NCBI RefSeq assembly: GCF_000379965.1
Contig: NZ_KB904327.1
Coordinates: forward strand, 372,001 to 436,000
Direction of reading: 5' to 3'
Source: Hoylesella nanceiensis DSM 19126 = JCM 15639
GTDB taxonomy: Bacteria > Bacteroidota > Bacteroidia > Bacteroidales > Bacteroidaceae
DNA length: 64,000 bases
Below the pieces are notes generated by a model. The model was not told the origin of the DNA. It saw nothing but the letters and a program-made list of their open reading frames with translations, and did not search any database. Every line of letters starts with the position of its first letter. Position 1 is the first letter of the stretch. Shown here piece after piece: positions 1-64,000 of the stretch. A program made the position numbers and the translations under genes.

Positions 1-840
1 TGCAAGAGCTCTTTCTACTAAATCCAATCCTTCTGAATAATTATCTTCACTAGCATAGAATGAAATTAGTCGTGAAAAGAAAAAAGGAGAAACAGGATAT
101 TTATCAAATCCTTCTCTCAATGTTTGCTCATAACGAACTGTATCTTTATTCATTTTATAAATCTCAGAAAGATATTGAAGTGTATTAGCATGGTGAGTAG
201 AATCCGTAAGAGCCAAAGGTGCATAACAAAGAGCTTTGTTTGCATCTTGTATTTTATAGCCACAGAACACTGTCCAATAAGCTGCTTCAGGCAAATATTT
301 GTCTTTTTGTGGAAGATTATAAGAGCTAAATATCGCATGCTGTGCAGTAGTTATATAAAGACTCAATAAATCAAAGCCATTATTATAGTCTTTCTTACGA
401 ATAAAGAACACTCCCCCATTAAACAAATTAGCTCGAGTACTCAATAACATATTGGCATATTTCTCACGAGATTTGTTTATTTCTTTTGGGGGGTTATTAT
501 CCTTTACTTGAATAGAATCAAAACAAATAGCTACTTTAAACATTTCAGCTATATTGTTATAGAACAGAGTTGTGTCACAAGGACGCTTTAGATAAAGAGC
601 TTCATTGCCATTTAAATATCTCTTATTCAATACATCAAACAGTGTATTCCAAACTTTATCATTATGTGTATTTGCAGAATCTTTAAGTAAGTCCCGCATG
701 ATCTGTTCTGCTTGATTTAAATTGTTTGATTTCTTTATCATTTGCTTCACTTGAGAAATTTCTTTCTTTTGTGCCATGAGTGATAGCGAACATCCTGCAA
801 ATAATAGTATAATCAATAATTGTATTCTTATTTTTTTCAT
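1..840 (-). CDS. TPR-type exported protein, C-terminal part cut by window edge
   Basis: The frame is open from an ATG at 838-840 down to base 1, giving the first 280 residues; the stop lies outside the window. The N-terminus (MKKIRIQLLIILLFAGCS) is a signal peptide. It carries a possible lipobox (FAGC), but a later cleavage after MAQ is also possible. The rest is helical with tetratricopeptide-like repeats (for example a stretch with YASEDNYSEGLDLVERALA at the window edge). It follows the next TPR gene (850-1929) with a 9 bp gap on the same strand, so the two are probably cotranscribed. The specific role is unknown; TPR proteins usually scaffold protein complexes, here in the envelope. Confidence 0.8.
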   Translation of the reverse strand, partial: MKKIRIQLLIILLFAGCSLSLMAQKKEISQVKQMIKKSNNLNQAEQIMRDLLKDSANTHNDKVWNTLFDVLNKRYLNGNEALYLKRPCDTTLFYNNIAEMFKVAICFDSIQVKDNNPPKEINKSREKYANMLLSTRANLFNGGVFFIRKKDYNNGFDLLSLYITTAQHAIFSSYNLPQKDKYLPEAAYWTVFCGYKIQDANKALCYAPLALTDSTHHANTLQYLSEIYKMNKDTVRYEQTLREGFDKYPVSPFFFSRLISFYASEDNYSEGLDLVERALA

Positions 841-849
841 CTTCTTATA

Positions 850-1929
850 TTATTTTTCTGTAGGCATTATCTTTGCAAGTGATTTCAATGCTGCCCTATC
901 TTTCAATGCATAAAGAACTACATAAAGTGGATTTCTCCAATCCACTTCCTTATATTCTGGATCTTTTTCTTTAACAAGTTCTAAGTTCTTACGTGCTATA
1001 TTTAAATCATCTCTAATCTGTCTTTGCTGTTCTTGGGTGAAACGTTTGCTTGTTTCTTTTATATTATCACGATACTCAAAGGCTTTAGAGCTATAACTTA
1101 TGCCAATGTTGTATAACAAATGAATAGACGATCCACCTAATTTTTCAGCCGAAGTAAAAGCTTCTATTGCCTCATTCCATTTCTTTTTACTCATCATAAT
1201 CTCTCCCCACAACAATAAAACTTTTACGTTTTTAGGATCACGCAACAACTCTTCGTTTGTAAATTGTTCTAGCTCTGCAGCATATTGTGGTTGAGATAGA
1301 TATTCGATTATTAAGTGAAAGAAAAGCGGATTGTTGGGATTTGTTGTATGAAGATTTAGCAAAGCCAATAGATATACTGTTGAATCGGTTGGTGTTTCAA
1401 TTTGTTCTTTCATACACAGCACCTTTAATTCTGCAGACTTTTCTGCCCAATCTTTAAACAAGAGTGACTTATCTACATAAAAATCAGCATCCTTATATTT
1501 TTTATTTGAATAAAAATGTGAAGCTGCATTATAGAATATTGCGCCCAAATTATCTTGATTTAGTTTGAATAGTGATGACGAAGCACTTTCTATAATTACA
1601 TTAGTGATATACTTACGAGTAGCAAAACTTAAAGCAGTATCTTGTAGCTTTGAAAGTAACTTCGTTCGAAGAGACACCAAACGATCTTTATTTTGTGCAA
1701 CATAAGCACGATGAACAGCATCTTGTTTCTCACACTCTAATCCTAAAAGAATGGCATTTGCTGCTTTCATATAATACTGGTTAGAATCTTTCTCCAAAGC
1801 AATACTACTCAAGAGACTATTCAATTGTTCATTTATTTGCGGTGTTTTATCTTGCTTCTTTTGTGAAGATGCAAACAACATAAACGCATTGAGCATCAAT
1901 ATTATAATAAGTTTTATTCGTCTTTTCAT
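850..1929 (-). CDS. TPR-repeat exported protein
   Basis: A 359-residue protein starting MKRRIKLIIILMLNAFMLFASSQ, a clear signal peptide with no lipobox cysteine. The mature part is helical; at about residues 225-290 there is a recognisable TPR unit (LLLWGEIMMSKKKWNEAIEAFTSAEK is split here between helices A and B). Charged helices follow (IRDDLNIARKNLELVKEKDP), a layout common in Bacteroidetes periplasmic TPR proteins. It lies 9 bp upstream of the partial TPR gene at the window edge and probably forms a two-gene unit with it. No enzyme motif is visible, so the function is unassigned. Confidence 0.8.
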   Translation of the reverse strand: MKRRIKLIIILMLNAFMLFASSQKKQDKTPQINEQLNSLLSSIALEKDSNQYYMKAANAILLGLECEKQDAVHRAYVAQNKDRLVSLRTKLLSKLQDTALSFATRKYITNVIIESASSSLFKLNQDNLGAIFYNAASHFYSNKKYKDADFYVDKSLLFKDWAEKSAELKVLCMKEQIETPTDSTVYLLALLNLHTTNPNNPLFFHLIIEYLSQPQYAAELEQFTNEELLRDPKNVKVLLLWGEIMMSKKKWNEAIEAFTSAEKLGGSSIHLLYNIGISYSSKAFEYRDNIKETSKRFTQEQQRQIRDDLNIARKNLELVKEKDPEYKEVDWRNPLYVVLYALKDRAALKSLAKIMPTEK

Positions 1930-1977
1930 ATAAAGTGTATTTAAAAAGAATGTCTATTACACAGAAAAACATTCCAT

Positions 1978-2574
1978 CTACTTTGTGCTTTCTATATGAT
2001 ATTGCAAATGTTTCATTGCATGCCCACCCCAAGTAGAATCATTAACATATTGGAAACCTACTTTAGAATAGAGCATTTCGGCTAAAGGATTATTACAATC
2101 AACCAATAATCCCACGTGATCGATATGGAGATTACGAGCTTTTTCAATTGTTGCTTTGAGCAATTTTTGAGCTATCCCTCTTCCTCTAAAAGACTTATTT
2201 ACAGCTAAGCTATCTACATATAACTCTCCTTCTTGCGTTTCATCATCCATATTGGCAAAGTCTCTGTTAAATCGTTTCTTTGCCATTTCGATGAATTTAG
2301 AACGCAATCGACGCAAATCTTTACCATCATACGACACACATACTCCCACAACTTCTTCATTATGCAAAGCAACTAGAGTGTTGGTATAACTATATTGCGA
2401 TTGCTCATCATTCACCAAACAAATCATTGCTTGCTTAAAATCATCAAGAGTTTGGTTCTCTCCTACAAAAAACAAACAGCACTCGTCTGTCATTGCAGTC
2501 ATAATTAATTGTGCAATCGATTCTGCTTGTTCTTTTACTGCAGGTTGAATGGTTATTTTATGTATTGCGTTCAT
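1978..2574 (-). CDS. GNAT family N-acetyltransferase
   Basis: A 198-residue protein with the GNAT fold. The acetyl-CoA-binding motif A is visible as LYVDSLAVNKSFRGRGIAQKLL at about residues 117-138 (the Q/RxxGxG/A loop is RGRGIA). A motif B-like segment follows (GLLVDCNNPLAEMLYSKVGF), ending in the typical YxxxGF signature. It would transfer an acetyl group from acetyl-CoA to an amine of a small molecule or protein; the substrate cannot be read from sequence. A promoter-like TACCTTTG on the minus strand lies about 20 bp upstream. The TPR gene starting at 1929 lies 48 bp downstream on the same strand. Confidence 0.85.
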   Translation of the reverse strand: MNAIHKITIQPAVKEQAESIAQLIMTAMTDECCLFFVGENQTLDDFKQAMICLVNDEQSQYSYTNTLVALHNEEVVGVCVSYDGKDLRRLRSKFIEMAKKRFNRDFANMDDETQEGELYVDSLAVNKSFRGRGIAQKLLKATIEKARNLHIDHVGLLVDCNNPLAEMLYSKVGFQYVNDSTWGGHAMKHLQYHIESTK

Positions 2575-2594
2575 TAATATCCTTTTATCCCAAA

Positions 2595-2602
2595 CAAAGG
2601 TA
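2595..2602 (-). promoter_or_regulatory. Bacteroidetes -7 promoter element for the GNAT gene
   Basis: The plus strand reads CAAAGGTA, so the minus strand carries TACCTTTG, an exact match to the TAnnTTTG -7 element used by the Bacteroidetes primary sigma factor. It sits 20 bases upstream of the GNAT start codon. No clean TTTG -33 box is seen at the expected distance, only a CAAG on the plus strand. Confidence 0.5.
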
Positions 2603-2688
2603 ATAACTATTCTTTAATTAAGCAAGTCATGCAGTGTGTTTTTCCTTTTCATCTGCTTTATCGGCTCTACACAAGCAGGAAATCTCAC

Positions 2689-2800
2689 AAAATCAATGCT
2701 TTTACGACATAAGAGTAATGCTATTAAGATGCAAAAGCAATGTTATTATACTGTAAAAACAAAGCTTTTATGAAGCTATAAAAATACAATACAAAAGCCT
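2689..2800. repeat. 22-bp phased A-tract repeat array, copy 1
   Basis: Units of exactly 22 bp begin at 2689, 2711, 2733 and 2755, with a degraded unit after 2777. Each starts with an A-tract followed by a variant of AAAAGCAATGCTNTTA and a variable 6-base tail. The units are imperfect (for example AAGAGTAATGCTATTA and AAAAGCAATGTTATTA), so this is a degenerate tandem repeat and not a CRISPR. The same unit with the same period recurs in four other gaps of this window. The gap 2575-2978 holds nothing else except the GNAT promoter and a stem-loop near nadE. Function is unknown. Confidence 0.7.
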
Positions 2801-2873
2801 ATCCTTTTGAAATTTATTTTAAAGGAAATTGACTTTAAACTATATTGGGTTTGAAACAAAAGAGATATAAACA

Positions 2874-2951
2874 AGAATAGTTGTAAGAACACCTTTGCTT
2901 TTAGGAATGAAACAAGCTTTTTAAACAAATGATGCGTTCCACAACTATTCT
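2874..2951 (-). other. Long-range stem-loop downstream of nadE
   Basis: AGAATAGTTGT at 2874-2884 is perfectly complementary to ACAACTATTCT at 2941-2951. An interior extension (GGAAC against GTTC plus one bulge) brings the stem to about 16 pairs around a loop of some 45 bases. It lies 28 bp beyond the nadE stop on the transcribed strand, so it could be a 3'-UTR structure, a terminator-like element or part of a small RNA. A classical run of U after the stem is weak (TGTTTATA), so a simple intrinsic terminator is not certain. Confidence 0.4.
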
Positions 2952-2978
2952 GATTATAAATATAAAATTGTGTCTTAT

Positions 2979-4943
2979 TTAGTCTGCAATGCGTTCTAAT
3001 TCATCTAACCATAACTGCACAGCAGCATCGCTAGGCATACGCCAATCGCCTCTTGGACTTAGACTAACGCTACCTACTTTTGGTCCATCTGGCAAACAAG
3101 AGCGTTTGAATTGTTGTGAGAAGAAACGACGCACAAATACTTCTAACCACGCTTTAATAGTGGTGTTAGAGTACGACTTCTCTGCATTTCCATCCACATC
3201 AAAGGCATTACATGCTAAATAATAAATCTTTTCAGGAGTGAAACCATGGCGAAGGAAATGATAAAGGAAGAAGTCGTGTAGTTCATAAGGCCCTACTAAA
3301 TCTTCTGTTTTCTGTTTAATTTCGCCTGATTCATTAGCTGGAATTAACTCAGGACTAATTGGAGTGTGCACAATATCAAGCAATATATCTTTTATATTGG
3401 CCATTTGTGGTAGTGTTGCAACATGTTGAACAAGGTGCAATATCAAAGTCTTAGGCACACTTGCATTCACTCCATACATACTCATATGGTCGCCATTATA
3501 GGTTGCCCAGCCCAAAGCCAATTCGCTTAAGTCACCAGTTCCTACAACAATAGCATTAAGTTTGTTGCTTAAATCCATCAATATTTGTGTTCTTTCTCGT
3601 GCTTGTGAATTTTCATAAGTAGCATCATGAACGGTAATATCGTGTTGAATATCCTCAAAATGCTGAAGAACACTTTTTGAAATATTAATCTCTCTACTTG
3701 TAATTCCTAGCTTATTCATCAACTCAAGCGCATTATTATAGGTGCGATCAGTTGTTCCAAAGCCTGGCATTGTTACGCCAATAATACCTTTTCTATCTAG
3801 ATTGAGCTTATCAAAAGCCAATATACACACCAAAAGAGCAAGTGTAGAATCGAGTCCTCCGCTTATTCCTATAACTACACTCTTGCCATTTATGTGCTTT
3901 AAACGTTTCACTAAGCCAAGAGCTTGTATGTTTAATATATCGCTAAAGCTTTGCTCTCTCTCCTCACCTGTTGGTATAAAAGGATGTGGATCAATTGCTC
4001 TTTCTAACTCAAAGACGTTGGTTTCCCGTTCAAAACAAGGAATAATGTCAATTTGTTCGATGCCTAATTCCGATGAACGTTGTGCATTGATGTAAGTAGT
4101 ATTATCTCTTCTTTCACTTCGAAGCATTTCAACGTCAATCTGAGTAGTAACCATTTGACTTTCAAGAGAGAAACGTTTTCCTGAAGCTATCAATCTACCA
4201 TTTTCATATATCAATGCATTTCCACCAAAAACAAGATCTTGTGTGCTTTCTCCAAAGCCACTTCCACTATAGATATAGCCACAAATAGTACGAGCACTTT
4301 GTTGAGAAAGCAAGCTTTTTAAATAGTTATGCTTTCCAATAAGCTCATCGCTAGCCGATAGATTGAATATAATATCAGCTCCACTTAATGTTAATCGGTT
4401 GCTAGGAGGAATGGGTGCCCACACGTCTTCGCATATTTCTATTCCAAAAAGAACTCCACTTGCAGTGCTAAAAAGCTTTGGTTTTGCCGAGATTAAAAGT
4501 TTTTGATCGGCAATTACAACTTCTGTTGGACGCAAGTCTTGTGAAGATGCAAACCAACGTTTCTCATAAAACTCACCATAGTTAGGCAAATAAGTTTTAG
4601 GAATCACTCCAAGTATCTTGCCATTTTGCAACACAACAGCCACATTGAGTAACAAATCGCCCACCTTTAGTGGTAAACCTATAATAGAGATAAGATCGAA
4701 CTGCTTTGTTTGCTCCATATAATAGCAAAGCGCTTGCTCTGCCCCATTGATTAAAGCAGTTTGTCTAAACAAATCTTGACACGTATAACCCGTGATTGAA
4801 AGCTCTGGAAAAGCAATAATCTCAACGTGCTCTTTTTCTGCCTGTTCAGCTATTTTTAATATCTCATTGATATTATATTTGCAGTTAGCAACTTCTAAAG
4901 TAGGAGTTGTTGAGGCAACTTTTATAAATCCAAAATTATTCAT
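2979..4943 (-). CDS. nadE: Glutamine-dependent NAD+ synthetase
   Basis: A 654-residue two-domain enzyme that makes NAD+ from deamido-NAD+, ATP and glutamine in the cytosol. The N-terminal nitrilase-type glutaminase has the full triad: E47 (FPELSITGY), K116 (IPKTYLPNYGEFYE) and C171 (GIEICEDVW). The C-terminal synthetase domain has the PP-loop SGGLDST near residue 360, GTGDLSELALGW, and a C-terminal KVGSVSLSPRGDWRMP. Length fits the fused glutamine-dependent class. It is the last gene of the minus-strand run; its ATG overlaps the stop of the Smr gene by one base (TAATG), so translational coupling is likely. Confidence 0.95.
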   Translation of the reverse strand: MNNFGFIKVASTTPTLEVANCKYNINEILKIAEQAEKEHVEIIAFPELSITGYTCQDLFRQTALINGAEQALCYYMEQTKQFDLISIIGLPLKVGDLLLNVAVVLQNGKILGVIPKTYLPNYGEFYEKRWFASSQDLRPTEVVIADQKLLISAKPKLFSTASGVLFGIEICEDVWAPIPPSNRLTLSGADIIFNLSASDELIGKHNYLKSLLSQQSARTICGYIYSGSGFGESTQDLVFGGNALIYENGRLIASGKRFSLESQMVTTQIDVEMLRSERRDNTTYINAQRSSELGIEQIDIIPCFERETNVFELERAIDPHPFIPTGEEREQSFSDILNIQALGLVKRLKHINGKSVVIGISGGLDSTLALLVCILAFDKLNLDRKGIIGVTMPGFGTTDRTYNNALELMNKLGITSREINISKSVLQHFEDIQHDITVHDATYENSQARERTQILMDLSNKLNAIVVGTGDLSELALGWATYNGDHMSMYGVNASVPKTLILHLVQHVATLPQMANIKDILLDIVHTPISPELIPANESGEIKQKTEDLVGPYELHDFFLYHFLRHGFTPEKIYYLACNAFDVDGNAEKSYSNTTIKAWLEVFVRRFFSQQFKRSCLPDGPKVGSVSLSPRGDWRMPSDAAVQLWLDELERIAD

Positions 4944-6133
4944 TACTTAATCGTTACTTGTGTTGCACCATAACCATATTCTTGAAATGATGCATCTTGA
5001 ACATTATTTTGTTTATATTTATAGCGTAGTTCATTGATGATTGCATTGCGTAGAATGCCTTCACCTTTGCCATGAATGAATACTATCTTTTGTCCTTTTT
5101 TACGACGATATTCCTTTAGTTTCTCACGGAATACATTGAGTTGATAGTTCAAAATGTCGGTACTTCCCATTCCTGCAGTAGTTTCTAGCAAAGCGTCAGC
5201 ATGCAAATCAACCACAACAATATCGTTGCCTTCCATGTCTGTTTTGATCTTCTCAATACTACTTGGTTGCTCTTTTCCACCTTTACTTGTAGAGTCGGTG
5301 ATAATAACATTAGTGTTATTGAATGAATCTGTATTTTTCTTAATCTCTTCAACAATGTTTTCTTGCTCAACTACAATTGTTTTAGGACATACATCATCTT
5401 TTACTATTGTATAAAGCAATGCATCTTGATCAAAAAAATCATTTTCTTTAAAAGTATTCTTTTTAAAGAATTTCACTGCATCAATACGTATTCTACTATC
5501 AATAGTTGGCTTAATTAAAAAGCTTTTACCTTCTTTATAAGCAAATAACTGCACAGCAACGTGAGCATAGTCGTTTAATTGGTCTTTAGATATATCTTCA
5601 ATAAATATCTTAGTATTAGCTTCTACAATACCAACAGAACGCAAAACCCAGCTTTCTTCTTGTGCAACTAGATAAGAATAATTGATGTTATAGTTCGAAT
5701 CATTCACCAAATAGCATTTAAAAGTGGTATTATTATTAAAATCTTCTTCGAGTGGAAGAAAGGCTAAATAGGTAGAAATCTTATTTCCTCCCTTTCTTTC
5801 TTCAATGTGTTCTTTAAAGGTTATCTCTCTATCTGCAGGATCGTAATCAACAGAAGGATCATCGAATATCTCTTCATCTTCGTGCTGTGACAACATTGAT
5901 TTGATAGAACGATTATCCAATTCATCTGTTGTTTCTCCCTTATTTGTACTTGTTGCACCTATAACCTTTGCTGTACTATAGTCGTCGCTCTGTACAATTG
6001 CAATATCATTTAGTTGCATTGGTATTTCGAAGCCGTCTTCGTCTTCTACCAATACAATATTATTTTTCTTAAAAGCAACAATTTTTCCTCCTCCTATTTC
6101 GTTGAGGAATCTTACTTTATCTCCTATTTTCAT
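4943..6133 (-). CDS. DUF2027/Smr-domain protein (MutS2-like C-terminus)
   Basis: A 396-residue cytosolic protein. The N-terminus (KIGDKVRFLNEIGGGKIVAF) looks like a small beta-barrel followed by acidic linkers, and the middle (about 100-240) matches the Bacteroidetes DUF2027 region. The C-terminal 80 residues form a Smr domain with VVDLHADALL and the diagnostic FIHGKGEGILRNAI loop (HGKGxG); Smr domains nick or bind nucleic acid in MutS2-type proteins. There is no MutS ATPase, so this is a stand-alone Smr protein. It lies between queA and nadE with gaps of 23 bp and a 1-base overlap. The nucleic acid target is unknown. Confidence 0.85.
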   Translation of the reverse strand: MKIGDKVRFLNEIGGGKIVAFKKNNIVLVEDEDGFEIPMQLNDIAIVQSDDYSTAKVIGATSTNKGETTDELDNRSIKSMLSQHEDEEIFDDPSVDYDPADREITFKEHIEERKGGNKISTYLAFLPLEEDFNNNTTFKCYLVNDSNYNINYSYLVAQEESWVLRSVGIVEANTKIFIEDISKDQLNDYAHVAVQLFAYKEGKSFLIKPTIDSRIRIDAVKFFKKNTFKENDFFDQDALLYTIVKDDVCPKTIVVEQENIVEEIKKNTDSFNNTNVIITDSTSKGGKEQPSSIEKIKTDMEGNDIVVVDLHADALLETTAGMGSTDILNYQLNVFREKLKEYRRKKGQKIVFIHGKGEGILRNAIINELRYKYKQNNVQDASFQEYGYGATQVTIK

Positions 6134-6156
6134 GTTTTAATTTTCCGTTTAATTAA

Positions 6157-7371
6157 TTATGGAATCAATAAAGAACTATCGCCATAGCTTAAGAATCTAA
6201 AATCATGTTCTAAGGCGTAGTTATATACTTTATGCCAATTATCACCAATAAACGCACTTACTAGCAATAGAAGAGTGCTTTGAGGCTGATGAAAATTGGT
6301 TACAAGCATCTTTACAATCTTATATTCATAGCCTGGAGCTATCATGATTTGAGTACTAGAATGAAGCGTATCTAAATCGTTATCTTCTAGATACTTAATG
6401 ATAGATTCTATAGCTTCGAAGGCTGTTATATTTGCTGTTTGTTCATAGGGTTCCCACTGTGTAACTGCCAATTGCTCGTCGGTTAGGTGAGGATTATTAT
6501 GAAGCTTTAAACCAATATAATAAAGGCTCTCGAGTGTTCGCACACTAGTTGTACCCACTGCAATGGCAGATGCGTTGAACTTACGAAGTGTTTCTAATGT
6601 TGATTTGCTTACACTTATATATTCTGTGTGCATATCGTGCTCGCTAATCAACTCGCTTTTAACAGGCTTGAAAGTTCCTGCTCCAACGTGAAGAGTAAGT
6701 TCTTCACGAACAATTCCTTTTTTATCAATTTCAGAGAGTACATCTTTAGTAAAATGAAGTCCTGCAGTTGGAGCTGCAACAGAACCTTTTATCTTAGAAT
6801 ATACCGTTTGGTATGTAGTCTTATCACTTTCTTGTGTATCTCTATTTAAATAAGGTGGAATAGGCAATTCGCCAATAACATCTATTAATTCTGCAAAAGA
6901 TAATGAGGTATCGTCCCAGCTTAAACGCACTTTATGGCTCGCTCCTATTTGTTCTAAACGCTCTGCCTTGATTGTTACAGAATGTCCATTTATATCAATC
7001 TCTTTAGTTAAAACGCCTTCTTTCCATTTCTTTAGATTACCAATCATACAGACCCAAACACATTCTTCTTTTGTTTGGAACATCAACTCATAATCGAATG
7101 GCTCTGCAGGCTCAAGCAAAAAGATTTCTATATGTGCACCACTCTGCTTTTGAAAATGCAATCGTGCTTGAATAACTTTTGTGTTATTAAAAACCATTAG
7201 AGCATTTTCTGGAAGAAAATTCACTATATTATAAAAGGTGTCTTCTACAATATTACCTTTATTATATATAAGTATCTTAGAGTGATCACGTTCTGCCTTT
7301 GGAAATTTTGCTATTCTTTCGTCGGGCAATTCATAGTTATAATCTTTTATAGATATCTCTTTTATATTCAT
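6157..7371 (-). CDS. queA: S-adenosylmethionine:tRNA ribosyltransferase-isomerase
   Basis: Transfers and isomerises the ribosyl part of S-adenosylmethionine onto preQ1 at the wobble base of tRNA to form epoxyqueuosine. Family signatures are visible: YELPDERIAKFPKAERDHSK at the start, then MVFNNTKVIQARL, AAPTAGLHFT and LHVGAGTFKPV, and near the C-terminus VTNFHQPQSTLLLLVSAF. I place the start at the ATG at 7369-7371 (MNIKEISIKDY), which removes 13 residues (MYKHYKENKEQAK) of an upstream extension that would overlap the PAP2 gene and has no family counterpart. That leaves 404 residues. The gap to the PAP2 gene is 31 bp. Confidence 0.93.
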   Translation of the reverse strand: MNIKEISIKDYNYELPDERIAKFPKAERDHSKILIYNKGNIVEDTFYNIVNFLPENALMVFNNTKVIQARLHFQKQSGAHIEIFLLEPAEPFDYELMFQTKEECVWVCMIGNLKKWKEGVLTKEIDINGHSVTIKAERLEQIGASHKVRLSWDDTSLSFAELIDVIGELPIPPYLNRDTQESDKTTYQTVYSKIKGSVAAPTAGLHFTKDVLSEIDKKGIVREELTLHVGAGTFKPVKSELISEHDMHTEYISVSKSTLETLRKFNASAIAVGTTSVRTLESLYYIGLKLHNNPHLTDEQLAVTQWEPYEQTANITAFEAIESIIKYLEDNDLDTLHSSTQIMIAPGYEYKIVKMLVTNFHQPQSTLLLLVSAFIGDNWHKVYNYALEHDFRFLSYGDSSLLIP

Positions 7372-7402
7372 TTTAGCTTGTTCTTTATTCTCTTTATAAT
7401 GT

Positions 7403-8098
7403 TTATACAAAACACAAAATACCTCTAAATATGGTATAAAGAATGATTAAACACATAACAATCAAAACCATTTCGATATCTGATATGGCATATCCTGTTG
7501 CGGTATATTGCGTTGAAAAGAATGATTTCTTAAATAATAATTTCTTACACACCTTATTATATAAGATGTAAACTGCTGCTCCTATGCAACCACCATATAA
7601 CAAACCAACTAACACATCTGATGGGAAATGGACGCCAAGGTATAGCCGTGTGTAACAATTAACAAATGACCAAAGAAGTATAAAGGAAGTGAAGAGTCTG
7701 TTCTTTATCAATAATGAGAAGAATATTGCAATAGAAAAGGTATTCGCAGCATGTGCAGAAAAGAAACTAAAGCTATTCTCATAGGTCCCTGGAAGAATAT
7801 CTAATAATTGTTTTAGCGATGGATCATTTATCGGACGCAATCGTTCTGCAAGTGGTTTTACTAGCAATTCAATTACTCCTCCATCTAAAATAAGACAGAA
7901 TGCAGCTCCCAATACAATTAAACCAATTTGTGCCATGGTTTCATTATTCTTCACTACTAGATAGAAAAGAGCAACGTAAAGAGGAATCCAGGTAAACCCT
8001 GAAGTCCAAGCTTGCATCATTCCATCTAGGAATAACGAATTGCTGCCATTAAAAAATAACAGTATTGCTCGGTCTATATTTATTAATGTATCAATCAA
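7403..8098 (-). CDS. PAP2-family membrane phosphatase
   Basis: A 231-residue polytopic membrane protein with the three phosphatase motifs of the PAP2 superfamily: KPLAERLRP (KxxxxxxRP), SFFSAHAANTF (a variant of PSGH with the catalytic histidine kept) and RLYLGVHFPSDV (RxxxxxHxxxD). Five or six hydrophobic helices surround them. Such enzymes dephosphorylate lipid phosphates (phosphatidic acid, undecaprenyl pyrophosphate or phosphatidylglycerophosphate); which one cannot be told here. It follows the batD-batE fusion by 46 bp and precedes queA, so it appears to be part of the same transcript. Confidence 0.88.
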   Translation of the reverse strand: MIDTLINIDRAILLFFNGSNSLFLDGMMQAWTSGFTWIPLYVALFYLVVKNNETMAQIGLIVLGAAFCLILDGGVIELLVKPLAERLRPINDPSLKQLLDILPGTYENSFSFFSAHAANTFSIAIFFSLLIKNRLFTSFILLWSFVNCYTRLYLGVHFPSDVLVGLLYGGCIGAAVYILYNKVCKKLLFKKSFFSTQYTATGYAISDIEMVLIVMCLIILYTIFRGILCFV

Positions 8099-8144
8099 AA
8101 TATTCTCCTTTTCTTTATTCTAAACAATAACTGCGACTCAAATA

Positions 8145-10757
8145 TTATATTCTTTCTAATAAAGAAGCTTTAATCCAACCGCTTCTACCATCTGGTAGGC
8201 TTACTTCGAACCAATTCTTTATATCTGAATCAACTATCTTTACTTTTGTACCTTCGTGCAAAATAACTTCTGTTTTAGCAGAATTGTTAGGCGTTTTAAA
8301 TACTTCTACCTCTGAACTCATTACTATTGCATTATTATGTTCGCTTAACTTTCTTTGTTGTTGGTAAGCAAAGAGATTTGATAAGATAAATAATACAACA
8401 GAAAGCATTGCTATTGTAAAACTAATCTTTTGAAATTTAAGCGATGACACATAGCGATATATTAGGAAAGTAGCAACAAACAAGCATAAAGCTACTAATG
8501 ATAAAATAGCCCACCCTGTTGTAGTTACAGCATTAATAACACTATAATAGAATGAAACTAAGGGCGCTTGACTCTCAGGTACGAAGTTATCTACCAATTT
8601 AGAATTTACAAATTGTAAGTTTGCTCGTATGCCTTTGTCATTTGGAGACAAACGAAGTGCACGCTCATAGTTTAATACTGCTAACGCAATATTATTGGTT
8701 TTATAATATGCATTGGCAAGATTATAATATAATGTCGCAGATTCTCCCGTCTTCAAAAGCTCTTGATACTCTTTAATGGCTTGTGTATAAATTCCCTTTT
8801 GATAATTGGTATCGGCAGAATCTTTTATACTTTCAATTCTACTTTCTGAGAAACTTGCAGCTTGAACCTTCATATCTATGAATGAAAGAGTAAACAACTG
8901 TATTCCAAAGAATAGTAGAATAGCTTTTAAAGCCGTTGAATTTGATTTCTTATTGCTTATAGCATGATCAATATTAACAATAGCATCTGATGCATATTCG
9001 TATGTTTTTGTCATATTTCCTTTTTTATCTCCAGGAGCAAATCGTGCGTATTCACATTCATCTAACGCTTTTATAAAAAGTGAGATCGCATTTTCATTCA
9101 CTCCTAATGAAGAGAGCTTTTCGATAATATTATCACGAGTAAGCATCTCTATTGGCATATTTAGCTTATTTCCCACATATTCCCAAAGAGCTTTTAGCAC
9201 TTCATCATAGAAAGCATTTGAATCTTCTTTTTGTAGGAGAGTTCTAGCTTTCTTTAAACGTTTAGCTGCTTCTTTACTTGCTCTCTTATGCTTTTGGCCT
9301 AAAACATCAAGACTATTGATTTGTTGTTTTCTTAAGAATAAGAATGCAACAACAAAGATTAGAAGGACAAGGCCATGCAGAGTATAGAACAAAGGGCTAG
9401 CCCAGAAAGGTTGCTCTGATTGAAAATCGCTTATATGTCCCTTTCTTATTCCTTGAATATCTGTTAGTTTCTCACCATCAAAGCTCTCCATACGACTTTT
9501 ACTTTCTGCACCTTTCTCTACCTTTATATTTAAAGGTGTAGTTTGAATTGTTTTATAATTCTTGGCTGCAGTGTCGTAATAAACAAAAGGAATGGCTCCA
9601 ATTGTGTAGTTTCCTTGATTTCGTGGGACTAAAATGTATTCATAAATCATTTCTCCCTCGACTCCTCTTGATGTTACTTTTGTCTTATCTATAATCTTAG
9701 GATCATACTTATCAAAGTCTTTTGGCAAGTCGAATACAGGCTGTTTCAAGAGTTTTAAGTTTCCAACTCCATTAACAATCACTCGTAAAACAACTGCATC
9801 TCCACTCTTTACCACTTTCTTATCTAAGGAAGAAGATATTGTAAATGAACCAACTCCACCCGAAAAGTTTGCAGGTTTGTTAGGTAATGGAAGAACAGTA
9901 ATAGACAACGATGGGGCTTTTATTGCCTTTTTTATCTCTGTATAGTTCGCTCCTCCATTCAAGAAGGCCTCCATTGGATCTAAGTTGTCGATTCTTTGTA
10001 CCAAAGTTCCATTATAGGTAATAGATGGAATCTCTAGTTTTCCTGTCACTTGAGGGAACATTACATATTGACTCCATTTGACACAACGATAATTTTTACC
10101 ATTAACTCTTTCTACATGGAAGCTCTTTTGCTGTGGAAGAGGAATTTCTTGAGTATGGAACCCCGTAAGTTCTGGCATCTTTCCCTCCAACTGTGTTAGA
10201 TCAAGAAGGGTATAAACTTTATACGTTAGCAATATCGGTTGTTGCTCATAAACGGTATTTTTATCTGCACTTACTCTGATAAATAAGTCTTTGTCAGTTA
10301 CTTTACCAGCAGTTCTTCGTGGTGTTGCCTCTTCATCATAATCATTATGCATATTAGGGGCACCAGAATTGCGAGTTGAAGTACCACTAACCACAATTGG
10401 AACAGGTTTTGAATGAATTGTTTTCCCAGACAAAGTTGCAGTTGAAGGACTTATAGTATAGCTTCCATTCTTTGCTGCATACAGTGTATAAGTATAGGTT
10501 ACAGAAGATGAACTACTTACCTTTCCATTGATATTTTGTACACTTGACTGCATAGAAGTATATGGACCTGTTATAAGTTCAAGTCCATTTGGAATAGTAC
10601 CAATCTTAAATCCGTTTACATCTTGAGTAGAAATGGTAAAAGCTACACGAAAGTTTTCTCCCGCTTTTACCTGTCTTGGTGCAGAAACTTGAATAGTTTG
10701 CGCCAAAACAAGCTGTTCTATTAATGATATAAAGATAAATAATAATAATCTCTTCAT
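8145..10757 (-). CDS. BatD-BatE fusion protein of the aerotolerance operon
   Basis: An 870-residue envelope protein. Residues 1-20 are a signal peptide ending LVLAQ; about 20-440 is the beta-rich BatD region; a membrane helix follows near 460 (FYTLHGLVLLIFVVAFLFL), then a cytosolic helical part. At about 605-630 a second signal-like helix begins what is normally a separate BatE: TPR repeats (YQKGIYTQAIKEYQELLK, LYYNLANAYYKTNNIALAVL), two membrane helices near 750 and 790, and a C-terminal SH3b domain (EGTKVKIVDSDIKNWFEV, SGWIKASLL). BatA-E proteins are linked to aerotolerance in Bacteroides; the molecular role is unknown. It ends the core bat set after batC. No stop or frameshift separates the two halves. 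Confidence 0.85.
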   Translation of the reverse strand: MKRLLLFIFISLIEQLVLAQTIQVSAPRQVKAGENFRVAFTISTQDVNGFKIGTIPNGLELITGPYTSMQSSVQNINGKVSSSSSVTYTYTLYAAKNGSYTISPSTATLSGKTIHSKPVPIVVSGTSTRNSGAPNMHNDYDEEATPRRTAGKVTDKDLFIRVSADKNTVYEQQPILLTYKVYTLLDLTQLEGKMPELTGFHTQEIPLPQQKSFHVERVNGKNYRCVKWSQYVMFPQVTGKLEIPSITYNGTLVQRIDNLDPMEAFLNGGANYTEIKKAIKAPSLSITVLPLPNKPANFSGGVGSFTISSSLDKKVVKSGDAVVLRVIVNGVGNLKLLKQPVFDLPKDFDKYDPKIIDKTKVTSRGVEGEMIYEYILVPRNQGNYTIGAIPFVYYDTAAKNYKTIQTTPLNIKVEKGAESKSRMESFDGEKLTDIQGIRKGHISDFQSEQPFWASPLFYTLHGLVLLIFVVAFLFLRKQQINSLDVLGQKHKRASKEAAKRLKKARTLLQKEDSNAFYDEVLKALWEYVGNKLNMPIEMLTRDNIIEKLSSLGVNENAISLFIKALDECEYARFAPGDKKGNMTKTYEYASDAIVNIDHAISNKKSNSTALKAILLFFGIQLFTLSFIDMKVQAASFSESRIESIKDSADTNYQKGIYTQAIKEYQELLKTGESATLYYNLANAYYKTNNIALAVLNYERALRLSPNDKGIRANLQFVNSKLVDNFVPESQAPLVSFYYSVINAVTTTGWAILSLVALCLFVATFLIYRYVSSLKFQKISFTIAMLSVVLFILSNLFAYQQQRKLSEHNNAIVMSSEVEVFKTPNNSAKTEVILHEGTKVKIVDSDIKNWFEVSLPDGRSGWIKASLLERI

Positions 10758-10789
10758 ATAACTAAAAATACCTTATTTCAAATATATTA

Positions 10790-11482
10790 TTACCAATTAC
10801 GTTCTAACTTTCTTGTCGAAGATTGACGCATTGCTTTCTTTAATCTATCTTGTGTCTCCTTTTCTTTCTGCATAGCAGCATTCAATAGTTGCTCAGCATT
10901 ATCTTTACTCATCTGCTCTTTGGGCTGCTGCTGATTGTTTTGCTGCTTATCTTTATCGTCTTTCTGATCTTTTTTCTGCTGCTCTTTATTTTTATTGTCT
11001 TTGTTCTTGTCGTTCTTATTCTGCTGATTTTTATCATTATTGTTATTCTTTTGGTTCTTTAGTTGTCGTTTACACAACTCCAAATTATAACGAGTTTCAT
11101 TATCAGAAGGATTGTTTCTTAAACTTTCTTTGTATGCTTCTATAGCTTCAGAAAACAACTGTTTCTTTTGACATATCACCCCAATATTATGAAATGCCAT
11201 AGCCTTTCTCTTAGGATTAGTTTCTATTTTAGAAGCATTTTCAAATTGAACAACAGCCAAAGAGTCTTTTTGTTGAGCCATAAAAGCACAACCTAAATTA
11301 TAAATAGCTTGTGGATTACGACCATTTTTAGCAGTAGCTTTACGATAGTCAACTTCTGCTTGTACATAATTCTGTTGACGAAAGGCTTTGTTTCCCTTTC
11401 TAATATCTTTACGTTCATTTTGCGCTTGAATAGTAGAAGCAAACAAAAGAACGAGAAATGTTATAATTATTCTATATCTCAT
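10790..11482 (-). CDS. batC: BatC, TPR protein with low-complexity tail
   Basis: A 230-residue exported protein. It has a signal peptide (FLVLLFASTIQAQ), then three TPR-like repeats at about 28-130 (NKAFRQQNYVQAEVDYRKA, AIYNLGCAFMAQQKDSLAVV, AFHNIGVICQKKQLFSEAIE). From about 137 to 195 it is a very hydrophilic tail of almost only N, K, Q and D, ending in helical residues (AEQLLNAAMQKEKETQDRLKKAM). It overlaps the batB stop by one base and precedes the batD-batE fusion by 32 bp. In the family it is thought to assemble with the VWA proteins BatA and BatB. Confidence 0.85.
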   Translation of the reverse strand: MRYRIIITFLVLLFASTIQAQNERKDIRKGNKAFRQQNYVQAEVDYRKATAKNGRNPQAIYNLGCAFMAQQKDSLAVVQFENASKIETNPKRKAMAFHNIGVICQKKQLFSEAIEAYKESLRNNPSDNETRYNLELCKRQLKNQKNNNNDKNQQNKNDKNKDNKNKEQQKKDQKDDKDKQQNNQQQPKEQMSKDNAEQLLNAAMQKEKETQDRLKKAMRQSSTRKLERNW

Positions 11483-12501
11483 TATCTCTTAAATAAATTG
11501 AATCGCTTAAATAATGGATTTTTACGTTCTAACAAACACACCTCTATTAACAATAGAATAAATGACAAGAGGGCAACGATTTGGAATTGCTCATTATACT
11601 CTGAATAAACAACAGCATCTGAATCACCCTTTTGAAGCTTTGATAATTCATTATTCAATTGCTCTTGTGCCAAGCTAGTATTATCAATATGAATATAGGT
11701 TCCACTACCTGCTTGAGCAATTTCTTTGCACATATTCTCATTTAAAGCAGTCATAACCGTCTGCCCGTGATTATCTTTTAAGTATTCACCATTACCTAAT
11801 GGGATTGGAGCACCTTTGCTATCGCCTACCCCAAGTATAAAAACATTAACTCCTTTTTCCTTTGCTTCCTTCACAGCTTCTAATGCTCCGCCTTCATTAT
11901 CCTCTCCATCTGTAATAAGAATAATAGCCTTTCCTACACCTTTCTGTTGTGTGAAAGAACTTAGAGAAACTCTAATTGCACGAGCAATGTCTGTTCCTTG
12001 TGCTGAAATTAAACTGGGAGTAATATCGCTTAAGAACATCTTTGCAGACACATAGTCGCTTGTTATTGGCAATTGCACATAAGCTTCTCCAGCAAAAACT
12101 ACCAATCCAATCTTATCATTGATAAAACTATTGATAAGATTCTCTATCATTAGCTTACTTTTATCTAACCTAGAAGGTTGCACGTCTTGTGCTAACATAG
12201 AGTTACTTATATCTAATGCAATAATAGCCTCAATGCCATTGCGTTTCTCATGTGATATTTTTGATCCAAACTGTGGACGTGCTAAAGCCAATATCAATGA
12301 AGATAAAGCTGTAATAAGCAATAAGAACTTCACCCAAGGACGAAATCTTGACACATCAGGCATAAGCTCTTTCAGTAAAGTTGGATTGCCAATACGACTT
12401 AATTTCTTACGTTGAACATACCACATCATTATCTTTAAGATAATCAAGATGGGTATAATCAGCAACAGCCACAAGTATATAGGGTTTTCAAATCTAAACA
12501 T
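11482..12501 (-). CDS. batB: BatB, membrane-anchored VWA-domain protein
   Basis: A 339-residue protein. Two membrane helices near the N-terminus (about 9-30 and 57-75) and one at the C-terminus (IVALLSFILLLIEVCLL) frame a von Willebrand A domain. The MIDAS metal site is intact: D97-I-S99-N-S101 (ALDISNSM), then a threonine motif (ISAQGTDIARA) and LITDGEDNEGGA for the distal aspartate. This is the BatB layout of the Bacteroides aerotolerance cluster. It sits between batA (34 bp gap) and batC (1-base overlap). Confidence 0.9.
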   Translation of the reverse strand: MFRFENPIYLWLLLIIPILIILKIMMWYVQRKKLSRIGNPTLLKELMPDVSRFRPWVKFLLLITALSSLILALARPQFGSKISHEKRNGIEAIIALDISNSMLAQDVQPSRLDKSKLMIENLINSFINDKIGLVVFAGEAYVQLPITSDYVSAKMFLSDITPSLISAQGTDIARAIRVSLSSFTQQKGVGKAIILITDGEDNEGGALEAVKEAKEKGVNVFILGVGDSKGAPIPLGNGEYLKDNHGQTVMTALNENMCKEIAQAGSGTYIHIDNTSLAQEQLNNELSKLQKGDSDAVVYSEYNEQFQIVALLSFILLLIEVCLLERKNPLFKRFNLFKR

Positions 12502-12535
12502 CTTATCTATGAAAATTATTTATCTACCTTTAATA

Positions 12536-13534
12536 TTAAGGTATTCTACGTAGAATTGTCAATCGAAGTAAGATTTCTAACAATAAAGATAGAATTGCAA
12601 TTAGAGCGAAAGGCTCATAGGCTTCATATCTTTTTGAGAACTTCTTCACGTCCATTTTTGTCTTTTCTAATCTGTCAATATCGTTATATATCTCTTTTAA
12701 TTCAGCATTGTTGGTTGCTCTATAAAAGCCACCATCGGTACTTTGAGCTATATCTTTCAATGTCTTTGTATCTATTTCAGCAGGAACATTAACATATTGT
12801 GTTGTTCCTCCCACCGTTACAGGATAAGGAGCAACTGTGTTTGTGCCTACGCCTATGGTATAAACACGTATTCCTAAGCTCTTAGCTATCTGTGCTGCAG
12901 TGAGCGGAGAGATATCTCCCATGTTGTTAGAGCCATCGGTTAATAAGATAATAACTTTACTCTTAGCTTTTGACTCTTTTAATCTTGAAACCGCATTGGC
13001 CAATCCCATGCCCACAGCAGTACCGTCAGCAATGAGTCCTCTCGAAGCAATATCAGTACGAACTCCTTGCAAAAGGTTCAATAAAGAAGCATGGTCGGTT
13101 GTCATTGGACATTGGGTAAATGCCTCGCCAGCAAATATTGTCAATCCAATATTATCGTTTGCTCTATCTGAAATGAACTCCGCAGCTACTTTTTTCGCAG
13201 CTTCCATTCTGTTAGGTTTAAGGTCTTCTGCAAGCATTGATGTAGAAACATCCATTGCCAGCATAATATCTATACCCTCAACAGATTTATTTCCCCATGA
13301 ATTATGGGTCTGTGGGCGAGCCAGAATAATAACAATACAAATGAAAGTCACTATTCTTAAGAAAACAGGAAGATGCAAGATGCGCATTCTCCAGCTTTTC
13401 TTTATAGAGTTATAAGCATATGTATCGCTCATAGTGAATGTTGGCTCACTCCTTTTACGATAAAGGATATACCACAACAAATAAGGTATAAGCAACAATA
13501 AGAGCAATAAATATTCTTTATTTACTAATTCCAT
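12536..13534 (-). CDS. batA: BatA, membrane-anchored VWA-domain protein
   Basis: A 332-residue paralogue of BatB with the same plan: N-terminal helices at about 7-25 and 56-73, a VWA domain, and a C-terminal helix (FALIAILSLLLEILL). The MIDAS site is D95-V-S97-T-S99 (AMDVSTSM), followed by LIADGTAVGMG and LLTDGSNNMGD. The family is envelope-located in Bacteroides and needed for full oxygen tolerance. Only 5 bp separate it from the upstream membrane protein gene (13540-14610). A long open frame on the opposite strand (12900-13415) is a shadow of this gene. Confidence 0.9.
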   Translation of the reverse strand: MELVNKEYLLLLLLLIPYLLWYILYRKRSEPTFTMSDTYAYNSIKKSWRMRILHLPVFLRIVTFICIVIILARPQTHNSWGNKSVEGIDIMLAMDVSTSMLAEDLKPNRMEAAKKVAAEFISDRANDNIGLTIFAGEAFTQCPMTTDHASLLNLLQGVRTDIASRGLIADGTAVGMGLANAVSRLKESKAKSKVIILLTDGSNNMGDISPLTAAQIAKSLGIRVYTIGVGTNTVAPYPVTVGGTTQYVNVPAEIDTKTLKDIAQSTDGGFYRATNNAELKEIYNDIDRLEKTKMDVKKFSKRYEAYEPFALIAILSLLLEILLRLTILRRIP

Positions 13535-13539
13535 GTTTC

Positions 13540-14610
13540 TTAAAATAATAATTGCAATAAGCTATTTACGATATAGACAAACAAGACAACCACCACAATG
13601 ATAGATCCTACAAGGCCTACTTGCATTGCTGTTCGTTGTTTCTTGCTACGTTCATCGTTTTCTGTTAACTTTGGAACGATACGCTCTTCTATTGGCATAT
13701 CACTCATTTTGGTGTTATCAATAAAGTGTATTGCATTCACTAAATTGAGGTCATTCTCATTGATTTGTGGCGAATACTTAGCAAATTTCACTAGGTCAGC
13801 TGTTTCAAAGAGTTCTTTTAATTCTAATAACATCTGGTTATCACCCTCTTTCTGAAGATGTTCTATAATCTCAGAAGTGGTCATTTCCATTGCATTAAAT
13901 CCAAATCGTTCTTCTATATAACGACGAAGTGTATCTGTAAGCTTTGTGTAATACTCTTTTTGATTAGACGAAACAGTTAGCTTATCTTGCTTTATCTGCT
14001 CTATCTTTTTCAATGCTTTCTTATGAGGAGGAAGATGTTTTACCACCTTTACACGCACTATTATTGGCTTATTTTGCTTCAAACGTACCCATAGATAAAT
14101 GCTTACAACAAGCAAAAGAACCAACAACACACTACACCAAAACATCTCTTTCCAATCATTCCATGAGAAAGGATTGTCTTGAACGTCCTTGGGGGGATAG
14201 AATTGGTTAAGATGTAAAGTATCAACATCTACGGTAATAACCTTTAATGCTAATGAATTGGTCGTGTATTTCTTACCATTTACTTTTATCCAAAATGATG
14301 GAATAGGATATAATTTTTCATCAAAACTAGTTAAAGTGAGTCTCTTCGACACTTTGATCAGATTATCTTCTAATTGTGTCGTATCTGCCTTTTCAACATG
14401 CAACAACTCTAATCCTGGTACAACATAATGAGCTTCTTTCAATGGTTGAAATTCTATTCTGTCGCTATTCTTGGCTGTTACACTTAGAGTTACATGTGCT
14501 TGTTCGCCTATAAGTATTGCAATAGAATCAATAAAAGCATCTACTTTAACTTGAGCAGTTGCCCCTATTGCGCTAAATATCAATATTATAGATAATAAAT
14601 ATTTCTTCAT
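13540..14610 (-). CDS. Unnamed exported membrane protein of the bat operon
   Basis: A 356-residue protein with a signal peptide (MKKYLLSIILIFSAIGATAQ), a beta-rich domain at about 21-150 resembling the BatD extracytoplasmic region, a membrane helix at about 157-176 and a cytosolic helical part. The latter contains LRRYIEERFGFNAMEMTTSEIIEHL, much like the segment after the membrane helix of BatD. A second membrane helix ends the protein (about 327-356). I read it as a short BatD-like paralogue placed between the DUF58 gene and batA. Gaps are 21 bp upstream and 5 bp downstream. Function is unknown beyond operon context. Confidence 0.75.
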   Translation of the reverse strand: MKKYLLSIILIFSAIGATAQVKVDAFIDSIAILIGEQAHVTLSVTAKNSDRIEFQPLKEAHYVVPGLELLHVEKADTTQLEDNLIKVSKRLTLTSFDEKLYPIPSFWIKVNGKKYTTNSLALKVITVDVDTLHLNQFYPPKDVQDNPFSWNDWKEMFWCSVLLVLLLVVSIYLWVRLKQNKPIIVRVKVVKHLPPHKKALKKIEQIKQDKLTVSSNQKEYYTKLTDTLRRYIEERFGFNAMEMTTSEIIEHLQKEGDNQMLLELKELFETADLVKFAKYSPQINENDLNLVNAIHFIDNTKMSDMPIEERIVPKLTENDERSKKQRTAMQVGLVGSIIVVVVLFVYIVNSLLQLLF

Positions 14611-14631
14611 CTGGGAGTTATTAAGATATCC

Positions 14632-15501
14632 TTAGCCTCTTTTCTTAAATAAGATTAAGAGTGCTTTTACATAATCTTCGTTTGTTGCAATTGATGTCCA
14701 ATCCACCTTATTTTTGGCAAATACCTCTTGAAGAGCATCTTGTCTATCTATCCAATATTGTGTATGAGCTTTTTGAATAGCCTTTGAACTGGTATCAATA
14801 ATCATCTCATGACCCGTTTCTGCATCTCTCACCTTCATCAAGCCCACATCAGGAAGCATCTTTGCACATTGATCATATACCTGAAGTGCTACTAAATCGT
14901 GCTTTGAACGAGCCACTTGCAACTGGCGAGAGAAAGACTCTTGTGTATAAAAGTCGCTCAAAATAAAGGCTGTGCAATGTCTTTTTACAATCTTTGTAAG
15001 ATATTCTAGTGGTACAGAAAGATTGGTTTTTTTACTCTTAGACTCAAAGTTAAGCATCTCTCGTATGATATATAAGATATGCTTTCTACCTTTTTGAGGT
15101 GGAATATATTTTTCAATTCTGTCTGAAAAGAAAATAACTCCAATCTTATCATTATTCTGTATTGCACTAAAAGCAATGGTTGCAGCAATTTCGGTAGCCA
15201 TGTCTCGTTTAAACATGCCTGTTGTTCCGAAATCCAAAGAGCCCGACACGTCCACCAAAAGCATAACAGTTAGCTCTCGCTCTTCTTCAAACACCTTTAT
15301 ATAGGGTTTGTGAAAGCGAGCTGTTACATTCCAATCAATATCTCGGACATCGTCCCCAAACTGGTATTCACGCACCTCAGAGAAAGCCATTCCACGTCCT
15401 TTAAACATAGAATGATATTGACCTGCAAAAATATTTTGGCTCAGTTCACGAGTTTTTATCTCTATTCTGCGAACCTTTTGCAATAAATCTGAAGTATCCA
15501 T
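14632..15501 (-). CDS. DUF58 / VWA-like protein
   Basis: A 289-residue cytosolic protein of the DUF58 family. The family signature is present (YQFGDDVRDIDWNVTARF, then KPYIKVFEEERE), followed by a VWA-like metal motif D84-V-S86-G-S88. It almost always accompanies MoxR AAA ATPases, and here its ATG overlaps the moxR stop by one base (TAATG). In related systems the MoxR ATPase and DUF58/VWA proteins act together in protein maturation or metal insertion; the client here is not known. Confidence 0.9.
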   Translation of the reverse strand: MDTSDLLQKVRRIEIKTRELSQNIFAGQYHSMFKGRGMAFSEVREYQFGDDVRDIDWNVTARFHKPYIKVFEEERELTVMLLVDVSGSLDFGTTGMFKRDMATEIAATIAFSAIQNNDKIGVIFFSDRIEKYIPPQKGRKHILYIIREMLNFESKSKKTNLSVPLEYLTKIVKRHCTAFILSDFYTQESFSRQLQVARSKHDLVALQVYDQCAKMLPDVGLMKVRDAETGHEMIIDTSSKAIQKAHTQYWIDRQDALQEVFAKNKVDWTSIATNEDYVKALLILFKKRG

Positions 15502-16496
15502 TAAGGAACCTCCACTCTATTAATTATTCTACTTATAATTTCTTCGCTTGTTACATTCATTGCTTCGGCTTCATAAGAAAGACCGATTCTATGGCGCATT
15601 ACATCGTGAACTATTGCTCTTACATCTTCAGGAATAACATATCCACGGCGTTTAATAAATGCGTATGCACGAGCAGCTTTTGCTAAATTGATACTTGCAC
15701 GAGGAGAACCACCATACGTTATCATATTCTTTAAATCTTCTAAGCCGTACTTTTCAGGATAACGAGTTGCAAAAACAATATCTGCAATATATTGTTCTAT
15801 CTTTTCATCGATATACACTTCTTTCACAACATTACGTGCGTTAAGAATTTCTTGCACTGTTGTAACGGGACTTACAGTTGGTAAACTTCCTTGAAGATTT
15901 TCTCTTATAATAAGCTTTTCTTCTTCTATTGTAGGATAATCTATCACCACTTTAAGCATAAAACGATCGACCTGAGCTTCTGGAAGTTGATAAGTTCCCT
16001 CTTGTTCAATTGGGTTTTGAGTTGCCATTACTAAAAAAGGATTAGGCAAAGCAAAGGTTTGTTCGCCAATTGTCACTTGATGTTCTTGCATAGCCTCTAA
16101 TAAAGCGCTCTGAACTTTTGCAGGAGCACGGTTAATTTCATCTGCTAATACAAAGTTTGCAAATACTGGTCCTTTCTTAACTTGGAACTTTTCTTCTTTT
16201 TGAGAGTATATAAGTGTACCCACAACGTCAGCTGGAAGCAAGTCTGGAGTAAACTGAATACGACTATAATCGGCATCAATCAATTGTGATAAGGTTTTAA
16301 TAGCAAGCGTTTTTGCCAAACCTGGAACTCCTTCTAACAAGATATGTCCATCGCTAAGCAATGATATCAAAAGAGTATCTATCAAATGTTTTTGTCCGAC
16401 TATTACTTTATTCATTCCTGTAACCAAATTGGTTACGAAACCACTCTGCTGTTCTATAAGAACATTTAATTCTCTAATGTCAACTGTTTGTGCCAT
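15501..16496 (-). CDS. MoxR-family AAA+ ATPase
   Basis: A 331-residue AAA+ ATPase. Walker A is GVPGLAKT at about 56-63; Walker B is LADEINRAP near 115-123; sensor 1 is VMATQNPIEQEGTYQLPEAQ, the hallmark of the MoxR branch; the arginine segment is QVDRFMLKV. It is the promoter-proximal gene of an eleven-gene minus-strand run that continues through the bat genes to nadE. MoxR proteins act as chaperones for VWA-domain partners, and three VWA or VWA-like proteins lie directly downstream. Confidence 0.93.
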   Translation of the reverse strand: MAQTVDIRELNVLIEQQSGFVTNLVTGMNKVIVGQKHLIDTLLISLLSDGHILLEGVPGLAKTLAIKTLSQLIDADYSRIQFTPDLLPADVVGTLIYSQKEEKFQVKKGPVFANFVLADEINRAPAKVQSALLEAMQEHQVTIGEQTFALPNPFLVMATQNPIEQEGTYQLPEAQVDRFMLKVVIDYPTIEEEKLIIRENLQGSLPTVSPVTTVQEILNARNVVKEVYIDEKIEQYIADIVFATRYPEKYGLEDLKNMITYGGSPRASINLAKAARAYAFIKRRGYVIPEDVRAIVHDVMRHRIGLSYEAEAMNVTSEEIISRIINRVEVP

Positions 16497-16522
16497 TTTT
16501 TTCTTTATTATTTAATGTGAAG

Positions 16523-16530
16523 CAAAATTA
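16523..16530 (-). promoter_or_regulatory. Bacteroidetes -7 promoter element for the moxR-bat operon
   Basis: The plus strand reads CAAAATTA, so the minus strand has TAATTTTG, matching TAnnTTTG. It ends 26 bases before the moxR ATG. No convincing TTTG -33 box is present at 19-23 bp, so strength or factor dependence is uncertain. Confidence 0.45.
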
Positions 16531-16993
16531 CAAAGAATGACTTGGAAACGAGAAGAATTGCCTATAAATAATATTAAATAAAGGCTCTTACAACGACAAT
16601 TCAACGATAAAGAATGATATTTTATCTACAAATTATAAATTTTTGATACCCCAAAAGTCTAATAATGTTATCTTTCCTTATCTTTTACCCTACAAAATCA
16701 CTATTAAGGCAACTCTCTATTAAATATTACTTAACACACAATTACCCCTAAATTACTAAAATACTTTAATTTATAAAAGTTTCTTTTCTTTATTCTGAAC
16801 GACAAAATAAAGGAATAAATATAATCACATGGATTTTCAAATTACACGAATACCTTTCTAATAAAATTTAGATTTTAAAGACAATATACGATAAATAACA
16901 ACATTAATACAATAACACAACTATCTAAAATACAGATATATATAATAAAAATAAAATGGCTACTTAATTATTTTTTTTTATTCAACTAAATTT

Positions 16994-17083
16994 AAAACAG
17001 AATGCTTTTACTCTTCAAAAGCAATGCTATTACCTTACAAAAGGAATCTTATAACAAGATAAAAGACATGTTTTTCTACTCAT
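16994..17083. repeat. 22-bp phased A-tract repeat array, copy 2
   Basis: A-tracts begin at 16994, 17017, 17039 and 17061 (spacings 23, 22, 22). The best unit is AAAAGCAATGCTATTA at 17017, identical to the consensus seen elsewhere. Other units are diverged (AAAACAGAATGCTTTTA, AAAAGGAATCTTATAA). It lies between two divergent genes, in the middle of the long gap. Function is unknown. Confidence 0.65.
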
Positions 17084-17396
17084 CTCACCCTCTTTGACAT
17101 CACCCCACCAACGCTTTTAGAATTTCAAGAGCTATTGTTTTATAATCTTTTACAATCAAATTTCTCCCATTTCACCGAGTGACTACATTAGAAAAATCAT
17201 CAAAACCAACTACAAGCCAAGCCAGTTTGAACAGTATTTTGACAAAGTTATATCATAAAAAAGTTTAATTTAGTAAACTTGATTACACTTTATTAAGTTC
17301 ACCTTTCTTTACTTTTTTGTTTTAAAGCACACAAAATAGATCTCATTTTATCATAAGAATAAGCTTTATATATTATCATTTATGATTTTATTTATT

Positions 17397-17404
17397 TAAA
17401 TTTG
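17397..17404 (+). promoter_or_regulatory. Bacteroidetes -7 promoter element for the PepSY gene
   Basis: TAAATTTG matches TAnnTTTG and lies 41 bases before the ATG at 17446. The -33 region is only a weak match (TTTATG), so confidence is moderate. Confidence 0.4.
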
Positions 17405-17445
17405 CAAGACTTTTACTTGGTATATAATATAAAAAAGACAACAAA

Positions 17446-19020
17446 ATGATACAGCAAAGCCCTAACATTTCTCCAAAGAAACCTAGCAAAAAGATGCGTT
17501 GGTGGCATAAATGGGGAGGATTATTCTTTACCTTTTTCCTACTAATGTTCTGCATTAGCGGTATAATACTCAACCATCGAAAAGCATTTTCCCCATTCGA
17601 TATTCCACGAAGCATTCTTCCTAAAGCCTATCATTACGACCATTGGAATTTAGGTGCAGTAAAGGGAGGACTTCAACTCAACAGCGATTCTGTTTTATTC
17701 TTTGGTTCTAATGGCATAGGTCTTTATTCCTCAAAAGCAGAAAGTTATACTTCTTTTAATGAAGGACTGAAAAATGGTGCAGACAATAGATTGATTATCA
17801 ATATTATTAAAACAAATAATAATACAATTATTGCATGTGCTAACTTTGATATTTATCAATTAGATATAAAGAAAAAGCAATGGATTTCACTATCTGAATA
17901 CCTTCCGATTGATGAACGTATAACCGATATTACAAGTGAAGGAAATAACCTTATCGTGCAAACTCGTTCACATCTATATGTTGCAGCCTACCCATTTACA
18001 AGTTTTAAACAAGTTACGATAAAGGCTCCTAACGATGAAAAGATTCAAAATGGTTTATTTAGAACGATATGGACCCTACATAGTGGTGAGCTATTTGGAT
18101 TGATAGGAAAATTATTTGTAGACCTTTTAGGACTCGTCGTGATTATTCTTTGTATTACGGGGCTTGTCATAACATTTTGTCCCAAGTTGATATCACTTAA
18201 TAAAAATAACCCTAGCAGAGTTCAAAAAAGCAGAAAGGGCTTTAATTTAGCAATGAAATGGCACAATAAAATTGGTGTTACGATGTTGGTTTTCTTACTC
18301 ATTCTTGCAATAACAGGAACCTTTCTTCGTCCGCCTTTGCTCATTCCCATTGTGAGAGTTAAGCATTCTCCAATTCCTTTTACAACCCAACACACCCCTA
18401 ATACATGGAACGATAAATTAAGAACCATTCGCTATGACAACGTCAATAAACAATGGTTGATTTACACTTCCGAGGGGTTCTTCCAGTTGAAGACCCTTAA
18501 TGATAGTCCTAAGCGCCTCGGTTCCGCTCCACCTGTAAGCTTTATGGGAGTTACAGTGCTTGAGCAACAAGATGCAAATAGATGGGTTGTAGGATCATTT
18601 AGCGGTTTATTTGAATGGAATATCCAAACAGGAGCAATACAAGACCTTTATGCAGGGGAACCTTTTTACAGCGTTTCGGCAGACGGAATTCCCACATTCA
18701 CCAACTCTGTAGCAGGCTATTATAAGCCAAAAGATAAAGAAGCAATTGTATTTGATTATGGAAGAGGTGCAGAAAACATCAATCTTGAGCCTACATTTAT
18801 ACGAATGCCACAAAGTTTTCATCAAGCAAGAATGTCATTATGGCACGTTGCTTTAGAAACACATGTGGGTAGAATATATTCATTCTTGCCTCAAATTATT
18901 GTAATGTTATTCATCTTCTTATCTGGAGTTTTCTTGATATCTGTTCTCATCTCAGGATATGTTGCATACAGAAAGATTCACAAGAAAAAATCAAGTAGAA
19001 AAGAAATACAGAATAAATAA
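17446..19020 (+). CDS. PepSY-domain transmembrane protein
   Basis: A 524-residue inner-membrane protein with four membrane segments: about 24-42 (LFFTFFLLMFCISGIIL), 225-245 (LFVDLLGLVVIILCITGLVI), 280-298 (IGVTMLVFLLILAITGTFL) and 483-505. The two WHKWGG / KWHNKIG motifs before helices 1 and 3 are typical of the PepSY-TM family, some members of which act as ferric or flavin-linked reductases. Soluble periplasmic parts at about 50-215 and 305-480 contain beta-strands but no motif I recognise. feoAB lies some 6 kb downstream, which fits an iron role but does not prove it. Confidence 0.8.
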   Translation: MIQQSPNISPKKPSKKMRWWHKWGGLFFTFFLLMFCISGIILNHRKAFSPFDIPRSILPKAYHYDHWNLGAVKGGLQLNSDSVLFFGSNGIGLYSSKAESYTSFNEGLKNGADNRLIINIIKTNNNTIIACANFDIYQLDIKKKQWISLSEYLPIDERITDITSEGNNLIVQTRSHLYVAAYPFTSFKQVTIKAPNDEKIQNGLFRTIWTLHSGELFGLIGKLFVDLLGLVVIILCITGLVITFCPKLISLNKNNPSRVQKSRKGFNLAMKWHNKIGVTMLVFLLILAITGTFLRPPLLIPIVRVKHSPIPFTTQHTPNTWNDKLRTIRYDNVNKQWLIYTSEGFFQLKTLNDSPKRLGSAPPVSFMGVTVLEQQDANRWVVGSFSGLFEWNIQTGAIQDLYAGEPFYSVSADGIPTFTNSVAGYYKPKDKEAIVFDYGRGAENINLEPTFIRMPQSFHQARMSLWHVALETHVGRIYSFLPQIIVMLFIFLSGVFLISVLISGYVAYRKIHKKKSSRKEIQNK

Positions 19021-19062
19021 TATGTCAAAACCAATACAGAAAGGCTGTTTCATGCTTTATAT

Positions 19063-19094
19063 TTTGGGCAAATGAAAATAAATGCCTACTTTTG
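19063..19094 (+). promoter_or_regulatory. Bacteroidetes promoter (TTTG-N20-TACTTTTG)
   Basis: TTTG at 19063-19066 and TACTTTTG at 19087-19094 are 20 bp apart, a full match to the Bacteroidetes -33/-7 pair. It would start transcription near 19100, some 50 bases before the coiled-coil gene at 19151, and probably serves the whole export cluster to 24945. Confidence 0.7.
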
Positions 19095-19150
19095 CGACTG
19101 TTGTTTTACATCAAATAATATTACATTAAATAATTCAAAACTATCTAGAT

Positions 19151-20026
19151 ATGAATAAAAAGATTATTATTCCATTGATTTTATTAGTATGTATCCTTGC
19201 AGGTGGAGTGATATACTTATACACTTCGCTAGCAGAACAACAAAAACAAGCTCAAAATATGCAAGAATTAGCAGAGCTTGATAAAAAGGAAATGGAAAAC
19301 GAGTATCAACAATTTGCCAACCAATATGGTGAAATGCGTGCTCAAATTAGCAACGACTCTATTGTCGCTCAACTAACTGCTGAACAAGAAAAAACTCAAC
19401 GTTTGCTTGATGAACTTAAACAAGTGAAAAGCGATGATATAAAAGAAATTACCAGATTAAAGAAAGAACTTGCTACGGTTCGTGCCGTTCTTCGTAGCTA
19501 TGTTATGGAAATTGACTCTTTAAATAGACTCAACCAAAATCTAACTGCAGAGAATGTTCGTGTTAAAGGACAATATGAAGAGGCAACAAAGCAGATTGAA
19601 GGTTTAAATACTGAAAAGGCTTCATTATCTCAAAAGGTTGCTATTGCGGCTCAATTAGACGCTATTGGTATTTCTGCAACAGGTTTAAATAAACACGGAA
19701 AGCCAACAAACAAGCTAAATAAGTGCAAAACACTACAAGTTAACTTTAGTATTGCAAAGAATGTTACAGCACCAGGAGGAACCAAAACTATTTATGTTAG
19801 AATCACATCTCCCACTGGTAGTGTTGTAGGTAATGAGGGAACCTTCTCTTATGAGAACAGAGATATTCAATGTTCAATGAAGAAAACAATTGAATATAAT
19901 GGTTTAGAAACTCCAATATCAATGTATTGGAACGTTAATCAAACCCTTACTGCAGGAACATACCAAGTTAGTATCTTTGCAGATGGCAATATGATTGGTT
20001 CAAGAAGCTTCACTTTAAATGATTAA
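19151..20026 (+). CDS. Membrane-anchored coiled-coil protein
   Basis: A 291-residue protein. An N-terminal hydrophobic helix (IIIPLILLVCILAGGVIYLY, residues 5-24) anchors it. A long coiled coil follows at about 30-165, rich in E, Q, K and L (AELDKKEMENEYQQF, LDELKQVKSDDIKEITRL). The C-terminal third (about 185-291) is beta-rich (IYVRITSPTGSVVGNEGTF, GTYQVSIFADGNMIGSRSF), like a small Ig-type fold. It directly precedes the tolC-like gene and shares its promoter. The layout suggests a periplasmic adaptor or spacer, but no known function can be assigned. Confidence 0.7.
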   Translation: MNKKIIIPLILLVCILAGGVIYLYTSLAEQQKQAQNMQELAELDKKEMENEYQQFANQYGEMRAQISNDSIVAQLTAEQEKTQRLLDELKQVKSDDIKEITRLKKELATVRAVLRSYVMEIDSLNRLNQNLTAENVRVKGQYEEATKQIEGLNTEKASLSQKVAIAAQLDAIGISATGLNKHGKPTNKLNKCKTLQVNFSIAKNVTAPGGTKTIYVRITSPTGSVVGNEGTFSYENRDIQCSMKKTIEYNGLETPISMYWNVNQTLTAGTYQVSIFADGNMIGSRSFTLND

Positions 20027-20036
20027 TATATTCAGG

Positions 20037-21530
20037 ATGAAATTAAGAAAAACCATTAGTTTGGTTGCAATAACATTCGTCTCAACAGCAATATCAGCAC
20101 AAGAAACGCTGTCTTTAGCCTCTTGTAGGGATCTAGCTATTAAGAATAACCATCAACTTCAGATAGCAAAGACAAAGCAAGATATTGCAACCAACATGCG
20201 AAAAACTGCCCAAACAAAGTATCTACCACATGTAGATGTTGTTGGAGGCTACACTTTAACGAGTAAAGAAGTATCGCTATTAAATAACGATCAAAAGGCT
20301 TTGTTACAGAATTTAGGTTCTACTATAAGTGGAAGTCTTAATTCAAATCTCACCTCTTTACTAACTGGTTTAGCCCAAAGTGGGGCTATTACTCCACAAA
20401 TGGCTCAACAATTAGGAGGTTTATCACAACAAGTTGGACAATCACTTACACAGTTTGGGAATCAAGCAGGAGCTCATTTAGTTGACGTTTTTCGTACTGA
20501 TACAAGAAACTTATGGACTGGTGCTGTTGTAGTTAAGCAACCTATATATATGGGAGGAGCCATAACTGCAGCTAATAAGTTAGGAAAAATAAGCGAAGAG
20601 CTAGCAAGTAACAACATAGATGCTACCGTTCAAAATACAATTTATGAGGTAGATAAAACCTACTGGCTGGTGGTTTCGCTCAAACAAAAGCAGAATCTTG
20701 CAAAAAGTTATCTTCATTTAGTAGAGAAACTCAATGAAGATGTACACAAAATGATTAAAGAAGGCGTTGCAACAAGGGCTAATGGACTGAAAGTTGACGT
20801 GAAAGTGAATGAGGCAGAGATGCAAGTTCTACAAGTAGAAAATGGTCTTTCACTTGCAAAAATGCTTTTATGTCAGCTCTGTGGCTTACCTGTTGATTCT
20901 CCAATAACACTCGAAGACGAAAATAAAGAGAACCTTTCTTCTTCAACTGTATCTAAAGATATTTCAGTAGAAGAGGCCTTTTATCATCGTCCTGAGTTGA
21001 GAATGCTACAAAACAACTTTGATATCTCAGTACAAAAAACAAAAATTACGAAGTCTGCTTACCTCCCTCAAGTTGCATTAACGGGTGGTTATCTCATCTC
21101 TAACCCTAGTGTTTTCAACGGATTTCAAAAGAAATTCAGTGGCGTTTGGAATGTAGGAGTACTTGTAAAGGTTCCTGTTTGGAGTTGGTCGGAAGGTGTT
21201 TATAAAACAAGAGCAAGTGAAGCTGCAAGTAGAGTTGCAGCTCTTGAATTAAAAGAAGCTAAAGAAAAGATTAGTCTTCAAATAACTCAAAGCAGATATA
21301 AACTGAATGAAGCAAACAAAAGACTTGCTGTTGCTTTAAAAAACATCACCAATGCCGATGAAAACCTTCGCTGTGCCAATCTTGGTTTCAAAGAAGGAGT
21401 GATGGAAACTACCGATGTTATGGCTGCACAAACAGCATGGCAACAAGCACAAACAATGAAAATTGAAGCAGAAATTGAAGTAAAATTAGCCCAGGTAAAC
21501 CTACAAAAGGCACTTGGTTTATTAAAATAA
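20037..21530 (+). CDS. TolC-family outer membrane efflux protein
   Basis: Outer-membrane channel of a tripartite exporter. I choose the ATG at 20037, which gives a clean signal peptide (MKLRKTISLVAITFVSTAISA, cleaved before Q); a frame from 20019 adds only six residues and overlaps the upstream stop. Two internally related halves show the family pattern of long helices, LASCRDLAIKNNHQLQIAKT at the start and AYLPQVALTGGY in the second half. There is an unusual Gly/Gln/Leu-rich insert at about residues 90-150 (QLGGLSQQVGQSLTQFGNQA). The next gene is its HlyD partner, 15 bp away. Confidence 0.9.
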   Translation: MKLRKTISLVAITFVSTAISAQETLSLASCRDLAIKNNHQLQIAKTKQDIATNMRKTAQTKYLPHVDVVGGYTLTSKEVSLLNNDQKALLQNLGSTISGSLNSNLTSLLTGLAQSGAITPQMAQQLGGLSQQVGQSLTQFGNQAGAHLVDVFRTDTRNLWTGAVVVKQPIYMGGAITAANKLGKISEELASNNIDATVQNTIYEVDKTYWLVVSLKQKQNLAKSYLHLVEKLNEDVHKMIKEGVATRANGLKVDVKVNEAEMQVLQVENGLSLAKMLLCQLCGLPVDSPITLEDENKENLSSSTVSKDISVEEAFYHRPELRMLQNNFDISVQKTKITKSAYLPQVALTGGYLISNPSVFNGFQKKFSGVWNVGVLVKVPVWSWSEGVYKTRASEAASRVAALELKEAKEKISLQITQSRYKLNEANKRLAVALKNITNADENLRCANLGFKEGVMETTDVMAAQTAWQQAQTMKIEAEIEVKLAQVNLQKALGLLK

Positions 21531-21545
21531 ATAAAGAAAAAAGCA

Positions 21546-22526
21546 ATGAAAGGTCAAAAAAAATATATGTTCGTATCCTTGTTAACCTTTATCGTTGTAG
21601 TTGTTTTAACTGCAGTGATTGGTTTTATTGCATTTGGAAAAGAACCCGAAGTTATTCAAGGTCAAATCGAAGTATCTGAATATCGTGTTTCATCTAAGCT
21701 CCCTGGACGTATAGTTGAATTGAGAGTTAAAGAAGGAGACTTTGTCCGTAAGGGAGATACCCTTGCCATTTTAGAAGTACCTGAAATCGAAGCACAACGC
21801 AAGGCTGCTGATGCTGGAGTTGCTGCGTCTGCTGCTTTCAATACAATAACAGATAAAGGAGCACGTAAGGAACAAATACAAGGAGCTTACCAATTATGGC
21901 AACAGGCTCAAGTTGCACAAGAAATTACAAAGAAATCCTATACAAGAGCTCAAAACTTGTTTGACGAAGGTGTTATAACTGCTCAAAAACGAGATGAGGC
22001 TTATGCTGCTTATAAGGCTGCTGAAGCTGCAGTTCTTGCAGCAAAGAGCCAATATGACCTAGCAAAGAACGGTGCAAGAGCAGAAGAAAAGGAAATCACA
22101 AGAGAGAAAGTAAAAATCGCTCAAAGCTCAGCTGACGCTGCTCATTCACTTCAAAAGGAGACTGTTCAGATTGCACAATACGACGGAGAGATTAGCGAAA
22201 TCTATCCTAAAGTGGGCGAATTAGTTGGAACAGGCTCTCCAATCATGAGTATTGCTATCTTAAAAGAGATGTGGGGTACATTCAATGTCAGAGAAGACCA
22301 ACTCCAAGACCTCTCTATGAATTCTAAATTTAAGGTCTTTATTCCAGCATTTAACAAAGAGGTTACTATGCAAACCTATTACTTAAAGGATCAAGGAAGC
22401 TATGCAGCATGGCGTGCAACCAAAGCTTCTGGCCAATATGATTTAAAGACTTTCGAAGTGAAAGCACGTTTCGTTGATAACATTTCGGGTGTTCGTCCAG
22501 GTATGTCACTCGTTATTAAGCGATAA
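21546..22526 (+). CDS. HlyD-family membrane fusion protein
   Basis: A 326-residue periplasmic adaptor. It has one N-terminal membrane helix (about 8-29) and a lipoyl-type half (VSEYRVSSKLPGRIVELRVKEGDFVRKGDTLAIL). A helical hairpin at about 78-195 contains the usual alanine-rich coiled coil (AAYKAAEAAVLAAKSQYDLA). Then come the second lipoyl half (GEISEIYPKVGELVGTGSPI) and a beta-barrel. It should link the TolC channel to the two permeases directly downstream. Confidence 0.9.
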   Translation: MKGQKKYMFVSLLTFIVVVVLTAVIGFIAFGKEPEVIQGQIEVSEYRVSSKLPGRIVELRVKEGDFVRKGDTLAILEVPEIEAQRKAADAGVAASAAFNTITDKGARKEQIQGAYQLWQQAQVAQEITKKSYTRAQNLFDEGVITAQKRDEAYAAYKAAEAAVLAAKSQYDLAKNGARAEEKEITREKVKIAQSSADAAHSLQKETVQIAQYDGEISEIYPKVGELVGTGSPIMSIAILKEMWGTFNVREDQLQDLSMNSKFKVFIPAFNKEVTMQTYYLKDQGSYAAWRATKASGQYDLKTFEVKARFVDNISGVRPGMSLVIKR

Positions 22527-22562
22527 ACGGCAGTATTTCTATTGAATTAATGTTGCATTAGT

Positions 22563-23741
22563 GTGAAATCAGATAATTGCTTTAAAGCTCTTCAAAGAGT
22601 CATTTTATATCAAATAGATAAGATGATTCACAATAAGATTTACTTATTGTGCACTATTGTCTTCCCTTTATTTGTAATTGTTTTCTTTACGAGTGTGATG
22701 CAAAAAGGACTTCCTTCGAAGCTCCCTATTGCTGTTGTTGATCAAGATAACTCAGCAACAACACGCAAGCTTGCACGTACTCTGAACACAATTCAAGAAG
22801 TGGAAGTCGTTAATCGCTATGCAACCCCTCTAGAAGCACGCAAAGCAATGCAAGAAGGATCTATCTATGGATATTTCTATTTCCCACCTAAGACAACACA
22901 ATCACTAGTGGCTGCCAAGCAACCTAAAGTGTCGTTTTATTATAATTCGAGTTACTATCTTGCTGGCTCGTTCTCTTTTAAAGCAATGAGAACAATGACT
23001 GTATTGGCTAATGCCTCTGCTGGTTCGGCTAAATTAACGGCTTTAGGATACACACAAAAACAGATAAAGGCTGTTTTACAACCCATTGTTATCGACACAC
23101 ACATCATCAATAACCCTACAATGGACTACAGTGTGTACCTCAATACCACGTTTATTCCTGCTTGTATTGGTATCTTTATTCTATTAATAACCGTATTCTC
23201 GCTCGGTAAAGAAATAAAAGACAGAACCACAAAAAGATGGTATAGACTGGCAGGAGATAACTTTAGAATTGCATTATTAGGTAAAATGATCCCTCAAACC
23301 ATTTTGTTTTGCGGAATAGCCATTATTTATACCACCGTATTATATGCTTATCTAGATTTCCCATACGCTTGTAATGCATTCACATTATATGCTAATGCCA
23401 TTTTATTTGTATTGGCTTCGCAGGGATTAGGACTCTTTTTCTTCTTCCTATTCCCCACCCTTCGCATGTCAATGAGTATGTGTTCTCTATGGGCTATGCT
23501 TAGTTTCTCTATCAGTGGCTTTACTTTTCCAATAGAAGCAATGGATGCTCCATTCCAAGCTTTTGCTTGGTTGTTCCCCGTTAGACATCATTTCAGTATA
23601 TATCAAATGGTTGTTTTGAATGGATATCCCATTCATTATGCATGGAGTCATTATTTAGCTCTCATCATATTTACGCTTTTACCAATTAGTATTCTTCCCA
23701 AATTAAAGAACATTTTACTTACTTATAAATATATTGCGTAG
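22563..23741 (+). CDS. ABC-2 type transporter permease, first of pair
   Basis: A 392-residue permease of the YbhS/YhgE-like ABC-2 class: one helix near the N-terminus (about 28-46), a large extracytoplasmic domain (about 50-200, IAVVDQDNSATTRKLARTL) and five or six helices at the C-terminus. The start is GTG at 22563; a stop lies five codons upstream in frame and the next ATG (residue 21) would cut off the usual cytosolic lead helix. The final segment is positively charged. It overlaps the next permease frame, but that gene's ATG lies 4 bases beyond this stop. No ATPase gene is adjacent. Confidence 0.88.
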   Translation: MKSDNCFKALQRVILYQIDKMIHNKIYLLCTIVFPLFVIVFFTSVMQKGLPSKLPIAVVDQDNSATTRKLARTLNTIQEVEVVNRYATPLEARKAMQEGSIYGYFYFPPKTTQSLVAAKQPKVSFYYNSSYYLAGSFSFKAMRTMTVLANASAGSAKLTALGYTQKQIKAVLQPIVIDTHIINNPTMDYSVYLNTTFIPACIGIFILLITVFSLGKEIKDRTTKRWYRLAGDNFRIALLGKMIPQTILFCGIAIIYTTVLYAYLDFPYACNAFTLYANAILFVLASQGLGLFFFFLFPTLRMSMSMCSLWAMLSFSISGFTFPIEAMDAPFQAFAWLFPVRHHFSIYQMVVLNGYPIHYAWSHYLALIIFTLLPISILPKLKNILLTYKYIA

Positions 23742-23745
23742 GACA

Positions 23746-24945
23746 ATGAGTAGAAAAAAGCATAAGAACGACTTACGTACTTTTATACATTTCCTATTTG
23801 AATGTATAAAGCATGAGATACAAACAATAATGAAAGATGGTGGAGTGGTTATGTTCTTTATCATCGTTCCTATTGCATATCCCATTTTATATTCGTGGAT
23901 GTATAACAATGAAGGAGTGAAAGAAGTTCCTACTGTCTTTGTAGATCAATCTCATAGTTTCCTTAGTAGAACCTTTATTCGTAATTGCGATGCTACCGAT
24001 GGTATTAAGGTTGTTAAGGTTGTTAGCTCCTTAAATGACGCACAAGAGCTACAAAGACAACAAGAATGTCATGCTATTGTTCTGCTTCCTGAAAACTTTG
24101 CTCAACAAATTAACCGTGGAGAGCAAGGTACAGTGTTGTTTTACGCTGATTTAAGTGGTATGTTTTACTACAAAGGAGTGTACTCTGCCCTTACTGATGT
24201 ATCATTAGAAATAGGTAAAGACATTAAGATTTCAAGAATGAAGACCTATACAGATAAAGATGAAAGCATAGCTTCATCTCCTTTAGAGTATGAGTCTGTT
24301 TCACTATTCAACCCACAAAATGGATATGGAACATTTATTTTGCCAGCGGTATTAATTCTTATCATTCAACAAACAATGATTCTTGGAGTTGGAATGTTGT
24401 CGGGTACAAGACATGAAAGACGAGTATATACAGGAAGAATTATCACTAAAAGAACTGTTATAGGTGGCTTTGCTAACACTTTAGGTAGATCTTTCTCTTA
24501 TTTCTTTATCTACATTGCTACCACAGCATACACCCTTTTACTCATTCCACATATATTTAAATTAGTACAACTTGCAGATAGTTCAACCCTTATACCCTTC
24601 CTTTTGCCCTATCTTTTGTCTGTAACATTCTTCTCAATGTTAATATCTAGATTCGTAAAAGAAAGGGAAAGTATTATACTTTTAATGGTATTTACTTCTA
24701 TGCCATTCTTATTGCTATCTGGAATATCATGGCCTACAAATGCACTACCAGGTTTTTGGAAAGTCATTTCATGGTGTATACCCTCAACATTTGGTATCAA
24801 TGGCTTTGTAAAGATAAATTCTTTAGGAGCAAATCTCAATGATATCCGTCCAGAACTCATTGCGTTATGGTCTCAAGTGGTGGTATACTTCATCATAAAT
24901 ATAGCCATACAGCTATTTATGCCTCGAAAGACTACCAAGAAATAG
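23746..24945 (+). CDS. ABC-2 type transporter permease, second of pair
   Basis: A 399-residue paralogue of the preceding permease with the same plan: helix 1 at about 40-57 (GGVVMFFIIVPIAYPILYSW), an extracytoplasmic domain with PTVFVDQSHSFLSRTF, and five C-terminal helices. I place the start at the ATG at 23746, preceded by AGGA; the frame opens at a TTG four codons upstream but that would overlap the first permease. The two permeases probably form a heterodimer. The family normally pairs with an ATP-binding subunit, absent here. Confidence 0.88.
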   Translation: MSRKKHKNDLRTFIHFLFECIKHEIQTIMKDGGVVMFFIIVPIAYPILYSWMYNNEGVKEVPTVFVDQSHSFLSRTFIRNCDATDGIKVVKVVSSLNDAQELQRQQECHAIVLLPENFAQQINRGEQGTVLFYADLSGMFYYKGVYSALTDVSLEIGKDIKISRMKTYTDKDESIASSPLEYESVSLFNPQNGYGTFILPAVLILIIQQTMILGVGMLSGTRHERRVYTGRIITKRTVIGGFANTLGRSFSYFFIYIATTAYTLLLIPHIFKLVQLADSSTLIPFLLPYLLSVTFFSMLISRFVKERESIILLMVFTSMPFLLLSGISWPTNALPGFWKVISWCIPSTFGINGFVKINSLGANLNDIRPELIALWSQVVVYFIINIAIQLFMPRKTTKK

Positions 24946-24997
24946 GTATTTTGATATACAACTCTTTCATTTTTTATTCAAAACAATAATAAATACC

Positions 24998-25005
24998 TAT
25001 CTTTG
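24998..25005 (+). promoter_or_regulatory. Bacteroidetes -7 promoter element for feoAB
   Basis: TATCTTTG matches TAnnTTTG. It lies 101 bases before the feoA start, leaving a leader of about 95 bases. The expected -33 TTTG is not clear. I see no obvious Fur-box palindrome in the leader by eye. Confidence 0.5.
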
Positions 25006-25043
25006 CATAAGTATATCTGTTATCGTTCTAAAGAAAATAGAAG

Positions 25044-25094
25044 ATGCAGAAAGTAGATAAAGAGTCATTGGAAGTTATACAGCCAATAGACTAA
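25044..25094 (+). other. Possible 16-codon leader ORF upstream of feoAB
   Basis: ATG at 25044, a 16-residue peptide (MQKVDKESLEVIQPID), and a TAA at 25092-25094, 12 bases before the feoA start. It is in the same frame as feoA. It is preceded by a purine-rich AATAGAAG. It could be a translated leader, a vestige of a longer N-terminus, or chance. Confidence 0.25.
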
Positions 25095-25106
25095 GTTCTT
25101 TACATT

Positions 25107-26558
25107 ATGAGATTAGCAGACTTAAAGACTGGAGAAAAAGGTATCATCATAAAAGTCGTAGGACACGGTAGTTTTAGAAAGCGAATAATAGAAATGGGCT
25201 TCATCAAAGGAAAAGAAGTTGAAGTTCTTTTAAATGCTCCTCTACAAGATCCCGTCAAATATCGTGTTATGGGCTATGAGGTTTCATTGCGTCGTAATGA
25301 AGCTAAAATGATTCAAATTGTTACTGAAGAAGAGCAAAATATAAGTTCTTTAGAGAATAAAAAAGAAGAGCTTAATAAAGAAGAACACAAGAGTCTCGAG
25401 CCACAAAAAACCTTAGAGCACTCTGAGGACAACTCTCTTGCGTCTAAAGTAAAGCAAGAACGTCGTCAAATAAACATTGCTTTAGTGGGTAACCCTAACT
25501 GTGGTAAGACTTCATTATTTAACTTTGCATCTGGCGCTCACGAACGAGTTGGAAACTATTCGGGCGTTACTGTTGATGCAAAAGAAGGTAAAGCTTTTTT
25601 TGAAGGTTATCAATTTAATATCGTAGACCTACCTGGAACATATAGTTTATCAGCCTATTCGCCAGAGGAGCTTTATGTAAGAAAGCAGTTAATTGAAGAA
25701 ACTCCAGACGTTATTATCAATATATTAGACTCAAGTAACTTAGAAAGAAACTTGTATCTCACCACTCAACTCATTGATTTGAACCTAAGAATGGTATGCG
25801 CCCTTAATATGTATGACGAGGCAGAGAAGAGAGGTGATAACATAGATTATAAGCACTTAGGAAGTCTACTTGGCGTTCCTATGGTTCCAACTGTATTTAC
25901 TTCGGGACGAGGAGTTAAAAAGCTATTTCACATTATCATCAACACTTTTGAGGGAGCCGATTACTTAGACGACAAAGGACACCTGAATAAAGAAGTTGCA
26001 AAGGAAATAAAAGAGTGGCACGATACTTATCATTCTTCTAAACCTCATCACGAACATGATGAAGACTTTGCATCAGGCGAAATCCCAAAGAATGTTACTT
26101 CTAAGCATATTCATATCAACTATGGTCAGAATCTCGAAGAAGGCATAAGTAAAATACAGCAAGAACTAAAACAAGATGATGATATTAGGTACTTGTATTC
26201 AACTCGATATCTTGCTATAAAACTATTAGAACAAGACAAAGAGGTTGAAGAATATATCACCAAGACAGCAGCAAACAGCAATAAGATTATTCAGCTAAGA
26301 GATAATATTAGCAAGAATGTTGCCAGTGAACTTCATGAAGATAGCGAAACTGCTATCATGGATGCGAAGTATGCTTTCATTCATGATATACTGCAAAAAT
26401 CAAACTATAAAATAGGAAAAAAGGAAAATACCTATAACTTAACGCATAAGATTGACCACATTATAACTAACAAATGGGTTGGAATTCCTATCTTCATTGC
26501 TATTCTTTGGCTGATGTTCCAAACCACCTTCACGCTTGGTCAATATCCTATGGACTGA
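25107..26558 (+). pseudogene. feoB: feoAB 5' part: FeoA plus FeoB G-domain, ended by in-frame TGA
   Basis: The frame encodes FeoA (residues 1-75, SH3-like) fused through a charged linker to FeoB. The FeoB GTPase is intact: G1 GNPNCGKTS at about 128-137, G3 DLPGTYSLSAYS, G4 NMYDEAE. It continues into the first FeoB membrane helix (GIPIFIAILWLMFQTTFTLG) and stops at TGA 26556-26558 after QYPMD. Reading on in the same frame gives LEEGINLLGGFLTSSIEDGP and then the rest of FeoB without another stop, so one codon (probably TGG for Trp) has become TGA. Intact FeoAB is the inner-membrane ferrous-iron transporter. As read, this product lacks almost the whole permease. Confidence 0.85.
26556..26558 (+). 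other. In-frame TGA interrupting feoAB
   Basis: The TGA sits between QYPMD and LEEGINLLGG, both parts of the continuous FeoB sequence in one reading frame, with no shift. Other genes here end in TGA (for example at 40826, 59785 and 60402), so the codon is a normal stop in this genome. A single-base TGG to TGA change would explain it. Confidence 0.85.
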
Positions 26559-26618
26559 TTAGAAGAAGGAATTAACCTACTTGGAGGATTCTTAACTAGT
26601 TCTATAGAAGACGGACCA

Positions 26619-27674
26619 TTGAAGTCTATGCTTGTAGATGGAATTATTGGAGGTGTTGGAGCCGTTATTGTTTTCTTGCCACAGATTCTTATTTTGTATA
26701 CATTTATTTCGTTTATGGAAGACAGTGGATACATGGCAAGGGCTGCATTTATCATGGACAGACTTATGAATAAGATGGGATTGCATGGCAAATCGTTTAT
26801 TCCTCTTATCATGGGCTTTGGCTGTAACGTGCCTGCAATTATGTCTACACGTACAATTGAAAGTAGACAGAGTCGTTTAGTCACCACACTCATTCTGCCA
26901 TTGATGAGTTGTTCTGCCCGACTTCCTATCTACATCATGATCATTGCTACTTTCTTTGCACCTAAATATCGCTCATCAATAATGATTTCTCTATATGTTA
27001 TAGGAATGCTTATTGCCGTTATCATGAGTAAGATATTTACAAAAACGATAGCAAAGAACGAGGATACGCCTTTTGTTATGGAACTTCCACCCTATCGTTT
27101 CCCTACTTGGAAAGCTATAGGACGACACACTTGGGAAAAAGGCAAGCAATATCTCAAGAAGATGGGAGGTATTATTCTTATTGCAAGTATCATTGTTTGG
27201 GCCTTAGGCTATTTCCCTCACGGAGAGAAATTAGATGAGGCTGAACGATTAGAACAAAGCTATATCGGTAAATTAGGAAAAGCTGTAGAACCAGTATTTA
27301 GAGCTCAAGGCTTTGATTGGAAATTAGATGTTGGACTACTTGCAGGTACTGGAGCTAAAGAGATTGTCGCTTCTACAATGGGCGTGATGTACACTTCAGA
27401 TAGTAGTTTTAGCGATGATAATAACTTTAGCAACGACACGGTTAAGTATTCTCGATTATATGCTCAGATGAGAGCAGACGGAATAACACCTATTTCAGCA
27501 TACGCTTTTTTATTATTTGTACTACTCTACTTCCCTTGTGTAGCAACTATCGCTGCTATAAAGAATGAAACAGGGTCGTGGAAATGGGCACTATTTACGG
27601 TATTCTACACCAGTGCACTGGCTTGGGTTGTATCTGCTGCATTCTATCAAATAATGAGTCGCATCTTTACATAA
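26619..27674 (+). pseudogene. feoB: feoAB 3' part: FeoB permease domain
   Basis: A 351-residue open frame from an ATG 21 codons after the TGA, in the same frame as the 5' part. It holds the FeoB Gate and C domains: VDGIIGGVGAVIVFLPQILILY, FMEDSGYMARAAFIMD, the conserved GFGCNVPAIMSTRTIE and LMSCSARLPIYIMI, and the last helices (LFVLLYFPCVATIAAIKNETGS). Both Gate motifs and their cysteines are intact, so decay appears limited to the single stop. Whether it is translated from the internal ATG or by readthrough is not known. A hairpin terminator follows. Confidence 0.85.
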
Positions 27675-27699
27675 TAGATACTTCAATTATAAAAATATG

Positions 27700-27724
27700 G
27701 GGAGGCAAATGCTTCCCTTTTTTA
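27700..27724 (+). terminator. Intrinsic terminator after feoAB
   Basis: GGGAGGCA (27700-27707) and TGCTTCCC (27710-27717) form an 8-bp stem with one G-T pair around a very short loop, followed directly by a run of T. It is 25 bases past the feoB stop. Confidence 0.75.
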
Positions 27725-27755
27725 TTGTATTCTATTTTGCTAGCTTTTGTAGTAT

Positions 27756-27821
27756 AATAACAATGTAATTATATGGTAAAAGTAATGCTCTTGCAAGACA
27801 AAAGCACTGAGTTTATTTTGC
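27756..27821. repeat. 22-bp phased repeat array, copy 3
   Basis: Units start at 27756 (AATAACAATGTAATTA), 27778 (AAAAGTAATGCTCTTG) and 27800 (AAAAGCACTGAGTTTA), exactly 22 bp apart. They lie between the feoAB terminator and the convergent phosphopantetheinyl transferase gene. The rest of the gap up to 28030 is AT-rich with nothing I can name. Confidence 0.55.
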
Positions 27822-28030
27822 ATGAAGAAGCAAGATACATTGTGGAAATCATTCAATGACTTTTTAATCTCTATATTCTTAATAAGAAACAGTATCTTCT
27901 CTAAGCAAGTATTGCAATACAAAGGGCTTGTTGGAAGAATAAAAAAAGAGAAAAAGAAGATTTGTATATAAAGCAAAAGGATAAAACAAATCTCTTATAA
28001 TATATACAAGGACAGAAAAATATACTATAC

Positions 28031-28624
28031 TTACACAAGATAAGTTAGTACATAATCTGGTGTTGACAAATAAGAAACCAATTTTTTCTCATTTGTTTCA
28101 AGATTGATCATGCTTAAAGAAGAAGCTGATATACTCTCAACTTTCATCTCATTATACATCAAATCGTCTTCAGAAAAATACTTATAAAGAGTTTCTTTTG
28201 CACTCCAAACCAAAAGAAGGTCTTCTATCGATGTGAAAAGTTCATCACTTCTAAGAAACTTAGAGCGAATCCTTTCAATTCGATCACTACGATATTCAAT
28301 ATCTATCGCAACCACTTTCTGAGTACTTAACAATACACATGCATAACTATTTGTATGGCTTATACTAATGTAAAATCCTTCTAACAAGGGTTGCCCGTTG
28401 CTATTATGATCGATAATAACAGAGGGTGTTTTGAGATATGAGGTCAATAAGGCGTAAGTTGCCATCACCTCAAGGCGGCGGGTCTTACTTTTATAGTTCT
28501 TATCAGCAATTATCTTAAGAACACTTTCAGGCAACTGACTTTTAAATTGTTCCTCAGTTTCTGTAATTTTCCAAACCAAAAGAGTGGTATGAGGGTTGAT
28601 CTTTTCTACAGACAATTGTGGCAT
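28031..28624 (-). CDS. 4'-phosphopantetheinyl transferase superfamily protein
   Basis: A 197-residue cytosolic enzyme of the Sfp/AcpS class that moves phosphopantetheine from CoA to a carrier-protein serine. Both signature segments are visible: VVAIDIEYRSDRIERIRSKFL (Mg-binding D and E of GxDxE type) and LLLVWSAKETLYKYF (WxxKEA-type). The upstream part holds ISISHTNSYACVLLS, the third motif. Length fits the single-domain bacterial class. It follows gldE by 21 bp; ssb-gldE-transferase is an order I know from Bacteroidetes. Confidence 0.88.
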   Translation of the reverse strand: MPQLSVEKINPHTTLLVWKITETEEQFKSQLPESVLKIIADKNYKSKTRRLEVMATYALLTSYLKTPSVIIDHNSNGQPLLEGFYISISHTNSYACVLLSTQKVVAIDIEYRSDRIERIRSKFLRSDELFTSIEDLLLVWSAKETLYKYFSEDDLMYNEMKVESISASSLSMINLETNEKKLVSYLSTPDYVLTYLV

Positions 28625-28645
28625 AACAAACTAAGAATAACGTAT

Positions 28646-29974
28646 TTATGCTTCATTATTTGCAGAAATAGTGATCTTCACCTTACTAATTCTACGGCCA
28701 TCAACCTTTAATATCTCAAACATAAAGTTGCGATATTCAATGCGTTCGTGCATAGTTGGAAAGTCACCTTTTATCTCTAACAATAAACCTGCTAAGCTAT
28801 CAGCATCTCCTTCGATTTCAGAAAAGTAGTCATCATCTACCTCTAAAATCTTAGTTACATCACTTAAAAGTGTTTTTCCATCAAAAACATAAGTATTATA
28901 GTTTAGCTTGCTATAGCTTGTATCTTCCTCATCGTACTCGTCATTGATTTCTCCTACAATCTCTTCAAGAATATCTTCGAGCGTTATAAGACCACTTGTT
29001 CCTCCAAACTCATCAACAACAATGGCGATATGAACCTTATTCTCTTTGAAATCTTTCATCATATCGTCGAGTCGTTTAGTTTCAGGAACGAAGTGAGGAG
29101 GGCGCATTAGCGTTTGCCACTTAAAGCTTGTAGGCTTAGCAAGATGTGGAAGAAGGTCTTTAATATAAAGCACTCCCTTTATGTTATCATCGTTATTTTG
29201 ATAAACAGGAATTCTACTATAATTATTTTCTACAATACTTTTCAGCACATCTGAAAAAGGACTATTGATATTTAGAGCAACGATATCTTGACGACTGGTC
29301 ATCACCTCTCTAACTGTTTCATCGCCAAAACGCACAATTCCTTGTAGCATTTTCTGCTCTTCTTTTATATCATTCTTGTCTGTTAGCTCCAAAGCGTGCT
29401 CAAGTTCATCTACACTAAGCATTTGTTGGTCGTTCTTAATCACTTTAGAGGCTAAGAAACCACTACGCAAAAGAATACTTTCGAAAACCCAAAAAAGTCG
29501 TCTAAAAAATAAAATACCACTCACTGAGCGACGACAAAATGCTAAAGGTTCTTCTCTACTATATACCTTTGGAATGATTTCTCCAAATAATAAAAGTAGG
29601 AAGGTCAATAAAACTGTAACAATTAGGAATTGCAACCAATAAGCTTTTTCACCAAAATAAACCAATGAAGTGAATATATAATTGCACAACATAATAATGG
29701 TTACATTCACAAAGTTATTGGTTATCAGAATAGTTGCTAATGTTCTTTCGCTATCATCTCTAAGCATGTTAATAGCTTTATCTTGCTCGGTGCGCTCTTC
29801 TGACACTTCTGAAAGGTCTGAAGGCGATAAACTGAAATAGGCAATTTCAGAAGCACTCGCAAATGCCGACAAGCCAAGTAAAACAATGGTAATAAGAATT
29901 GCAATGACAACTCCTAAAGAAATTGGATTAAAAGAAATATCTGATAATGCTTGTTCTATCGAAAGAAAATCCAC
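28646..29974 (-). CDS. gldE: CorC/HlyC-type CBS protein, gliding-motility-associated GldE-like
   Basis: A 442-residue membrane protein: DUF21 domain with four helices at about 15-190, a CBS pair at about 210-335 (VREVMTSRQDIVALNI, NYSRIPVYQNNDDNIKGVLYIKDL, VDEFGGTSGLITLEDILEEIVGEI) and a C-terminal CorC_HlyC domain. The family is involved in Mg/Co efflux. The Bacteroidetes orthologue is named GldE because of its link to gliding in Flavobacterium, but it is also kept in non-gliding Bacteroidales, so that role is doubtful here. It lies 44 bp downstream of ssb. Confidence 0.88.
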   Translation of the reverse strand: MDFLSIEQALSDISFNPISLGVVIAILITIVLLGLSAFASASEIAYFSLSPSDLSEVSEERTEQDKAINMLRDDSERTLATILITNNFVNVTIIMLCNYIFTSLVYFGEKAYWLQFLIVTVLLTFLLLLFGEIIPKVYSREEPLAFCRRSVSGILFFRRLFWVFESILLRSGFLASKVIKNDQQMLSVDELEHALELTDKNDIKEEQKMLQGIVRFGDETVREVMTSRQDIVALNINSPFSDVLKSIVENNYSRIPVYQNNDDNIKGVLYIKDLLPHLAKPTSFKWQTLMRPPHFVPETKRLDDMMKDFKENKVHIAIVVDEFGGTSGLITLEDILEEIVGEINDEYDEEDTSYSKLNYNTYVFDGKTLLSDVTKILEVDDDYFSEIEGDADSLAGLLLEIKGDFPTMHERIEYRNFMFEILKVDGRRISKVKITISANNEA

Positions 29975-30018
29975 GTTTTGGTATCTTTAATATTAATAGT
30001 TAAATGCCAATATACACA

Positions 30019-30444
30019 CTAAAAGGGCATATTGGCATCAGAAGTATCTGTTGTTGTATTTGGTTCTTCAGTTTTTTGAGGCATATTCAGCTCGCTTTCG
30101 GACGAATGTGGACGTGAAGTTAAAAGCTCCATATTATCTACATAGATTTCAGGAACAGTTCTTCTAACTCCTCGTTGGTCGTCATAAGAACGATAACGAA
30201 TCTTTCCTTCAACATATATTCTATCGCCTTTATGAACAAATCGCTCAACAATCTTTGCTAAACCTTTGGTAAATATAACATTATGCCAATCGGTTCTATC
30301 TGGAACTTTGGTTCCATTAGGCAATGTATAGCCACGTTCTGTTGTAGCTAAAGATAATTGCGCAACAGCCTGATCGGCTTCAAAATAACGCACAGTAGGC
30401 TCTTGTCCTACATTACCTATTAACATAATCTTATTCATAAGCAA
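30019..30444 (-). CDS. ssb: Single-stranded DNA-binding protein
   Basis: A 141-residue SSB: OB-fold at 1-105 (MLMNKIMLIGNVGQEPTVRY, VAQLSLATTERGY, DWHNVIFTKGLAKIVERFVHKGDRIYVEG), a short flexible linker and the acidic C-terminal tip DANMPF that docks partner proteins. It coats single-stranded DNA in replication, recombination and repair. The linker is short compared with proteobacterial SSB. It is 31 bp from the unknown upstream gene. Confidence 0.93.
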   Translation of the reverse strand: MLMNKIMLIGNVGQEPTVRYFEADQAVAQLSLATTERGYTLPNGTKVPDRTDWHNVIFTKGLAKIVERFVHKGDRIYVEGKIRYRSYDDQRGVRRTVPEIYVDNMELLTSRPHSSESELNMPQKTEEPNTTTDTSDANMPF

Positions 30445-30475
30445 TAATCTTTAAAATGAAGAATTAAAGTATTAT

Positions 30476-31030
30476 TTATTTCCACATGCCTAAATAGGCG
30501 AAATTAAAGTTCTTTCCTTTAGCTGAAGGGAATTGAGAACGACCATCAACTCTTGTCCTTAGGTGGTCGACAATGCGGTTATAACAATCTAAACCTGATG
30601 TAGCTTTACATTGAGCAACGAAATGTGTGTCTCTATATTCAAACTTTCCTGTAGACGGAACCATAACAACACGTTTAAAATCTAGCGCTCCTTCATACCA
30701 ACCTTCACGTATTTCATTAATTCTACTCATTGCAGAATTCATCATTTCACGACGCTCTTGTACTGGAGCAGGCATAGGAATAGGATGTAAAGCTTTCTTT
30801 TGTTTAAAGTCCATCATTGTTGCTGCGGTAGTCTTTATAACGATAAAGTAAACTCGTTGACGAACTTTATAACGCTTAGGATAATACACATCGCTTGCAG
30901 CATAATCACGAATGTCTGCTTCAATATCTGGGTTCATACCGATTTCGGGTATAGAATAAAGGAAATCTAGTGCTTCTTCGATATTGTATGCTAGTGTTTC
31001 ATTATCGAAATAACGCAAATATAAATTCAT
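30476..31030 (-). CDS. Conserved hypothetical protein upstream of ssb
   Basis: A 184-residue soluble protein without signal peptide or membrane helix. It is fairly basic in the middle (YYPKRYKVRQRVYFIVIKTTAA) and has a mixed alpha/beta pattern; the C-terminal half includes VAQCKATSGLDCYNRIVDHLRTRV. I recognise no domain. It is the first gene after the tRNAs on the minus strand and precedes ssb by 31 bp, so it may be cotranscribed with ssb, gldE and the phosphopantetheinyl transferase. Codon use and composition are like the neighbours. Confidence 0.7.
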   Translation of the reverse strand: MNLYLRYFDNETLAYNIEEALDFLYSIPEIGMNPDIEADIRDYAASDVYYPKRYKVRQRVYFIVIKTTAATMMDFKQKKALHPIPMPAPVQERREMMNSAMSRINEIREGWYEGALDFKRVVMVPSTGKFEYRDTHFVAQCKATSGLDCYNRIVDHLRTRVDGRSQFPSAKGKNFNFAYLGMWK

Positions 31031-31069
31031 TGAATGTATGTTTCTCTAAAAATAAACTAAGAAATAAAG

Positions 31070-31142
31070 AGCGGAAAACGAGACTCGAACTCGCGACCCC
31101 AACCTTGGCAAGGTTGTGCTCTACCAACTGAGCTATTTCCGC
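31070..31142 (-). tRNA. tRNA-Gly (anticodon GCC)
   Basis: Cloverleaf on the minus strand: acceptor GCGGAAA pairs with TTTCCGC in the usual wobble-tolerant way, D-arm AGCTCAGTTGGTAGAGC, anticodon stem AACCT with loop TTGCCAA, T-arm with GTTCGAGTC. The discriminator is T, as expected for glycine. No CCA is encoded. It is identical to the copy at 31406-31478. Confidence 0.95.
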
Positions 31143-31170
31143 AGATAACAATTTAAAAATAATGTGATAG

Positions 31171-31254
31171 TGAAGAGGAGGAGACTCGAACTCCCACGAA
31201 GCAATTTTCACTACCCCCTCAAAGTAGCGCGTCTACCAATTCCGCCACCTCTCC
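31171..31254 (-). tRNA. tRNA-Leu (anticodon GAG)
   Basis: 84 bases on the minus strand with a long variable arm, as for leucine. Acceptor GGAGAGG pairs with CCTCTTC, D-arm GCGGAATTGGTAGACGCGC, anticodon stem CTACT/GGTAG with loop TTGAGGG, T-loop TTCGAGT, discriminator A. No CCA is encoded. It reads CUU/CUC codons. Confidence 0.93.
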
Positions 31255-31405
31255 ATTCTTTATTGATGCGATTGAAACAAGTCTTTAGAACAAAAGTTAA
31301 ACATAAAAGTCTTATGAAATATGTTTTTGAAATCTATGTATTTACTCATTCTTTAGCTCTAGCATCAATATCTTCACAATAAAAAATATTTTCTACATGA
31401 TAAAG

Positions 31406-31478
31406 AGCGGAAAACGAGACTCGAACTCGCGACCCCAACCTTGGCAAGGTTGTGCTCTACCAACTGAGCTATTTCCGC
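31406..31478 (-). tRNA. tRNA-Gly (anticodon GCC), second copy
   Basis: Same 73 bases as the copy at 31070-31142. It is the promoter-proximal member of the Gly-Leu-Gly cluster; a full Bacteroidetes promoter lies about 40 bases upstream. Confidence 0.95.
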
Positions 31479-31516
31479 AATTACCTCTGTAAAATGCATT
31501 TCTCTAAATGCGTTTG

Positions 31517-31547
31517 CAAAGGTAGTATATTTTTTGTAAACTGCAAA
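31517..31547 (-). promoter_or_regulatory. Bacteroidetes promoter for the tRNA cluster
   Basis: On the minus strand TTTG (plus CAAA at 31544-31547) is followed after 19 bp by TACCTTTG (plus CAAAGGTA at 31517-31524). This is a full -33/-7 pair, ending 38 bases before the first tRNA-Gly. Confidence 0.75.
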
Positions 31548-31586
31548 CTTTTGAAAAACTTTTTTATGCTTTATCGCCTAAAAATA

Positions 31587-32759
31587 CTAATCCATTCTTG
31601 ATTTATAATCATTATAATCGTATTTTCTTAAGATTTCAAGCTCTCCATTCATCTTTAGTAGTGCAATTGAAGGATGTGTTATACCATTAAACATATTTGT
31701 TTTAACTGTAGTATAATGTAACATATCTTCAAATATAATATTTTCACCTACTTGTAATTCATGATCAAAAAGCCAATCTCCCATAAAATCACCCGACAAG
31801 CAACTATTTCCACCCAGTCTATACCTAAATTTATAAGATTGATGAAATATTTCTTCCTCACCAACAACCACAGCGTTGCGCACAGTTGGCATATAAGGCA
31901 TTTCCAAACAGTCAGGCATATGGCAAGTAAAACTTACATCTAATATTGCTGTTTGGTAACCTTTATCTTCTACAACATCAACAACATGAGCTACAAGCGG
32001 ACCAGTTTGCCAAGCAAAAGCACTACCTGGTTCTAATATAACATGTAAATGCGGGTAACGCTTTTTAAACTCTTGCAAAGTAGAAATAAGTAATTCTACA
32101 TCATAATCAGCACGAGTCATAAGATGGCCTCCACCAAAATTAATCCATTTCAATTGAGAAAACCAAGGTGAGAACTTTTCTTCTATATGCTTTAATGTTC
32201 TTACAAAGACATCAGAACCGCTTTCACAATGACAATGACAATGAAATCCTTCGAGTAAAGAAGGTAATTCCTGAGGTAGTTTATCGGCAGAAACTCCGAA
32301 TCTTGTACCAGGAGCACAAGGATTATAAAGATCTGTTCCAACCTCAGAATATTCAGGATTGACTCTCAATCCAAGACTAATATTTGGCTGAATAGATGCT
32401 ACTCTATTTGCAAATCGTTCATATTGAGAAAGAGAGTTAAATGTTAAGTGGCTAGAACACCTTGCTATTTCATCTATTTCAGGATCGATATAAGCTGGTG
32501 AGAACGTATGTGTTAAGGCTCCAAGCTCTTGATATCCTAATTTAGCTTCACTTAAAGAGCTTGCTGTTGTAGCATTAATATATTCTTTAAAGATAGGAAA
32601 TGTTTTCCATAAAGCATAAGCCTTAAATGCTAAGATAATTTCAACATTTGCTTGTTTAGCAACATCTGATATTAGAATAAGATTTCTTCTTAATAATTGT
32701 TCCTCTAATATATAAGTTGGTTCTTTTACCTCTTGAAACGTAATTCTATCTACCTTCAT
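31587..32759 (-). CDS. nspC: Carboxynorspermidine decarboxylase
   Basis: A 390-residue PLP enzyme of fold type III that decarboxylates carboxy(nor)spermidine in the alternative polyamine pathway. The N-terminus TPTYILEE-like segment (EPTYILEEQLLRRNLILI) and the PLP lysine in ILAFKAYALWK match the family. Further motifs are SLGLRVNPEYSEVG, GFHCHCHCESG, WINFGGGHLMT, ILEPGSAFAW and the C-terminal GNSCLSGDFMGDWLF, which supplies the cysteine and aspartate of the active site. It lies 38 bp downstream of the FAD dehydrogenase gene. No carboxynorspermidine dehydrogenase is in the window. Confidence 0.93.
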   Translation of the reverse strand: MKVDRITFQEVKEPTYILEEQLLRRNLILISDVAKQANVEIILAFKAYALWKTFPIFKEYINATTASSLSEAKLGYQELGALTHTFSPAYIDPEIDEIARCSSHLTFNSLSQYERFANRVASIQPNISLGLRVNPEYSEVGTDLYNPCAPGTRFGVSADKLPQELPSLLEGFHCHCHCESGSDVFVRTLKHIEEKFSPWFSQLKWINFGGGHLMTRADYDVELLISTLQEFKKRYPHLHVILEPGSAFAWQTGPLVAHVVDVVEDKGYQTAILDVSFTCHMPDCLEMPYMPTVRNAVVVGEEEIFHQSYKFRYRLGGNSCLSGDFMGDWLFDHELQVGENIIFEDMLHYTTVKTNMFNGITHPSIALLKMNGELEILRKYDYNDYKSRMD

Positions 32760-32797
32760 TCTTATTTATTCTTACTTTTTCTCTAAAATACTCTTGA

Positions 32798-34369
32798 TTA
32801 ATTGGTTGCTAACAAATAATTAGCACACATCTCTGCACACCTTTCTCCGTCCATAGCAGCAGAAACAATACCACCAGCATAGCCGGCACCCTCTCCACAT
32901 GGATAAAGTCCTTCTAAACGAACGTGCTGTAATGTTTCTCTATCTCGCAAAATACGAACCGGAGACGATGTTCTTGTTTCTGCAGCAATCATCACTGCCT
33001 CGTTAGTTAAGAAACCTCTACTCATTGAACCAAACTTTTTAAATCCTTCTTGTAAGCGAGTTACAACTGCATTTGGCAACCAAAAATGAAGTGGACTGCT
33101 TATCAAACCTGGAGAATAAGAACTCTTTGGCAAATCAAAACTTAATTTTTTATTTACAAAGTCCACCATTCTTTGAGCAGGAGCAGTTTGCTTCATATTG
33201 CCTTGTTGCCAACAATTTTGTTCTATTTGTTCTTGGAAATGCATCATTTTCAACACATCATCTCCTTCAATATCTTCAGGACGAGTTTCAACAACCATTC
33301 CACTATTACTCCATTTGCCACCTCGATTGCTAGGACTCATTCCATTTACAACTATTTGTTTTTCACTTGTTGCAGCAGGAATAACAAATCCTCCAGGACA
33401 CATACAGAATGAATACACTCCTCTATCTGCAGCTTGGGTTACAAAGCTATACTCTGCTGCAGGTAAATATTTACCCCTTCCATTTTTATTATGATATTGT
33501 ATTTGATCGATTAGTTCTGCCGGATGCTCCAAACGTACACCTACCGCAATACCTTTTGCCTCTATTTCAATCTTTGCATTACATAAATAATGATAAACAT
33601 CACGTGCACTATGTCCGGTAGCAAGAATCACTGGGCCCATAAAGGTGCATTGAGTGCTAGTTAATAGCTGTAAGGCTTCCACACCAATGACCTTATTTCC
33701 TTGAATAATAAGCGAGGTCATTTTTGTTTGAAAGTGTACTTCTCCCCCACATTGTTCTATTGTTTTACGCATATTCTCAATCACCTTAGGTAATTTATCT
33801 GTACCTATATGTGGATGAGCATCTGCTAAAATACTTGTAGACGCACCATGTTGACAAAAAACATTCAATATCTTTGAGATAGAACCTCTCTTTTTTGAAC
33901 GGGTATATAACTTACCATCAGAGAAAGCTCCTGCACCTCCTTCACCATAACTATAGTTACTTTCTGGATCAACACTTTGATTCTTTGTTATTGCTGCTAT
34001 GTCTTTCTTACGTTCATTAACGCTCTTTCCTCTTTCAAGTACAATAGGTCTACAACCCAACTCTATGAGTTTTAATGCTGCAAACAATCCTGCAGGTCCC
34101 TCTCCCACTACAACTACAGCTGGTCTTTGCGACACATCACCATATTCTGTGTGTATAAATTCATCATCAGAAGGTTCTTCATTAACGTATATTCTAAGAG
34201 TCAAGTTGACAAAGATCGTACGTTGGCGTGCATCTATACTACGCTTTAATATTCTAATCTTTGTTATTGTTCTTACATCTATATTCTTTTCACGAGCTAC
34301 AACCTCTTTTAATGTGCTTTCATTATAAGCCTGTTGAGGAAGAACTCGCAAAGATAATTCGTATATCAT
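32798..34369 (-). CDS. FAD-dependent dehydrogenase (COG2509-like)
   Basis: A 523-residue flavoprotein. Residues 1-70 form a small alpha/beta lead domain with basic residues (DVRTITKIRILKRSIDAR). The FAD dinucleotide motif is VVVGEGPAGLFAALKLIELG at about 87-106, followed by PIVLERG. GEGGAGAFSDGKLYTRSKK is the hallmark loop of this uncharacterised dehydrogenase group, and the C-terminal GLYPCGEGAGYAGGIVSAAMDG closes the FAD site. Substrate is unknown. A -7 element lies 137 bases upstream, giving a long leader. Confidence 0.88.
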   Translation of the reverse strand: MIYELSLRVLPQQAYNESTLKEVVAREKNIDVRTITKIRILKRSIDARQRTIFVNLTLRIYVNEEPSDDEFIHTEYGDVSQRPAVVVVGEGPAGLFAALKLIELGCRPIVLERGKSVNERKKDIAAITKNQSVDPESNYSYGEGGAGAFSDGKLYTRSKKRGSISKILNVFCQHGASTSILADAHPHIGTDKLPKVIENMRKTIEQCGGEVHFQTKMTSLIIQGNKVIGVEALQLLTSTQCTFMGPVILATGHSARDVYHYLCNAKIEIEAKGIAVGVRLEHPAELIDQIQYHNKNGRGKYLPAAEYSFVTQAADRGVYSFCMCPGGFVIPAATSEKQIVVNGMSPSNRGGKWSNSGMVVETRPEDIEGDDVLKMMHFQEQIEQNCWQQGNMKQTAPAQRMVDFVNKKLSFDLPKSSYSPGLISSPLHFWLPNAVVTRLQEGFKKFGSMSRGFLTNEAVMIAAETRTSSPVRILRDRETLQHVRLEGLYPCGEGAGYAGGIVSAAMDGERCAEMCANYLLATN

Positions 34370-34506
34370 GTGTATATTTAAATTCGTAAATACATTTAAC
34401 TAAAATACATAACCACCTAATATTCAATATTATAACATAATTCTATCTTTATATTTCTAAGAAGACAGAATCGACTTTGGGGTGTTGTATTTCTTTAATT
34501 TGTTTG

Positions 34507-34514
34507 CAAAGGTA
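34507..34514 (-). promoter_or_regulatory. Bacteroidetes -7 promoter element for the FAD dehydrogenase-nspC unit
   Basis: The minus strand reads TACCTTTG. It ends 137 bases before the start codon at 34369, so the transcript would have a leader of about 130 bases, which I searched by eye without finding a known riboswitch. No clear -33 box. Confidence 0.5.
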
Positions 34515-34588
34515 TATATTAAATATGAGATTGTATACCAACCGCATTCTTTTTTACTTTTAAAAGAACTTGAATACAAGAGCATTTC

Positions 34589-35026
34589 CTATTTCTTTCG
34601 CACAAAAGTCATCTGCTTTGGCAATTTCTGCCACTTGCTATTACGAGCAATTTTTATCGCACTACCCTCCAATTGTTTTAGAACTATTGTAGAATCTGTA
34701 TCATTAACAAATGAAGCTGTTAAGTCTTCACTTCCATAATCATTTACAACATCTGCTTTAAACGAAAGTTTATCAACGGGCTTTGCATCTAAAAAAATCC
34801 ATTTTCGTGAATCTCTATTATCTCCTAAGTACCCCGAAACCTCTCCAAGAACACTCTGTCCAGGAACAAGAAGTTTGTGTTTATAAAAGTCTAGTACGAT
34901 ATACAGATCTAACTCCTTATTATAATAGGTACCTTTAAAAGGTGCACCTTCTTGTGCAAAAAGTGAACTAGGGAAAAGAGTGGCACTCAAAAGCAAAATA
35001 AATATTATTCTGAATAATTTTATCAT
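34589..35026 (-). CDS. Small secreted protein of unknown function
   Basis: A 145-residue protein with a signal peptide (FRIIFILLLSATLFPSSLFAQ). The mature part of about 120 residues is predicted beta-rich (FKGTYYNKELDLYIVLDFY, SGYLGDNRDSRKWIFLDAK, FKADVVNDYGSEDLTASF) and ends in basic residues. I recognise no domain. It is alone on the minus strand and divergent from the glycogen synthase gene; its -7 element (35143-35150) lies 117 bases upstream. Confidence 0.7.
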   Translation of the reverse strand: MIKLFRIIFILLLSATLFPSSLFAQEGAPFKGTYYNKELDLYIVLDFYKHKLLVPGQSVLGEVSGYLGDNRDSRKWIFLDAKPVDKLSFKADVVNDYGSEDLTASFVNDTDSTIVLKQLEGSAIKIARNSKWQKLPKQMTFVRKK

Positions 35027-35142
35027 TGTATAAAATCTGATTTAATAAATAATTAATTACCAAGAGAAAACTCTAGACTTCTTATATCCTATCATTATTT
35101 TTAGACTTTCACTAAAAAGAAGTTATATTCTCATTCAAAATA

Positions 35143-35150
35143 CAAAGATA
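35143..35150 (-). promoter_or_regulatory. Bacteroidetes -7 promoter element for the small secreted protein
   Basis: The minus strand reads TATCTTTG. It lies only 52 bp from the -33 box of the divergent glycogen synthase promoter, so the two promoters share a short regulatory region. Confidence 0.5.
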
Positions 35151-35202
35151 AAGATTCTTGGTCAAGAAAACCGCCATTTTACAGAAAATATATTTCTTTA
35201 AA

Positions 35203-35233
35203 TTTGGTATATTCGTTTTTTATGCTATCTTTG
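35203..35233 (+). promoter_or_regulatory. Bacteroidetes promoter for glycogen synthase
   Basis: TTTG at 35203-35206 and TATCTTTG at 35226-35233 are 19 bp apart, a full -33/-7 match. The start codon follows 23 bases later, so the leader is short. Confidence 0.75.
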
Positions 35234-35256
35234 CGCAACTATAATATAATTTTATC

Positions 35257-36906
35257 ATGGCAGAAAAATTAGTTCCCAACTACATATTTGAATCGAGTTG
35301 GGAAGTTTGTAACAAAGTAGGTGGTATATATACTGTGCTTTCTACACGTGCAAAAACGTTACAAGAGAGATTTAAAGACCATCTAATTTTTATTGGTCCA
35401 GATTGCTGGAAAGAAAATGAATGTCCGTATTTCACTGAAGATAAAAAGCTTTTTAAAGATTGGAAAAAGCAACTTCCTGAAGACTTAAATTTAAGAATTG
35501 GAAGGTGGAATATACCCGGAAGCCCTATTGCAATACTTGTAGATTTTTCTACATTCTATAAAGATAAAGACAAAATATATACTGAAATATGGGAGAACTT
35601 TGGCGTAGATAGCTTGCACGCCTATGGAGATTACGATGAAGCATCAATGTTTTCATATGCAGCAGCACGTGTTGTCGAATCTTTCTACCATTATTATATT
35701 AAGGAGAATCAAAAGGTTATCTATCACGGAAACGAATGGATGACTTGCATGGGTCTATTATATTTACGTTTGCATCTACCACAGGTAGCTACCATTTTTA
35801 CAACTCACGCAACAAGCATCGGTAGAAGTATCGCAGGAAATAATAAACCTCTCTACCAATATTTAGAGGCTTACAATGGCAACCAAATGGCAGATGAGTT
35901 GAACATGCAAAGTAAACATTCGATAGAACGACAAACTTCGCATAATGTAGATTGCTTTACTACAGTAAGTGATATCACAGCTTTAGAATGTAAAGAATTG
36001 TTAGACCGTGACGTTGATGTGGTTCTTCCAAACGGATTTGAAGACGATTTTGTCCCTAAAGGAAGTAGTTTTACTTCTAAAAGAAAGAAAGCAAGAGAAA
36101 CTTTACTAAGAGTTGCTAATGCTCTAACAGGAAAAGAATTCAGTAATGACGCTCTTCTTGTATCAACAAGTGGTAGATACGAGTTTAGAAATAAAGGAAT
36201 TGACGTTTTTGTTGAAGCTATTAACAAGCTTCGATTCGATTCTAATTTAAAGAAAGAGGTTATTGCTTTCATTGAAGTTCCAGCTTGGGTACATAGTGCA
36301 AGAAAAGATTTAGCAGATCGTTTAGCTAAGTCAACAACTTACACAACTCCATTAGAGCAACCTTATATCACACATTGGTTGAATCAAATGAATAAAGATA
36401 ATGTTCTAAATATGTTGCATTCATTTGGTTTTCACAATAAACAAGAAGAGAATGTTAGTATAATATTTATCCCATCTTACTTAAACAGTAATGATGGAAT
36501 ATTGAATATGAGTTATTATGATTTAATTCTTGGAAACGACCTTTGTGTTTATCCTTCCTATTATGAGCCATGGGGATACACTCCTCTTGAAGCTGTTGCA
36601 TTCAAAGTACCTTGCATCACGACCAATTTAGCAGGCTTTGGATTATGGGTAGAAGGATTGAAAGGATTTGAGAACGACATTATTAGTGGTGTAAAAGTAA
36701 TCAATAGAACCGACTATAACTATTGGGATGTCGCAGAAGAGATTAAAAACACTATTATTAAATATTCAACATTGAACGATGAAGATATTAAGAAGGCACG
36801 TAACAATGCTTACAAAATATCTAAGAAAGCATTGTGGAATAAGTTCATAGCCTACTATGATACAGCTTATGACAAAGCACTTAGAAAGGCAATAGAGAGA
36901 AATTAA
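35257..36906 (+). CDS. Glycogen/starch synthase, GT3-like
   Basis: A 549-residue glycosyltransferase that adds glucose to glycogen. The N-terminus ([22 protein letters not shown]) carries the KVGG-type donor loop. [14 protein letters not shown] and [23 protein letters not shown] follow, and near the C-terminus is the acceptor motif [31 protein letters not shown]. The E-PWGYTP form resembles eukaryotic GYS (GT3) enzymes, which use UDP-glucose, more than bacterial GlgA (GT5). The phosphorylase gene follows after 35 bp, so synthesis and breakdown share a transcript. Confidence 0.9.
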
Positions 36907-36941
36907 CAACAAAATTTATACATAAACGAATATCGAAATTT

Positions 36942-39503
36942 ATGAAAATCAAAGCAGATTACACCAATACTCCTCAATGGAAAGAGATTACTATCAAGTC
37001 AAATCTCCCAGAAGAACTAAAGTGTTTAGATGAACTTGCACACAACCTATGGTGGGCTTGGAATTATGATGCACAAAATCTTTTCCAAAGCCTTGATGAA
37101 GAATTATACCAAGAGGTACAAGGAAATCCGGTATTATTGCTCGATCGTTTAAGTTACGACAGAAAAGTTGCAGTAACAAAAGACAAGGCAATGATGAAGA
37201 AAGTGAAGGATGTATACAAGAAATTCCGCACTTACATGGATGTAAAGCCAAATAGCAAGCGTCCTTCTGTTGCCTATTTCTGTATGGAATATGGTCTAAA
37301 CCAAACCTTAAAGATATATTCTGGTGGTTTAGGTGTACTTGCAGGCGATTATATTAAAGAAGCATCAGACAGTAATGTCGACATGTGTGCAGTTGGTTTC
37401 TTATATCGCTATGGCTACTTCACACAGTCATTAAGCATCGACGGACAACAAATTGCACAATATAACGCTCAAAACTTTAACTCGTTACCTATCGAACGTG
37501 TTTACGATAACAATGGCGAACCAATGGTAGTTGAGGTTCCCTACCTTAATTATCACGTACACGCATATGTATGGTGCGCGAATGTTGGTCGTATCAAACT
37601 ATATCTTCTAGATACAGATAACAACCTTAACTCAGATTTCGACAGACCAATTACTCACTCATTATATGGTGGTGACTGGGAAAACCGTTTAAAACAAGAG
37701 ATTCTTCTTGGTATTGGTGGTATGCTAATGCTTAAGAAATTAGGTATAAAGAAAGATATTTATCACTGTAATGAAGGTCACGCAGCTCTTTGTAACTTAC
37801 AAAGACTATGCGATTATGTAGACAGCGGGCTTTCATTTAACCAGGCTATGGAACTCGTTCGTGCATCTTCTCTTTATACAGTGCACACTCCTGTTCCTGC
37901 AGGACACGACTATTTCGATGAGAGTTTATTTGGTAAATATATGGGAGGTTACCCATCTCGCCTAGGAATTTCATGGGACGAATTTATTGGAATGGGTAGA
38001 GAAAATCCAGACGATCATAACGAACGTTTCTGTTTATCAACATTTGCTTGTAACACTTGTCAAGAAGTTAATGGTGTAAGTAAGCTTCATGGTTGGGTAA
38101 GTCAAAAGATGTTTGCTAACATTTGGAGAGGCTACTACCCAGAAGAAAATCACGTTGGCTATGTAACCAATGGCGTTCACTTACCTACTTGGACTTCTTC
38201 TGAATTCCGTGAATTATACGATAAGTACTTTGACAAGAACTTCATTAACGACCAAAGTAACGAAAGTATTTGGCATGGTATATACAATTGCCCAGATGCA
38301 GAGATATGGGAAACTCGTATGACCTTAAAGAAGAAGCTTATTAAGTATATCCGTGAGAAGTTTACTCAAAACTGGTTGAAGAACCAAGGTGACCCATCTC
38401 GTGTTATGTCGCTATTAGAACGCATCAATCCAAATGCGCTAATGATTGGTTTCTGCCGTCGTTTTGCAACCTACAAACGTGCTCACCTTCTTTTCACAGA
38501 CCTAGATAGACTTGCTAAAATCGTTAATAACCCTGAGCGTCCTGTATTGTTCTTCTTCTCAGGAAAGGCACACCCAGCAGACGGAGCAGGCCAAGGACTC
38601 ATCAAACGTATATATGAAATTAGCCAACGTCCTGAGTTCTTAGGCAAGATTATCTTCTTGGAAGACTACGATATGCAACTTGCTCGTCGCTTAGTTTCAG
38701 GTGTCGATATTTGGATGAACACTCCAACAAGACCTCTAGAAGCTTCTGGTACATCAGGAGAAAAGGCTGAAATGAATGGTGTTGTTAACCTTTCTGTTTT
38801 AGATGGTTGGTGGCTTGAAGGCTATCGTGAAGGTGCAGGATGGGCATTAACAGAAAAACGTACTTATGATAACCAAGAATATCAAGACCAATTAGATGCA
38901 GCAACTATCTATGGTCTATTAGAAAACGATATTCTACCAATGTACTATGCTAAAAACCAACAAGGATTTAGCGAAGAATGGATTAAGGTTATTAAGAACT
39001 CTATAGCAACTATTGCTCCTCATTACACAATGAAACGTCAGTTAGACGATTACTTTGAAAAGTTCTATAACAAAGAAGCAAAACGCTTTAAAGAACTATC
39101 GGCTAACGATAACGCTCTTGCTAAGGAAATTGCACTATGGAAAGAGACTGTTGCAGAGCGTTGGGATTCTATTCATGTAGTGTCTCAAGAGGCTAATACT
39201 CTTATTGATGGAGTTGAAACAGGTGTTCCATACAAACTAAGATATGTCATTGACGAACAAGGTTTGAATGATGCTATAGGACTAGAGCTTGTTGCTTTGA
39301 AGGGTGTTCAAGGTCAAGACGATCGTGAACTATACAGTATTCACCAATTCGAAATGGTTGGTAACGAAGGAAATCTTTATACTTTCGAAGCTAATATCGA
39401 ACCTGCAAAGGCTGGGGCATATCGAATTGCTGTTCGTATGTATCCTAAGAACGAGCACTTACCACACAAACAAGACTTCTGTTACATTAAATGGCTCAAC
39501 TAA
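36942..39503 (+). CDS. glgP: Alpha-glucan (glycogen) phosphorylase, GT35
   Basis: An 853-residue enzyme that releases glucose-1-phosphate from glycogen with PLP as cofactor. The N-terminus ([21 protein letters not shown]) and [34 protein letters not shown] belong to the short bacterial phosphorylase group. The PLP-lysine region is [28 protein letters not shown] at about 603-630, with the catalytic lysine kept. The C-terminal 100 residues are a beta-rich extension. It is cotranscribed with the synthase and ends in a strong terminator. Confidence 0.93.
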
Positions 39504-39530
39504 AAGCACTTTTGTAGCATTTAGATAACA

Positions 39531-39594
39531 AAGAAGATTCTATAACGTTTTTGAATATATTTCATTCAGATTCATTATAGAATCTTCTTTTTTC
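39531..39594 (+). terminator. Terminator after glgP
   Basis: A perfect 15-bp inverted repeat: AAGAAGATTCTATAA (39531-39545) and TTATAGAATCTTCTT (39575-39589), loop of 29 bases, followed by T5. The first arm also starts with A residues, so it might work on both strands. Confidence 0.8.
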
Positions 39595-39787
39595 ATACCT
39601 ACCCATTTCTTAAATATATTAGAACAGAGATTTTTACACACCACTCTCCTTTTCTTATTCCACTATCTCCCTACCCTTTTATTTACCAAACTATACAAAC
39701 ACGACACCACAAAAGCCCCAAGCCTCTTCATTCTTTTCTCTTCTCTTATAACTCCTTCACCATCATAACATTTACTAATCATAATCT

Positions 39788-39875
39788 AAAAGCCATCATT
39801 TTACACAACAAAAGCAGTGGGATTAGATGATAAAAGTATTAAGTTTGCATGCTAATAGCACTTTAATTACAATTT
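39788..39875. repeat. 22-bp phased A-tract repeat array, copy 4
   Basis: A-tracts start at 39788, 39810, 39832 and 39854, exactly 22 bp apart (AAAAGCCATCATTTTA, AAAAGCAGTGGGATTA, AAAAGTATTAAGTTTG, AATAGCACTTTAATTA). The units are more diverged than in copies 1 and 2 but keep the phase. The gap 39595-40049 otherwise has a C/T-rich segment (about 39630-39770) and the TrmH gene promoter; nothing else is seen. Confidence 0.6.
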
Positions 39876-40049
39876 CGTTAAGCGTCTCTTCAATATAATT
39901 ATACGTTTATATTATCAAAAATCAAGAAGTGATATCCTTCAGAAGTAAGATGGTTCATATATCATTCCACTGAGTTATTCTACTTTAGAGTAGTTTCTTA
40001 ATTTGCAATTATTTCAATTTCTTTCGTTCTTAATATCATTTTATTTCTT

Positions 40050-40057
40050 TATCTTTG
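40050..40057 (+). promoter_or_regulatory. Bacteroidetes -7 promoter element for the TrmH-type gene
   Basis: TATCTTTG matches TAnnTTTG, 19 bases before the ATG at 40077. A TTTC at 40022-40025 is a possible weak -33 box (24 bp spacing). Confidence 0.55.
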
Positions 40058-40076
40058 CAGTATAACAACCATAAAA

Positions 40077-40826
40077 ATGCTAAGTAAGAATAAGATCAAA
40101 TTCATTCGTTCGCTTGAACTCAAGAAAAATAGACAGCAAGAGTGCTTATTTGTTGCCGAAGGACCAAAGGTTGTTGCTGACCTTTTGACAAGAGTAAAGG
40201 CACACACGATATTCTCTACTCCCTCAAGAATCAAAGAATTCTCGAGCGAACAAGCTGATAATATCATAGAAATAACCGATTCTGAATTGGCAAAGATTAG
40301 CTTTTTGCAACATCCTCAACAAGTTCTAGCAGTGTTTCCTTTCTTGCCTTCAACTGAAGCAACACCACAAAATGAATTGATCTTAGCATTAGATGGTGTG
40401 CAAGACCCAGGAAATTTAGGTACAATTATACGCATTGCCGACTGGTTTGGCATTAAAAATATAATGTGTAGTGAAGACACTGTTGATGTTTACAATCCTA
40501 AAGTAATACAAGCAAGTATGGGAAGTGTTGCACAAGTGTCGGTGAATTATTGCGATTTAAAAAGATTTATAGAAAAGATTTCACCTGAAGTCCCAGTATA
40601 TGGAACATGCTTAGATGGCGAAAATATCTATAATCAAAAGCTTTCTAGCAAAGGAATTATCGTAATGGGAAATGAGGGTAAAGGTGTATCTACTGCTATA
40701 AAGCAGCTATTTACACACAAACTATTAATTCCTAACTATCACCCCCAGAGCGCAATTGATAGTTTAAATGTAGCCATAGCAACAGCTATTACATGTGCAG
40801 AGTTTAAAAGACAGGATTTAGTATGA
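40077..40826 (+). CDS. TrmH/SpoU-family RNA 2'-O-methyltransferase
   Basis: A 249-residue methyltransferase. The N-terminal substrate-binding domain starts KFIRSLELKKNRQQECLFVAEGPKVV, as in the RlmB/TsnR group. The SPOUT knot motifs are LALDGVQDPGNLGTIIRIADWFG (motif 1, about 101-123), IIVMGNEGKGVS (motif 2, about 196-207) and IDSLNVAIATAITCAEF (motif 3). It methylates a ribose in rRNA or tRNA; the target base is not predictable. Its stop overlaps the next gene's ATG (ATGA). Confidence 0.9.
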   Translation: MLSKNKIKFIRSLELKKNRQQECLFVAEGPKVVADLLTRVKAHTIFSTPSRIKEFSSEQADNIIEITDSELAKISFLQHPQQVLAVFPFLPSTEATPQNELILALDGVQDPGNLGTIIRIADWFGIKNIMCSEDTVDVYNPKVIQASMGSVAQVSVNYCDLKRFIEKISPEVPVYGTCLDGENIYNQKLSSKGIIVMGNEGKGVSTAIKQLFTHKLLIPNYHPQSAIDSLNVAIATAITCAEFKRQDLV

Positions 40827-41737
40827 AGAAATTAATACGTCAAAAGAGTATTCCAGCCATTGTAAAATATGCGCTAACTCAAATGCTAAAAGCTAAAAAG
40901 AAAGAAGTAAAAGCAGTTGCTCCATGGATTGTTATCACTTCTTTTCTATTTTCAATCCTCATTACTTACGCCCCTTTTATAACGATAGAAACTCTCATCA
41001 GTTTAAAAGATATAACGCAAAATGCCATTTTATTATCGGCGATGACACTTCTTGTTGTTCTGTCGTTCTCTGCTTTTGTCGCTCAAGTAGTAAGTAATAT
41101 CAATAAACAGAAATGGCTTTTCAACCTAAAACGAGTGCTTAAATTCTCAGCTTTCTATTGCGTTTTAAGCATATTATACGGCAGCTTTGGGGCATTTTTA
41201 TATTTCCGTTATACACTAAACGCCATTCAGCTGCCTATAGATAAAATGCAAGAGGCATCTCCTTTATGGTATATTGTATCATACATCGCCACAGGTTTGG
41301 TTATTATCTTCTTGATCATTTTACCAAGTATATATCTCTTTGCAAATCATATGTTTAACCCTTCAGATAAATTAACACGCAAGTTAGGGGTTAAATATCT
41401 CATAGGAATGAAAAATATAGGTCTATTAATAACAGTATCATTTGCCATCTTGTTAGTGGGAACATGTTTCGGTGGTCTTATTACGCTACCTACAACCATT
41501 ATAACATTTGCCAAATTGTTTTCTTTAGATGGTGTTCTTGGTGGCGACCCTGCCAATCTACCAGATTATTTCACAGTCCTTATGATTATAAGTGGAACAT
41601 TATGCACTGCTTTATTATGCGGAATTGACATTTGGAAATTATTAGTATTAAAGCACATACATGTTAGAATTCACTCTAAAGAACAAGAAAAAGCATTAGT
41701 AAAACAACAGAAAAACAATAAAATTGAAATATATTAA
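40823..41737 (+). CDS. Hypothetical six-helix membrane protein
   Basis: A 304-residue inner-membrane protein. Six hydrophobic helices at about 35-55, 67-88, 106-128, 147-172, 195-222 and 245-268, with a basic N-terminus (KKLIRQKSIPAIVKYALTQMLKAKKKE) and a charged tail (HSKEQEKALVKQQKNNK). I recognise no transporter motif. It overlaps the methyltransferase stop by 4 bases, so coupled expression is likely; the fucosidase gene follows after 7 bp. Confidence 0.7.
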   Translation: MKKLIRQKSIPAIVKYALTQMLKAKKKEVKAVAPWIVITSFLFSILITYAPFITIETLISLKDITQNAILLSAMTLLVVLSFSAFVAQVVSNINKQKWLFNLKRVLKFSAFYCVLSILYGSFGAFLYFRYTLNAIQLPIDKMQEASPLWYIVSYIATGLVIIFLIILPSIYLFANHMFNPSDKLTRKLGVKYLIGMKNIGLLITVSFAILLVGTCFGGLITLPTTIITFAKLFSLDGVLGGDPANLPDYFTVLMIISGTLCTALLCGIDIWKLLVLKHIHVRIHSKEQEKALVKQQKNNKIEIY

Positions 41738-41744
41738 TAATGCA

Positions 41745-43994
41745 ATGAATAAAAAACAATCTTTAAAAAAGAAAGCCCCAGTAGCTATTTTACTAAGTCT
41801 TTTGACTGCTACTCCAATGAGTTTGTCGGCTCAAAATGGTGCTGACACAATTCAATATAGTAACACGATAAAGGTGTATAAAACAGACTCGCACGATGTT
41901 ATCATCAACAAAGCAGCTCATGTTGTGCCTAAACAAATACAACTTGATGCGCTTAGAAACGAGTTTATTGCCTTTATTCACATTGGACCAAACACCTTTA
42001 CACGCAAAGAATGGGGAACAGGAGAAGAGAATCCCAACATTTTTACTCCCAACAATCTAAACACCGACCAATGGTGTGAAGCCCTTAAAAATGCAGGAAT
42101 GCGTATGGTTGTATTAACAACAAAGCATCATGACGGCTTTGTGTTATGGCAAACACGATATACAAAACATGGTATTATGTCTTCACCATACAAGAATGGT
42201 AAAGGAGATATCATGAGAGATCTTGCAACATCTTGTAAGAAATATGGTTTAAAGTTAGGTGTTTATCTCTCACCAGCCGACTTATACCAAATGAAAGACG
42301 AAGGTTTGTATGGAAACTCAAGTAAAAAAACACTTAGAACAATACCTCGCCCAGTAGAAGGAAGACCATTTGCAAACAAAACAACTTTCCAATTTGAGGT
42401 TGATGATTATAACGAATATTTCTTAAATCAATTATTCGAACTCCTAACTGAATATGGAGATATTAGTGAAGTATGGTTTGATGGTGCTCACCCAAAGAAC
42501 AAAGGTGGACAAACATACGACTATCTTGCTTGGAAAAAGCTAATTAGAACACTTGCTCCTAATGCAGTTATCTTTGGTAAAGAAGATGTTAGATGGGCAG
42601 GAAATGAAGCTGGTGACACTCGAGAAACAGAGTGGAACGTTATCCCTTATCAACTAAATCCAAATGAAATGAATCGTTTCCACGATTTGATGGGTGTTGA
42701 TTTGGGTAGCAGAACTAAGCTTTTTGAAGCAAACTACCTACACTATCAACAAGCAGAGGTTGATACTTCGATAAGAGAGGGTTGGTTCTATAGAGACGAC
42801 GAAACCCAAAACGTACGTAGTGCAGACGATGTATTTGACATCTATGAACGCACAATTGGTGGTAACGCAACACTTATTTTAAACATTCCACCTAACAGAG
42901 AAGGACTCTTTTCTGCAAAAGATGTAGAGGTTTTAAATGAAGTTGGGAACAGAATTCGTAAGACCTACTCTACCAATCTTTTACAAAATGCAGTTAAAGC
43001 ACCAAAAGAACTCATTGATAATGATGACCAATCATATATAGACTACACAGAACCTATCGTGATTGAGCTGCCCAATACCATCAAAATAAACAGAATTGCT
43101 CTTCAAGAAGCAATTCTTAAACGCAGTGAAAGAGTTGAAGAACACGCTGTTGATGCATGGATAAACAACGAATGGAAAGAGATTGCACGTGCTACTAACA
43201 TTGGTTATAAGCGCATCTTACGTTTCAACGAGGTAGAAACAAATAAATTACGACTAAGAGTTTTGGCTTCAAGAGCAACTCCAGCGATAAGCACAATTTC
43301 TGCTTATTTCTACCAAGAACGCCCACCAATGCTTTCTATTTCAAAGAACAAAGAAGGCCTTGTTGAGATAACAGAAAAACAACAAGTGTTTAAATGGCAT
43401 GGTAAGAAGAAGGACCACACCAAGTCTTCGTTGGAATATAATATCTATTACACCACAGATGGTTCTACTCCTACCACAAAGAGCAAGTTGTATCAAAAGC
43501 CATTTGCATTCCCAACAAGTGGAACAATTAAGGCGGTTGCTATTGCAAAGAACGATAAAGGTGCTGTTACAACAGAGCAATTAGGTAAGACTAAGAAGCA
43601 TTGGAGAATAACAAGTGTAAGCAGTGTAACCGAAAAGTTTGATGCTCAAAATGTGATTGATGCCGACAAACAAAGCTATTGGCTAAGTAATGAAGGTAAG
43701 AAACAACACATCACCATTACACTTCCAACTATTGAAAAAATAAAGGGTATTGCTTATACTCCTCCTACAGATAACAAGAATGGAATGATTGAAGTGATGG
43801 ATGTTTATGCTAAGAATAAAAAAGGACAATGGATTCTTGTTGAAGAGATTGAATTTGGTAACCTTATCAATAGTCCAACTCAACGTTTCCACTCATTCAA
43901 AAAGCCATTCTTATCGAAAGAAATAATGATAGAGGCTAAAAGAATTGCAGGAAATGGCACACAAGCAGCCATTGCTGAAATAGACCTTTACTAA
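41745..43994 (+). CDS. Alpha-L-fucosidase (GH29) with carbohydrate-binding modules
   Basis: A 749-residue exported enzyme removing alpha-linked L-fucose from glycans. I start at the ATG at 41745, which gives a signal peptide (KKKAPVAILLSLLTATPMSLSAQ); the frame opens seven codons earlier at a TTG. The GH29 domain spans about 65-420: FIHIGPNTFTRKEWGTG, MVVLTTKHHDGFVLW, LGVYLSPADLY, ISEVWFDGAHP (the D is the likely nucleophile) and the closing LILNIPPNREGL. A first F5/8-type C domain follows, then a chitobiase-like C-terminal module (YNIYYTTDGSTPTTKS, IKAVAIAKN), and a second F5/8-type module ends the protein. No SusCD pair is near. Confidence 0.9.
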   Translation: MNKKQSLKKKAPVAILLSLLTATPMSLSAQNGADTIQYSNTIKVYKTDSHDVIINKAAHVVPKQIQLDALRNEFIAFIHIGPNTFTRKEWGTGEENPNIFTPNNLNTDQWCEALKNAGMRMVVLTTKHHDGFVLWQTRYTKHGIMSSPYKNGKGDIMRDLATSCKKYGLKLGVYLSPADLYQMKDEGLYGNSSKKTLRTIPRPVEGRPFANKTTFQFEVDDYNEYFLNQLFELLTEYGDISEVWFDGAHPKNKGGQTYDYLAWKKLIRTLAPNAVIFGKEDVRWAGNEAGDTRETEWNVIPYQLNPNEMNRFHDLMGVDLGSRTKLFEANYLHYQQAEVDTSIREGWFYRDDETQNVRSADDVFDIYERTIGGNATLILNIPPNREGLFSAKDVEVLNEVGNRIRKTYSTNLLQNAVKAPKELIDNDDQSYIDYTEPIVIELPNTIKINRIALQEAILKRSERVEEHAVDAWINNEWKEIARATNIGYKRILRFNEVETNKLRLRVLASRATPAISTISAYFYQERPPMLSISKNKEGLVEITEKQQVFKWHGKKKDHTKSSLEYNIYYTTDGSTPTTKSKLYQKPFAFPTSGTIKAVAIAKNDKGAVTTEQLGKTKKHWRITSVSSVTEKFDAQNVIDADKQSYWLSNEGKKQHITITLPTIEKIKGIAYTPPTDNKNGMIEVMDVYAKNKKGQWILVEEIEFGNLINSPTQRFHSFKKPFLSKEIMIEAKRIAGNGTQAAIAEIDLY

Positions 43995-44001
43995 GATTTT
44001 C

Positions 44002-44044
44002 AACACCGTTTCTATAGTTTTCATAGAGACGGTGTTTCTTTTTA
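44002..44044 (+). terminator. Terminator after the fucosidase gene
   Basis: AACACCGTTTCTAT (44002-44015) pairs with ATAGAGACGGTGTT (44023-44036) with one G-T pair, loop of 7 bases, followed by TCTTTTT. Confidence 0.85.
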
Positions 44045-44144
44045 ATCTATCATCTAAAACAAGCTGCATTCTCAATAAGACGAAAGTATGATTCAAAAGC
44101 AAAACAATTATCCCCAATTAGTAATAATCTTCTATTGTATTTGT

Positions 44145-44175
44145 TTTGTTATATTAATAAATTCTAGTACTTTTG
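44145..44175 (+). promoter_or_regulatory. Bacteroidetes promoter abutting the 5'-nucleotidase start codon
   Basis: TTTG at 44145-44148 and TACTTTTG at 44168-44175 are 19 bp apart, a full -33/-7 pair. Only four bases separate the -7 box from the ATG at 44180, so transcription should begin at or beside the start codon. Confidence 0.7.
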
Positions 44176-44179
44176 CACC

Positions 44180-45940
44180 ATGATAAGAATATCAATATTT
44201 TTCTTTTTACTATTATCTACTTGTGTAAAAACATTTGCAGAGAAGAAAACAGTAGACTTTCGAATAATACATACAACCGATATTCATGGTCACTTCTTTC
44301 CTTACGATTACATAAATCGCAAGCCTTTGTCTGGATCAGTAGCCAGAATTGCTAGCTATGTAGACTCTTTACGAAATATCTATGGTAATAAACTATTGCT
44401 TTTAGATAGCGGAGACATTCTACAAGGACAACCCACATCTTATTTTTACAATTTCCTTAACACCCAATCTCCAAACATTGCGGCATCAGTTATCAATTAT
44501 ATGAAATATGATGCTCAAACAATTGGAAACCATGATATTGAACCTGGACACAAAGTATACGACAAATGGATTTCAGAAGTGCAATGTCCTGTTTTAGGTG
44601 CAAATGTTTTAAACGCTGAAAAGAAATGCTACTTAACTCCATATACTATCATTCAACGTGATAATATCAAAATTGCAGTGTTGGGAATGTTAACTCCTGC
44701 GATTCCTTTTTGGCTGAATGAAAAGACGTGGAGTGGCTTATCTTTTGAGGATATCGTGACAACAACCCAACAATGGGTGGATACAATTCAAGAGAAAGAG
44801 CGTCCAGATATCATTATTGGACTATTCCATTCTGGACGAGATGGAGGTATAACAACCAATAAAATAAAGGAAGATGCGTCTTTTGATGTCGCAAAAAAGG
44901 TGAAAGGAATTGATTTAATTCTTTACGGACACGACCATACTCGCTTCCTTAAGAAAGTTATTTCAAACAATAATGATACAGTATTGTGCATTAATCCTTC
45001 GTGTTATGCTAAGGCTGTAGGTGATGTTCAAATTAGAATTGAAGTAGATTCAACTTTTAACAAAAGTACCAAACGAACAGAAAGAACTATTAAGAAGAGT
45101 GCTGAAGGCAAGATTGTCAATATTGAAAATCAGCCTATTAACGCTCAGTTTATGGCTCATTTCCAACCAGAAATTCAAAAGATAGATTCATTTATCAATA
45201 TAAAAGTAGGCACATTAACACATCCTATTTATAATAGAGATTGTTTTTTTGGTAGTGCTCCCTTTACAGATTTGATTCATAATCTACAATTGGAGATTAC
45301 AAAGGCGGACCTATCGTTTACAGCTCCACTTGGCTTTGATACTAAACTTGATGCTGGAGATATTCATATAAGCGACTTGTTCAATCTATATAAGTATGAA
45401 AATAAGATTTATATTCTTAATATGACGGGTGAAGAAATTAGAAAACACCTAGAATTAAGCTATGATCTTTGGACTAATACCATGCGCTCTTCAAAAGACC
45501 ATATCATGCAATTGGAAACTAAAAACCAACAAGATATGCAACGATATGGTTTCAAAAATCTAACATTCAACTTCGATAGTGCTGCAGGAATTGACTATAT
45601 TGTAGATGTAACTCAACCTGAAGGCAAGAAAGTAAAGATTCTTAAGTTTACCGATGGTAGACCTTTCGATGAAAAGAAATGGTATAAAGTGGCTATGAAT
45701 AGCTATCGAGGAAATGGCGGTGGAGAGCTTTTAACCAGAGGAGCAGGTATCGAACGCAAGAAAATTAAAGAGCGTATCGTATTTGAAAGCGATGACGACA
45801 TTCGCTATTACCTCTTAAAAAAGATTGAGAAAGAGAAGGTTATAACACCTAAACCCAACAATAATTGGAAGTTTGTTCCTTCAAAATGGACAAAGAAAGC
45901 CATTGAAAGAGACAAAGAACTCATCTTTAAAACTAAATAA
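44180..45940 (+). CDS. 5'-nucleotidase / 2',3'-cyclic phosphodiesterase family protein
   Basis: A 586-residue exported metallophosphoesterase. Signal peptide MIRISIFFFLLLSTCVKTFA. Metal-binding motifs: IIHTTDIHGHFFPYD (DxH), LLDSGDILQGQP (GD), QTIGNHDIEPG (GNHD), IIGLFHSGRDGG and LILYGHDHTRF (GHDH). The C-terminal substrate domain at about 365-560 includes FTAPLGFDT and VAMNSYRGNGGGELLTRGAG. It should remove phosphate from nucleotides or cyclic nucleotides in the periplasm. A Nudix enzyme and a purine permease follow. The only start that keeps the signal peptide lies four bases after the promoter. Confidence 0.9.
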   Translation: MIRISIFFFLLLSTCVKTFAEKKTVDFRIIHTTDIHGHFFPYDYINRKPLSGSVARIASYVDSLRNIYGNKLLLLDSGDILQGQPTSYFYNFLNTQSPNIAASVINYMKYDAQTIGNHDIEPGHKVYDKWISEVQCPVLGANVLNAEKKCYLTPYTIIQRDNIKIAVLGMLTPAIPFWLNEKTWSGLSFEDIVTTTQQWVDTIQEKERPDIIIGLFHSGRDGGITTNKIKEDASFDVAKKVKGIDLILYGHDHTRFLKKVISNNNDTVLCINPSCYAKAVGDVQIRIEVDSTFNKSTKRTERTIKKSAEGKIVNIENQPINAQFMAHFQPEIQKIDSFINIKVGTLTHPIYNRDCFFGSAPFTDLIHNLQLEITKADLSFTAPLGFDTKLDAGDIHISDLFNLYKYENKIYILNMTGEEIRKHLELSYDLWTNTMRSSKDHIMQLETKNQQDMQRYGFKNLTFNFDSAAGIDYIVDVTQPEGKKVKILKFTDGRPFDEKKWYKVAMNSYRGNGGGELLTRGAGIERKKIKERIVFESDDDIRYYLLKKIEKEKVITPKPNNNWKFVPSKWTKKAIERDKELIFKTK

Positions 45941-45964
45941 AAAGATTGTAATATATTCATAAGT

Positions 45965-46747
45965 ATGTATTATTGGTTCATATTTCATAATGGAAATCTG
46001 CTAATAGAAGAGCAAGAGAATAGTTCTTATAACATTCCCTTTTCTTCTACTACACCAATAAAACAAGAGTATATCAATAGTAAAATCGTTGTAAAGAATA
46101 CATTCTGCGAAAACGATATCTATGCTTTAGATGTATCATTTCCTGAGAATATAGGACCAACTTACAAATGGTTAGGACTGAGAGCCTCTCATAATGGGTT
46201 ACCAAAGGAATACTATGATCTTGCAGGAAAATGCTTTGAGTTACTTCATTGGCATAAACACAATCACTATTGTTCACGATGTGGAACAGAATTGATATGG
46301 AATACCGATATATCTAAAGTATGCTTACACTGCAAGAACGAAGTTTGGCCACAGCTAGCAATAGCTATTATTGTACTAATACACAAGAAAGACGAAGTAT
46401 TATTGGTACATGCAAGGAATTTTAGAGAGAACTTATACGGATTAGTTGCAGGCTTTGTTGAGACTGGAGAAAGTCTAGAAGAAGCAGTAATACGTGAAAT
46501 TAAGGAAGAAACAGGATTGGAAGTAACTAATATCCAATATCAAAGTTCTCAGCCATGGCCCTACCCTTCCAACTTAATGGCAGGCTTTACGGCAGAATAT
46601 AAATCAGGAGATATAACTCTTCAAGAATCAGAATTAAGTGCAGGAGCGTGGTTTAAGTATAATGAACTGCCTCTTATTCCAGATAAAGCAAGCCTCGCAC
46701 GCAAACTAATAGACAACTGGTTGAAACAATTTAAACAACAACTATAA
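45965..46747 (+). CDS. nudC: NudC-type NAD(H) pyrophosphatase, Nudix hydrolase
   Basis: A 260-residue enzyme. The zinc ribbon is complete (YCSRCGTEL, then VCLHCKNEV: four cysteines) at about 102-127, followed by the Nudix domain with GFVETGESLEEAVIREIKEETGLEV, matching GX5EX7REUXEEXGU. The SQPWPYPSNLM motif after the Nudix box is specific for NudC, which cleaves NAD(H) and can remove NAD caps from RNA. Two bases separate its stop from the next ATG. Confidence 0.93.
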   Translation: MYYWFIFHNGNLLIEEQENSSYNIPFSSTTPIKQEYINSKIVVKNTFCENDIYALDVSFPENIGPTYKWLGLRASHNGLPKEYYDLAGKCFELLHWHKHNHYCSRCGTELIWNTDISKVCLHCKNEVWPQLAIAIIVLIHKKDEVLLVHARNFRENLYGLVAGFVETGESLEEAVIREIKEETGLEVTNIQYQSSQPWPYPSNLMAGFTAEYKSGDITLQESELSAGAWFKYNELPLIPDKASLARKLIDNWLKQFKQQL

Positions 46748-46749
46748 AC

Positions 46750-48054
46750 ATGAAAATTTTAGAAAAAGCACTTGGCTTTGATCCAAGTAAGCACTCATTC
46801 CGCACTGAACTGATTGCGGGTGCAACCACATTCTTAACAATGAGCTACATTCTAGCAGTGAATCCATCTATCCTTGCTGACTCAGGAATGGATAAAGGAG
46901 CGTTATTTACCGCAACTGCTGTGGCATCTGCAATCGCTACTTTGCTTTTAGCGTTTATGGCTAAGCTACCATTTGCGCAAGCTCCTAGTATGGGATTGAA
47001 TGCCTTTTTTGCTTATACTCTTTGTCAAGCAATGGGTTACTCATGGGAACAATCACTTGCAATTATGCTTATTGAAGGTATTATCTTTATTGCAATCACC
47101 TTCTTTAACGTTCGAGAACTAATCCTTGCAAGTATTCCTAAGAACCTAAGATATGCCATATCTGCGGGTATTGGTATGTTTATTGCCTTCATTGGACTAA
47201 AGAATGCGGGTATCATTGTATCAAGTCCTGCTACTTATGTCACTCTTGGTGCATTTACTCCAACTGCAATTTTGGGTATCATTGCAATTGTTTTAAGTGG
47301 TATTCTAATGGCAAGAAAAGTAAAAGGTTCACTCTTCTACGGAATTGTTATTGCAACATTGATTGGTATTCCTATGGGCGTTACAGTCCTTCCAAAAGGT
47401 TGGTTGCCTGTATCTATGCCCCATTCAGTAAGCCCAATCTTCTGTAAATTCGACTTTACAGGCTTCTTATCACTTAAGACTTGCTTGGTAGTGCTGTCTC
47501 TACTCATGGTGAATATCTTTGATACCATCGGTACTTTAGTTGGACTTGCAGAGAAAACAGGTATCGTTAAGCAAGATGGAAGCATTCCAAATGTAAAAGA
47601 AGCGATGATGAGTGACGCCATTGGAACAACTGCTGGTGCAATGCTTGGTTCATCAACAATCACCACTTATATTGAAAGTGCATCTGGAATTGCAGAAGGT
47701 GGTCGTTCAGGTTTAACCGCATTCGTTGTAGGTTTATTCTTCATTGTATCACTCTTCCTTTCTCCAATCTTCCTACTTATCCCTAGTGCAGCAACAAGTG
47801 GCGCTCTAGTTTTAGTGGGAGTACTTATGATTGACAGTGTTCAAAAAATTGAATTCAATGATGTTTCTGAAGCTTTCCCAGCATTCATAACAATGATTAC
47901 CATGGTTTTATGCTATTCAATTGCAGATGGTATCTACATGGGTATCTTAAGTTATGTAATCCTTAAGCTTTGTACATCACAATGGAAGTCTGTGAATCTA
48001 ACACTTGTTATTTTATCAATTCTATTCGTACTTTATTTCATCACTAAGGATTAA
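46750..48054 (+). CDS. NCS2-family purine permease, AzgA-type
   Basis: A 434-residue inner-membrane transporter with 12 or more helices. The N-terminus (FDPSKHSFRTELIAGATTFLTMSYILAVNP) and FAQAPSMGLNAFFAYT are hallmarks of the AzgA-like hypoxanthine/guanine/adenine branch of NCS2. Further signatures are MVNIFDTIGTLVGLAEKTG and the C-terminal helix set. It brings purine bases into the cell by proton symport, matching its place after the 5'-nucleotidase and Nudix genes. Confidence 0.92.
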   Translation: MKILEKALGFDPSKHSFRTELIAGATTFLTMSYILAVNPSILADSGMDKGALFTATAVASAIATLLLAFMAKLPFAQAPSMGLNAFFAYTLCQAMGYSWEQSLAIMLIEGIIFIAITFFNVRELILASIPKNLRYAISAGIGMFIAFIGLKNAGIIVSSPATYVTLGAFTPTAILGIIAIVLSGILMARKVKGSLFYGIVIATLIGIPMGVTVLPKGWLPVSMPHSVSPIFCKFDFTGFLSLKTCLVVLSLLMVNIFDTIGTLVGLAEKTGIVKQDGSIPNVKEAMMSDAIGTTAGAMLGSSTITTYIESASGIAEGGRSGLTAFVVGLFFIVSLFLSPIFLLIPSAATSGALVLVGVLMIDSVQKIEFNDVSEAFPAFITMITMVLCYSIADGIYMGILSYVILKLCTSQWKSVNLTLVILSILFVLYFITKD

Positions 48055-48059
48055 GAGAT

Positions 48060-49043
48060 ATGAAAGAAATACATTGGGGATTTATTGGTTGTGGAGAAGT
48101 TACCGAAAAGAAATCTGGTCCTGCCTTTAATAAGGTAGAAGGTTCGTATGTTGAGGCTGTAATGAGTCGAAGCGAAGAGAAAGCTCGCTTATATGCTGAA
48201 CGCCATCAGATAAAGAAATGGTATACTGATGCACAAGAACTTATTAACGACTCCAATGTAAATGCTATATACATTGCTACTCCTCCTTCTAGTCATGCTA
48301 CGTTTGCTATCATGGCTATGAAGGCAGGAAAGCCTGTATATATAGAGAAACCACTCGCTTCAAGCTATGAAGATTGCGCCCGAATTAACCGAATTTCGTT
48401 AGAAACAGGTGTTCCTTGCTTTGTAGCTTACTACAGAAGATACCTTCCCTACTTTATAAAAGTGAAAGAACTTATTAACTCAGGCATAATAGGAAAGGTA
48501 ACTAATGTTCAATTAAGATTCTCTGTTCCACCACGAGAATTAGACTATAACTGTCAAAATAATAGACCTTGGCGTCTACAACCCGATATTGCTGGAGGTG
48601 GATATTTCTATGATTTGGCTCCACATCAGCTTGATATTCTCCAAAACCTGTTTGGAATCATTACTAAAGCGCATGGCTATTGCGCCAATATAGCTCATCT
48701 TTATAAAGCAGAAGACACTATTAGTGCATGCTTTTTGTTTGAAAATGGACTCCCAGGAAGTGCCTCTTGGTGCTTTGTTGGACACCAAAGTGCAAGAGAA
48801 GATAGTATTGAAGTAATTGGCGAAAAGGGACTAATTACATTCTCTGTATTCGATTATAAGCCCATTCAAATCATCACAAGTAACGGAACAAACAATATAA
48901 CTGTAGAAAACCCTCCATACGTTCAGCTTCCAATAATTAAAGATGTTATTGAAGATTTACAAGGACTTGGAATTTGCGAAAGCACTAGTATCAGTGCAAC
49001 GCCAGTCAACTGGGTGATGGATAGGATTCTTGGTAAACTATAA
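48060..49043 (+). CDS. Gfo/Idh/MocA-family oxidoreductase
   Basis: A 327-residue NAD(P)-dependent sugar or cyclitol dehydrogenase-like protein. The Rossmann fold is at the N-terminus (WGFIGCGEVTEKKSGPAF, a GxGxxx loop), with IYIATPPSSHATFAIMAMKAGKPVYIEKPLA containing the EKP motif. The C-terminal beta-domain holds GGGYFYDLAPHQLDIL with the catalytic histidine. Substrate is unknown. It is 5 bp from the permease and 13 bp from the DUF4421 gene. There is no signal peptide, so it is cytosolic. Confidence 0.9.
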   Translation: MKEIHWGFIGCGEVTEKKSGPAFNKVEGSYVEAVMSRSEEKARLYAERHQIKKWYTDAQELINDSNVNAIYIATPPSSHATFAIMAMKAGKPVYIEKPLASSYEDCARINRISLETGVPCFVAYYRRYLPYFIKVKELINSGIIGKVTNVQLRFSVPPRELDYNCQNNRPWRLQPDIAGGGYFYDLAPHQLDILQNLFGIITKAHGYCANIAHLYKAEDTISACFLFENGLPGSASWCFVGHQSAREDSIEVIGEKGLITFSVFDYKPIQIITSNGTNNITVENPPYVQLPIIKDVIEDLQGLGICESTSISATPVNWVMDRILGKL

Positions 49044-49056
49044 TAAATATGTGTGA

Positions 49057-50139
49057 ATGAGAAAATTTCTGTGCATTCTATTTATAATTTTGATAAACAA
49101 TGGTATATATGCACAAAGTGATTCTTTGTCTGTAAATACCAATCAACCTAAAGAGGTAAAAGAAAGAGGCTTCAAAAAGTTTCTTTCTAACTTCACACGC
49201 ATTGATAGTAGCTACATAGAACCACAGCAATTCAATTTTGCATTCATGCTTCAAAACACCAATACTTATGAACTTTATCGTTTAAAGAGCGACCAAAACC
49301 AAAGTGTAACGCTTGCTCCTAACCCTTCAGTAAGGATTGGTCCATTCTTTGGTTGGCGCTGGATATTTCTTGGTTACACTTTTGATATCAGCCATTTAAA
49401 TGACAATAGCGGTAAACAAGAATTCAACTTAAGTTTATATAGTGCTCAAGTTGGAATCGATTTATTCTATAAGAAAACTGGAAATGATTATAAGATAAAG
49501 AATATAGATCTTGGAAATAGCATCTCAACAAAAAACATAAACAATGTAGAGTTTAACGGATTCAAAGCCAGTATCAAAGGTTTCAACCTTTATTATATCT
49601 TCAATCACCACAAATTCTCATATCCAGCAGCTTTCAGTCAAAGCACAATACAACGTAAAAGCGCAGGTTCTATACTTATGGGCATTGGTTTAACCGAACA
49701 TTCTGTAGGTGTTGACTGGGATAATATGGAGAATCTTCTCAAAGAGAAGCTAAACATCACCAACCAGACTGTATTAGATTCAAGCATTAGATTTGAGCGA
49801 ATAAAATATACCGATATATCTCTTTCATGCGGATATGCCTACAACTGGGCATTTGCACGCAATTGGTTATTAGCAGGTTCGCTATCTCTTGCAGTTGGAT
49901 ATAAGCACAGTAAAGGTAACACCAATAACACTTCAGGTACTAATACATCGTTTTCTTTGCAGAATTTAAACCTCGATGGTATTGGACGTTTCGGCTTAGT
50001 ATGGAACAATATGAGGTGGTATGCAGGTGCAAGTGCCATTCTACACGGATATAATTATCGTAAAAAGCAATTCTCAACGAATAATATTTTTGGCACACTC
50101 AATATCTATGCAGGTGTAAACTTTGGTAGAAAAAAATAA
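49057..50139 (+). CDS. DUF4421-family outer-membrane-like protein
   Basis: A 360-residue exported protein. Signal peptide FLCILFIILINNGIYAQ, then a region with YIEPQQFNFAFMLQNTNTYELYRLKS, the DUF4421 signature as I know it. Alternating beta-strands follow with aromatic girdles (WRWIFLGYTFDISHL, NLYYIFNHHKFSYPAAF, LNIYAGVNFGRKK at the C-terminus). This is the pattern of a small outer-membrane beta-barrel ending in alternating hydrophobic residues. The DUF1460 gene follows after one base. Confidence 0.8.
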   Translation: MRKFLCILFIILINNGIYAQSDSLSVNTNQPKEVKERGFKKFLSNFTRIDSSYIEPQQFNFAFMLQNTNTYELYRLKSDQNQSVTLAPNPSVRIGPFFGWRWIFLGYTFDISHLNDNSGKQEFNLSLYSAQVGIDLFYKKTGNDYKIKNIDLGNSISTKNINNVEFNGFKASIKGFNLYYIFNHHKFSYPAAFSQSTIQRKSAGSILMGIGLTEHSVGVDWDNMENLLKEKLNITNQTVLDSSIRFERIKYTDISLSCGYAYNWAFARNWLLAGSLSLAVGYKHSKGNTNNTSGTNTSFSLQNLNLDGIGRFGLVWNNMRWYAGASAILHGYNYRKKQFSTNNIFGTLNIYAGVNFGRKK

Positions 50140-50140
50140 T

Positions 50141-50995
50141 ATGAAAATACTTGCCTCTCTCCTTATCTTTCTTTTTGCACCCCAAATGATATGGGGCAAC
50201 AATCAGCTATGGCAATATTCTAAAAGCGATAGCACTAAGATTGTCACTTTATTAGATGAGGCAAAGAATGAAAAAGAAGACACTAACTTTCCACTTTATT
50301 TTGCTAATAAGTTTATTGGAATACGCTATGTAGCCTCAACTCTTGAGCGAAATAAAACAGAAAAACTTGTAATCAACCTACAAGAGCTAGACTGCACCAC
50401 TCTTGTAGAAAATGTTCTTGCCCTCACCTTATGTGTAAAAACAAAGCAATACTCCTTCAATCAGTTTTGTACTTTTCTGCAAAAGATTCGCTATAACAAT
50501 GGAGTTATATCTTATCCCACCCGACTTCACTATTTCTCTGAGTGGATAAATGATAATACTAAACAAGGATTTGTAAAAGAGATAAATACTCCTAATCCAC
50601 CTTTTAAATCTCAACAGATTCTTGATTTGCACTATATGTCAACCCAACATCATAAATATCCCATGCTTGTTCAAAATTCTTCATGGATTAAGGAAATTAG
50701 AAAAATGGAACAAATGGTATCGGGAAAAACAGTAAACTATATTCCAAAAGAAATTTTAAACAATAGTTCTCTAATAAAAGACGTTATTAAAGATGGTGAT
50801 ATCATTGCCATAGTTACAGCGAGAAAGGGATTAGATACTTCACATATTGGCTTTGCCTCTTGGCATAATGGACAGCTACATCTTTTAAATGCATCACGAA
50901 TTAGAGGTAAAGTTGTAGACGAATCGATGACATTATATCAATATATGCAAACCCAAAGATATCAAATTGGAATTCGAATCATTAGAGTTTCATAA
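50141..50995 (+). CDS. DUF1460-family exported amidase-like protein
   Basis: A 284-residue protein, starting at the ATG at 50141 (KILASLLIFLFAPQMIWG is the signal peptide); an upstream frame adds six residues that overlap DUF4421. DUF1460 has an NlpC/P60-like papain fold: the catalytic cysteine is in LQELDCTTLVENVLAL and the histidine in ARKGLDTSHIGFASWH. It is likely to cut a peptide or amide bond in peptidoglycan in the periplasm. It closes a run of genes starting at 44180 without long gaps. Confidence 0.85.
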   Translation: MKILASLLIFLFAPQMIWGNNQLWQYSKSDSTKIVTLLDEAKNEKEDTNFPLYFANKFIGIRYVASTLERNKTEKLVINLQELDCTTLVENVLALTLCVKTKQYSFNQFCTFLQKIRYNNGVISYPTRLHYFSEWINDNTKQGFVKEINTPNPPFKSQQILDLHYMSTQHHKYPMLVQNSSWIKEIRKMEQMVSGKTVNYIPKEILNNSSLIKDVIKDGDIIAIVTARKGLDTSHIGFASWHNGQLHLLNASRIRGKVVDESMTLYQYMQTQRYQIGIRIIRVS

Positions 50996-51075
50996 GATAC
51001 TGATTACTATTAAGATATAATAGTTTATCTCTATCAAACATTATTACTATTCAAACAACGTTACACAACAATAAG

Positions 51076-52398
51076 ATGGAAATTAAATGCCCCCACTGTC
51101 ACACTTCTTTTTCACTCGAAGACAAGAATTATACCTATATTCTTAAGCAGGTAAAAGATGCAGAGTTCTCTAGAGATCTTGAGAAAAAGACTCAAGAATT
51201 GCAAGTGCGTAATGAATTAGAGAATGAGAAAAGCTCTATAAAAGCTCGTGAAGAATTGCAGAATCAAAAGGCTAATTTCGAAAGAGAAATAAGTAATAAG
51301 GATATCGAAATCAACAAGTTGCAAAACCAACTCAAAAGCATTGAGCACGAAAAGCAGCTTGAACTATCTGCAAAAATCAATGAAAAAGAGGCTCAAATCA
51401 TTCAACTAAAGGCTCAAATAGCTCAAAACAACAATAATATTGAGATTGCTATTGTTAGACAACAGCAACAAAGTCAAGAGCGTTTGCAAGAAAAAGAAAA
51501 GAGAATTATTGAGTTAGAAACTGAATTTAAATCAGAAACAGACAAACGTTCGCTATTAGAACTAGAGCTAAAGAATAATTATCAGCAGAAGATTGATGAC
51601 CTTGAAAAGCAGGTTGAATATTTTAAAGATATGAAGATACGCCTTTCTACCAAGATGATCGGCGAATCATTAGAATTATATTGCAGCAACCAATTTAACT
51701 CTACTCTACGTAGCTTAATGCCTAATGCTTATTTCGAGAAAGATAATGATGTTGTAGAAGGCAGTAAAGGAGATTTTGTTTTCCGTGATTTTGACAATGA
51801 AACGGAATACATTTCTATTATGTTTGAGATGAAGAACGAGCTGGATAATGGAGGGAAAAAGCATAAAAACGAAGATTTCCTTAAGAAACTAGACGAAGAC
51901 CGCAGAAAGAAACAATGCGAATATGCTGTTCTTGTGTCGCTTCTAGAGCCTGAAAACGAACTCTATAATAATGGTATTGTAGACGTTTCTTATCGCTATC
52001 CCAAGATGTATGTCATTCGTCCACAATTCTTTATACCTATCATCACACTGTTAGTACAGGCATCTAAGAAAAGTATAGAGTATCAACGACAACTAAAAAT
52101 AGCTCAAAGTCAAAGCATAGATGTAACCAACTTTGAAGAAAAGCTATTGGATTTCAAGGAGAAATTTGGTAAGAATTACGAACTTGCAAGTAGGAAATTT
52201 AATACTGCAATTGAAGAAATAGACAAGAGTATCGATCGATTACAAAAGGTAAAAGATGCCTTGTTAAGTTCAGAAAACAACCTTCGACTTGCCAATAATA
52301 AAGCTGAAGACTTAACAATAAAGAAACTTACCTATAATAATCCTACGATGAAGGCTAAGTTTGAAGAAGCTCGTAAAAATAAATCGTTAGAAGAATAG
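51076..52398 (+). CDS. DUF2130-domain coiled-coil protein
   Basis: A 440-residue cytosolic protein. A short CPHC motif opens it ([12 protein letters not shown]; the second CxxC half of a zinc ribbon is not seen). A long coiled coil runs from about 25 to 190, and then the DUF2130 domain from about 193 to 350 ([71 protein letters not shown]). The domain resembles nuclease-like folds of unproven activity. A second coiled coil closes it. It stands alone between the DUF1460 gene and a terminator. Confidence 0.85.
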
Positions 52399-52424
52399 CA
52401 ATTTATATCTCTATAAACAAATAC

Positions 52425-52468
52425 AAACAGCATAGATTTTAACCCTAATAGTCTATGCTGTTTTTATA
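52425..52468 (+). terminator. Terminator after the DUF2130 gene
   Basis: AAACAGCATAGA (52425-52436) pairs perfectly with TCTATGCTGTTT (52452-52463), loop of 15 bases, with T residues continuing to 52465. Confidence 0.8.
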
Positions 52469-52523
52469 TTTATCGATATCTTTTTTATATAAAATCAGCC
52501 ATTAAACATCAAATACTAATCTT

Positions 52524-52686
52524 AAAACATTTGCATTAATATCACTTTTAACAATACATAATAACCTATTGATATTCAATAAAATGCAACTCTTAAATAA
52601 AAGCTATGATTTTGCATGATAATTACATTACTTTTGTAGGTTAAAAGGATAGCAATTAGCACGAAAAAGCTATGCAATTAAAATCA
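52524..52686. repeat. 22-bp phased repeat array, copy 5
   Basis: Diverged units start at about 52524, then at 52599, 52621, 52643 and 52665 (22-bp steps), with a disturbed stretch between 52546 and 52598. Best units: AAAACATTTGCATTAATA, AAAAGCTATGATTTTG, AAAAGGATAGCAATTA, AAAAGCTATGCAATTA. A TACTTTTG resembling a promoter -7 box lies inside (52629-52636), but its upstream TTTG is only 14 bp away. The rest of the gap 52687-52984 is AT-rich with a C/T-rich segment near 52715-52760 and no gene. Confidence 0.5.
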
Positions 52687-52984
52687 TAACAAATTCCTTA
52701 TAAACCTAACCACATTGTTTGTATTCCTCAATCCCTATCCTACTCTATATTTTTCTTCCACAAATTGATATAAAAAGACTTACAAATAAGCTCCAATTAC
52801 GAACAATTTAGAAGTATCATACAAGCAAATAAATTCCTTTTACATCTATTTTTTCGCCTAAATAGGCACATTTTCTTATTTTTTATTCGTAACTTTACAC
52901 GCTAAGTACAAGCAAACATCAACAAAAGAGTAGATTTTTATAGGTCTATTCGATGAAATAAAAAGCATATAAATAAAGGCTATC

Positions 52985-54724
52985 ATGCATTTTAAATGGA
53001 AATATCTTCCTCCAAATCAAGAAGAAACATCTGAAGCAAAGGCATTAGGTGAAAAACTAAATATGAGCAATATTCTATCTTTATTGCTTGTTCGTCGTGG
53101 CATAAAGACCGAGTCGGCGGCTAAAAGATTTTTCCATCCTCAGCTATCAGAACTGATTAATCCATTTCTTTTGAAAGATATGGACGTGGCAGTCGACCGC
53201 CTTAACGATGCCATGGGACGTAAAGAACGCATTCTTGTATATGGAGATTATGATGTAGACGGCTGCACTTCGGTTGCCTTAGTATATAAATTCCTTCGTC
53301 AATACTATTCAAATATAGAATATTACATTCCCGATCGATATGAGGAAGGCTACGGAGTAAGTCAAAAAGGTATTGACTATGCTTATAAAAACGATGTTAA
53401 GCTCATTATAATTCTTGATTGCGGAATTAAAGCAATCGAAGAAATTACACTTGCAAAAAGCCTTGGTATAGACTTTATTATATGCGATCATCACGTACCT
53501 GATGAGGAAATGCCGCCCGCTGTGGCTATTATTAACCCCAAAAGACCTGATGATACCTATCCATTTAAGCATCTTTGTGGCTGTGGTGTGGGCTTTAAAC
53601 TAATGCAAGCTTTTGCCAAAAACAACGGAATTTCATTCTCTCGTCTTGCTCCTCTACTCGATTTCTGTGCTGTTAGTATTGCAGCTGACCTCGTTCCTGT
53701 TGAAGGCGAAAACAGAATACTTGCTTATCATGGTTTAAAACAATTAAACCAAAACCCCAGTATTGGTTTAAAAGCCATTATCGACATCTGTGGTTTAGAA
53801 GGAAAAGATGTATCAATGAGCGATATTATCTTCAAAATTGGTCCTAGAATCAATGCTTCTGGACGCATAGACAATGGAAAACAAAGCGTAGACTTATTGG
53901 TTGAAAAAGACTATTCTAAAGCCCTTCAACAAGCAAAGCATATCGATGAGTATAACGAACAACGCAAAGACATTGATAAACAAATGACAGAAGAGGCAAA
54001 TCAAATTGTCTCTCGCATTGAAAATCAAAAACAACAATCGTCTATTGTCGTTTATGACGAGAACTGGAAAAAAGGCGTTGTGGGTATTGTTGCATCTCGA
54101 TTAACTGAAATATACTTCCGTCCTACAGTGGTCTTGACAAAAGATGGAAACCTTGCAACAGGCTCTGCACGAAGCATTATGGGCGTAGATGTCTATGCTG
54201 CAATAAAACATTGTAGAGATTTGTTACTTAACTTTGGTGGACATACCTATGCAGCAGGATTAACATTGCATTGGGACGATATTCCAAAGTTTAAGCAACG
54301 TTTCCAAGAATATATTGAAAACCATATTCTTCCAGAACAAAAAGAAGCAACATTAGACATTGATGCACAAATTGACTTCAAAGATATTTCCAAGAAGTTC
54401 TTCCACGATTTGAAACGTTTTGCACCTTTTGGCCCATCAAATCCAAAGCCCAGATTTATAACCAAGGGCGTGTTTGATTATGGAACAAGTAAAGTTGTGG
54501 GACGTGAACAAGAACATATAAAACTAGAATTGGTTGACTCTAAATCAAGTCATGTAATGAATGGCATTGCATTTGGACAAAGTAAATCAGCTAGATACAT
54601 CAAGTCTAAAAGAGGATTTGACATTGCTTATACCCTAGAAGAAAATACCTTTAAACGCAATCTTGTACAACTACAGATTGAAGACATACGCCCAATAGAA
54701 GACGACCCAACAGAAGAACAGTAG
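52985..54724 (+). CDS. recJ: Single-stranded-DNA-specific exonuclease RecJ
   Basis: A 579-residue 5'-3' exonuclease of the DHH superfamily. Motifs: YGDYDVDGCTSVALVYKFL (motif I, DYDVDG), LIIILDCGI (motif II), IICDHHVP (motif III, DHH) and PKRPDD / CGCGVGFKL (motif IV). DHHA1 follows with SIVVYDENWKKGVVGIVASRLTE and the glycine-rich LLLNFGGHTYAAGLTL, and a C-terminal OB fold. RecJ works with RecQ in gap repair, and recQ is the next gene, 3 bp away. Confidence 0.95.
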   Translation: MHFKWKYLPPNQEETSEAKALGEKLNMSNILSLLLVRRGIKTESAAKRFFHPQLSELINPFLLKDMDVAVDRLNDAMGRKERILVYGDYDVDGCTSVALVYKFLRQYYSNIEYYIPDRYEEGYGVSQKGIDYAYKNDVKLIIILDCGIKAIEEITLAKSLGIDFIICDHHVPDEEMPPAVAIINPKRPDDTYPFKHLCGCGVGFKLMQAFAKNNGISFSRLAPLLDFCAVSIAADLVPVEGENRILAYHGLKQLNQNPSIGLKAIIDICGLEGKDVSMSDIIFKIGPRINASGRIDNGKQSVDLLVEKDYSKALQQAKHIDEYNEQRKDIDKQMTEEANQIVSRIENQKQQSSIVVYDENWKKGVVGIVASRLTEIYFRPTVVLTKDGNLATGSARSIMGVDVYAAIKHCRDLLLNFGGHTYAAGLTLHWDDIPKFKQRFQEYIENHILPEQKEATLDIDAQIDFKDISKKFFHDLKRFAPFGPSNPKPRFITKGVFDYGTSKVVGREQEHIKLELVDSKSSHVMNGIAFGQSKSARYIKSKRGFDIAYTLEENTFKRNLVQLQIEDIRPIEDDPTEEQ

Positions 54725-54727
54725 AAT

Positions 54728-56635
54728 ATGCAGCTAACCCGTCATAAAGAGATCCTCCAAGAATATTGGGGATATACGAGTTTTAGAGGCATTCAAGAAG
54801 ATATCATCACCAGTATCTGTAACAAAAAAGATACATTAGGATTGATGCCTACAGGTGGAGGTAAATCTATTACCTTTCAAGTTCCTGCCCTATTAATGGA
54901 AGGAACATGCATTGTTATAACTCCACTCATTGCATTAATGAAAGACCAAGTGCAGAACTTGCGCAAAAAATCGATTACTGCTGTCGCCATTCATTCTGGA
55001 ATGTCTCGCCAAGAGGTTATTTCTACACTCGATAATTGCATCTTAGGGGATATAAAATTATTGTATGTATCTCCTGAACGTTTATCTTCTGACTTTTTTA
55101 AAAAGAAACTTCGACACATAAAAGTTAGCTTCATTACCGTTGACGAGGCGCATTGTATTAGTCAATGGGGATATGACTTCCGCCCTTCTTACTTGAATAT
55201 TGCAGAAATTCGCCAACTAATACCCAACACCCCGATACTTGCTTTAACAGCAACTGCTCCCCCATTGGTTATTAAAGACATTCAACAGCAACTGCATTTT
55301 AAAGAAGAAAATATCTTTAAAATGAGCTTTGAGCGAAAGAACTTGGCATATATTGTTCGGGAAACAAATGGTAAAGAAGAGGAACTTATGCATATTCTCA
55401 ACTCTGTTAGCGGAAGTGCTGTGGTGTATGTTAGAAGTCGTTTGAGAGCAAAAGAAGTTTCGGAGCTACTCAATGAGAACGGGATACATAGTACTTTCTA
55501 TCATGCTGGACTAGAACACAGTGTGAAAGACAAGCATCAAGCAGCCTGGCAAAATAGCGAAGTGCGTGTAATGGTTGCCACAAATGCTTTTGGAATGGGA
55601 ATAGATAAAAGCGATGTGCGATTGGTTATACACATTGATTGTCCCGATTCTATCGAAGCTTACTTTCAAGAAGCAGGTAGAGCAGGTAGAGATGGCAATA
55701 AAGCATGGGCTGTTTTATTATATAATGATAGCGATGAGCGTAAACTAAATAAACGTATTGCAACATCTTTCCCTGAAAAAGACTATATAAAACAGGTCTA
55801 TGCACATTTGGCTTACTTCTTTCAAGTGGCCTATGGAACAGGAAGAGGACGTACTTTTGCTTTCGACATCGATAAGTTCTGTAGAGTATTTAAGCATTTT
55901 CCTGTTCAACTACAATCTGCTCTTACCATTCTGATGAGAGCTGGTTACATTGAATTTGAGCATGAGCCTGATGCCTCATCTCGTGCTATCTTCTTACTAC
56001 AACGCAACGACTTATATCTACTTCAAGGCCTTTCACCCAAAGAAGATCTTGTAATTACCACCTTATTAAGGTTATATGGTGGTTTATTTATCGATTATGT
56101 TTATATCGATGAAGATCTTATTTCTGAGCGTTCAGGCTTGACTCGTAAAGAGATATATCTGTTATTAAAAGGCTTAAGTCAACGACATATCCTACATTAT
56201 ATCCCTCAAAAGAAGATGCCTTACATCACTTTTCTTTGTGAAAGAGCTGATCCTAACAGACTTATCATATCTCCTGATGTATATGAAAGAAGAAAAGAGC
56301 AATTTAGTTTGCGCATAAAATCGGTAATTACCTACGCTAAATATCATGATGTTTGCCGTAGTAGACAACTCCTTCGCTATTTTGGTGAAGAGCGTTCGCA
56401 CGATTGTAAGCAGTGTGATGTATGCCTTGAACATAGTGAAGACCCTAACTTTAAAACCTCAGTAGATAAGGCTATAGCAGCAATTAAAGAGCTTTTAAGC
56501 GATGGTAACGAGCATATTATAACCGATTTATATAAGATAAATATACCAGAAAGATATCTTTTTGAAGCTCTGACTTATCTATCTAATGAGGAATGGCTCA
56601 CCTCTATTGATGGATACATCAAGAAAAATGATTAA
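54728..56635 (+). CDS. recQ: ATP-dependent DNA helicase RecQ, HRDC-less
   Basis: A 635-residue 3'-5' helicase. Motifs: GLMPTGGGKSITFQVPALL (Walker A), FITVDEAHCISQWGYDFRP (DEAH plus RecQ aromatic loop), LALTATAPP, VATNAFGMGIDKSDVRLVIH and QEAGRAGRDG. The RQC region has a zinc cysteine set (DVCRSRQLLRYFGE, HDCKQCDVCLEH) and a winged helix. The protein ends about residue 630, with no room for the HRDC domain found in E. coli RecQ. It pairs with recJ in one transcript. Confidence 0.95.
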   Translation: MQLTRHKEILQEYWGYTSFRGIQEDIITSICNKKDTLGLMPTGGGKSITFQVPALLMEGTCIVITPLIALMKDQVQNLRKKSITAVAIHSGMSRQEVISTLDNCILGDIKLLYVSPERLSSDFFKKKLRHIKVSFITVDEAHCISQWGYDFRPSYLNIAEIRQLIPNTPILALTATAPPLVIKDIQQQLHFKEENIFKMSFERKNLAYIVRETNGKEEELMHILNSVSGSAVVYVRSRLRAKEVSELLNENGIHSTFYHAGLEHSVKDKHQAAWQNSEVRVMVATNAFGMGIDKSDVRLVIHIDCPDSIEAYFQEAGRAGRDGNKAWAVLLYNDSDERKLNKRIATSFPEKDYIKQVYAHLAYFFQVAYGTGRGRTFAFDIDKFCRVFKHFPVQLQSALTILMRAGYIEFEHEPDASSRAIFLLQRNDLYLLQGLSPKEDLVITTLLRLYGGLFIDYVYIDEDLISERSGLTRKEIYLLLKGLSQRHILHYIPQKKMPYITFLCERADPNRLIISPDVYERRKEQFSLRIKSVITYAKYHDVCRSRQLLRYFGEERSHDCKQCDVCLEHSEDPNFKTSVDKAIAAIKELLSDGNEHIITDLYKINIPERYLFEALTYLSNEEWLTSIDGYIKKND

Positions 56636-56669
56636 ACATGTAGCTTAACTATTTATATCTTGCAATGAC

Positions 56670-57572
56670 ATGAAGAAAGAGTTATCAATACTTATACCTA
56701 CAAAAGATTATGTTTGCACTCGCCTTATCAAAGAGTTGGTGAAGCAAGCAATGGCTATTCAAGATCTTAGCTTTGAGGTTATTGTTGCCGATGATGGCTC
56801 TGATGTTCAAGAAACGATTGAAGAAAACAAAGCAATTAATCAATTCCCACATTGCAAGTATATCATTAGAGAAACTAATATTGGGCGCTCTGCTATTCGA
56901 AACTTTTTGGCTTCGCAAGCCACATACCCTTATTTGCTATTCTTAGATAGTGACGTTTATTTACCTACCTCATTATTTTTACAACAATATATTGATGTTA
57001 TGGATTCTGCTTCAGTTATTTATGGAGGCATAATTAACGACAACGACAGAAGTAAATGGAAAGGAAATCTACGTTATAAATACGAAAAAGATAGTGAAAA
57101 TAAGCACGATTTAAAACATAGACAGGCTTCTCCTTATCGCTCTTTCTGCACTCCTAACTTTTTAATTAATAAAGAAGTAATGCTTAATCACCCTTTTGAT
57201 GAAAGCATAAAAGCTTATGGTTATGAAGATGTTATATTGGGAAGAACTTTAGAGCAGCATGGTATTACAATAAAACACATCGACAACCCTATTCTAATCT
57301 GCAAATTCGAAGACAATAAAGCCTATCTAAATAAGATAAAAACGGCTCTTACTACCTTGTTTTATATTCAAGATAAGGTGCAAAATCACTCTCAACTAGT
57401 GGTTGCTATGCATTTAATTAAAAGGCTACATCTCACGAATTGGGTAAGTAATGCTTTCCTATTAGCACAAAATAAGCTAGAAAAGCAACTTATTTATAGC
57501 AAGAATCCGTCCTTATTTTTATTGAAACTATACAAGATTGGCTTTTTTATTTCAATTCAAAAACACCAGTAG
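56670..57572 (+). CDS. Family 2 glycosyltransferase
   Basis: A 300-residue cytosolic GT-A enzyme. It starts KELSILIPTKDYVCTRLIKEL, with the nucleotide-binding IVADDGSD, the metal motif LFLDSDVYLP (DSD) and the acceptor region CTPNFLINKEVMLNHPFDESIKAYGYEDVILGRTLEQHG (ED motif). It adds a sugar to a glycan of unknown kind. It follows recQ by 34 bp and its last 26 bases overlap the convergent MBL gene. No other glycan gene is adjacent. Confidence 0.88.
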   Translation: MKKELSILIPTKDYVCTRLIKELVKQAMAIQDLSFEVIVADDGSDVQETIEENKAINQFPHCKYIIRETNIGRSAIRNFLASQATYPYLLFLDSDVYLPTSLFLQQYIDVMDSASVIYGGIINDNDRSKWKGNLRYKYEKDSENKHDLKHRQASPYRSFCTPNFLINKEVMLNHPFDESIKAYGYEDVILGRTLEQHGITIKHIDNPILICKFEDNKAYLNKIKTALTTLFYIQDKVQNHSQLVVAMHLIKRLHLTNWVSNAFLLAQNKLEKQLIYSKNPSLFLLKLYKIGFFISIQKHQ

Positions 57573-58350
57573 GTCGTTTTCTTTCCAGCGTTTCTATTTT
57601 GAAAGAAGGATTCTTATAGAACGCCGTGTCAGCAATACTTTCCTTAATATCGCTAAGAGCAATCTCTGGCTGGTTATTATCTTCGCTCAAGTGACATAAC
57701 CAAACACGTCGTAAATCGACTGTTCCATAAGTTGCAAGTAGCTGTCCACAATCTTTATTTGATAAGTGTCCATGTGACGAAAGAATACGCTCTTTAAGAC
57801 GTTGAGGATACTTTCCGCTTAATAATAAATTGATATCGTGATTGGCTTCTATCACTAAATAGTTTGCATTTGCAACGATATTAGCAATGTCTGGCGTAAC
57901 ACATCCTATATCAGTAATAAGTCCTAGTGATACATTTTCATACTTTATGAGATAACCATTGTTATCCATACTATCGTGAGGAACGTGACATGATTGGATA
58001 GTAAATGAACCAATACTAAACGTTGAACCTGTTTCTATAATAGAGATATTATCTTCTGGAACTTTCTTTCTTACACAAAAGTTCTTCATAATACCAATAT
58101 GTACGGGTTTTGTTGACCATACTTTTGCCTCGGTTTCAATGCTTAAGGCACCAACAGCCTTGACATGGTCGGCATGATCATGTGTTATTAGAATATTATT
58201 GATTTGTGAGAGCTTTAAACCATACTCTCTAAAATACTTCTTTATCGTACGAACTCCGACCCCTGCATCAATCAATAGGCCCTCATTCTCAGTATAAAGG
58301 AAATAACAATTACCGCTACTTCCGCTACCCCACGATACAAAATTCAACAT
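57547..58350 (-). CDS. MBL-fold metallo-hydrolase (YycJ/WalJ-like)
   Basis: A 267-residue hydrolase. It begins LNFVSWGSGSSGNCYFLYTE, typical of the YycJ group, followed by LIDAGVGVRTI and the metal motif ILITHDHADHVKAVG (HxHxDH). Further metal histidines are in SCHVPHDSM and HDINLLL, and the C-terminus has SSHGHLSNKDCG. Members have been proposed to be 5'-exonucleases or repair-linked; the substrate is not settled. Its 3' end overlaps the convergent glycosyltransferase by 26 bp. A -7-like TAATTTTG lies 22 bases upstream of its start. Confidence 0.9.
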   Translation of the reverse strand: MLNFVSWGSGSSGNCYFLYTENEGLLIDAGVGVRTIKKYFREYGLKLSQINNILITHDHADHVKAVGALSIETEAKVWSTKPVHIGIMKNFCVRKKVPEDNISIIETGSTFSIGSFTIQSCHVPHDSMDNNGYLIKYENVSLGLITDIGCVTPDIANIVANANYLVIEANHDINLLLSGKYPQRLKERILSSHGHLSNKDCGQLLATYGTVDLRRVWLCHLSEDNNQPEIALSDIKESIADTAFYKNPSFKIETLERKRPTGVFELK

Positions 58351-58411
58351 TTATAGTCCTCTCTTTTCGTACAAAATTATAAAAAAGTAATGACATTAGA
58401 GAACTTTTTCC

Positions 58412-58419
58412 TATTTTTG
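58412..58419 (+). promoter_or_regulatory. Bacteroidetes -7 promoter element for the 58443 lipoprotein
   Basis: TATTTTTG matches TAnnTTTG, 23 bases before the ATG at 58443. A minus-strand -7 element (plus CAAAATTA at 58372-58379) for the MBL gene lies just upstream, so this short region holds two divergent promoters. Confidence 0.5.
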
Positions 58420-58442
58420 TAATACATTTTAAAGATACAAAT

Positions 58443-58901
58443 ATGAGAAAATATATCTTTTCTGCTACATTATTATTAGCTACAATTATAAGTTTTATAT
58501 CATCATGTCAAAGAATATCTAATTCTAATGATATGACTATTGTTGCTGATTCCTTTGCAACAAACTTCTATAATTGGAGGTTAGAAAAAGCATTTAAATA
58601 TTGCACAGCAGAATCTAAGACACAAATTAGCTATCTTGCATCCAATATTAGCGAAAAAGATATTGAGCTGATTAATAAAAGGAACGAAGATGCTAGCATC
58701 GAAATAACCAATACTGAAATGCAAGAAGGAGGAGTTAAAGCTAGAATTTCGATGAAGATATATAACTCTTTTAAAATGAAAGATATAAATAGTGATGTAC
58801 AACTCAATAAGGAAAGAGATGTAACTATCAACCTTATCAAAACCAATGAGGGTTGGAAAGTTGACTTAACGACACTTAAAGAAACTCCAACAAAAGAATA
58901 A
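58443..58901 (+). CDS. Small lipoprotein of unknown function
   Basis: A 152-residue protein with a lipoprotein signal (FSATLLLATIISFISSC, lipobox ISSC). The mature part has an NTF2-like or DUF4878-like pattern: MTIVADSFATNFYNWRLEKAFKYCTAESKTQISYLA, then IEITNTEMQEGGVKARISMKIY and the terminal VTINLIKTNEGWKVDLTT. DUF4878 members share this shape but I cannot confirm the family. It ends 74 bp before the next gene. Confidence 0.7.
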   Translation: MRKYIFSATLLLATIISFISSCQRISNSNDMTIVADSFATNFYNWRLEKAFKYCTAESKTQISYLASNISEKDIELINKRNEDASIEITNTEMQEGGVKARISMKIYNSFKMKDINSDVQLNKERDVTINLIKTNEGWKVDLTTLKETPTKE

Positions 58902-58960
58902 AATAACATTATAAATAGAATAATTCTAATAAAAAAGGCAGATATTTAGAATTAAAATAT

Positions 58961-58968
58961 TACTTTTG
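58961..58968 (+). promoter_or_regulatory. Bacteroidetes -7 promoter element very close to the DUF3298-like lipoprotein start
   Basis: TACTTTTG matches TAnnTTTG and ends only 7 bases before the ATG at 58976. No clear -33 TTTG at the normal spacing is visible. If used, the mRNA would be leaderless or nearly so. Confidence 0.5.
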
Positions 58969-58975
58969 TAATATT

Positions 58976-59785
58976 ATGCGTGTATCTATTTTCATAACAT
59001 GTTTATTAGGTTTGGTCTTCTCTTGCAATCTTCCTAACAAAGGAATACAAGAAAAAACAGGCTTATCTATAGACAGTTTACAAGTTGACTCGACGCAAAA
59101 ACATATACTAAGGAAGGATACTTTATGGTGTTCTGTTCGAATGAACATAAAATATTTAAGTGGGAAAGGAGCATCAAAACTAAATCAACTCATTCTTTCC
59201 GATAATATATTTCCACCATTTAGCAAAAATGACTCACTTCAAAATCTTCCTTTGAAGAAACGAGTTAATTCCTTCATTCAACGTTTTTTCAATGAGTTGG
59301 TACCCAATGTGCCATCTATAAATAACGAAATTAGCACATCAGAGAATCGATATGCATATCATTATATTCTTGAAACAACAATCAATTCGTATAAGGATAA
59401 TATCATAAGTTGTGTTTATCATCATACACTAGCAATAAATGAACTAAGTGAAGACGATAAATGGACAGAGTGTAAGAACATCAATATCGTAACAAAAAAG
59501 ATACTTACATTAGAAGATATATTTGTTAGAGGATACGAATACACGCTTAATTCACTTATAGAAAAGCAACTTTTAAAACAGTTTAAAGCGAAAGATACAG
59601 ACGAATTGCTGCGACAAGATGTATCATTAACAAATGATATAAGTGCTCCAAAGAATTTCATTATCAAAGAAGATGAAATGGTTTTTATTTATAATAATGG
59701 AGAAATTACAAATACACACATTGGAGAAATAGAGATAAAAATTAAGAATAAAGACTTAAAAGAAATACTTAAAGATAGAGAATGA
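58976..59785 (+). CDS. Lipoprotein with DUF3298-like domain
   Basis: A 269-residue lipoprotein (signal ITCLLGLVFSC). The mature part has the RsiV/DUF3298 plan: strands such as LWCSVRMNIKYLSG, an inner helix, the segment NIISCVYHHTLAINELSED, then NIVTKKILTLEDIFVRGYEYTLNSLIEKQL, and EDEMVFIYNNGEI near the end. RsiV-type domains bind lysozyme in other bacteria; whether this one does is not known. Its stop overlaps the rsmG start (ATGA). Confidence 0.75.
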   Translation: MRVSIFITCLLGLVFSCNLPNKGIQEKTGLSIDSLQVDSTQKHILRKDTLWCSVRMNIKYLSGKGASKLNQLILSDNIFPPFSKNDSLQNLPLKKRVNSFIQRFFNELVPNVPSINNEISTSENRYAYHYILETTINSYKDNIISCVYHHTLAINELSEDDKWTECKNINIVTKKILTLEDIFVRGYEYTLNSLIEKQLLKQFKAKDTDELLRQDVSLTNDISAPKNFIIKEDEMVFIYNNGEITNTHIGEIEIKIKNKDLKEILKDRE

Positions 59786-60402
59786 ACGAGATTTTAGAAT
59801 ATTTTCCACACCTAACAGACAAGCAAATAGAGCAATTTAAGGCTCTACAAGCTTTGTATGAAGATTGGAACCAAAAGATAAATGTAATATCAAGAAAAGA
59901 CATTTCCAATCTATATTCACACCATGTACTCCACTCTTTAGCCATTGCAAAGGCTATAAACTTTAAAGATGGAACTACAATTATGGACTTTGGGACAGGC
60001 GGAGGCTTTCCTGGTATCCCTTTAGCAATTATGTTTCCAAACTGTAAATTTAAGCTTATAGATGGAACAGGTAAAAAGATTATGGTGGCAAATGAAGTTA
60101 TTAAAGCCATTGGTCTTACCAATGTGGTCGCTGAACACATCCGTGGTGAAGAAGAAAAAGGAAAATATAACTTTATAGTTAGTCGTGCAGTAATGCCTCT
60201 CCCCGACTTAATTAAGATTGTTAAGAAGAACATATCAAAAGAACAAAACAATGCTTTACCCAATGGAGTGATTGTTTTAAAGGGAGGAAATACTGAAGAT
60301 GAGATTCATGAACATAAGAAACTTGCCGAAATAACACCTCTATCTAATTGGTTTAAAGATGATTGGTTTAAAGAAAAATCATTAATATACATACCTCTAT
60401 GA
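59782..60402 (+). CDS. rsmG: 16S rRNA (guanine527-N7)-methyltransferase
   Basis: A 206-residue Rossmann-fold methyltransferase (GidB). The N-terminal segment (YFPHLTDKQIEQFKALQALYEDWNQKINVISRKD) is the family signature. The SAM loop is IMDFGTGGGFPGIPLAIMFPN, followed by LIDGTGKKIMVANEVI and VSRAVMPLPDLI. It methylates G527 of 16S rRNA. Start and stop both overlap neighbours by four bases (ATGA), so it is tightly coupled to the lipoprotein and MBL genes. Confidence 0.95.
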   Translation: MNEILEYFPHLTDKQIEQFKALQALYEDWNQKINVISRKDISNLYSHHVLHSLAIAKAINFKDGTTIMDFGTGGGFPGIPLAIMFPNCKFKLIDGTGKKIMVANEVIKAIGLTNVVAEHIRGEEEKGKYNFIVSRAVMPLPDLIKIVKKNISKEQNNALPNGVIVLKGGNTEDEIHEHKKLAEITPLSNWFKDDWFKEKSLIYIPL

Positions 60403-61043
60403 TAAATGTTCAAGTGTTTACTTGTAATATGTTACAAGAGAATTGTTTCATTATTAGCGATGAAACAAAAGAATGTGCAATTATAGATTGTGGCGCTTTT
60501 TATCAAGAAGAGCGTGATATGATTTTTGATTATATCAAAAAGAATCAATTAAAACCCAAACATTTGCTTGCTACTCATGGTCATCTTGATCACAACTTTG
60601 GCAATAGTTACATGCAAAAAGAATTTGGACTCACTCCCAAAGTACACCATAAAGACAAGTTCTTAATGGAAAGTATAAAGCAACAAGCACAGCTATTACT
60701 GGGTTTAGATTTAACAGAAGAGCAACCAAAAGATATTGATTATCTAACAAAAGATGATATCATTGAATTTGGTAATCAGCGTTTTACAATAATAGAAACA
60801 CCAGGTCACACTCCAGGAAGTGTATTCTTCTATAATGAAAAAGAGCATATTGCTTTCTCAGGAGATACTATTTTCAAGCGTTCTATCGGTAGAACAGACC
60901 TAGAAGGAGGATCGATGTTTCAGATGATACAAACACTTAGATTTGTATCTCAACTTCCTGATAAAACAATTCTATATCCCGGACATGGTGAAAGCACAAC
61001 TATTGGAGACGAATTAAGTAGCAATCCATACATAGATCGATAG
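60399..61043 (+). CDS. MBL-fold hydrolase, glyoxalase II-like
   Basis: A 214-residue cytosolic hydrolase. Motifs: CAIIDCGAF, LLATHGHLDHNFGN (HxHxDH), IIETPGHTPGSVFFY, IAFSGDTIFKRSIGRTDLEGG and YPGHGESTTIGDE. It belongs to the YcbL-like glyoxalase II-related group, with all metal ligands kept. The substrate is probably a thioester of small size but is not certain. It overlaps rsmG by four bases and ends 19 bp before ruvC. Confidence 0.92.
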   Translation: MINVQVFTCNMLQENCFIISDETKECAIIDCGAFYQEERDMIFDYIKKNQLKPKHLLATHGHLDHNFGNSYMQKEFGLTPKVHHKDKFLMESIKQQAQLLLGLDLTEEQPKDIDYLTKDDIIEFGNQRFTIIETPGHTPGSVFFYNEKEHIAFSGDTIFKRSIGRTDLEGGSMFQMIQTLRFVSQLPDKTILYPGHGESTTIGDELSSNPYIDR

Positions 61044-61062
61044 CTTTTGAAGGATAATAGCA

Positions 61063-61641
61063 ATGGTTTTACAACGTATTGATAATGAAAGAATTATCTT
61101 AGGTATTGACCCTGGAACAAATATAATGGGTTATGGCGTTATAAAAGTAATATCTAATAAAGCAGAAATGGTTGCAATGGGTATTATAGATATGCGCAAA
61201 ATGACAGACCCTTATTTGAGATTAGGTAATATTTTTCAACGAGTTAAAGGAATAATAGAGGAATATCTTCCCGACGAAATGGCTATCGAAGCTCCCTTCT
61301 TTGGTAAGAATATTCAATCAATGTTAAAACTTGGAAGAGCTCAAGGAGTTGCAATTGCAGCAGCAATTAATCACGATATTCCAATATTTGAATATGCTCC
61401 TCTGAAGATAAAGATGGCGATTACAGGACAAGGGCAAGCAAGTAAAGAGCAAGTTGCAGATATGTTACTTCGCTTATTAAAGTTAGATAAAGATAATTTA
61501 CCTAAGTTCATGGACGCAACAGATGCACTGGGAGTTGCCTATTGCCATTATCTACAAACGGGAAGACCTGTTAACAACGTCTCGTATAAAGGCTGGAAAG
61601 ATTTTATAAACAAGAATAAAGAAAGAATAAACAGTAAATAA
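61063..61641 (+). CDS. ruvC: Crossover junction endodeoxyribonuclease RuvC
   Basis: A 192-residue Holliday-junction resolvase with all four acidic catalytic residues: D in ILGIDPGTNIMGYG, E in EMAIEAPFFGKN, and D pair in FMDATDALGVAYCHY. The QSMLKLGRAQGVAIAAA helix is typical. Cleaves Holliday junctions, normally with RuvAB (not in this window). It sits in the operon after rsmG and the MBL gene. Confidence 0.95.
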   Translation: MVLQRIDNERIILGIDPGTNIMGYGVIKVISNKAEMVAMGIIDMRKMTDPYLRLGNIFQRVKGIIEEYLPDEMAIEAPFFGKNIQSMLKLGRAQGVAIAAAINHDIPIFEYAPLKIKMAITGQGQASKEQVADMLLRLLKLDKDNLPKFMDATDALGVAYCHYLQTGRPVNNVSYKGWKDFINKNKERINSK

Positions 61642-61657
61642 CAAAACAAGAAGAATT

Positions 61658-62128
61658 ATGAAAAAAATGCTTTTCGCATTGGCTTTATGCCTTTGCTCAT
61701 CAGTAACTATTCAGGCACAAGAGATCTTTAAAGAGGTACAAAGCCTCATGCAGAAGAATGAAGCAATTAAAAATAATAAGTCAAAGAATCTTGAAACAAG
61801 AAAAATTGCTACATTTAAGTCAGACGCTTTGTATTATTTAATTATGAAAGCAGGCTCTACTGAGGGTTTTACAGAACACGAATTGGGCGAACAAGCTAAT
61901 GCAATGATAGAGTTTGTAAACCTATATGTAAAGAGCTTAGCAAACAATGCAAAGAAGGGTAACCAAGAAGTTATCAAAGCAAAATATAAGAACGCAAGTA
62001 TAAAGAACTCACGTTTCAACGATATGGATAAAGAAATTACCTACGCATACGTAGATAATTCAAATTATATCACTAACTTTTCGTTAGATACAGACTGGGT
62101 TAAAGCATTGGCAGAGGTTAAGAAATAG
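61658..62128 (+). CDS. Small exported protein of unknown function
   Basis: A 156-residue protein with a signal peptide (KKMLFALALCLCSSVTIQAQ) and a helical, lysine- and asparagine-rich mature part (EVQSLMQKNEAIKNNKSKNLETRKIATFKSDAL is one long helix). I recognise no domain. It is 16 bp past ruvC, with AAGAAGAA before the ATG as ribosome site. Its last 11 bases overlap the convergent membrane gene. Confidence 0.75.
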   Translation: MKKMLFALALCLCSSVTIQAQEIFKEVQSLMQKNEAIKNNKSKNLETRKIATFKSDALYYLIMKAGSTEGFTEHELGEQANAMIEFVNLYVKSLANNAKKGNQEVIKAKYKNASIKNSRFNDMDKEITYAYVDNSNYITNFSLDTDWVKALAEVKK

Positions 62129-63245
62129 CATATTGGTAGTAGTACCAATATGTATTTCCAAATACTTCTTTTAACTTATTCTTACGGGTTATGCCATTAG
62201 AATATTGTTTTTCTAACTTCGCATAATCTTGGTAATCGGCTTCCATAACATTGTCATGATACTCAATTACAGGTGTAGTATGAGTATGAGTGTATAACAA
62301 TAATGCCTCACGATAATGTTTTGGAAGCTTATTATCTATAGTATAATACCGTGAAATTGTTCTCACAAAATCATCTAAACGCTTATCTAACAAATAAGCA
62401 CACAACAAATAATCCACGTATTGCTTATTCTTTACCTGCAATTCATCAAGCCTTTGGAAATATTTTAAAGCCGACATTTTATGCTTTGCACGCACTTTCA
62501 TATCGTCTTCTACAAATGTTTGTGGTAAAAGTAAACACGAATTAGAATCCGTTGGTAACAAAGCTGAAGAACCACCGACTATATTATAGGTGAATAATTT
62601 CTCGCCTAATAGATGTTTTTTGTTGAGTGTAAAGGCACGAAGTATTGTTAATGAGGAATCGGCAACCGATGACTTCTCCCCTACTTTTATTGCTAAATCA
62701 TAGTTTTTATCAAGTATATATCTCTCAGTTCTTAATCTATAATGAAATTTTTCATCATTATTTCCTATCATAGAAATCGAAAAGAACAATACGATAAGAT
62801 ACATAAGATGGAAAAGTAGTGTATCTACAAAGTTCGATGTATAGCGATCATTCGATTGTTTTACAATGCCTTTTAGCCAATAAATCACCAAACCATATAG
62901 TATCAAGCCAATAATTAAAAGATAAAAGTTAAACGACACATGCTCATCTACATCGCATAAGAATGCAATAAACAATGATGGTAGATAAAAAGCGATGAAT
63001 CGAAACCGTCTAATAACTTTAGAAAATGATTGTTGCAACAATACTATTATATAAGAAATCACAGTAATGATAATCCCACCAACCAGCGAATTGTAGTGGG
63101 TTTTACCATTAGAAAGGACATGCTGCACATAAGTTAATGTATCCGATTGATAATAATACAGATACAAAAAGATAAATGCAACAAAAATAAGTGTACTGAA
63201 ATGTCGGGCGAACTGCCTTGTATTGATTTTCAATAAATATGCCAT
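62118..63245 (-). CDS. Polytopic membrane protein, possibly DUF6057
   Basis: A 375-residue protein. The first 165 residues contain five hydrophobic helices (TLIFVAFIFLYLYYY, NSLVGGIIITVISYIIVLL, FIAFYLPSLFIAFLC, FYLLIIGLILYGLVIYWL, LLFHLMYLIVLFFSISMI), followed by a mostly soluble helical C-terminal part with TPR-like spacing (RYILDKNYDLAIKVGEKS, LTILRAFTLNKKHLL). The pattern with YVQHVLSNGKTHYNSLVGG reminds me of Bacteroidetes DUF6057, but I could not check this. It starts immediately after the branching-enzyme stop, so it is in the same transcript. Confidence 0.75.
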   Translation of the reverse strand: MAYLLKINTRQFARHFSTLIFVAFIFLYLYYYQSDTLTYVQHVLSNGKTHYNSLVGGIIITVISYIIVLLQQSFSKVIRRFRFIAFYLPSLFIAFLCDVDEHVSFNFYLLIIGLILYGLVIYWLKGIVKQSNDRYTSNFVDTLLFHLMYLIVLFFSISMIGNNDEKFHYRLRTERYILDKNYDLAIKVGEKSSVADSSLTILRAFTLNKKHLLGEKLFTYNIVGGSSALLPTDSNSCLLLPQTFVEDDMKVRAKHKMSALKYFQRLDELQVKNKQYVDYLLCAYLLDKRLDDFVRTISRYYTIDNKLPKHYREALLLYTHTHTTPVIEYHDNVMEADYQDYAKLEKQYSNGITRKNKLKEVFGNTYWYYYQYAIS

Positions 63246-64000
63246 TTAGTTCTTTTTTAATACCATTGCTGTTCTAGCAGGAATGTATAATTTAAGCCAT
63301 TCTTTATGTTCATTGACATAAAGAGCATCGTAATTGGTGAAATGAGTTATAGAATCGTCGTTCAATTCATTTCCTCCAAAGACCTTAGCATCGGTATTTA
63401 ACACCACATCATATGTACCTGTGGGTACTAATAATCCATAATCCACATAAGATTGAGTGGGAGAAAAATTGAAAACGAATAACAAATCACCTCTTGTAAA
63501 GGCCAATATTTGGTCGCCATCATTATGCCATATCTCTTGTATAGGTGTCTTATTAAAGTTCTTTTCACTCTTAACGACATCCAACATAGCCTTATCAAAT
63601 AAGCCAAGATATTGATAATCGAGTTCTTCATTATCTACTAAATTCCACTGACGACGTGCATATTTGTGGCTCCAACCATTTCCTTCACGTGGAAAATCAA
63701 TCCATTCTGGGTGTCCAAACTCATTTCCCATAAAATTAAGGTAGCCTCCATTTATAGTTGAAATGGTTGCTAGTCGGATCATCTTATGCAAGGCAATGCC
63801 TCTATGAGCCATGTAATTCTCATCTCCTTTCTTAAAATGCCAATACATATCAGCATCTATTAAGCGGAAAATAATAGTCTTATCGCCTACTAAAGCTTGA
63901 TCGTGACTCTCGCAATATGAAATAGTTCGTTCGTCAGCGCGTCTGTTCTTGATTTCCCAGAATATAGAACTTGGCTTCCACTCTTCATCTTTTAGCTCTT
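63246..64000 (-). CDS. glgB: 1,4-alpha-glucan branching enzyme (GH13), C-terminal part
   Basis: The frame is open to base 64000, so only the last about 251 residues are seen. Conserved segments include SYCESHDQALVGDKT (catalytic transition-state D), DADMYWHFKKGDENYMAHRG, GGYLNFMGNEFGHPEWIDFPREGNGWSHKYARRQWNLVD, and a C-terminal beta domain (DLLFVFNFSPTQSYVDYGLLVP). This is the eukaryote-like branching enzyme type. It introduces alpha-1,6 branches into glycogen, complementing the synthase and phosphorylase genes elsewhere in the window. The 5' part lies outside. Confidence 0.93.
   Translation of the reverse strand, partial: ELKDEEWKPSSIFWEIKNRRADERTISYCESHDQALVGDKTIIFRLIDADMYWHFKKGDENYMAHRGIALHKMIRLATISTINGGYLNFMGNEFGHPEWIDFPREGNGWSHKYARRQWNLVDNEELDYQYLGLFDKAMLDVVKSEKNFNKTPIQEIWHNDGDQILAFTRGDLLFVFNFSPTQSYVDYGLLVPTGTYDVVLNTDAKVFGGNELNDDSITHFTNYDALYVNEHKEWLKLYIPARTAMVLKKN

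What the first reader, a model, noticed from the sequence alone, without database searches (positions are those of the whole stretch)
2689..2800. A dispersed intergenic repeat with exact 22-bp A-tract phasing
Four units begin at 2689, 2711, 2733 and 2755, all variants of AAAAGCAATGCTNTTA. The same unit with the same 22-bp step is found in four other gaps (near 16994, 27756, 39788 and 52524) and not in genes that I could see. Sequence varies but the period does not, which suggests selection on spacing, not on exact sequence. Two helical turns are about 21 bp, so A-tracts every 22 bp should lie on nearly the same face of the helix, giving curved DNA. Possible roles: nucleoid-protein binding, boundary or transcription-insulating element, or a mobile-element remnant.
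Basis: partly seen in the sequence, partly recalled or inferred. Interest (0 to 1): 0.72.

Follow-up and report, generated by a model that had tools for sequence, protein, structure and literature searches.

The report
Four-site phased DNA-binding repeat arrays
A Prevotella-type bacterium carries, by estimate, hundreds of short intergenic DNA elements, each typically four near-palindromes exactly two helical turns apart, which look like landing platforms for an unidentified DNA-wrapping protein and whose layout, but not their letters, recurs in related species.

Summary
Confirmed and sharpened. The unit is a 15-bp near-palindrome (AAWAGCAWTGCTWTT) plus a 7-bp spacer at exactly 22 bp. In 464 kb, unit distances were 22 (170), 44 (108), 66 (48), 88 (2); of 65 arrays none had a fifth unit by motif score. 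Density is 3.83/kb between genes, 0.12/kb in genes. About 270 arrays genome-wide (estimate). A motif-free intergenic scan finds 183 four-unit arrays at period 22, 13 at ten other periods together; related species show the layout with other letters. Against a relative at about 91% identity, arrays in intact neighbourhoods are kept 13 of 13 and 10 of 10; core letters change 9%, spacers 36%. Arms do not co-vary: not a hairpin. Arrays avoid each other: 0 of 74 gaps under 2 kb, 17.6% expected. Best reading: a platform for four dimers of a DNA-wrapping protein. Lrp/AsnC is the leading but weak candidate: its recognition helix does not follow the letters and known Lrp spacers are longer. Main rival: relics of MITE-like elements (P. 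histicola copies have conserved ends). A recombination-site idea failed its control.

The parts
2689..2769 (.). Array 1: four 15-bp units at 2689, 2711, 2733, 2755 (22-bp step)
   Evidence: unit scores 20, 12, 19, 17; flanking places -47 and -14
16995..17075 (.). Array 2: four units at 16995, 17017, 17039, 17061
   Evidence: scores 14, 22, 4, 6
27756..27814 (.). Array 3: three units at 27756, 27778, 27800; fourth place degenerate
   Evidence: scores 12, 13, 15, -36
39788..39868 (.). Array 4: four units at 39788, 39810, 39832, 39854
   Evidence: scores 9, 12, 6, 6
52599..52679 (.).
   Evidence: scores 17, 11, 12, 15

Best explanation
Each element is a nucleoprotein platform: four near-palindromic 15-bp sites (6-bp arm, 3-bp centre, 6-bp arm), two helical turns apart, so that four dimers of one DNA-binding protein sit on one face of the helix and the roughly 88 bp can be bent or wrapped. 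Shown: exact phasing, four units as the mode, intergenic placement, stronger conservation of the sites than of the spacers, independence of the arms (not a hairpin), retention at orthologous places, mutual avoidance of arrays. Inferred: the binder is a complex of four dimers, of the kind seen in Lrp/AsnC (feast/famine) octamers, and the roughly 270 complexes organise the chromosome or insulate transcription units rather than regulate one regulon. The protein itself is not identified.
For: 22/44/66 distances with a cut-off at 88; fifth-unit score >=5 in 0 of 65 arrays (G000) and at 2 of 96 end places (G438); half-site strength flat across the four units (84 full arrays). Orthologous retention 13/13 and 10/10, largely the same pairs; substitution 9.1% core, 19.4% other unit columns, 36.5% spacer, 15.8% flank in 10 pairs. 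Arms vary independently or even inversely. AA/TT continues in the same 22-bp phase in the flanks. 0 of 74 gaps under 2 kb against 17.6% in length-stratified permutation. Lrp-type proteins form octamers of four dimers (PMC8707732, passages), bind clusters of 15-bp semipalindromes and wrap DNA (PMC10201364, PMC2995911, PMC3584215, passages). G000 has one Lrp/AsnC protein, similar in sequence to AsnC and PH1519/FL11.
Against: Recognition region AAIHQR is the same in 15 of 19 intact-length Lrp proteins read (types A and B); the other 4 (type C, SPSPxFERQ) are in G012, G045, P. histicola and S. baroniae only. P. conceptionensis, with AAIHQR types alone, has other array letters than G000, so Lrp does not explain the change of letters. 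The BarR operators have spacers of 15-17 or 27-29 bp, not 7 as here. Arrays lie within 1.5 kb of an lrp gene at 5 of 12 lrp loci of array-bearing genomes, 2.8-2.9 expected, P 0.13-0.14; the G438 one is weak and without it P is about 0.3. 17 of 33 P. conceptionensis arrays have 5 to 9 units, and by a looser rule 8 of 61 G000 and 7 of 45 G438 arrays have 5. Spacing is avoidance, not regularity: variation of gaps is below chance in G000 (0.47 against 0.79) but not in G438 or pooled (P 0.55, 0.31). No expression or binding data.
Confidence: 0.45

Rival explanations
1. Relics of a family of small non-autonomous mobile elements (MITE or REP-like) whose internal 22-bp repeats bind a transposase; arrays are spaced because of target immunity, and old copies persist by descent.
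For: In P. histicola one family (TACAAG units) has similar copies with conserved ends ATTACAGAAAAT ... ATTTTCTGTAAT, and another (AAAAGG units) also has similar flanks. BrickBuilt of P. gingivalis is a MITE with 23-nt tandem repeats (PMC4596501, passages). Copy number of the G000 letters differs hugely between species. In P. conceptionensis arrays of the AAACGC family were never closer than 8.0 kb, while the two families lie 0.67-1.03 kb apart in three cases (no control computed).
Against: G000 and G438 arrays have no conserved ends, only phased AA/TT, and spacers change four times as fast as core letters; no gain or loss in 13 and 10 intact neighbourhoods although 30 of 148 tested gene adjacencies were scored as broken. 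Two TACAAG arrays lie 1.5 kb apart (L198), against immunity within that family.
Confidence: 0.3
2. Intrinsically curved DNA with phased A-tracts is the functional feature, with no sequence-specific binder.
For: Predicted curvature 1.093 against 1.066 (array-free intergenic) and 1.040 (5 bp inserted).
Against: The C and G beside the centre (1.58 bits each) are as conserved as the outer A and T positions (1.42-1.65 bits); other species keep 22 bp with few A-tracts.
Confidence: 0.08
3. RNA or DNA hairpins (terminators, attenuators, REP stem-loops).
For: Each unit is a near-palindrome; most arrays lie between co-directional or convergent genes (57 of 65).
Against: Arms identical in 16.8% of 423 units against 26.6% when shuffled; noncanonical arms are anticorrelated (odds ratio 0.44, P 1.4e-4): no compensation.
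Confidence: 0.04
4. Sites of chromosome rearrangement or site-specific recombination.
For: All five window arrays lie at synteny breaks against G438.
Against: Broken with array 13 of 26, but the length-stratified permutation expects 12.5 (P 0.49): long intergenic regions explain it.
Confidence: 0.04

Closest known systems
Lrp/AsnC-family operator clusters (BarR, FL11, Sa-Lrp)
   Same: 15-bp near-palindromes, several in a row; octamer of four dimers; DNA wrapping (passages of PMC10201364, PMC2995911, PMC3584215, PMC8707732)
   Different: BarR spacers are 15-17 or 27-29 bp, here 7 bp; those are regulator control regions, here by estimate about 270 copies, beside unrelated genes in the window. 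The binder is unproven and the Lrp helix does not follow the changing letters.
BrickBuilt MITE of Porphyromonas gingivalis (PMC4596501)
   Same: Intergenic, dispersed, short tandem repeats in Bacteroidales
   Different: 23-nt repeats, 1 to 22.8 copies with expansion and contraction, leader/tail with inverted ends, 19 copies (passages); here 22 bp, four units as the mode, no conserved ends in G000/G438
REP/BIME elements (PMC3733652)
   Same: Many extragenic palindromic repeats per genome
   Different: REPs are 20-40 bp palindromes, most with GTAG or CGTC tags (abstract start and passages); these units show no arm compensation, the consensus holds neither tag, and spacing is rigid

Membership tests
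Lrp/AsnC operator cluster | Several 15-bp semi-palindromic sites in a row | tested here: met
Lrp/AsnC operator cluster | Spacing as in described octamer operators | tested here: inconclusive
   PMC10201364 speaks of two helical turns but gives spacers of 15-17 and 27-29 bp; here 7 bp
Lrp/AsnC operator cluster | An Lrp/AsnC protein is encoded in the genome | tested here: met
   10 of 10 genomes, also those poor in arrays, so weak evidence
Lrp/AsnC operator cluster | Recognition helix changes along with the letters | tested here: not met
   AAIHQR in 15 of 19 proteins read; the 4 type-C proteins do not track the array letters
Lrp/AsnC operator cluster | Protein binds the array | not testable with these tools
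   needs EMSA or ChIP
MITE (BrickBuilt-like) | Conserved (inverted) ends around the repeats | tested here: not met
   for G000 and G438; seen in P. histicola families
MITE (BrickBuilt-like) | Variable repeat number, presence/absence between relatives | tested here: inconclusive
   presence kept 13/13 and 10/10; number mostly four in G000/G438 but 12 of 61 and 10 of 45 have 3 or 5 by the looser rule, and it varies in P. conceptionensis
REP/BIME | Stem-loop with compensatory arms | tested here: not met
REP/BIME | RAYT (Y1) transposase in the genome | not tested
   no search made

The most novel reading that the evidence does not exclude
Prevotella-type bacteria carry a nucleosome-like marking system: a protein complex of four dimers wraps about 88 bp at some 270 fixed, mutually avoiding intergenic platforms, and between species the recognised letters have been replaced throughout the genome while the four-by-22 layout stayed.
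Probability: 0.22. Interest if true: 0.9.

Novelty: new variant of a known kind. Interest (0 to 1): 0.72.

Why it matters
If the arrays are binding platforms they would be a sequence-specific, genome-wide architectural system in a major group of human-associated bacteria, with a fixed geometry that makes the binder easy to fish out. They also offer a natural experiment on how a DNA-binding specificity can change at many sites while the architecture stays. If they are mobile relics, they show a small element kept by selection at old sites.

Tried and rejected
Recombination-site idea: all five window arrays sit at synteny breaks with G438, but the excess vanishes once intergenic length is controlled. 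Alternation of two array families every ~8 kb in P. conceptionensis looked perfect (14 of 14 gaps) but came from centring stretches on one family; a contiguous 155 kb shows no alternation. In one search the array at 160905, labelled T by my counting rule, is in fact an AAAAGGGC-type array. Array beside the lrp gene: 5 of 12 loci, not significant. The sixth 'array' at 60990 has one good unit and was dropped. One two-unit cluster 154 bp from a full array (L038:741) fails the three-unit rule used; counting it would give one gap under 2 kb. Rfam gave only three tRNAs in the window. Paper searches in the held open-access library found no description of such arrays; papers outside that library were not searched.

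Sampling: the 20 G000 stretches were partly placed near listed hits; with the window they hold 228 of 945 pattern hits in 17.5% of the genome, so 65 arrays extrapolate to about 270, not 371. P. conceptionensis stretches were mostly placed on TACAAG hits. Gene calls are simple ORFs of at least 100 aa. At least two of the 183 places (L103) are counted twice, because L103 overlaps L199 and L200. In one search, six Lrp loci were not read by my rule; all six were recovered (two of them already), and a 62-aa fragment (L248) was left out.

Full report
OBSERVATION. The repeats are real. Four units start at 2689, 2711, 2733 and 2755; further arrays start at 16995, 27756, 39788 and 52599. The window lies in genome G000 (2.65 Mb, 12 contigs). 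Genome-wide the 16-mer pattern has 473 + 472 matches against 13 for the reversed control.

ANATOMY. A profile from 464 kb (window plus 20 stretches of 20 kb) gives a symmetric unit AAWAGCAWTGCTWTT with a spacer RCANTGY (607 sites, both strands). Distances between units are 22 (170), 44 (108), 66 (48), 88 (2), with 1 at 21 and none at 23. Of 65 arrays with at least three good units, 50 have four and 15 have three, and none has a fifth by motif score; in 670 kb of the relative G438, 48 arrays, 34 with four, and 2 of 96 end places score as a fifth. A looser consensus rule gives 4 units in 49 of 61 (G000) and 35 of 45 (G438), with 8 and 7 arrays of five and 4 and 3 arrays of three. Intergenic density at score 12 is 3.83/kb, in ORFs 0.12/kb; Markov-simulated intergenic DNA gives 2 to 6 sites against 230.

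NOT A HAIRPIN. In 423 units from G000 and G438 (orthologues included) the two arms are the same in 16.8%, less than after shuffling (26.6%, sd 1.6), and when one arm is noncanonical the other tends to be canonical (odds ratio 0.44, P 1.4e-4). That is how dimer half-sites behave, not stem pairs. The choice of units by score may add a little to this trend.

SELECTION. G438 (unnamed handle) matches the window at 87-94% in shuffled blocks; over all matched blocks identity is 82-99%, mean 90.9%. In intact neighbourhoods 13 of 13 G000 arrays have a G438 array with at least three good units, and 10 of 10 the other way; these largely are the same pairs. In 10 aligned pairs substitutions are 29/320 in core columns, 54/278 in other unit columns, 115/315 in spacers and 309/1955 in flanks, which include coding DNA. 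Deeper, at 65-75% DNA identity, a good array sits at the orthologous place of the NAD synthase array in G012 (score 51), and weak ones in G076 (25; NAD synthase) and G046 (18; moxR): 3 of 8 site-genome comparisons by my reading, of which only the G012 one passes the motif-free scan.

GENERALITY. A motif-free scanner for four palindromic units in intergenic DNA gives, at period 22, 61 (G000), 45 (G438), 33 (P. conceptionensis), 17 (P. histicola), 1 (Segatella baroniae), 14 (eight further genus genomes sampled) and 12 (80 named loci): 183 in all, at least two of them counted twice, against 13 for ten other periods from 17 to 27. Tandem Repeats Finder agrees: period 22 is 24 of 67 intergenic repeats with score 60 or more in 100 other loci. 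The letters differ: AAAAGCTATGCTTTT (G012, G076, G039), TACAAGNNNCTTGTA (P. conceptionensis, P. histicola), AAAAGRYGCCCTTTT (P. histicola), TACCAANNNTTGGTA (S. baroniae). In 398 genus genomes most have 0 to 6 copies of the G000 letters, and S. baroniae gave one array in 120 kb, so arrays are not abundant everywhere. In P. conceptionensis 17 of 33 arrays have more than four units: 'four' is the mode, not a law.

PLACEMENT. The ten genes flanking the window's five arrays are unrelated (for example NAD synthase, a MoxR-type ATPase, FeoB-like, carbohydrate phosphorylase, RecJ-like). Arrays lie between co-directional (42), convergent (15) and divergent (8) genes, mostly in long intergenic regions. 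They avoid each other: 0 of 74 gaps under 2 kb, where permutations stratified by region length give 17.6% (0 of 2000 as low), and 3 of 74 under 3 kb against 30% (G438 alone P 0.0135 for 2 kb). The two genomes share ancestry, so these are not independent. This is avoidance rather than even spacing: gap variation is below chance in G000 alone, not in G438 or pooled. Smaller tests: P. conceptionensis P 0.12 (2 kb) and 0.009 (3 kb), P. histicola P 0.38 and 0.125.

MECHANISM. A 6-3-6 layout of 15 bp, four in a row on one face of the helix, asks for a complex of four dimers. Lrp/AsnC proteins are the known kind: octamers of four dimers, clusters of 15-bp semipalindromes and DNA wrapping. G000 has one Lrp/AsnC protein (L237:1282-1779), related to AsnC (2cg4) and PH1519/FL11 (1ri7, 2e1c). 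Against it: BarR spacers are 15-17 or 27-29 bp, not 7; the recognition region AAIHQR is the same in 15 of 19 Prevotella Lrp proteins read and the four type-C proteins do not follow the letters; lrp-array neighbourhood is not above chance. While checking this report I lowered the platform reading from 0.5 to 0.45, Lrp as the binder from about 0.3 to about 0.2, and the most novel reading from 0.25 to 0.22, because of the BarR spacers.

RIVAL. In P. histicola copies of one family share ends ATTACAGAAAAT ... ATTTTCTGTAAT and another family has similar flanks, so at least some of these arrays travel inside small elements. In G000 and G438 no such ends are seen; only AA/TT in the same phase continues outward. 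Conserved units with fast-changing spacers argue that the G000 arrays are maintained for a function, whatever their origin.

REJECTED LEADS. Rearrangement sites and the alternating-family pattern did not survive controls; see Tried and rejected.

Noticed in passing
window 1-60000 versus G438: Gene order is heavily shuffled between two genomes that match at 87-94% in DNA here: seven breaks in 60 kb, one of them next to the tRNA cluster 31070-31478.
   Followed up: partly
L050:15782-20000: This block is 99.3% identical to G438 while the other matched blocks are 82-94.5%, and its edge lies at the end of an array (15698): possible recent exchange.
   Followed up: no
L195-L214 and L269-L274 (P. conceptionensis, G600): A second family, AAACGCAGTGCGTTT with spacers such as tggtgct, forms longer arrays, never closer to each other than 8.0 kb in the sample; intergenic lags 16, 24 and 32 are also raised in this genome, and one AAAAGGGC-type array is present.
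   Followed up: partly
L215-L222, L249-L268 (P. histicola, G602): At least two array families with conserved or similar ends, plus rare further 22-bp families such as AACACCATTGGTGCT.
   Followed up: partly
L237, L238, L235, L229 (Lrp loci): G000, G438 and G039 (rich in AAAAGC-type arrays; G039 is 81% complete) show only a type-B Lrp and G076 only type A, while all six other genomes searched have two or more intact-length Lrp genes.
   Followed up: partly
L062, L074, L075 (G104): G104 has raised motif counts (77 per strand against 24 control) but no array passed the four-unit motif-free scan in 60 kb.
   Followed up: no
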